From positions 1-33,640 of the forward strand of contig DAOUYK010000005.1 in NCBI GenBank assembly GCA_030666145.1: 33,640 nt of DNA, in the 5' to 3' direction. Shown here piece after piece: positions 1-33,640 of the stretch. Source of the stretch: Mycolicibacterium sp. (lineage in GTDB: Bacteria; Actinomycetota; Actinomycetes; Mycobacteriales; Mycobacteriaceae). The position numbers and the translations under genes were made by a program. Below the pieces are notes generated by a model, which searched no databases, had not been told where the DNA came from, and saw only the letters and a list, made by a program, of their open reading frames with translations. How positions within the stretch are numbered: position 1 is the stretch's first letter; the number at the start of each line of letters is the position of its first letter.

Positions 1-1
1 C

Positions 2-289
2 ATGATCGCGGTAGCCCAGCTAGCCACCACTCAGCCACGGTTCGCGGCCGTCCAGAACGAGTTTCGCCGCTTCGGTATCGACATTGTCGCCGCGTCAGTG
101 CGGCGCGCCCAAGAGCATGGCTACGGCACCGAACTGGATCCACAATACACCGCTGCGGCGATCGCACTGCTCTTTGAGAACTTCACCACTGTCTTCGTCG
201 GAACATCGGGCCTGGAACTGGAAATCAACGACGACGACGCGATAACGACGCTGACACGGATCTGGAAGAAGACGCTCTATGGGTTCTGA
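2..289 (+). CDS. TetR-family regulator, C-terminal part (cut by window edge)
   Basis: The open frame enters from the left edge, so the internal Met at base 2 is not a real start. The 95 visible residues are helical and end in the pattern typical of TetR ligand-binding domains (a long helix around AAIALLFENFTTVFVG, then DAITTLTRIWKKTLYGF). The N-terminal helix-turn-helix would lie outside the window, so the DNA-binding part cannot be checked. TetR proteins are usually ligand-responsive repressors; the target here is unknown. The call rests on overall pattern, not on a diagnostic motif. Confidence 0.6.
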   Translation: MIAVAQLATTQPRFAAVQNEFRRFGIDIVAASVRRAQEHGYGTELDPQYTAAAIALLFENFTTVFVGTSGLELEINDDDAITTLTRIWKKTLYGF

Positions 290-408
290 CACCAATATGA
301 AAGGGATCACTGCCGAATTCAGCCTTCCCGAGCGCCTTACTGGGCAGCGCGCCGGGATAGACGTGCTCATCGAGGTCGAAATCAAGCCGCTCGAGCGTGC
401 TCGGCGCG

Positions 409-636
409 ATGGCAGGAACGCCGGCCGCCATCTGTGCCGGCTGCGGCTCACCAATCTCCCACGGCGGGGCTGACGGTGACCGGCGGTGCCGACAATGCGG
501 GCTCACCTGTGACAGCGGAATGACGCCGGGCTACCATCGCGCTCATGGCTGTGCCTTCCCCGATGCCTTCGCCGATGTCATCGCGCACTTCCGCCGAACT
601 GCGGATCCTGGTCTACAGCGACAACCCGCGGACTAG
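409..636 (+). CDS. Possible small zinc-ribbon ORF (doubtful)
   Basis: This open frame from ATG 409 encodes 75 residues. It has a CAGC pair and, 19 residues on, a CRQC pair followed by another Cys, which is the spacing of a small zinc ribbon. Third codon positions are GC-rich, which is compatible with coding but expected by chance in this genome. It overlaps the first 90 bases of the receiver gene in another frame and has no clear ribosome binding site. Its 3' half has no recognisable pattern. It could be a real small protein, a decayed one, or chance. Bases 290-408 hold nothing else I can support. Confidence 0.2.
   Translation: MAGTPAAICAGCGSPISHGGADGDRRCRQCGLTCDSGMTPGYHRAHGCAFPDAFADVIAHFRRTADPGLQRQPAD
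508..537 (+). promoter_or_regulatory. Candidate leaderless promoter for the receiver gene
   Basis: TGTGAC (508-513) and TACCAT (532-537) are separated by 18 bases and resemble mycobacterial housekeeping -35 and TANNNT -10 elements. The ATG at 545 lies 7 bases after the -10, where transcription would start. No Shine-Dalgarno sequence precedes it, so a leaderless mRNA would explain both facts. Leaderless transcripts are common in mycobacteria. Inferred from sequence only. Confidence 0.4.
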
Positions 637-976
637 GGAGCAGGTCCAGCTCGCATTGGGCAAGCGGGTGCATCCCGAGCTCCCGGAGCTGACCTACGTC
701 GAGGTCGCGACCGGCGCCATGGTGGTCAGGCAGATGGATGCCGGCGGCTTCGATCTGGCGATCCTCGACGGTGAGGCGGCCCCGGTCGGTGGAATGGGGA
801 TCGCCAAACAGCTCAAAGACGAGGTCGAGGACTGCCCGCCGGTGCTGGTCCTGACAGGGCGCCCCGATGACGCGTGGCTGGCCAGATGGTCCCGTGCGGA
901 AGCCGCTGTTCCTCATCCGATCGACCCGATCCGGTTGGGCGATGCGGTAGCGTCGCTGCTGCGCACCGTTATCTAG
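545..976 (+). CDS. Atypical stand-alone response-regulator receiver (Rv3143-like)
   Basis: The 143-residue protein is a single receiver domain with no output domain. It matches what I recall of M. tuberculosis Rv3143, which also lies just upstream of nuo. Visible receiver landmarks are ILVYSDN (one acidic residue, D26, instead of the usual acidic pair), the phosphoacceptor-position Asp in AILDGE (D75), and the switch Thr in VLTGRP (T104). The conserved Lys before Pro in the last loop is replaced by His (PHPIDP, H124). Phosphorylation may therefore be altered or absent. The start at 545 fits the leaderless promoter; ATGs at 563 and 575 are alternatives and would drop a non-conserved leader. 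Its role and partner kinase cannot be read from the sequence. Confidence 0.85.
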   Translation: MAVPSPMPSPMSSRTSAELRILVYSDNPRTREQVQLALGKRVHPELPELTYVEVATGAMVVRQMDAGGFDLAILDGEAAPVGGMGIAKQLKDEVEDCPPVLVLTGRPDDAWLARWSRAEAAVPHPIDPIRLGDAVASLLRTVI

Positions 977-1000
977 CATGTTGGATCGCGAAATACCTCG

Positions 1001-1080
1001 TCGCACTTAGGTTTTGAGGCACCGCAAGGTGGCGCGATCTTGTCGCACTTACGTTTTGAGGCACCGCAAGGTGGCGCGAT
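1001..1080. repeat. Two 38-bp near-identical direct repeats
   Basis: Bases 1001-1038 and 1043-1080 are the same 38-mer apart from one G/C difference, separated by 4 bases. Each copy holds a small hairpin, CACC-GCAA-GGTG. They lie between the receiver stop and the IS110 remnant. They may be a terminator-like duplication, the footprint of an older mobile element, or a target sequence. Two copies without a spacer are not a CRISPR array. Confidence 0.75.
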
Positions 1081-1155
1081 GATGTTCATAGTTATGCTAA
1101 TCAATGAATTTGGCTTGTATCGAAAACGGGCTAGACATCCCAGGACCGTAAGTTG

Positions 1156-2270
1156 TCAAGCTGCTTGGGTGTCGGGGTTGGTTTGGCGGTGGGCCCAGGC
1201 GGTGTGTTCGCTGTAGGCGCTGTGGTGGCGTAGGCAGCCGTGCGGGATGCCGACGAGTCGGCTGCCCAGGGCGCGTAGCGCTTGGTGGTGCAGGTCGCCG
1301 TTGGCGCGGTGCTGGTCGTAGAAGGCGCAGGCGCCGAGGCTGCTCTTGAGGGCGCAGAAGGCCCATTGGTCGATGGCGTCGTAGAGGCGGCGGTTGCGGA
1401 CCTGGCTGGCCAGTACGGCGCGTTTCTTGCCCGACGCGATCGTCAGAGGTGATGTTCCGGCGTAGTTCTTGCGAGACTTGGCGGTGGTGTAGCGGTTCGG
1501 GTCGTCCCCGAACTCACCCAGCACCCCGGCGCCGAGGATGACACCGAGTCGTGGCAGGGAGAGGTAGATGTCGGCGTCCGGGTGTGCCTCAAAATGTGTT
1601 GCCAACTCGATCTCAAGGTCGGCGATCTGATGGTTCAGTTCGGCGATGATGGCGACGCGGCGCGGGTGGTCGCCCCGAACGCGGCGGTGACCGCCGACGG
1701 TGCAGCGAGTTGCTCGGTGCGCAACACCGCCTGAATCTCCAGCGCCCGGGCCTAGAGGTTGCCTTGTCGTCCAGCGGCTTTGAGCGCTGAACGGATCTTG
1801 GACAAGCTCAGCCGTGCGGCCTCGACGGGACTGGGAGCGCGCCCCAGGATCGCTAGGGCATCCCGGTCGGCCAGAGAGTCGAACGCCTCCAGCGCGCCCG
1901 GGTAGTACTCACGTAGTGCCGAGCGCAGCGTGTTGGTGTTTCGGTTTCGGCTCCAGATCAGATTCTGGTGAGCCCGAGCCAACACCTTGATCGCCTCCAC
2001 CTCCGAGGTATCCCCGGGGATGGGGCGGTGGTTGTGCCGGTCGGTGCGCACCAGATCGGCAAGCAGTTTGGCGTCACCGGCATCAGACTTCGCCCTGGAA
2101 ACGTGGTGTCGGTCGCGGTAGCGGGCCACCGCGAGTGGATTGACCGCGAACACCTGATAGCCGACCGCAGCTAGCGCTTCGACCCACAGACCGCGGTCGG
2201 TTTCGATGCCGATCACCACCTGGGCGGGTTCCTCGGCGTGAGCGGCCACCAGTTCGTGGAACCCGCGGAT
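1156..2270 (-). pseudogene. IS110-family transposase, broken
   Basis: The N-terminal piece (minus strand from about 2270 to 1752) carries the IS110 DEDD-type patterns IGIETDRG and AKSDAGDAKLLADL, but the first acidic motif (GIDW type) is missing. It ends in an amber codon at 1754-1752. The same frame continues recognisably (EIQAVLRTEQLAAPSAVTAA) and then shifts by one base near 1650, where the homologous reading moves to AIIAELNHQIADLEIELATHF. The C-terminal piece (ORF 1605-1156) has the IS110 pattern KSRKNYAGTSPLTIASGKK and LVGIPHGCLRHHSAY...AW. Nonsense, frameshift and N-terminal loss together mean it is inactive. Confidence 0.85.
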
Positions 2271-2290
2271 CCCCTGATGGATCAGTGCTC
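1156..2290 (-). mobile_element. Decayed IS110-family insertion sequence
   Basis: The element is defined by its transposase remnant, read on the minus strand. The left limit is the transposase stop at 1156. The right limit near 2290 is approximate, because the N-terminal coding part runs into a stop-rich stretch there. IS110 elements normally lack terminal inverted repeats and usually make no clear target duplication, so the ends cannot be set from this sequence. It sits between the receiver gene and nuoA, where M. tuberculosis carries a PPE gene (from memory), which suggests a tolerated insertion spot. Confidence 0.75.
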
Positions 2291-2406
2291 AAAGCACGAC
2301 ACCCCATCAGCGCTACAGGCGACCTCATCAACCGGCCGGGGCACGATCTAGCCCTAGGAATCGACCAACACTCCAGGCTAAAGAAGTGCTCACCGGCCGG
2401 CGGCTC

Positions 2407-2460
2407 ACCGATCAGCGTCCCCCGGACAGACCACTACCTTCCGAAGGCTCGCTGATCGGT
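2407..2460. promoter_or_regulatory. 11-bp perfect inverted repeat upstream of nuoA
   Basis: ACCGATCAGCG (2407-2417) is repeated inverted as CGCTGATCGGT (2450-2460), with a 32-base centre. It ends 7 bases before a TAGGCT -10-like hexamer (2467-2472) and 57 bases before the preferred nuoA start. It could be a two-site operator for nuo, a hairpin in transcripts from upstream, or a relic of the IS end. No T-tract follows, so an intrinsic terminator is less likely. Confidence 0.5.
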
Positions 2461-2466
2461 TCCCAT

Positions 2467-2472
2467 TAGGCT
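2467..2472 (+). promoter_or_regulatory. Possible -10 element of the nuo operon
   Basis: TAGGCT fits the mycobacterial TANNNT -10 pattern and lies about 45 bases before the nuoA ATG, leaving room for a short leader with AAGGAG at 2500-2505. No convincing -35 is seen; that position falls inside the right arm of the inverted repeat, which would suit repression there. Weak evidence by itself. Confidence 0.3.
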
Positions 2473-2517
2473 ATGGGGCAGCTCACAGCGACAGCCCCCA
2501 AGGAGCGCCTGCTCAGC

Positions 2518-2892
2518 ATGAATCTGTACACACCGATACTGGTGCTTGGGGCGATCGCTGCCGTATTTGCGGTCGGTTCAGTCGGGATCGCCCTGCTGAT
2601 CGGGCCGAGGCGCTACAACCGAGCCAAGCTCGAAGCTTACGAGTGCGGGATCGAGCCGCTGAACGCGTCCAACCCCGCCGCGGCCGCCACCGGACAGCGG
2701 TTCCCGGTCAGGTACTACCTGACCGCGATGCTGTTCATCGTGTTCGACATCGAGATTGTCTTCCTCTACCCGTGGGCGGTGGCATTCGACAGTCTGGGCG
2801 CCTTCGGAGTCGTCGCGGTAGCCCTCTTCTTGTTTAACGTCACGGTGGCCTATGCGTACGAATGGCGGCGGGGAGGCCTGGTGTGGGATTAG
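2518..2892 (+). CDS. nuoA: NADH-quinone oxidoreductase subunit A
   Basis: NuoA is a small membrane subunit of respiratory complex I at the junction of the peripheral and membrane arms. The 124-residue product has three hydrophobic segments and the family signatures YECGIEP and [24 protein letters not shown] chose ATG 2518 because the protein then begins [10 protein letters not shown], as in other mycobacteria, with AAGGAG 12 bases upstream. The track start at 2473 would add 15 poorly conserved residues and overlap the presumed promoter. It is the first gene of the operon and its end overlaps the start of nuoB. Confidence 0.96.
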
Positions 2893-3437
2893 AGGAGCGG
2901 CTACCGGGGGGCATCCTGCTGTCCACCGTTGAGAAGGTTGCGGGCTATGCCCGTAAGGGGTCGCTGTGGCCGGCGACATTCGGGCTCGCATGCTGCGCGA
3001 TCGAGATGATGGCCACCGCCGGTCCTCGATTCGACATCTCCCGCTTTGGCATGGAGCGCTTCTCGGCGACGCCGCGCCAGGCGGATCTCATGATCGTCGC
3101 GGGCCGGGTCAGCCAGAAGATGGCGCCGGTGCTGCGCCAGGTCTACGACCAGATGGCCGAACCAAAATGGGTTCTGGCGATGGGTGTCTGCGCATCCTCC
3201 GGCGGGATGTTCAACAACTACGCGGTCGTGCAGGGGGTCGACCACGTCGTTCCGGTCGACATCTACCTACCCGGGTGTCCGCCGCGCCCGGAAATGCTCT
3301 TGCATGCAATCCTCAAACTGCACGACAAGATTCAGCAGATGCCGCTCGGCGTGAACCGTGAGGAGGCCGTCCGGGAGGCCGAACGGGCCGCGCTGGCAGT
3401 GCCACCGACCATCGAGTTGAAGGGTCTGCTGCGGTGA
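2883..3437 (+). CDS. nuoB: NADH-quinone oxidoreductase subunit B
   Basis: NuoB holds the terminal 4Fe-4S cluster N2, which passes electrons to quinone. The 184-residue product shows all ligand positions: the tandem pair in LACCAIEMM (C37, C38), GVCASSGG (C103) and PGCPPRPE (C132). The GTG at 2883 gives the start [10 protein letters not shown] typical of mycobacterial NuoB, overlaps the nuoA stop by 10 bases, and has GGGGAGG 6 bases upstream. The longer track start at 2862 has no such support. Confidence 0.97.
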
Positions 3438-4123
3438 CAGATCCAACAGACGGCCACGGCGAGGAGTCGCCCGAGGTTATCGCTGTGCGCAGAGGCATGT
3501 TCGGCGCCGAGGGCAGCGGTGACACCTCAGGTTACGGCCGCCTCGTGCGCGCGGTCGAGCTGCCCGGCAGCTCGCCACGACCCTACGGTGGCTACTTCGA
3601 CGATGTCGTCGACACATTGGCCGCCGCCCTCGGCGAAGAGAGGTTCGCCGCAGCAATGGAGCGTGTCGTGGTGCACCGCGACCAACTCACCATCGAGGTC
3701 CATCGCGAGCAGCTGCCTGCCGTGGCGCAGGCATTGCGTAATGACCCGGGCCTGCGTTTCGAGTTGTGTCTCGGCGTCAGCGGCGTGCACTACCCCGGAG
3801 ACACCGACCGTGAGCTGCATGCTGTGTATCCGCTGATGTCGATCACGCACAACCGCCGCATCTGCATCGAAGTCGCCGCACCCGATGCCGACCCCCACAT
3901 CCCATCATTGTTCCGGGTGTATCCGACCACCGATTGGCACGAACGCGAGACGTATGATTTCTTCGGCATCGTCTTCGACGGACACCCGTCCCTGACGCGC
4001 ATCGAGATGCCTGACGACTGGGTGGGTCACCCCCAGCGCAAGGACTACCCGCTCGGCGGGATTCCGGTCGAATACCACGGTGCCGAGATACCCCCGCCCG
4101 ACGAGCGGCGGGCATACAACTAA
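3434..4123 (+). CDS. nuoC: NADH-quinone oxidoreductase subunit C
   Basis: NuoC is a 30-kDa-type subunit of the hydrophilic arm that packs against NuoB and NuoD. The 229-residue product has the family core ([36 protein letters not shown]) and the C-terminal signature [19 protein letters not shown]. The variable N-terminal 35 residues resemble other actinobacterial NuoC proteins. Its GTG overlaps the nuoB stop in a GTGA junction, so translation is probably coupled. NuoC is separate from NuoD here, unlike the fused form of enterobacteria. Confidence 0.97.
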
Positions 4124-5451
4124 TGACCACATCGCAACGCCCGCCAGAGCGGGTGGTCGTCGTCGGCGGCCAGGATTGGGACGAGGTCGTCACTGCGGCA
4201 CGACAGAACGCCGGCGAACACGCCGGAGAACGCATCGTGGTCAACATGGGGCCCCAGCACCCGTCGACACACGGCGTGTTGCGTCTCATCCTCGAGATCG
4301 AGGGTGAGACCATAGTCGAAGCACGTTGCGGGATAGGCTATCTGCACACCGGCATCGAGAAGAACCTGGAGTTCCGCAACTGGACCCAGGGTGTCACGTT
4401 CGTGACCCGAATGGATTACCTGTCGCCGTTTTTCAACGAAACGGCCTACTGCCTCGCCGTGGAGAAACTGCTCGGTGTCACCGATGCGATCCCTGAGCGG
4501 GCGTCGGCGATCCGGGTGATGCTGATGGAACTAAACCGCATCTCGAGCCACCTCGTCGCGCTGGCGACCGGCGGTATGGAGCTTGGTGCAATGACGGCCA
4601 TGTTCCTCGGTTTCCGCGAGCGAGAGCTGATTCTCTCGGTCTTCGAATCCATCACCGGACTGCGGATGAACCATGCCTACATCCGGCCCGGGGGTGTCGC
4701 CGTAGACCTGCCCGATGATGGCATCGACCAGGTCCGGAATCTGCTGGATCTGCTGCCCAAGCGGTTGTGCGACCTGGAAGATCTACTCAACGAGAATTAC
4801 ATCTGGAAAGCGCGCACGGTCGGCATCGGCTATCTGGACCTGACGGGGTGCATGGCACTCGGTATCACAGGCCCGGTGTTGCGCTCGACGGGTCTGCCAC
4901 ATGATCTACGCAAGGCTCAGCCGTACTGCGGTTACGAGACATACGATTTCGACGTCATCACCGATGACCGGTGCGACTCCTACGGCCGCTATTTGATCCG
5001 GGTTAAGGAGATGCGCGAGTCCCTCAAGATTGTCGAGCAGTGCCTGGAAAAACTGGGAAGCCTGGCAAACCAGCCAGTGATGATCGAGGACAAGAAGCTG
5101 GCGTGGCCCGCCGATCTGAAGCTCGGCCCCGACGGGCTGGGCAACTCGCCGGAGCACATCGCGAGGATCATGGGTCAGTCGATGGAAGGCCTGATCCATC
5201 ACTTCAAGTTGGTGACCGAGGGCATCCGGGTCCCCGCCGGCCAGGTCTACGTCGCGGTCGAATCCCCACGTGGGGAACTTGGCGTGCACATGGTGTCTGA
5301 CGGCGGCACGCGTCCCTACCGGGTGCACTATCGGGACCCGTCGTTCACCAATCTGCAAGCGGTCGCTGCGATGTGCGAGGGCGGCATGGTCGCCGACGCG
5401 ATCGCCGCGGTAGCCTCGATCGACCCGGTGATGGGTGGGGTGGACCGGTGA
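4123..5451 (+). CDS. nuoD: NADH-quinone oxidoreductase subunit D
   Basis: NuoD is the 49-kDa-type subunit that forms the quinone-binding cavity with NuoB. The 442-residue product carries [10 protein letters not shown] (about residues 42-51) with the conserved His of the quinone site, [13 protein letters not shown], the [10 protein letters not shown] stretch and a C-terminal FTNLQAV...DPVMGGVDR end typical of the family. ATG 4123 shares one base with the nuoC TAA (TAATG). The N-terminal 36 residues are an actinobacterial-type extension. Nothing is missing. Confidence 0.98.
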
Positions 5452-6197
5452 GCATCTTCATCGAACTTGGTCAGCGTCCCGACGAACCCGGTCCACCAAT
5501 CCATGGGCGGGCGGACTACCCCACCGACGTGGAGTCTCGACTTGCCGCCGACGCCGCGGTGATCATCGCGCGTTACCCGCAGTCGCGTTCGGCCCTACTG
5601 CCCCTGCTGCACCTCGTGCAATCAGAGGACAGCTTTCTGACTCCAGCCGGAATCGCCTTCTGCGCCAAGCAATTGGACCTCACCCACGCCGAAGTCACCG
5701 CAGTTGCGACTTTCTACTCGATGTACCGTCGCACGCCGACAGGTGAATATCTGGTCGGAGTGTGCACGAACACACTGTGCGCCATCATGGGCGGTGATGC
5801 CATTCTCGAGGCCCTGCAGGACCATCTGGGTGTCGATGCCGGGCAGACCACTGCCGACGGCAGGATCACGCTGGAACACATCGAATGCAACGCCGCGTGC
5901 GACTACGCCCCGGTCGTGATGGTCAACTGGGAGTTCTTCGATGACCAGACACCCACCTCGGCCCGAGATCTCGTCGACGCGTTGAATACCGGCCAAGTGC
6001 CGATACCCTCTCGCAGCGCTTCGCTATGTACGTTCCGGGAGACCGCCAGAACCCTTGCCGGCCTGCCACACCCCGATGAGACAGGCCCGGAGGCGCCCAC
6101 CGGCGCGGCAACCCTGGCCGGTCTACGAGTCGCCCACGAGCACGATATGGCCGCCCCGGCACCCGCCACCGACTTGAACGCGACGGATCCGGAATGA
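5448..6197 (+). CDS. nuoE: NADH-quinone oxidoreductase subunit E
   Basis: NuoE is the thioredoxin-like 24-kDa-type subunit that carries the 2Fe-2S cluster N1a in the NADH module. In the 249-residue product the ligands are visible as VCTNTLC (C106, C111) and ECNAAC (C147, C151). About 80 residues beyond the core form an Ala/Pro-rich tail, also seen in mycobacterial NuoE. I prefer GTG 5448, which overlaps the nuoD stop as GTGA and gives MSIFIELGQ; the track start at 5373 reads back through nuoD. Confidence 0.96.
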
Positions 6198-7510
6198 CCC
6201 CACTGACTCCCGTACTGAGCCGGTTCTGGGACGAGTCCGAACCTTGGTCGTTGGACACCTATTGCAGGCACGGCGGTTACCAAGCGCTGCAGCGGGCGCT
6301 GGCGATGAGTCCCGAAGACGTCATCGCGACCGTCAAAGACTCCGGGCTGCGCGGCCGCGGCGGTGCAGGCTTCCCGACGGGAACCAAGTGGTCATTCATT
6401 CCGCAGGGCGCCGAGGGAGCGGGCGCCAAGCCGCACTACCTTGTTATCAACGCTGACGAGTCAGAACCCGGTACCTGCAAAGACATTCCGTTGATGTTGA
6501 CCACCCCGCATTTTCTGATCGAGGGCGCGATCATCGCCGCCTATGCGATCCGTGCACACCGGGCGTTCATCTACTTGCGGGGCGAGGTCCTACCGGTTCT
6601 GCGGCGCCTGCAGGCCGCTGTCGCCGAAGCCCAGGCTGCCGGACATCTGGGAGCCGACATCCATGGCTCCGGATTCAATCTGGAGCTCATCGTGCACGCC
6701 GGTGCGGGTGCCTACATCTGCGGCGAGGAGACTGCGCTGCTCGACTCGCTGGAAGGCCGGCGAGGTCAACCCAGGCTACGTCCCCCGTTTCCGGCGGTGG
6801 CAGGTCTGTATGCGTGCCCGACGGTGGTCAACAACGTGGAGTCGATCGCCAGCGTGCCGCCCATCCTGCTCAACGGTGTCGACTGGTTCCGTTCGATGGG
6901 CTCGCAGAAGTCACCGGGCTTCACGCTGTATTCGCTGTCGGGGCATGTCACAACCCCCGGTCAGTACGAGGCGCCGCTGGGTATCACGCTGCGTGAACTG
7001 CTCGAGTATGCAGGCGGCGTGCGCGCCGGGCACTCGCTGAAGTTTTGGACCCCGGGCGGATCATCGACGCCGCTGCTGACAGCCGAACACCTCGATGTGC
7101 CACTGGATTATGAGGGCGTGGCTGATGCCGGTTCAATGCTGGGAACCAAGGCGCTGCAGATCTTCGACGAGACCACCTGCGTGGTGCGGGCGGTGCGGCG
7201 CTGGACACAGTTCTACGCCCATGAGTCGTGCGGGACGTGCACACCGTGCCGCGAGGGCACCTATTGGCTGGCGCAGATATATGAGCGGCTGGAAGACGGG
7301 ACCGGCACTGGAACCGATATCGAGAAGCTGCTCGATATCTCCGACAGCATCTTCGGCAAGTCGTTCTGCGCTCTCGGTGATGGGGCTGCGAGCCCGATCA
7401 TTTCTTCCATCAAGTACTTCCGTGACGAATACGTTGCACACCTGGACCGAGGATGCCCGTTCGATCCGTATGCGTCCATGCTCGCCGCACCGGAGAGGGT
7501 GAGCGCATGA
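6194..7510 (+). CDS. nuoF: NADH-quinone oxidoreductase subunit F
   Basis: NuoF is the NADH- and FMN-binding 51-kDa-type subunit, the electron entry point of complex I. The 438-residue product has the glycine-rich nucleotide site [16 protein letters not shown] (residues 51-66), the flavin region [19 protein letters not shown], and the N3 4Fe-4S ligands in [12 protein letters not shown] plus a distant FCALGDGA (about 346-392). Its ATG overlaps the nuoE stop as ATGA. Length and motifs are normal. Confidence 0.98.
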
Positions 7511-9903
7511 CACTCGCCGAGCACAGCCACGATGCATCGCCTGTCGAGATGGTGACGCTGACGATCGACGGGACGGAGGTCAGTGTTCCCCTGGGCACCT
7601 TGGTGATCCGCGCCGCCGAGCTGATGGGCGTGCAGATCCCGCGCTTTTGCGATCACCCGCTGCTGGACCCCGTTGGCGCGTGTAGACAATGCCTGGTCGA
7701 GGTCGAGGGACAGCGCAAGCCGATGGCGTCCTGCACAATCGCCTGCACCCCGGGCATGGTGGTGCGCACCCAGCTAAGTTCCGAGGCCGCCGACAAGGCG
7801 CAGCAGAGCGTGATGGAGTTGCTGCTGATCAACCATCCGCTGGACTGCCCGGTCTGCGACAAGGGTGGTGAATGCCCGCTGCAGAATCAGGCGATTTCCA
7901 ATGGGCGCCCGGAGACTCGCTTTGAGGATGTGAAGCGAACCTTTCCCAAACCTATCAACGTCTCGTCCCAAGTTCTGTTGGACCGTGAACGCTGCGTCCT
8001 GTGTGCGCGCTGCACCCGGTTCTCTGATCAGATCGCCGGTGATCCGTTCATCGAGTTGTTGGAACGCGGTGCGCACCAACAGGTCGGTATCGCCCCGGGC
8101 GAGCCGTTCCAGTCGTATTTCTCCGGGAACACCGTGCAGATCTGCCCCGTGGGGGCGCTGACCGGAGCGGCATACCGGTTCCGGGCGCGGCCGTTCGACT
8201 TGGTGTCGAGCCCCAGTGTCTGCGAACACTGCTCATCGGGCTGCGCCCAGCGCACCGATCATCGACGCGGGAAGGTGTTGCGCCGCTTGGCCGGCGACGA
8301 TCCTGAAGTCAACGAGGAGTGGAACTGCGACAAGGGCCGGTGGGCCTTCGCCTACACGACCGTCGGTGACCGAATCACCACGCCACTGGTCCGCGACCCC
8401 GAATCTGCGGACGGCTCGATGCGCACGGCGTCGTGGTCGGAGGCCCTTGGGGTGGCCGCGGCCGGACTGGCGGTGGCCAACGGCAATGCCGGAGTTCTCG
8501 TCGGCGGCCGGTCGACAGCCGAGGACGCCTACGCATACGCCAAGTTCGCGCGAATCGTGCTGGGAACCAACGACATCGACTTTCGTTCCCGCCAGGGCAG
8601 TGCTGAAGAGGCCAGCTTTCTAGCCGCTCATATTGCGGGTCGGCCGATGGCGGTCACCTACTCGGACCTCGAGCAGGCACCCGCCGTGTTGTTGGCCGGG
8701 CTGGAGCCTGAGGAGGAAGTACCGATCGTCTTCCTGCGGCTCCGCAAGGCGGTGCGCAACCACGGTCTGCAGGTGTTGTCCATCGCGCCGTTCGCGACCC
8801 GCAGCCTGACCAAGCTATCGGGCAGGCTGATCAGAACTGGACCTGGTTGCGAGGCAACCGCATTGGACGACCTGGCCGGCGACGAACTGCTGAGCCTGCC
8901 CGGTTCACTGATCCTCGTCGGTGAGCGGCTGGCGGCGTCGCCGGGAGCGCTCTCGGCCGCGGGGCGCTTAGCATCGGCCACCGGAGCCCGGCTGGCGTGG
9001 GTTCCGCGCCGTGCTGGGGAACGCGGAGCGTTGGAGGCCGGGGCGATTGCGAATCTGTTGCCCGGCGGGCGTCCAGCGACCGATGAGACCGCCCGAGGAC
9101 AGATAGCGGCCGCGTGGAACGTCGACGGCCTGCCCGTCGGCGCAGGTCGTGACACGGCAGCGATTCTGCAGGCGGCCCGTCTGGGTGAGCTGGGCGCCCT
9201 GCTGGTCGGTGGCGTCGAGCTCGACGACCTACCTGACCCCGATGCGGTGGTCGCCGCCATCGACGCGGCACCGTTCGTCGTGAGCCTCGAACAGCGCGAA
9301 AGTGCAGTCACCGCGCGGGCCGACGTGGTGTTCCCGATCGCGCCCGTGGCAGAGAAGGCGGGCTCATTCGTCAATTGGGAGGGACGGACCCGGCCCTTCG
9401 AAGCCTCGCTGCACACCAACGCGATTCCCGATCTTCGGGTGCTGAACTTTCTGGCCGACGAACTCGGCGTCGACCTTGGCTTGGCTACGGCTGACCGCGC
9501 GGCCAACGAGCGGGCCGAACTTGGCCTGTGGGACGGGCAACGTCCTGAGCCGCCGCGGACTGAGCCGTCGCCACCGCGGCCGGCCAACGGCCAAGCGGTG
9601 CTGACAAGTTGGCGGATGCTGCTCGACGACGGACGGTGCCAGGACGGCGAGCCGCACCTCGCCGGTACTGCCAGGCACCCGGTTGCGCGGTTGTCGGCAG
9701 CCACCGCTGCCGAGATCGGTGTGGCCGATGGTGAATCTGTCACCATCAGCACGGACCGCGGCATGATCACGCTGCCGGCACAGTTGACTGACATGGATGA
9801 CCGCGTGGTGTGGCTGCCGATGAACTCCCCCGGCAGCGCGGTCTACCGGACACTGGGTGTGACCATCGGTGCCGTGGTGTCGATCCGAGGGGAGCGCGCG
9901 TGA
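7507..9903 (+). CDS. nuoG: NADH-quinone oxidoreductase subunit G
   Basis: NuoG is the large iron-sulfur subunit of the NADH module. The 798-residue product shows a 2Fe-2S set (C48, C59, C62, C76), the N5 type HxxxCxxCxxxxxC (H110, C114, C117, C123), a 4Fe-4S set (C163, C166, C169, C213), and a fourth set CEHCSSGC with C274 that matches the optional N7 cluster. The rest is a degenerate molybdopterin-oxidoreductase-like domain. ATG 7507 overlaps the nuoF stop as ATGA and follows GGAGAGGG; the track start at 7453 lies inside nuoF. Confidence 0.97.
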
Positions 9904-11132
9904 CCCATCCCGATCCCACACTCTTCGGCCACGATCCATGGTGGCTGATGCTGGCCAAGGCACTCGGCGTGTTCGTATTTCTGCTGCTGACGGTGCTTGC
10001 GGCGATTTTGATCGAGCGGAAAATACTGGGCCGCATGCAGTTACGTCTCGGCCCTAACCGCGTGGGCCCACGTGGACTACTGCAGTCACTTGTCGACGGT
10101 GTCAAACTCGCCCTCAAAGAAGGGTTGATCCCTGCCGGGGTCGATAAACGGATCTACCTCGCCGCACCGGTGATCGCGGTGATCCCGGCATTCATGGCAT
10201 TCGCCGTTATCCCGATGGGCGGTGAGGTGTCAGTCTTCGGCCATCGCACGCCGCTGCAGCTGACAGACTTGCCCGTCGCGGTTCTCTACATCCTCGCGGC
10301 CACCTCGATCGGTGTGTACGGGATCGTTTTGGCCGGCTGGGCGTCGGGATCGGTGTACCCACTATTGGGCGGGCTACGGTCGTCGGCGCAGGTTGTCTCC
10401 TATGAGATCGCGATGGGGTTGTCGTTCGTCGCGGTCTTCATCTACGCGGGAACGATGTCGACATCAGGAATCGTTGCTGCCCAAAACGACACCTGGTTCG
10501 TGTTCCTGCTGCTGCCGGCCTTCCTTGTGTACCTGACCTCGATGATCGGCGAAACTAACCGGGCGCCGTTCGATCTGCCCGAGGCCGAGGGCGAACTGGT
10601 CGGCGGCTTCCACACCGAGTACTCGTCGCTGAAGTTCGCCATGTTCATGCTGGCCGAGTATGTCAATATGACCACGGTGTCGGCGCTGGCCACGACCTTG
10701 TTCCTGGGCGGCTGGCATGCCCCGTGGCCAATCAGCATCATCGATGGCGCCAACACCGGATGGTGGCCACTGCTGTGGTTTACCGCGAAGGTGTGGGTGT
10801 TCTTGTTCGTGTTCATGTGGCTGCGCGCTACCCTGCCCCGAATGCGCTACGACCAGTTCATGGTGTTGGGCTGGAAGGTCCTGATCCCGGTGGCTCTGGG
10901 CTGGGCGATGTTCGTCGCGATCACCCGCACGCTACGCGACTACGGCTACCAAGCCTGGGCCACCGGACTGGTAGGCGCAGGCGTGATCGTCGCCGTCGTG
11001 TCGATTCTCTTGGGGTGGAAGGCGGTTCGCGCCAGAAAGCGTCGCAGAACCCCGACACCACTCGTCCAATCGGTGGACGGCGGTGCATTCCCGGTGCCGC
11101 CCATGCCGGTGAAGGAGCCCGCAGATGCCTAA
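9900..11132 (+). CDS. nuoH: NADH-quinone oxidoreductase subunit H
   Basis: NuoH is the membrane subunit that connects the peripheral arm to the proton-pumping arm and lines the quinone entry. The 410-residue product has about eight or nine hydrophobic helices, the signature [19 protein letters not shown] near the N-terminus, [10 protein letters not shown], and the acidic loop [25 protein letters not shown] basic C-terminal tail (ARKRRR) follows. GTG 9900 overlaps the nuoG stop (GTGA); the track start at 9810 lies within nuoG. Confidence 0.97.
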
Positions 11133-11646
11133 GTTTCTCGACGCACTCGCCGGCTTCGGGGTCACTTTCGGCTCCATGTTCAAGAAGCCGGTGACCGAGG
11201 AATACCCGGAGGAGCCCGGACCCGTGGCTCCGCGCTACCACGGCCGCCACCAACTCAACCGGTATCCCGATGGCTTGGAGAAGTGCATCGGCTGCGAGCT
11301 GTGCGCGTGGGCCTGCCCTGCCGACGCGATCTTCGTCGAAGGTGCCGACAACACCCAGGAAGAACGGTATTCGCCCGGCGAGCGCTACGGCCGCGTGTAT
11401 CAGATCAACTATCTGCGCTGCATCGGCTGCGGTTTGTGTATAGAAGCCTGCCCCACCCGTGCACTGACGATGACCAACGACTACGAGATGGCCGACGACA
11501 ACCGCGCCGATCTCATTCTGGGCAAGGACAAGTTGCTCGCACCGCTGCAGCCGGGGATGGAGCAGCCGCCACATCCGATGGTTGCCGACAGCACCGACGA
11601 CGACTATTACCTCGGCAACATCCGCCCCGCCGAGGAGGCGCGGTGA
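11125..11646 (+). CDS. nuoI: NADH-quinone oxidoreductase subunit I
   Basis: NuoI is the 8Fe ferredoxin-like subunit that carries clusters N6a and N6b. The 173-residue product has two full motifs: [12 protein letters not shown] (C54, C57, C60, C64) and [12 protein letters not shown] (C99, C102, C105, C109). The ATG at 11125 lies 8 bases inside the end of nuoH, with AAGGAG 7 bases upstream. As I recall, M. tuberculosis NuoI is longer at the C-terminus (about 211 residues); the shorter tail here is outside the cluster domain. Confidence 0.97.
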
Positions 11647-12434
11647 CAACCGAAGTCTTCGCCGCAATCGCGGACTCCGGGGGCCAGGCCGGCTATACCA
11701 GCACCAGTGAAGCCATTCTGTTCTGGGTCCTCGCGGTGGTTTCGGTGATCGGAGCCGTCGTTGTGGTCGCCTCGCCGAAGGCGGTCTACTCAGCGATCGC
11801 GCTTGCGCTCACAATGATTGCGCTGGCCGTGCTCTACATCGCCCAGGACGCACCTTTCCTCGGAGTGGTTCAGGTGGTGGTCTACACCGGTGCGGTCATG
11901 ATGTTGTTCCTGTTCGTGCTTATGCTGATCGGCGTCGACTCTTCGGAGTCCCTGGCGGAAACCCTTCGCGGACAACGTCTCGCCGCGATCTGCACCGGGG
12001 CCGGATTCGGCGTCCTGTTGATCGCCGGCATCGGCAACGTCTCGGTGGCCGGGTTCACCGGCCTGACCGAGGCCAACGCCGACGGAAACGTCGAGGGGTT
12101 GGCGGCACTGATCTTCACCAAGTACCTGTGGGCCTTCGAGTTGACCGGAACACTGCTGATCACAGCCACACTGGGGGCGATGCTGCTGGCCCACCGGGAG
12201 CGCCTCGCACATCGCAAGACCCAGCGTGAATTGGCCGCCGAACGGTTCGCCCCCGGCGGGCACCCGACAACACTGCCGAACCCGGGTGTGTACGCCCGGC
12301 ACAACGCCGTCGACATGCCGGCCCGACTGCCAGACGGCTCGGCCTCCGAACTGTCGGTGAGCGCGATCCTGCAGCTGCGCGCGGTTCCCGCTGACGAGGA
12401 CGGGGATGAAGACGGCGACGGTGACCGCAGGTGA
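11643..12434 (+). CDS. nuoJ: NADH-quinone oxidoreductase subunit J
   Basis: NuoJ is a membrane subunit of complex I next to NuoK and NuoA. The 263-residue product has five hydrophobic segments with the family patterns [22 protein letters not shown] and [23 protein letters not shown] soluble 80-residue C-terminal tail ends in an acidic Asp/Glu/Gly run ([13 protein letters not shown]). The start is GTG 11643, overlapping the nuoI stop; the track ORF from 11283 runs through nuoI in another frame. Confidence 0.96.
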
Positions 12435-12730
12435 ATCCAGACAACTATCTCTATCTTTCGGCGCTGCTGTTCACCATCGGCGCTGCGGGAGTGTTGTTGC
12501 GCCGCAACGCGCTCATCATGTTCATGTGCATCGAACTGATGCTCAACGCTGCAAACCTGGCGTTCGTCGCCTTCTCTCGCATGCACGGGCACCTCGACGG
12601 GCAGGTGGTGGCGTTCTTCACGATGGTGGTCGCCGCGTGTGAAGTAGTGATCGGATTGGCTATCATCATGACCATCTTCCGGACCCGACGCTCGGCCAAC
12701 GTCGACGATGCAAGTCTGTTGAAGCACTGA
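12431..12730 (+). CDS. nuoK: NADH-quinone oxidoreductase subunit K
   Basis: NuoK is a 99-residue membrane subunit with three helices, related to MnhC/MrpC antiporter subunits. The membrane Glu residues used in proton transfer are present in [19 protein letters not shown] and [20 protein letters not shown] 12431 overlaps the nuoJ stop. A 39-base gap to nuoL follows, the only non-overlapping junction in the operon. Confidence 0.97.
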
Positions 12731-12769
12731 TGAGCGCTTGCGCGAAGAAGAGACGGACCTGAGGCCCGC

Positions 12770-14677
12770 ATGGCATTTCCTGTGTGGCTTGTAATCGCGC
12801 TCCCGCTAACCAGCGCAGTGATTCTGCTGCTCGCGGGCCGGCGCTCCGATCGGTGGGGCCATCTGCTGGGCACGCTTGCCTCAATCGCGTCTTTCGGTTG
12901 TGGTGCAGCCCTGTTCGTTGACATGCTCGGCCGCGACTCCGATAGCAGGTTGATCCACGAGTCACTCTTTTCATGGGTTTCGGTCGGCGTGCTGCATGTC
13001 GACTTCGGCCTGCAACTCGACCAGCTCTCGATGTGCTTCGTGCTGCTCATCACCGGGGTCGGATCGTTGATCCACATCTATTCCATCGGCTACATGGCCG
13101 AGGACCCAGGTCGTCGCCGATTTTTCGGCTACCTCAACTTGTTCCTTGCCGCCATGCTGCTACTCGTGCTCGCCGACAACTACCTGGGCCTGTACATGGG
13201 CTGGGAGGGCGTGGGTCTGGCGTCCTACCTGCTCATCGGATTCTGGTCGGACAAGCCGTCGGCCGCCACTGCGGCCAAGAAGGCCTTCGTTGTCAACCGG
13301 GTCGGCGACATCGGTTTGGCGGTGGCCTTGATGGTGATGTTCGCTGCCGTCGGATCTGTCTCATTTTCCACGGTTTTCGGCGCCGCGCCCGGGCTCACCG
13401 AGGGCACGTTGACCGCGATCGGATTGATGCTGCTATTGGCCGCGTGCGGCAAGTCCGCGCAGGTCCCGCTGCAGTCCTGGCTCGGCGACGCGATGGAAGG
13501 CCCGACACCAGTTTCGGCACTGATCCACGCGGCCACGATGGTCACCGCGGGCGTGTATCTGATCGTGCGGTCGGGACCAGTCTTCGATCTGGCCCCGCAT
13601 GCTCAGACCGCGGTGGTAGTCGTCGGTGCGGTGACACTGCTGTTCGGGGCGGTCATCGGCTGCGCAAAGGACGACATCAAGAAGGCGTTGGCCGCCTCCA
13701 CGATGAGCCAAATCGGTTACATGGTGCTGGCCGCGGGGCTGGGGCCCGCCGGGTACGCCTTCGCGATCATGCACCTGTTGACGCACGGATTCTTCAAAGC
13801 CGGCCTGTTCCTGGGCGCCGGTTCGGTCATGCACGCCATGGATGACGAGGTGAACATGCGCCGCTACGGCGGACTGCGAACGGTGCTGCCGATCACCTTC
13901 GCGACATTCGGGCTTGGTTACCTGGCCATTATCGGCGTGCCACCTCTGTCCGGCTTCTTCTCCAAGGACGGGATTATCGAGGCTGCGCTGGGAGCGGGCG
14001 GCATGAAGGGCGTCATCCTCGGTGGCGCAACGATTCTGGGTGCGGGCATCACCGCCTTCTACATGACTCGGGTGATGTTGATGACGTTCTTCGGGCCCAG
14101 GCGTTGGACTGGGACCGACGACGCGACGGGAGAGAACCACGGGCCACATCCGCACGAATCCCCCGCGGTGATGACGTGGCCGATGATTCTGCTCGCGGTC
14201 GGCTCGGTCACCGCCGGCGGAGCGCTTGCGATCGGGGGCACGCTCGAGCACTGGCTGGAGCCGGTGGTGGGCGCGCACGAAAACCACCATGTGCTGCCGG
14301 TCTGGGTGGTCACGGCGATCGTCTTGTCCGTTGTGGCCGTGGGCATTGCTATCGCTTACCGGATGTATGGCTCGCGACCGGTTACTGCCGAGGTGCCTGC
14401 CGGGTCGGCGCTGACGGTGGCGGCGCGCCAAGACCTCTACAGCGACGCGTTCAACGAGAAAGTGCTGATGCGCCCCGGCGCGGTCATCACCGCAGGGCTG
14501 GTGGAGATTGATGACGAAGCGGTGGACGGCGCGGGTAGCGGGCTGGCCGCAGCCGTCAGTCGCCTCTCCGATGGCCTGCGCCAGCTGCAGACCGGGTTTG
14601 CACGGTCTTACGCCCTATCGATGCTTGCCGGAGCTGTCCTCGTCGTCGCGGCGATACTGGCGGTGAACCTGTGGTGA
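12770..14677 (+). CDS. nuoL: NADH-quinone oxidoreductase subunit L
   Basis: NuoL is the distal antiporter-like proton-pumping subunit. It has 635 residues and is hydrophobic throughout, with the core patterns [69 protein letters not shown] and a C-terminal extension expected to form the long lateral helix. The conserved Glu in GWEGVGL and Lys in AKKAF are present. ATG 12770 is preceded by a weak GAGG; the 39-base gap after nuoK holds no ORF. Confidence 0.97.
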
Positions 14678-16251
14678 CTTCATTCCCCTGGCTGACGGCG
14701 CTTTGGGCGATTCCCATGCTTGGCGCGGTGTCGGTGATGCTGCTACCTGCCGCTCGGCGCACTCTGGCGAAATGGGTCGCGCTGGCGGTGTCGTTGGCGG
14801 TCCTGGCGGTCACCGCGGTGGTGGTTATCGGGTTCGACCCGGCTGGGCAGCAGTACCAGTTCGTCGAGTCCCACACCTGGATACCGTCGTTCGGTACCGG
14901 CTACATCCTAGGCGTCGACGGCATCGCGTTGGCGCTGGTTGTGCTCACCGCGGTCCTGGTGCCCCTGCTGATCATCGCCGGCTGGAACGACGCGCGCGAC
15001 CAGCTCAGCTGGGGTGGCCGCTCAGTGCATATCTACTTCGCACTGACTCTCGCCGTCGAAGGCATGGTCCTGATCTCGCTCGTGTCGCTGGACATCCTGC
15101 TGTTCTACGTGTTCTTCGAGGCCATGCTAATCCCGATGTACTTCCTGATCGGCGGGTTCGGCGGGGAGCACCGGAGCGCGGCTGCGGTGAAATTCCTGCT
15201 GTACAACCTCTTCGGCGGCCTGATCATGCTGGCGGCGGTAGTCGGCCTGTATGTGGTGACCGCACAAAGCGACGCCTTCGCCGCCGGAACGTTCGACTTC
15301 CGCGGGATCGTCGCTGCGGTGGCCAGCGGCGAGTTCATGGTGAACCCGATGGTGATGCATCTACTCTTCGGCGGCTTCATGTTCGCGTTCGCCGTCAAGG
15401 CGCCACTATGGCCGTTTCATCGTTGGCTTCCTGACGCAGCGGTCGAAGCGACACCGGCCAGTGCGGTACTGATGATGGCGATCATGGACAAAGTCGGCAC
15501 CTTCGGCATGCTCCGGTACTGCCTGCAGTTGTTCCCCGAATCCGCTTCCTATTTCAGCCCACTGATCATCACGCTCGCAGTAATCGGGATTGTCTACGGC
15601 GCCGTCCTCGCGATCGGCCAAACCGACGTCATGCGGCTGATCGCCTACACGTCGATCTCGCACTTCGGCTTCATCATCCTTGGCATCTTCGTGATGACCA
15701 GCCAGGGGCAGTCTGGGTCGACGCTGTACATGATCAATCACGGCATCTCCACCGCGGCACTGTTCCTGATCGCCGGGTTCCTGGTGTCCCGGCGAGGATC
15801 TCGCCTCATCAGCGCATACGGTGGGGTGCAGAAGGTGGCACCGGTGCTGGCTGGAACCTTCCTGGTGTCCGGCCTGGCGACGCTGTCACTGCCCGGCCTG
15901 GCCCCGTTCATCAGCGAATTCCTGGTCCTCATAGGCACATTCACCCGCTACCCGGCCTTTGCCGTCATAGCCGCCAGCGCCCTGGTGCTCTCCGCGATCT
16001 ACGTTCTGTGGATGTACCAGCGAATGATGACTGGGCCCGTGCCCGACGACTTAGCCGCGGGCAAGTACAAGCTACCGGACCTGGTGCCGCGTGAGATCGC
16101 GGTCGTCGCTCCGCTGATCGCGCTTCTGTTGGTGCTCGGGGTGTATCCAAAACCTGCGCTCGAGGTCATCAACCCCGCGGTCACCCACACCTTGATCACT
16201 ATCGACCAGCCTGACCCGGAACCCAATATGGCGGAAGGCCCGGCACGATGA
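14674..16251 (+). CDS. nuoM: NADH-quinone oxidoreductase subunit M
   Basis: NuoM is the second antiporter-like pumping subunit. The product of about 525 residues has about 14 helices, with the pumping-site Glu in [32 protein letters not shown], and [27 protein letters not shown]. Two GTG codons at 14671 and 14674 are possible starts; 14674 gives the GTGA overlap with the nuoL stop used elsewhere in this operon. Both give essentially the same protein. Confidence 0.97.
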
Positions 16252-17828
16252 GCCTGCCCACACCTTCCGTCGAATACGCATTGATCTCCCCCATGCTCAT
16301 CGTGCTCGGTGCGGCCGTCCTCGGCGTCCTCGTCGAGGCGTTCCTGCCCCGCCGGCGACGCTACGCAGCTCAAGTGAGCCTCAGCCTCACCGCACTGGTT
16401 GCGGCATTCGTCGCTGTCTTGATGATTGTCCGAGGCCTACACGGCGGCAACGGTTCCAGCGCCGTGATGGGAGCCGTAGCCATTGATAAGCCCGCACTCT
16501 TCCTGCAGGGCACCATCCTGGTGATTTCGGTGCTGGGCATTCTGCTCATCGGCGAGCGCCGGATTGCGATCTCGGGCAAAGACCTCGACGGGCCCCGGAG
16601 TGCTGGACTAGACGCGTTCACACCCCAGGCCTCGACGATTCCGGGGAGTGTCACCGAGCAGCAGGCCACCAGGGAGGGTCTCGTTCAGACCGAGGTGTTC
16701 CCGCTGACCATGTTCGCCATCGGCGGCATGTTGATCTTCCCGGCGGCCAACGATCTGCTGACAATGTTCATCGCGCTGGAAGTGCTGTCGCTTCCGTTGT
16801 ACCTGCTGTGCGGGCTGGCACGACGGCGACGGTTGCTTTCGCAGGAGTCGGCGCTGAAGTACTTTCTGCTGGGCGCATTCTCGTCGGCGTTTTTCCTCTA
16901 CGGCGCGGCCATGCTGTACGGCTACGCGGGCACCCTGACCCTGCACGGCATCGCCGACGCGGTGGCCTCGGACGCCGGAAAACCGTCTCTGGCGCTCATC
17001 GGTATCGGCTTGCTGTTGGTCGGTGTGCTGTTCAAAGTCGGCGCCGTGCCTTTCCATTCGTGGATTCCGGACGTGTATCAGGGGGCCCCTACCCCGATAA
17101 CCGCGTTCATGTCTGCGGCCACCAAAATCGCCGCGTTCGGCGCGATGCTGCGCTTGTTCTACGTGGCGCTGCCCGAGCTGCACACCGACTGGCGGCCCGT
17201 GCTGTGGGCGATCGCGATCCTGACGATGGTGGTCGGTACGGTCACTGCGGTCGCCCAAACCGATGTGAAGCGGATGCTGGGGTATTCGGCGGTGGCGCAC
17301 AGCGGTTTCGTCCTGGTCGGCCTGATCGCCGGCAACGAAGCCGGGTTGTCATCGACACTGTTCTATTTGTTCGTCTACGGCTTCTCTACGGTCGGAGCCT
17401 TCGCCGTGGCGGGCCTGGTGCGCGACGCGGATGGTGAGGAGGACACCGCATTGACGCGGTGGGCCGGCCTGGGCAAGCGTTATCCCGTTATCGGCACTGT
17501 CTTCTCGCTGTTCCTGCTGGCATTCGCCGGGATCCCGTTGACCAGTGGATTCGTCGGCAAGTTCGCAGTGTTCAAAGCTGCCGGCGAAGGTGGCGCAATC
17601 CCGCTGGTTGTGGTCGGCGTGATTGCCAGCGCTATCGCGGCGTACTTCTACGTGCGGGTGATCGTATTGATGTTCTTCACCGAACGTCCCGAGGACGCCC
17701 CCGCGGTGGTGGTTCCCAGCGCGCTGACTACTGCTGTCATCACGGTCACCGCGGCAGTTACTTTCACCCTCGGCGCGCTGCCGCAGCCCGTGCTCGACCT
17801 GGCGAACTCGGCCGGCCGGTTCCTGTGA
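16248..17828 (+). CDS. nuoN: NADH-quinone oxidoreductase subunit N
   Basis: NuoN is the third antiporter-like pumping subunit and the last gene of the operon. The 526-residue product shows FIALEVLSLPLYLLCGLARR (membrane Glu), ESALKYFLLGAFSSAFFLYGAAMLYG and KVGAVPFHSWIPDVYQGAPTPITAFMS. Its ATG overlaps the nuoM stop as ATGA. It ends 13 bases from the stop of the convergent tetR gene, so no room remains for a separate terminator; transcripts probably overlap. Confidence 0.97.
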   Translation: MSLPTPSVEYALISPMLIVLGAAVLGVLVEAFLPRRRRYAAQVSLSLTALVAAFVAVLMIVRGLHGGNGSSAVMGAVAIDKPALFLQGTILVISVLGILLIGERRIAISGKDLDGPRSAGLDAFTPQASTIPGSVTEQQATREGLVQTEVFPLTMFAIGGMLIFPAANDLLTMFIALEVLSLPLYLLCGLARRRRLLSQESALKYFLLGAFSSAFFLYGAAMLYGYAGTLTLHGIADAVASDAGKPSLALIGIGLLLVGVLFKVGAVPFHSWIPDVYQGAPTPITAFMSAATKIAAFGAMLRLFYVALPELHTDWRPVLWAIAILTMVVGTVTAVAQTDVKRMLGYSAVAHSGFVLVGLIAGNEAGLSSTLFYLFVYGFSTVGAFAVAGLVRDADGEEDTALTRWAGLGKRYPVIGTVFSLFLLAFAGIPLTSGFVGKFAVFKAAGEGGAIPLVVVGVIASAIAAYFYVRVIVLMFFTERPEDAPAVVVPSALTTAVITVTAAVTFTLGALPQPVLDLANSAGRFL

Positions 17829-17841
17829 TACGAATTCCGGG

Positions 17842-19625
<1,784 letters not shown>

Positions 19626-19626
<1 letters not shown>

Positions 19627-20741
19627 TGCTTGGACCGATGGACGAATACCCGGTTCACCAAGTACCCCAGCCGATCGCGTGGCCTGGGTCCTCGGACCGC
19701 AATTTCTACGACCGTGCGTACTACAACGCCCACGATCGCACCGGCGACATCTTCGTCATCACCGGGATCGGCTATTACCCGAACCTCGGAGTGAAGGACG
19801 CCTACCTACTCGTGCGGCGCGGAGATACCCAGACCGCGGTCCACCTGTCCGGAGCCATCGACCAGGACAGGCTTAACCAGCATGTCGGCGCCTACCGTAT
19901 CGATGTCATCGAACCGCTGAACAAACTGCGCATCGTGCTCGACGAAACCGAGGGAATAGCAGCTGATCTCACGTTTGATGGCCTGTTCGACGTCGTTCAG
20001 GAACAGCCCCACATTATGCGGCGAGGAAACCGCGTAACCCTGGACGCGCAACGGTTCGCGCAGGTGGGAAGCTGGAGCGGCCAACTCTCGATCGACGGCG
20101 AGGACATCAAGATCGACCCCGCCCGCTGGATCGGCACCCGTGACCGATCCTGGGGTATCCGGCCCGTCGGCGAAGCCGAGGCCGCAGGCAGGCCCGACGA
20201 CCCTCCCTTCGAGGGCATGTGGTGGCTGTACGTACCGATGGCGTTCGACGACTTCGGAATCGTCGTCATCATCCAGGAAGACGCAAGCGGGTTCCGTTCG
20301 CTCAACGACTGCACACGGATCTGGAAAGACGGCCGCGTCGAGCAGCTGGGGTGGCCACGGGTCCGGGTCAAGTATCAGTCCGGCACCCGTATCCCCACCG
20401 GCGCAACGATCGATGCGACGGATTCAGCGGGTGCGTTGCTCCGTTTTCAGGTGGAGTCCAAGCTCGCGGTACCGATCCACGTGGGCGGTGGGTATGGCGG
20501 TGATTCCGACTGGCTGCACGGGATGTGGCGGGGCGAGAACTTCACCGAACGGCTGACCTACGACATGAACGACGCGGCGATCATCGGTCGAGCCGGGTTC
20601 GGCGTCATTGACCATGTCGGGCGGGCCGTCTACCGCGACGTCGACGGATCCGAACGCGAGGGCTGGGGCCTCTTCGAGCATGGGGCACTCGGCAGACACG
20701 ATCCGTCGGGCTTCGCCGATTGGCTCACCGTCGCGCCCTAA
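19626..20741 (+). CDS. Conserved protein of unknown function (Rv3169-like, AttH/lipocalin-like)
   Basis: The 371-residue protein has no signal peptide or membrane segment. It is rich in beta patterns: DIFVITGIGYYPNLGVKDAYLLVRRGD near the N-terminus, SWGIRPVGEAE in the middle with a following MWWLYVPMAF, and a C-terminal EREGWGLFEHGALGRH. These resemble tandem lipocalin-like AttH/DUF7064-7065 proteins (family assignment from memory). In M. tuberculosis the equivalent gene also follows the kinase. Coupling by TGATG suggests a shared task, perhaps binding or converting the kinase substrate. No catalytic motif is recognised. A CCTTC-GGCT-GAAGG hairpin follows the stop. Confidence 0.75.
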
Positions 20742-20755
20742 CCTTCGGCTGAAGG
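20742..20755 (+). terminator. Weak hairpin after the kinase/partner operon
   Basis: CCTTC-GGCT-GAAGG starts directly after the TAA of the Rv3169-like gene. There is no T-tract, so it would be at best a weak or non-canonical terminator, as is usual in mycobacteria. Confidence 0.3.
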
Positions 20756-20791
20756 GGACCGGCTTTCTTACAGCCATACTGGGGACCAGGC

Positions 20792-20829
20792 TCTCGCACG
20801 GACGAGCAGGCTTCTCACACGGACGAGCA
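20792..20829. repeat. 21-bp-period tandem duplication
   Basis: The 17-mer TCTCGCACGGACGAGCA at 20792-20808 recurs at 20813-20829 with one change. The rest of 20756-20966 has no ORF I can support; it holds a GAGGCGG/CCGCCTC inverted repeat (20872-20904) and the PAS gene's GGAGG. Confidence 0.6.
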
Positions 20830-20966
20830 CGACAACGAGGAGGTCGATGGACTGGCTCGATTCCTAAGACCGAGGCGGCTCTCGGTGTCCGTGTCAACCG
20901 CCTCTATTGCTTTCGCCATTTCTGAAGGATAACGGTATTCCAAGAAAAGCTGGAGGCACCCCGAGA

Positions 20967-21392
20967 GTGGTTGTGCATACAAGGGCGGCGACGTCATCAG
21001 GTGTTCACGAATCGGTTATTGTTATCGATGCCGCTGGGCTGATCGTCAGATTTGATGGCGGTGCGGAACGGACTTTCGGTTACCCGGCCGACGAGGTGAT
21101 CGGCAAGAACGTTCGCTGGCTCATGCCTGATCCGTACCGGTCCGAGCATGAACAGTACCTAGCCGACTACCTTCGCACTGGCGAGGACCACGTCATCGGT
21201 ATCGGCGGGAAGGCGTGTGGATACGCCCGGACACCCTTGACCCACAACGTGTTCCGGTATCCCGGGCGGTGCTCGACGAGCAGTGCACCCGCTTTCACGG
21301 CGCCACCAGCGACATCGCCGCCGACAAGATGCGGTCGCTGTTCTCCCTCGATCGCTGGACAGATGATGCCATGGCACTCATCGACGCGATGA
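20967..21392 (+). pseudogene. FixL-type PAS domain fragment
   Basis: From GTG 20967 (GGAGG 10 bases upstream) the frame encodes a PAS core: SVIVIDAAGLIVRFDGGAERTFGY, EVIGKNVRWLMPDPYRSEHEQYL, DHVIGIGG. It stops resembling PAS after GIGGK, where FixL-type domains continue with a GRRKDGSxFP strand. The remaining residues to the stop at 21392 look like out-of-frame sequence. The His aligned with the FixL heme ligand is present, but the Arg after GIG is Gly. The fragment lacks the last PAS strands, so it is probably non-functional. Confidence 0.65.
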
Positions 21393-21610
21393 ACGTCGCA
21401 CTCGATACGAGCAAGAACGACGATTCGACCGAGAACGCCGCCTTCGAGTTCGCTTTGTCGATCGCTGTGGTCCGGCATCTTCAACTCGACCCGCTGCTAC
21501 CCGTCGAGTTTCTTGGCGACGACTGGCCGGGGCCCACATTACGTAGCACTTGCCGCCGTTTCTACGAGGCATTCAACCAGCGAATGAACAGCACAATCCC
21601 GCAATCGTAG
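21215..21610 (+). pseudogene. C-terminal part of a PaaX-family regulator
   Basis: This frame begins with WIRPDTLDPQR, continues AVLDEQCTRFHGATSD...LFSLDRWTDDAM and ends in LDPLLPVEFLGDDWPGPTLRSTCRRFYEAF. These are the middle and C-terminal patterns of PaaX-type regulators (WIRPDNL and LLPxxWPG). The N-terminal winged helix is absent; in its place, in another frame, lies the PAS fragment. GTG 21215 could start translation, but a PaaX without its DNA-binding domain would not be a normal regulator. I treat it as a remnant. Bases 21611-21703 show nothing. Confidence 0.6.
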
Positions 21611-21703
21611 CGCGCTCACCGCCACTTCCGAGCGCCGCGCCCGATACGCGGATTACAGAAATCGCCCAGGGTGCCGGAATGCGATTTCAGCACGAAGGGG
21701 GAC

Positions 21704-23191
21704 TCAGGCCGGGCGCGACTCCCGCGCCGCGGCCCGACCGAACACCATTGACTCTTCGATCCGGTCGAACCGGTGATCGATGACGTCGAGCACATAATTG
21801 TGTCGTACATTCCATGGCCTGTGGGTGCCCGACTTCGGTAACGCGTGCGGCGAACGCTTGATGTAGCCCGCCTGCAGATCGAAGGCCGGCTTTTCGGTGA
21901 TGGGGGCGTCGCCGCGATGCGGGTAAGCGTAAGTATACCCGTGGGCGCCCATGTACGCCAACAACTTCGCGAACGCCTTTGCCGTCATGTCGGCGCGCAA
22001 GGTCCACGACGCGTTCGTGTACCCGATGCACCACGCCACATTCGGCACATCCTCGATGAGGTACTCCTTGTAAGCGAAGCGGTCGGTGGGATCGACCTGG
22101 ACGCCGTCGATGACCAGGCGGATGCCGCCGAGAGCCTGAAGCTGCAGCCCGGTCGCCGTGACGATCACATCGGCGTCCAGGCGAGCACCTGAGGTCAGCA
22201 CGATGCCCGTCTCATCGACGTGGTCGATGTTGTCGGTCGTCACCTCGGCGCGCCCCGAGCTGATCTGATCGAAAAGATCATGGTCGAGAATGAGGCACAT
22301 CCGTTGGTCCCAGGGGTCGTACTTGGGTTTGAAGTGCAGGTCAACGTCGTAGCCTTGAGGCAGCGCGGCCATGGTCTTGCTGCGGATGAGGCGGCGCCCG
22401 AACCGCGGAGCCTTGCGGAACATGAAGTAGGTCAGTACGTGGAACGCGGCATTCCGGAACCGCACCACCGAGTGGGAAACCCTAGGCGGCAATATCTTTC
22501 GAATAAAGTCGACCATCGGGTCGATGCGCGGCATGGACATCATGTATGTAGGCGATCGCTGAAGCATGGTGACGTGCTCGGCCTTCTCGGCCAGGGCCGG
22601 GATGAGGCTGATTGCACTGGCTCCGCTGCCGATCACCACCACGCGCTTGCCCGAGTAATCGAGGTCTTCGGACCAAAACTGGGGGTGCACCACCTGTCCG
22701 CCGAACCTTTCGATACCCGGGAACTCAGGCTGGTAGGGATGGTCGTAGTCGTAGTACCCGGTGCCGAAGAACAAGAACCTGGCGCGGTAGGCGCGCGGCG
22801 AGCCGCCGTGCTCGACATTCACCGTCCAGGTGTCGGTGGCCGAGTCCCATTCGGCCGACTTCACGTACGTGTCGAACTGCATGTGTTGGTCGATGCCGTG
22901 CTTGTGCGCTGTCCTCGCCAGGTAGTCGCGGATGTACTCGCCGTCGGCGACGTTCTCCTGCCGCCGCCAGGGCTCCCAGGGGAACGACAGGGTGAAGATA
23001 TCACTGTCTGAGCGGATGCCCGGGTAGCGGAACAAGTCCCAGGTGCCGCCGATGCGGGACCGACGCTCGAGGATGCGGTAAGTCAGCTGGGGATTGCGCT
23101 CCTGGATGCGGTAGGCGGCGCCGATCCCGGAGATGCCCGCACCGATGATCAGGACGTCGGAATAGTCGGTCCCCAGATATTGGTCCTGCAT
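21704..23191 (-). CDS. EthA-like flavin-containing Baeyer-Villiger monooxygenase
   Basis: BVMOs insert one oxygen next to a ketone using FAD and NADPH. The 495-residue product has the FAD site GAGISG (17-22), GGTWDLFRYPGIRSDSD, the BVMO fingerprint FGGQVVHPQFW (163-173, FxGxxxHxxxW) and the NADP site GSGAS (188-192). It closely resembles M. tuberculosis EthA (489 residues) as I recall it, but no ethR neighbour is visible, so it may be a paralog. AAGGAG lies 7 bases before ATG 23191. It is 40 bases downstream of the LLM oxidoreductase gene and probably in one operon with it. Confidence 0.92.
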   Translation of the reverse strand: MQDQYLGTDYSDVLIIGAGISGIGAAYRIQERNPQLTYRILERRSRIGGTWDLFRYPGIRSDSDIFTLSFPWEPWRRQENVADGEYIRDYLARTAHKHGIDQHMQFDTYVKSAEWDSATDTWTVNVEHGGSPRAYRARFLFFGTGYYDYDHPYQPEFPGIERFGGQVVHPQFWSEDLDYSGKRVVVIGSGASAISLIPALAEKAEHVTMLQRSPTYMMSMPRIDPMVDFIRKILPPRVSHSVVRFRNAAFHVLTYFMFRKAPRFGRRLIRSKTMAALPQGYDVDLHFKPKYDPWDQRMCLILDHDLFDQISSGRAEVTTDNIDHVDETGIVLTSGARLDADVIVTATGLQLQALGGIRLVIDGVQVDPTDRFAYKEYLIEDVPNVAWCIGYTNASWTLRADMTAKAFAKLLAYMGAHGYTYAYPHRGDAPITEKPAFDLQAGYIKRSPHALPKSGTHRPWNVRHNYVLDVIDHRFDRIEESMVFGRAAARESRPA

Positions 23192-23231
23192 CGGTAATCT
23201 CCTTCGGTCCGTCCACGTACCACGATATGGG

Positions 23232-24266
23232 TCAGCTCCTCAGCGCGTCGACAATCTCGCTCAATGATTCCGCCGTGATCGGGCCTGGCTGATAGAGACA
23301 GATCCGGTCCGAGACTCCGTCCACGCGGTCCCGAATGTGGGCGGTAATCTGAGTCGGCGTGCCGCATGCGGCGATCGTGTGCAGCCCATCGTCGTCGATA
23401 ATCCGCACCATCTCCTCCCAACGGCCCTGCTTGGACATCGCGTTGAGTTCAGGCTGCAGGTCCCCCCAGCCGTGCAGGTCGAGCACCGGCCGGTAGGCGG
23501 GTGTGGAACCGTAAAAGGACAGCAAGCGTCGTGCAGACATATGGTCGGGGTCTTCATCGGCTAGCGAGACGATGATCTCGGGTACCACCGAGAACCTGTC
23601 GCGGCCTCGGGCGGAAGCCGCGAGCCCGGCGTCTACGTTGGGCATCGTCACCTCGTGCAGGAATCTCTTCGAACCGAACGGCATCACCAGCAGCCCGTCG
23701 GCGACCTCGCCCGTCATCCGGGTCAGCCGCGGACCCAGCGCACCCACGAAGATCGGCGGCGGTACGAATTCGGCCCGCGGGACGAATGTCGGCGTCATCA
23801 ACGTGTGCCGGTAGTACTCCCCCCGGAAGTTCAGCCGCTCCCCGGTCGTCCAAGCGGCGAAGATCGCCCGAAGAGCGCCGATCAGCTCAGCCATCCGGGC
23901 GACCGGTCGGTCGAAATCGGCGCCGTAACGCTTCTCGATCTGGGTGCGAATCTGCGTGCCCAGCCCCAGTGTGAACCGCCCACCGCTGAGCAGTTGGTGG
24001 TCGACAGCCTGGTGGGCGAGGTGAATCGGATTACGTGGAAACGCGATCGCGACGTTGGTCATCAGATCCAGTCCGCCCATGCCCGCCGCCAGCGTCAGCG
24101 GGGTAAACACATCGTGGGGGCCCTCGAAGGTGAACACGCCGCTCGCCCCGGCCTCACGAAGCGCCCGCGCCCGCTCGGCTGCGTCAATGGGCCCGAAGAG
24201 CGCCGTGAACACCTGCACAACCTGCCAGCCTAGTGTGGGTTCTACGCGCAACACGACCTTATGCAT
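23232..24266 (-). CDS. F420-type luciferase-like (LLM) oxidoreductase
   Basis: The 344-residue protein has the luciferase-like TIM-barrel patterns of the TIGR03617-type F420 group: [60 protein letters not shown] and [12 protein letters not shown]. Such enzymes usually transfer hydride with deazaflavin F420; substrate unknown. The N-terminus is slightly uncertain: ATG 24266 has no good ribosome site (GTAGGGGG abuts it), so it may be leaderless or start a few codons later. It is first of a leftward pair with the BVMO and divergent from aofH, with a 43-base shared gap. Confidence 0.85.
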
Positions 24267-24309
24267 CCCCCTACGCGCCAGGGTCGCGAGCTACAGAGGA
24301 GATGAAGCC

Positions 24310-25653
24310 ATGGCCGACGTCGTTGTCGTGGGAGCAGGATTCGCCGGACTATCGACCGCGCGGGAGCTGGTGCGGCTCGGGCACGACGTCGTCGTCCTCG
24401 AAGGCCGCAGCCGGGTCGGCGGCCGATCGTATTCCGGTAGCCTGGCCGGAGTTTCGGTCGATCTGGGTGGGACCTTCGTCGGGCCGACGCAGGACGCGGT
24501 GGTGGCGCTGGCTACCGAGCTGGGATGCGAATCGGTGCCGACCTACGGCCGCGGCAAGAACCTGATCCGCTGGCGTGGGCGGGTTCGCTCTTACCGCAGC
24601 ACGATCCCGCGGCTGTCAATCCTCGAGCTGGTTGACGTGTCACGGATCCAGTGGCGCTTCGATCGCCTCAGTAGGAAGGTCCCCATCGCCGAACCGTGGA
24701 CCTCACCGATCGCCGCTGACCTCGACAGCATCTCGCTCGACAAATGGCTGCGCTCGCTGCATGCCGGCGCCTCCACACGCGACCTGATGGCGATCATGGC
24801 GCGGGTGACGTGGGGGTGCGAGCCCGACGCCGTCTCGATGCTGCAGACGGTGCGCTACGTCAAGGCCGCCGGTGGTCTGGGCCGCATGCTGGATACCGAG
24901 GGCGGCGCCCAGCAGGACCGTTTTCTCGCAGGAACGCATCAGATCGCGCAGCGAATGGCCGACGAGCTGGGCGACCGGGTGGTACTGGACGCGGCGGTGA
25001 CATGCATCCGGCGGCACCCGGACGGCACCGCGACCGTCATCTCTGGGCACCGCGAGTTCCCTGCGCGCGCCGTCGTCGTCGCGATCCCACCGGAACACCG
25101 TGGCGGCATTCAGTTCGACCCCCCGCTACCGCAAGGGCACCAGGAGCTGACGCAGCACTGGCCGCAGGGCCACCTGAGCAAGGCCTTTGCGGCCTATGAC
25201 AGGCCCTTCTGGCGGGACAACGGCTGCTCGGGTCAGGCGCTATCCGATGAGGGGCCGGTTTTCATCACCTTCGATGTCAGCCCCAGCGATACCGGGCCCG
25301 GCATCCTGCTGGGGTTCACCGACGCGCGCATGTTCGATCCGCTACCAGGACCGCAGCGACGAGAAGTCGCGCTGTCCGGTTTCGCCGCACTGTTCGGCGA
25401 CGCCGCCTCGAAACCGATCGACTATGTCGACCATTGTTGGGGCACAGAGGAATTTGCCCCCGGCGGACCGACCGCAGCGGTACCGCCCGGTTCCTGGACG
25501 ACCTACGGACGGTGGTTGCGCTCGCCGGTGGACTCGATTTTCTGGGCGGGCACCGAAACCGCCGACGAATGGACGGGCTTCCTGGACGGGGCGGTGCGTT
25601 CGGGCATTCGGGCGGCCGGCGAGGCGCATCAGGAGCTGATGCGACGCTCCTGA
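24310..25653 (+). CDS. aofH: Flavin-containing amine oxidase (AofH-like)
   Basis: The enzyme would oxidise an amine to an aldehyde using FAD and O2. The 447-residue product begins [37 protein letters not shown], the FAD-binding fold and GG doublet of monoamine oxidases, and ends with [22 protein letters not shown], the conserved C-terminal flavin region. It closely resembles M. tuberculosis AofH (Rv3170) from memory. The Cys that binds FAD covalently in eukaryotic MAO is not in that position. ATG 24310 follows GAGGAG by 8 bases; the track start 24055 overlaps the divergent LLM gene. Its 3' end overlaps hpx by 25 bases. Confidence 0.92.
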
Positions 25654-26594
25654 CTCGCCGTGTCGATCAACCATCGCAGTTGTCCGTTGACATCGGCGGG
25701 CCGCTCGAGGATCGCGCAGTGCCCACCGGGGAGCTCGACCAACTTGGCTAGATTCGGCGCACTCGCCGCGATGCGGCGGGATGAGGCCATCGGCAGCAGG
25801 CGGTCTTTCTGACTGCCGATGACCAGCGTGGGCACACTCAGATTCTTCAACCCGATGTGCTGCGGACCCAGGTGGTCGACCAGGACTCGAATCCAGCCCC
25901 CCCGCCCGGGCGAGGGGGTGCCGTTGAATAACTCGAAGACGAAATCCGCGATGGCGGGGTCCGCATCACGGCCCACTGCCAGGGTTGACACGAAGCGATG
26001 CGTCAGAATGTCAGCTCCCTGCACTAGCGGCGCCGCACCGAAAATCTTCAGCAGCAACCCCGCCGCCTGGACCCGCGCACCTGCTGCCCGCGCTGGCACG
26101 GGTAGCAGTTTGATGTTGCGCAGCAGGTCACCGGTCGTGGTGTTGATCAGCGCCACCGCCTTGGCACACTGCGTGACGCGGTGCGGATATCGCTCAGACC
26201 ACGAGCTGATCGCGATGCCGCCCATCGAGTGACCCGCAATGACGGCCCGCTCCCCTGGTTCCAACGTCGCGTCGAGCACGGCGTCCAGATCGGCGGCCAG
26301 ATGGCCCAGGCTGTAGCCGCCCGGGTGCGCGGGCACCGAACTACGGCCGTGGCCACGGTGGTCATATGCGATTACCCGGTAGTGCTCGGCCAGGTCAGCG
26401 ATCTGATAGGCCCAGACCCGCAGTGCGCAGGTGATGCCGTGCGCAAGCACGATCGGGGGGCCGTCCGGCGGGCCGAACACCTCGGCGTGAAGTCGCACGC
26501 CGTCCTTGGATCGCACATCCACGACCCGCCCGTGGGGCAGGGCCTGGGCGGGGGCGAATGCGCCCCGAACTCGGGTGCTAGCGCCTCGTGCCAT
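25629..26594 (-). CDS. hpx: Alpha/beta hydrolase, non-heme haloperoxidase type (Hpx-like)
   Basis: The 321-residue protein has the alpha/beta-hydrolase order: oxyanion strand [22 protein letters not shown], nucleophile elbow AGHSMGGIA, Asp in GSQKDRLLP and His in [11 protein letters not shown]. Gene order after aofH matches M. tuberculosis hpx (Rv3171c). The haloperoxidase name is historic; an esterase or lipase-like role is as likely. I chose ATG 26594 ([11 protein letters not shown]); the track start 26825 adds 77 unlikely residues and overlaps fadB4. Its last 25 bases are antisense to the end of aofH. Confidence 0.88.
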
Positions 26595-26720
26595 CCGCGC
26601 TCCTGTGCAGTCGCTGGGGCGGCCACTCTGCCGCCAAGCTGACTGTACCGCCGCGTACCGCCCCCGAGTGCTGACTACGCTGCAGTGATATCGATTTGCG
26701 ACAACGTCAGGGAGGCCGTG

Positions 26721-27695
26721 ATGCGTGCGATACAGATAGCCGAACTCGAGGGACCGCAGGCCGCGGCGGTGGTGGAGATCGACGAACCCCCCAGCGCTGA
26801 CGGCACCGTCGTGGTCGACGTACATGCCGCCGGGGTGGCTTTTCCCGATGCGCTACAGTCCCGCGGGCTCTATCAGTACAAGCCGACCCTGCCCTACACC
26901 CCAGGCGCGGAGATCGCGGGGGTCGTCCGCAGCGCACCCGACGACGCACACGTTGCGCCCGGCGACCGGGTGGCTGGGCTGACGATGCTGTGCGGAGCGA
27001 TGGCTGAGGTTGTTGCACTGCGTCCTGAGAACCTCTTCAAGCTGCCGGATTCGGTGTCGTTCGAGTCGGGCGCTGGACTGCTATTCAACGATCTGACAGT
27101 GCACTTCGCACTGCGGAACCGCGGCCGACTCCAGGACGGTGAGACGGTGCTCGTCCACGGCGCCGCCGGTGGTGTCGGAACCTCCACCCTGAGGTTAGCG
27201 CTCCCGTTGGGCGCGTCCCGGGTGATCGCCGTGGTCAGCAGCGAGAGCAAGGTCGCCGTCGCTCGGGCGGCCGGAGCAACCGACGTGGTACTGGCCGACG
27301 GGTTCAAGGATGGGGTGAAGGCGCTGACCGATGGCCGCGGCGTGGACATCATCGTCGACCCGGTCGGCGGCGATAGATTCACCGATTCGCTGCGTTCGCT
27401 GGCCCCCGGCGGTCGGTTGCTCGTCATCGGGTTCACCGGTGGTGAGATTCCTACGATCAAGGTGAACCGGCTGTTGCTCAACAACATCGATGCCGTCGGG
27501 GTCAGCTGGGGCTCCTGGACCCTGAGCCACCCCGGCTACCTGCAGGAGCAATGGGCCGAGTTGAAACCGCTGTTGGCATCCGGTGCGGTGCCGGCGCCCG
27601 AACCGGTTGTGTATCCACTCGAGCGGGCGGGCGAGGCGATCGCCTCCCTGGAGGATCGGTCCGCCAAAGGCAAAGTCGTCGTCTCGCTGCGTTGA
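26721..27695 (+). CDS. fadB4: Zinc-free NADPH:quinone oxidoreductase family (FadB4-like)
   Basis: The 324-residue product is a medium-chain dehydrogenase/reductase of the quinone oxidoreductase group: HAAGVAFPDALQSRGLYQYKPTLPYTPGAEIAG, then the nucleotide site VLVHGAAGGVGTSTLRLA, and VDIIVDPVGGDRF. No zinc-ligand set is seen. It is very similar to my recollection of FadB4 (Rv3141), which in M. tuberculosis lies upstream of nuo, whereas here it is downstream. Despite the name it is not a beta-oxidation hydratase. ATG 26721 follows GGGAGG by 5 bases. It is divergent from hpx with a 126-base gap. Confidence 0.88.
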   Translation: MRAIQIAELEGPQAAAVVEIDEPPSADGTVVVDVHAAGVAFPDALQSRGLYQYKPTLPYTPGAEIAGVVRSAPDDAHVAPGDRVAGLTMLCGAMAEVVALRPENLFKLPDSVSFESGAGLLFNDLTVHFALRNRGRLQDGETVLVHGAAGGVGTSTLRLALPLGASRVIAVVSSESKVAVARAAGATDVVLADGFKDGVKALTDGRGVDIIVDPVGGDRFTDSLRSLAPGGRLLVIGFTGGEIPTIKVNRLLLNNIDAVGVSWGSWTLSHPGYLQEQWAELKPLLASGAVPAPEPVVYPLERAGEAIASLEDRSAKGKVVVSLR

Positions 27696-27732
27696 TCGCT
27701 GCGTGGGGTATTTGCGTCACCGCACGATATAT

Positions 27733-27751
27733 TTTGGTGTTCGACACCGAA
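27733..27751. promoter_or_regulatory. Palindrome resembling a diverged DosR-type box
   Basis: TTTGGTGT-TCG-ACACCGAA has 8-bp arms with one mismatch. The ends TT.GG and CC.AA recall the DosR consensus TTSGGGACTWWAGTCCCSAA, but the spacing is one base shorter and the core differs. It lies about 25-40 bases before the Acg-type remnant, a gene family controlled by DosR in M. tuberculosis. It could be a different regulator's site. Confidence 0.35.
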
Positions 27752-27774
27752 CGACGATTCGAGTGCATTGACAG

Positions 27775-28648
27775 GTGGAGGTGAGCCTTCTGGTGGACAG
27801 GTTCCCCGATACAGCGACGCTTGAGACCGCGTTGAGCATCGCTTCACATGCGCCTTCAGTCCGGAATTTGCCGCCCGGGCGTTGGCGGGTCGGTCGTGAC
27901 GGCATAGGCCTCTACGTTGACCCGAGTCGCCAACTCGGAGACACCGAATCCGACCGGCGTGACGCCCTTCTCAGCTGTGGCGCCGTGCTGATCACTGCGT
28001 CGTGGCGCTGGCCGCAGCGGTTTGGCAAGCCCGGGTCCGCCGATTCCCCGATCCCGAGGACGCCAGCCATTTGGCGTTGATCGAATTGGTGGAGCTTCCT
28101 CCTAACCCCGTCAGCATGGAATTGGCCACCGCCATCCCTCGACACAGGGCTGACCGCCGCCGCTACAGCACGCGGTCGATCCCGGCCGGCACACTAGAGT
28201 CGTTCTACATCCGCGCCGCGCGGTCCAAAGTGACGCTGGGCGTAGTTTCCAAAATCCGATGGGCCCGACTCGACGAAGGCGACGTCACGCTTCAGTACGG
28301 CGGCACAGCTGGCAGCGCAAGCGGCCCGCACGCCGACGATGCCGCGATGTTGGTGCTGGGCACGTATGCCGATAACGACCTCATGCGGCTACGGACCGGT
28401 GAGACGTTGAGCCAAATAGTCTGTCGGCCACGGCTATGGGATTGGCCACATGCCCACTGACGGAGCCGTTGCGCAACACCCGCAATCGTCTGACGCTGGC
28501 CTGCGAGGTGTTTGATGAGGAGAATTTCCCCCAAACGCTGATCCGTCTGGGCTGGCCGCCCTCCAACGGCGACCCTCTGGCGCCTGTCGAGCGGCGCACG
28601 GTCCGCGAGGCCACCACTTGGGACCAAGACAACCGCCACTCGCCTTGA
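27775..28648 (+). pseudogene. Acg/Rv3131-type nitroreductase, frameshifted
   Basis: Three frames joined in order give an Acg-family protein: FPDTATLETALSIASHAPSVRNLPPGRWRV and LLSCGAVL (frame 1), then HCVVALAAAVWQARVRRFPDPEDASHLALIEL through DDAAMLVLGT (frame 2), then ATAMGLATCPLTEPL...PQTLIRLGWPP (frame 3). One base appears lost after 27990 and one after 28421. About 60 residues expected between VSKIRWARL and the DDAAMLVLGT strand are also missing. Acg proteins bind FMN and are DosR-regulon members in M. tuberculosis; this copy is dead. Bases 28649-28881 hold no gene and are comparatively AT-rich. Confidence 0.85.
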
Positions 28649-28881
28649 CGCTTAAACGCCCGGTTCTTTGAAACTGGAATCGAGGATGCTCAGTTGTCCG
28701 GTTGCGGCGCGCCGCCAATCGCGTCTTCTCGCTGTGTTTCCCCACCTTGGGGCCAAGGTTCCCTGAGAGGAATATCACAAGACAAATCTCCGATTATCAC
28801 AAAGTACGCCACCAATCTAGAGCTCGCTGGACTGCTGCCCTAAAGACAGACGATATTCAAGCGCCGTGACCGAGCCCCGCT

Positions 28882-29667
28882 CTAGGTGATCCACTCCGGT
28901 TGCTTCTCGACGTCGACCGCGGCGAAGTCCTTGTGGCCCAAGCCGGCCAGTGTGCCGCCATCAACCACAAACTCCGAGCCCGTAGAGAAGCTCGACTCGT
29001 CGCTGGCCAGGTACACCACCAGATTGCTGACCTCCTTCGGCTGCGCGATACGCCCCAGCGCGCTTTGGAAGATATCCTCAGGAACCCAATCAGCCACCAT
29101 CGGTGTCTTCACCAGACCAGGGTGGATGGAGTTCACCCGAATCCCGAACTGCCCCAACTCCACGGCGGTGGATTTCGTGAGGCCACGGACTGCGAACTTC
29201 GTCGCGGTGTAGCCGTGGCTGGCCACAGTGCCGGCCATACCTTCGATCGAGGAGATATTGATGATCGACCCTTCACCGGCCTTCTTCATCTCCGGCACCA
29301 CGGCGCGGATTCCCAGAAATACACCGGTGAGGTTGATGTCGAGAATACGATGCCATTCCGAGAGCTCGAAATCCTCCACCGTGCCGATGTTAAGGATTCC
29401 GGCATTGTTGACCAGCACGTCGACCCCGCCGAACTCGCCAAGTGTGCTGGCCACCGCCCCGTCCCAGTCTTCGGTGCGGGTCACATCGAGATGGACATAG
29501 CGGGCACCGTCACCAAGTTCGGTGGCCAGCGCTTCGCCTTCGGTGTCAAGAATGTCGCCGCACACCACTCGCGCGCCGTGGGCGATCATCTCTCGCGCAT
29601 GCGATGCGCCCATCCCCCGAGCTGCGCCACTGATGAGAGCGACCTTGCCGGCCAACCGTCCAGACAT
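28882..29667 (-). CDS. fabG3: Hydroxysteroid dehydrogenase-type SDR (FabG3-like)
   Basis: The 261-residue short-chain dehydrogenase has the Rossmann motif SGAARGMGASHA, NNAGILN, the catalytic Ser in IINISSIEGMAG, YTATK (Tyr and Lys) and the C-terminal STGSEFVVDGGT. It is very close to my memory of M. tuberculosis Rv2002/FabG3, characterised as a 20-beta-hydroxysteroid dehydrogenase; the steroid substrate here is inferred. ATG 29667 has AGGAG 5 bases upstream; the longer track ORF enters the BVMO gene. It follows the BVMO by 14 bases and is last in the operon. Confidence 0.92.
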   Translation of the reverse strand: MSGRLAGKVALISGAARGMGASHAREMIAHGARVVCGDILDTEGEALATELGDGARYVHLDVTRTEDWDGAVASTLGEFGGVDVLVNNAGILNIGTVEDFELSEWHRILDINLTGVFLGIRAVVPEMKKAGEGSIINISSIEGMAGTVASHGYTATKFAVRGLTKSTAVELGQFGIRVNSIHPGLVKTPMVADWVPEDIFQSALGRIAQPKEVSNLVVYLASDESSFSTGSEFVVDGGTLAGLGHKDFAAVDVEKQPEWIT

Positions 29668-29681
29668 GAGTTCTCCTGTCG

Positions 29682-31670
29682 TCATGAGATTTTCAGATCG
29701 TAATCGCCGGGGTTCGGGCTTTGCGTCCACTTCCAGTAGTCGACGATGCGCCAGGCGAACAGCGTTGGCAGTTCGCCCGCCGAGTTTTTGTAGTAGCTGC
29801 TGGTGACGGCCGGGTGAGAGTAGACCATCGTCTTCAAGCGGGCCTGACTGCGGCGATCGTAGTCGGCGCACACCTCGGCCTTCGGCGTCGCCGAGGATGC
29901 TCCGGAGGCGAGCACCATATCGATACACCCGAGCACATAGCGCATCTGGCACTCGGAGTTGTAGATCAGGCTGGCGCCATTGACGGCGTTGGTGCCTGGT
30001 CCGAACACGCAATAGAGGTTCGGGAAATCTGTGACCGTCACCCCCAAGTAGGCATAGGCGGCATCACCCCAGGCTTCGTTCAACCCAATTCCGTTGACCC
30101 CGCGTACATCGATGGGACCGAGCTGGTGATTAACATCGAAACCGGTGGCCCACAACAGAACATCGGCTGGTCGATATACGCCGTTCACGTCGGTGACACC
30201 GTGCGCAGTAATCTCGGCGATGCCATCGGAGATCACTTCGACGTCGTCGCGCTGCAAGGTGATCAGCCACGTACCGTTGTCCTGCAGAGTGCGCTTGCCC
30301 ATCGGTGGATGCGTCGGCGTCACCTTGGCTAGCAGTTCCTCGTCGGTGGTGAACGCCCGCATCCAGGCGACGAACATCTCGCGGATCGCCTGATTTCCGG
30401 CACTGACCGATAGCCCCCCGTTGTCCCACTCAGGGTCAATCGTGATCTGCTCGTCGAGCGCGTCGGCGATCGGCCACCATGTCACGAACCGCAGCCATCG
30501 CCCGTAGTACGGCAGATGGCGGGTGGCCCATCGTGCCCCCGAGCCAACCGCCGCGTGATAGTTGACGTTGGGTGCCATCCACTGCGCGGTGCGTTGGTAG
30601 ACGTCGACGTGCGCCGCGGTGTCGGCTATCGCCGGTACGAGTTGAAATCCGCTAGCACCCGCTCCGATGACGGCGACGTTCTTATCGGCCAGGTCGACGG
30701 CGTCGTCCCAGTCCGCCGTGTGAAACGATGGGCCGTCGAAATCCTTGGCACCCTCGATATCCGGGATCACCGGATTGCTGAACTGGCCGACCGCGCAGAT
30801 CAGTCCGCGGGCGGTCAGCGTCTCGGAGTCGCTGTCTGTGGAGTCTGTGGGCCGGATCTTTACCTGCCACGCGGAGGTCGACTCGTCCCAGGTGGCGCCA
30901 CTGACCACGGTGTCGAATCGGACATGATCGGCGATCTCGTAGCGCGCCATCACGTCCTTGAGGTACCCCAGGATCTCGGGTTGTGTTGCGTAGTGATGCT
31001 CCCAGTGGTCGGTGGGCTCAAACGAATACGTGTAGTACTGGCTGGCGATGTCAACACGGCATCCCGGGTAACGATTGGCCAGCCAGGTGCCGCCCACCCC
31101 CGATTGCTTCTCGACGATGATGAACGGGATACCAGCTTCTTTGAGCTTGATTCCCGCCAGTAACCCGGACTCTCCGCAACCGATGACGATCACCGGGAAG
31201 CCGGCGCGCTGCTCAGCAGTCGAGGTCAGTAACGGGCCGTTCTGATCGACGTCGGTGAGGCGTAGATCGGCGGCGATGTAGTCGATGAACTCGTCAGTGA
31301 CCTGGCCGGCAGTTACGACGTTCAACATCTCCCGCAGTTGGCGCTCGTCGGGGATGAACGGCGGCGGGCACCCTCTGTCACGGTAGTCACGGATGACCTC
31401 GAAGGCTCGCTCGCGCACGGCCTGCTTGTCTGGTTCGCTCATCCCGCCCTGTAGATCCAACGCGATGAGCATGAAGGGACCGGGCAGTTCGTCGAGGATG
31501 CCGACATCGCCGGTCATGTGCACCATCGACATCAGCAACGCCGGCACGCTGGCCTCGTCGATTGCCGCGCGGATTACGTCGTCGGCATCGTCGAACGGCA
31601 GACCCGTCAGCCGTGCAAGTTCCCGGTCGCGCACCACGGCACCGGTGACATGAGGCATGCAGCTCACCAT
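29682..31670 (-). CDS. HAPMO-like Baeyer-Villiger monooxygenase
   Basis: The 662-residue protein has about 155 N-terminal residues before the flavin fold, as in 4-hydroxyacetophenone-type BVMOs. Visible are GCGESG (FAD, 164-169), GGTWLANRYPGCRVD, the fingerprint FDGPSFHTADW (311-321) and GAGASG (NADP, 336-341). It would oxidise a ketone to an ester or lactone. The start is ATG 31670 (MVSCMPHVT) or 31658; neither has a strong ribosome site. It lies 22 bases after the hydrolase stop and 14 before fabG3, so all three are probably one transcript. Confidence 0.92.
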   Translation of the reverse strand: MVSCMPHVTGAVVRDRELARLTGLPFDDADDVIRAAIDEASVPALLMSMVHMTGDVGILDELPGPFMLIALDLQGGMSEPDKQAVRERAFEVIRDYRDRGCPPPFIPDERQLREMLNVVTAGQVTDEFIDYIAADLRLTDVDQNGPLLTSTAEQRAGFPVIVIGCGESGLLAGIKLKEAGIPFIIVEKQSGVGGTWLANRYPGCRVDIASQYYTYSFEPTDHWEHHYATQPEILGYLKDVMARYEIADHVRFDTVVSGATWDESTSAWQVKIRPTDSTDSDSETLTARGLICAVGQFSNPVIPDIEGAKDFDGPSFHTADWDDAVDLADKNVAVIGAGASGFQLVPAIADTAAHVDVYQRTAQWMAPNVNYHAAVGSGARWATRHLPYYGRWLRFVTWWPIADALDEQITIDPEWDNGGLSVSAGNQAIREMFVAWMRAFTTDEELLAKVTPTHPPMGKRTLQDNGTWLITLQRDDVEVISDGIAEITAHGVTDVNGVYRPADVLLWATGFDVNHQLGPIDVRGVNGIGLNEAWGDAAYAYLGVTVTDFPNLYCVFGPGTNAVNGASLIYNSECQMRYVLGCIDMVLASGASSATPKAEVCADYDRRSQARLKTMVYSHPAVTSSYYKNSAGELPTLFAWRIVDYWKWTQSPNPGDYDLKIS

Positions 31671-31692
31671 ACAGATCGCCGTAGGTGGATGA

Positions 31693-32580
31693 TCAAACCT
31701 CGGCCCCGTCGCGCCGACTCAGGAAATCCAGGACAGCATCGGCGAATAGGTCATTGCGGTCGCCGGCCACCATGTGCCCGGCACCCTCGACGTCGACGAA
31801 CTCGATCTGCGGAAAACGCGCGAGGAATTCCGTGGCCCGCTCGCGGCTAACGAGGTCGCTCACCTGTCCACGCACCAGCAGCATGGGGATACCGTCGGTG
31901 ATGATCGCGGCCACCGCCGCATGCAGTCGATCAACATCGGTCGCCTCGATAGGCGGCATCGCGGCTGTGCCGTCGATGAACTGCGGGTCCCAATGCCAAT
32001 ACCAGCGACCTCCCCTGCGGCGCAGGTTGTTTCGCAGGCCATCGAAATCCACGGGGCGTGGTCGGTGTGGGTTGAATTCCGCGATCAAGTCGGCGACCTC
32101 GTCGAGCGAACCGAACCCGTCGACCATCTTGTCGGCCATGAAGGCATGTATCCGTTCCGCACCCGACGGATCCATGTCCGGCACGATGTCAACGAGCACG
32201 ATGGCCGCAACGATCCCGCGGGCCAACTCGCCCGCCAACAGCATCGATGTGAGCCCACCCAGCGAGGCCCCGACCAGCACCGGGTTTGGCGGCAGTTGAT
32301 TGAGGATCTCCCGGACGTCGGCGGCGAAGCTAGACACCCGGTAGTCACCGCGGGCCGACCAGTCCGATTCCCCGTGCCCCCGCATATCCACGGCGACCGA
32401 TTGCCACCCACGTTCGGCCACCGCTGCGGCCGCTCTGGCCCAGGAGCGACGAGTCTGTCCGCCGCCGTGCAAGAACACGACCGCTCGGGCACCGGGATCG
32501 CCCTGCCGGTCGGCGGCGATGCGCACGCCTTCGTGACCGTCGGTGAGGAACTGCTGCGGCATCGATGGCACAGACGTCAT
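31693..32580 (-). CDS. Alpha/beta hydrolase (probable esterase/lactonase)
   Basis: The 295-residue product shows FLHGGGQTRRSW (oxyanion region), DMRGHGESDW, the nucleophile elbow VGASLGGLTS, and a late His in EGAGHMVAGDR. It is the first gene of the hydrolase-BVMO-SDR operon, so hydrolysis of the ester made by the BVMO is the simplest proposal. Start ATG 32580 gives MTSVPSMPQQF; the ribosome site is weak (CCGAGG adjacent). The track ORF to 33003 runs over the divergent SDR fragment. Confidence 0.88.
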   Translation of the reverse strand: MTSVPSMPQQFLTDGHEGVRIAADRQGDPGARAVVFLHGGGQTRRSWARAAAAVAERGWQSVAVDMRGHGESDWSARGDYRVSSFAADVREILNQLPPNPVLVGASLGGLTSMLLAGELARGIVAAIVLVDIVPDMDPSGAERIHAFMADKMVDGFGSLDEVADLIAEFNPHRPRPVDFDGLRNNLRRRGGRWYWHWDPQFIDGTAAMPPIEATDVDRLHAAVAAIITDGIPMLLVRGQVSDLVSRERATEFLARFPQIEFVDVEGAGHMVAGDRNDLFADAVLDFLSRRDGAEV

Positions 32581-32683
32581 CCTCGGATGGTAGAAGCTGC
32601 ATTGTCCAGACCAGCGCGAGGCCGGCCCGTCGCCCGAGCGCGTGTTCACTCTCGCCGCCGCGAGGGTAAGCAATACTGAGCTG

Positions 32684-33160
32684 ATGAACGATCTTGCCGG
32701 CAGAGGTGTTCTAGTGACCGGTGCCGCTTCGGGTATCGGCCTGGCCACGGTCAATCGACTCCTCGCCGAGGGTGCCACCGTGGTCGGTGTCGATGTTGCT
32801 CGCGAAGCGCCACAGGGTCCTTTGGCAGATTTCGAGTACCGCGGGGCCGATGTGCTCGACGCCGCGGCCGTCGAGCAGGCAGTAGCAGCGACAGTCACGG
32901 CGGCAGGCCGGCTCGACGGCGTGGTCCATTCGGCGGGCGTGGGTGGCGGTGGCCCGATCCACCTGCTGCCTGACGAAGAATGGGACCGCGTACTCGACCG
33001 CAAGATTCGGCTGACACACCGATGCGGGAGACGTAATCACCATGCTCTGGCCCTACCAAACACACGAAGTCAGCACCGAGCTCGACGAGAAGCGCGGCAT
33101 CCAGGTTACAGACATGCGACCACGGCGCCGGAAACTACGGCAGACGGTGACCAGCTCTAA
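32684..33160 (+). pseudogene. Truncated short-chain dehydrogenase
   Basis: The first ~105 residues are a good SDR start: GVLVTGAASGIGLATVNRLLAEGATVVGVDVAREAP (Rossmann), VHSAGVGGGGP in place of NNAG, and DEEWDRVLD. Where other SDRs continue with VNLxGxFL, the frame changes to RKIRLTHRCGRRNHH and no catalytic Ser, Tyr or Lys region follows. The break lies near base 33000. It is divergent from the hydrolase operon with a 103-base gap. It looks cut by an insertion or deletion. Confidence 0.7.
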
Positions 33161-33437
33161 CCTCACGCTGGCCTTGCTCTTACTCGCCGCCCTATTCGCC
33201 GCCGCCGCGCTCCTGCTAGCTGCAGCACCGACCGCTAGTGCCGGCCCCAGCCTTCAAGAAGTCTGCACCGGCAAAAACTGGCCGCCGGCCAGTTCGCTCA
33301 TGACCGCGGTCTGCGACACCATCACCACGCACCCCGAAGGCCCGTGCGAGGACCGGCCCTGGACGGGCTGGGACTGCCGAACCCTGGGCGATCGCCAGTG
33401 CGGTGGAGCCCTCGGTCGCAGGGGCGTCCTCAGGTGA
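33114..33437 (+). CDS. Small exported Cys-containing protein (unknown)
   Basis: From ATG 33114 the frame encodes 107 residues: a basic start MRPRRRKLR, a hydrophobic stretch LTLALLLLAALFAAAALLLA and an AxA-type cleavage site around TASAG. The mature part has five Cys (EVCTGKN, TAVCDT, GPCEDRP, WDCRT, RQCGG). The end GGALGRRGVLR looks unlike the rest, and another frame (33403-33609, DPYGRAWACRTANGWGQLYG) continues with similar composition, so a frameshift is possible. I do not recognise the family; similar short secreted proteins occur on actinobacterial mobile elements. The ribosome site is weak. Confidence 0.45.
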   Translation: MRPRRRKLRQTVTSSNLTLALLLLAALFAAAALLLAAAPTASAGPSLQEVCTGKNWPPASSLMTAVCDTITTHPEGPCEDRPWTGWDCRTLGDRQCGGALGRRGVLR

Positions 33438-33477
33438 CGTCGGCGGCCGGTGCGCTGCCGAGTCGCAGCGGATCGAT

Positions 33478-33561
33478 CCGTACGGGCGGGCGTGGGCGTG
33501 CCGTACGGCGAATGGTTGGGGCCAGCTGTACGGCGGGTGGTTGGCGGGCCCGCCCGTACGG
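33478..33561. repeat. CCGTACGG palindrome array inside a 14-bp inverted repeat
   Basis: CCGTACGG occurs at 33478, 33501 and 33554, with a one-base variant CTGTACGG at 33526. The outer copies belong to a perfect 14-bp inverted repeat, CCGTACGGGCGGGC (33478-33491) and its complement (33548-33561). The middle copies lie in a 17-mer direct repeat with period 25 (33503-33519, 33528-33544; two mismatches). Possible roles are a protein-binding array, a transfer or replication site, or a hairpin. The window ends soon after, with no gene I can support beyond 33437. Confidence 0.6.
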
Positions 33562-33640
33562 TGCCTCCGACGCACCCCCGTCGCCCACGCCCGATACGGC
33601 AAATCCTAACGACAATGCAAACCAATGTCGACAAGGGCTA

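Follow-up and report, generated by a model that had tools for sequence, protein, structure and literature searches.

The cluster described here probably encodes a catabolic pair, a Baeyer-Villiger monooxygenase (BVMO) and a FabG3-type dehydrogenase (SDR), together with an adjacent esterase, the whole being expressed as two units; from the sequence evidence, we place the probability of this reading at roughly 0.55. The cluster lies in a window of 33,640 nucleotides that is one whole contig of a 3.2-Mb mycobacterial genome. Three open reading frames occupy positions 28882 to 32580 of its minus strand and are arranged, in the order of transcription, as hydrolase, BVMO, and SDR (Table 1). Their coordinates were re-derived and agreed with the strand, span, and gaps given in the first-pass annotation, with 22 nt between the end of the hydrolase gene (31693) and the BVMO ATG at 31670 and 14 nt between the end of the BVMO gene (29682) and the SDR ATG at 29667. 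Relatives have ATG or GTG at the position of 31658 and some of them lack the earlier ATG, so the ATG at 31658 is the likely true BVMO start, which lengthens the first gap to 34 nt. Two other explanations were rejected: chance or mis-called reading frames by the conservation and dN/dS values of the genes (below), and an assembly artefact behind the linkage by the identical junctions found in independent genomes.

Table 1. Features of the cluster, in window coordinates
Feature	Position	Strand	Remarks
Predicted -10 box TACCAT	32587..32592	-	6 nt before hydrolase ATG; leaderless-type promoter
Alpha/beta hydrolase, 295 aa	31693..32580	-	Ser nucleophile in GASLG; nearest solved structure Rv0045c
Conserved element GATCATCCAC (GAYCATCCAY)	31685..31694	-	Overlaps hydrolase stop; altered half of palindromic operator (predicted)
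Predicted -10 box TATGGT of BVMO-SDR unit	31666..31671	-	7 nt before ATG 31658
Type I BVMO, HAPMO-like N-terminal extension	29682..31670	-	Motifs, fold; likely true start 31658
Shine-Dalgarno AGGAG of SDR gene	29673..29677	-	Conserved
SDR, FabG3/Rv2002 type, 261 aa	28882..29667	-	NADH-type Asp38, Ser140-Tyr153-Lys157

The three enzymes

The BVMO is 658 to 662 aa long, extension included, and carries two GxGxxG Rossmann motifs of the form that marks a type I BVMO (GxGxx[G/A]), the first of them at residue 164. The FxGxxxHxxxW fingerprint is intact (FDGPSFHTADW), the second motif of the class, [A/G]GxWxxxx[F/Y]P[G/M]xxxD, is matched by GGTWLANRYPGCRVD, and the key positions were invariant across 17 homologues. 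Residues 1 to 155 had no Pfam domain match and were mostly helical in the structure model. This stretch of approximately 155 aa corresponds to the extension of roughly 140 to 150 residues before the FAD Rossmann motif that we took as the mark of a HAPMO-like enzyme. The class, intact fingerprint, and HAPMO-like architecture proposed from the first reading are thus borne out by the motifs and the N-terminal extension. When the model was used in a fold search, steroid, cyclohexanone, and phenylacetone monooxygenases scored nearly equally, so the fold does not indicate the substrate. The partner genes of the hap cluster differ from those of the present cluster. The likeness to HAPMO of Pseudomonas fluorescens ACB, a type I BVMO whose N-terminal extension is likewise large (PMC10028610), was drawn from the description of that enzyme.

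The SDR matched M. tuberculosis Rv2002 (PDB 1nff) over its full length with 77% identity (E 3.6e-129), confirming the FabG3 similarity noted earlier. The residues named for Rv2002, Asp38 for NADH and the Ser140-Tyr153-Lys157 triad (PMC3023750), were all kept and were invariant in the SDR alignment. The SDRs found at the equivalent chromosomal place in relatives (the slot) nevertheless formed one clade separate from Rv2002 with support of 100/100, and Rv2002 itself grouped with the SDR of a different locus (L097), so these SDRs are not its same-clade orthologues. Because the clade is distinct, the steroid specificity of Rv2002 cannot simply be transferred to the SDR of the window.

In the hydrolase, the GASLG serine, as nucleophile, is followed further downstream by an Asp and a His. 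The solved structure nearest to the hydrolase model is that of an M. tuberculosis esterase, a match that is indicative at best because confidence in the model was low (pLDDT 69).

Linkage of the genes across relatives

All three genes are under purifying selection, with dN/dS values of 0.07 to 0.22 (about 0.1), and in other Mycolicibacterium species the entire block is found again at the slot; selection and recurrence at the same place together indicate that the cluster is more than chance. Linkage was counted among about 40 fetched BVMO orthologues of at least 65% identity. A FabG3-type SDR gene lay directly downstream of the BVMO gene in 15 of these loci and the hydrolase gene directly upstream in 7 of the 15, with the complete trio present in these 7 fetched loci, in one further genome (G027), and in the window. 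Species with the trio include Mycolicibacterium vaccae and M. parafortuitum. The slot BVMOs formed one clade (support 100), and several variants of the slot were found: BVMO and SDR without the hydrolase (L038, L040, L041, and L070), the SDR alone in three genomes (G019, G045, and G055), and the hydrolase with neither partner in one (G037). The pair was also found in tandem outside the slot, in Aldersonia (L063), L066, M. intermedium (L074), and Gordonia (L078), and the BVMO-SDR junctions of the slot loci and of L063, L066, and L074 had a Shine-Dalgarno sequence and a short gap or overlap. A distant parallel occurred in an Oceanospirillaceae MAG (L077; BVMO 41% and SDR 48% identical), and in four genomes a second BVMO family, 46 to 52% identical, had a 59 to 62% identical SDR that was either adjacent or no farther than about 3 kb away. 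The tandems inside and outside the slot, the slot variants, and the second family show that this type of BVMO is repeatedly paired with a FabG3-type SDR and that the hydrolase is optional. By gene order, the BVMO and SDR are a conserved core unit, to which the hydrolase is a looser partner that can be separated from the pair. Since it is missing in four loci and solitary in G037, the hydrolase may serve another pathway, and the earlier description of the three genes as a self-contained set is not supported. The arrangement had also been expected to be new; this is so relative to M. tuberculosis only. Plasmid searches returned only distant BVMOs (less than 60% identity) with varied neighbours, including one locus (L163) in which hydrolase, SDR, and BVMO genes occurred together, and a search of a viral collection found no relative.

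Within the window, the nuo operon is followed by genes resembling Rv3168-Rv3171c, a numbering that except for Rv3169 follows from gene order, and then by the cluster. The window could be aligned with four close relatives on both sides of the cluster. In relatives, one flank holds a zinc alcohol dehydrogenase gene and usually a convergent LuxR-family regulator, and the other holds a divergent SDR gene. The regulator of most relatives is missing from the window (27696-28881), and the closest relative (L037) has at that position a gene for a 1177-aa adenylation-reductase resembling carboxylic acid reductase. On the other side, the syntenic relatives cease to match at 32998, within the divergent SDR gene, so that this gene is truncated. 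Over the last 640 bases of the contig, parts of the sequence are similar, at 73 to 82%, to other contigs of this genome, and the stretch from 32998 to 33640 may be either a rearrangement or a chimeric contig end.

Predicted promoters and transcription units

Scans for sigma-70-type promoters and for terminators gave counts at the level of shuffled sequence, so a test for TANNNT boxes was used in their place. Boxes of this kind, like leaderless starts, are standard features in M. tuberculosis (PMC3898074). A TANNNT box stood 6 to 7 nt before the hydrolase start in 7/7 cluster loci (0.7 expected) and in 14/15 other loci (1.5 expected), the expectation being about 0.1 per locus. Each of the 12 aligned slot loci had the BVMO box, among them four without the hydrolase, and across the BVMO family a box at 6 to 7 nt was found in 41 of 52 loci versus 4.8 expected from shuffles. 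Before the SDR gene, none of 14 loci had one (0.3 expected). The loci are relatives of one another and a few places were entered twice, so these counts are not of independent events.

Upstream of many BVMO genes the -10 box formed one half of a palindrome, ACCATAC-N14-GTATGGT, which is probably an operator. The partner half, with at most one mismatch, was present in 21 of 38 entries versus 2.6 expected, a count in which L111 and L113 repeat loci already included. In the slot loci the spacing is kept and the left half is altered to GAYCATCCA. The palindrome overlaps the BVMO -10 box in L009-L013 and L049-L076, often with a TetR gene nearby.

The hydrolase gene and the BVMO-SDR pair are probably separate transcription units, with read-through possible; we predict two units because the predicted BVMO promoter is kept in relatives without the hydrolase and the hydrolase has a predicted promoter of its own. 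The first-pass annotation had instead proposed one transcript and a self-contained three-step pathway; all three genes would then form one operon transcribed from the promoter of the hydrolase. The genes share a strand and are separated by short gaps, no terminator-like site was found between them in the scan, the trio is kept together in the loci counted above, and transcription from the hydrolase promoter may quite possibly read through. A single operon would have one promoter ahead of its first gene and none inside, however, and here a conserved internal BVMO promoter independent of the hydrolase is predicted, while the hydrolase is separable from the BVMO-SDR pair in both directions. We therefore consider the single operon rather unlikely.

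Proposed function and substrate

Sequence comparison shows which genes the cluster holds, their motifs and linkage, and the promoter-like elements; from these we infer its transcription, reaction order, co-regulation, and substrate as follows. The BVMO and SDR genes would be read together from the leaderless-type promoter just ahead of the BVMO gene. With NAD+, the SDR would convert a bulky secondary alcohol into a ketone, and the NADPH-dependent BVMO would insert oxygen into the ketone, yielding an ester or a lactone. This product would be cleaved to an acid and an alcohol by the hydrolase, whose gene would be transcribed chiefly from the promoter in front of it. The most likely role of the cluster is to oxidise a bulky substrate, either a secondary alcohol or a ketone, for which a 20-keto or other polycyclic (steroid-like) compound is our leading guess.

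The cluster is real, conserved, and of an ordinary catabolic kind. Modules of alcohol dehydrogenase, BVMO, and esterase are textbook knowledge, and the cluster belongs to that kind. The acetone module of Gordonia TY-5 and the cyclohexanol (chn) modules carry out the same three-step chemistry with different enzyme subfamilies. In M. tuberculosis, the mymA operon (Rv3083-Rv3089) groups a BVMO gene with hydrolase and dehydrogenase genes, but its order and members differ, and MymA is about 495 aa long without an N-terminal extension, unlike the BVMO described here. Most of the Rv2002-type genes examined in other mycobacteria had no BVMO neighbour.

A C20 steroid is a plausible substrate on sequence grounds, and a substrate-specific form of the catabolic pair, compatible with the main reading, would be the removal of the pregnane (C21) side chain to feed ring degradation. 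A 20beta-hydroxy steroid would be converted to the 20-keto form by the SDR, to the 17-acetate ester by the BVMO, and to the 17-alcohol by the hydrolase. FabG3/Rv2002 is a 3alpha,20beta-HSD (PMC3023750), cleavage of progesterone by a BVMO, to testosterone acetate, is proven in Caenibius tardaugens (PMC12239570), and a fabG3 homologue of N. simplex was induced 13.7-fold by cortisone acetate (PMC7807495). The genome of the window encodes HsaD, which scored 508 bits against a cut-off of 400, and a KstD-like protein, whose 700 bits fall short of the cut-off of 789; mineralisation of a steroid product would thus be feasible. The LuxR-family regulator that adjoins the cluster in most relatives also fits, since one is found in the pdc cluster of C. 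tardaugens, but this regulator is missing from the window itself. Against this pathway stand the distinct clade of the SDR and a BVMO no nearer to steroid monooxygenase than to other BVMOs. In addition, the window contained 0 matches to TNNAACNNGTTNNA, the KstR operator motif, so that membership in the KstR regulon is not indicated. The step from FabG3 similarity to a steroid is accordingly weakened although the similarity itself stands, and we regard pregnane side-chain removal as unlikely. That the cluster is dedicated to removing the two-carbon pregnane side chain in mycobacteria outside the KstR regulon, and would be the first such mycobacterial gene set, is more doubtful still.

The present cluster resembles pdc (PMC12239570) in that a type I BVMO, whose product is an ester needing hydrolysis, sits in a small cluster with a LuxR-family regulator nearby, here in the relatives only. 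It differs in that pdc has a luciferase-like monooxygenase (LLM) and a TetR regulator with neither SDR nor esterase, whereas the BVMO described here has a HAPMO-like extension and accompanies a FabG3-type SDR; no LLM or TetR gene was found adjoining the cluster. Elsewhere in the window, in the region 21704-24266 of the minus strand, a second FMO/BVMO-type gene encodes 495 aa with intact fingerprints and has steroid monooxygenase as its best PDB match. It lies 40 nt from a gene for an F420-dependent luciferase-like oxidoreductase (TIGR03617), a pairing of type I FMO and LLM that recalls pdc.

The substrates might instead be aromatic or polycyclic ketones (oxy-PAHs or aryl ketones) and not steroids. 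The cluster occurs in M. pyrenivorans and M. vanbaalenii, which are known from PAH degradation, and HAPMO acts on aryl ketones. In Sphingobium AntQ-1, pairs of BVMO and hydrolase are induced during growth on anthraquinone (PMC9836352). The genes of the window that were examined, however, included none for aromatic degradation next to the cluster, which also occurs in species without a known use of PAHs, and such substrates seem to us unlikely.

If the steroid reading of the catabolic pair is true, genes would be named for mycobacterial removal of the pregnane side chain, a process for which the literature that we found suggests only the luciferase-like enzyme MSMEG_4862 (PMC12239570). Whether or not that reading holds, the single-operon view of the cluster is corrected to one of two predicted units with the BVMO-SDR pair as conserved core, and the cluster provides a clear-cut pair of enzymes that lends itself to testing, together with a conserved predicted promoter-operator.
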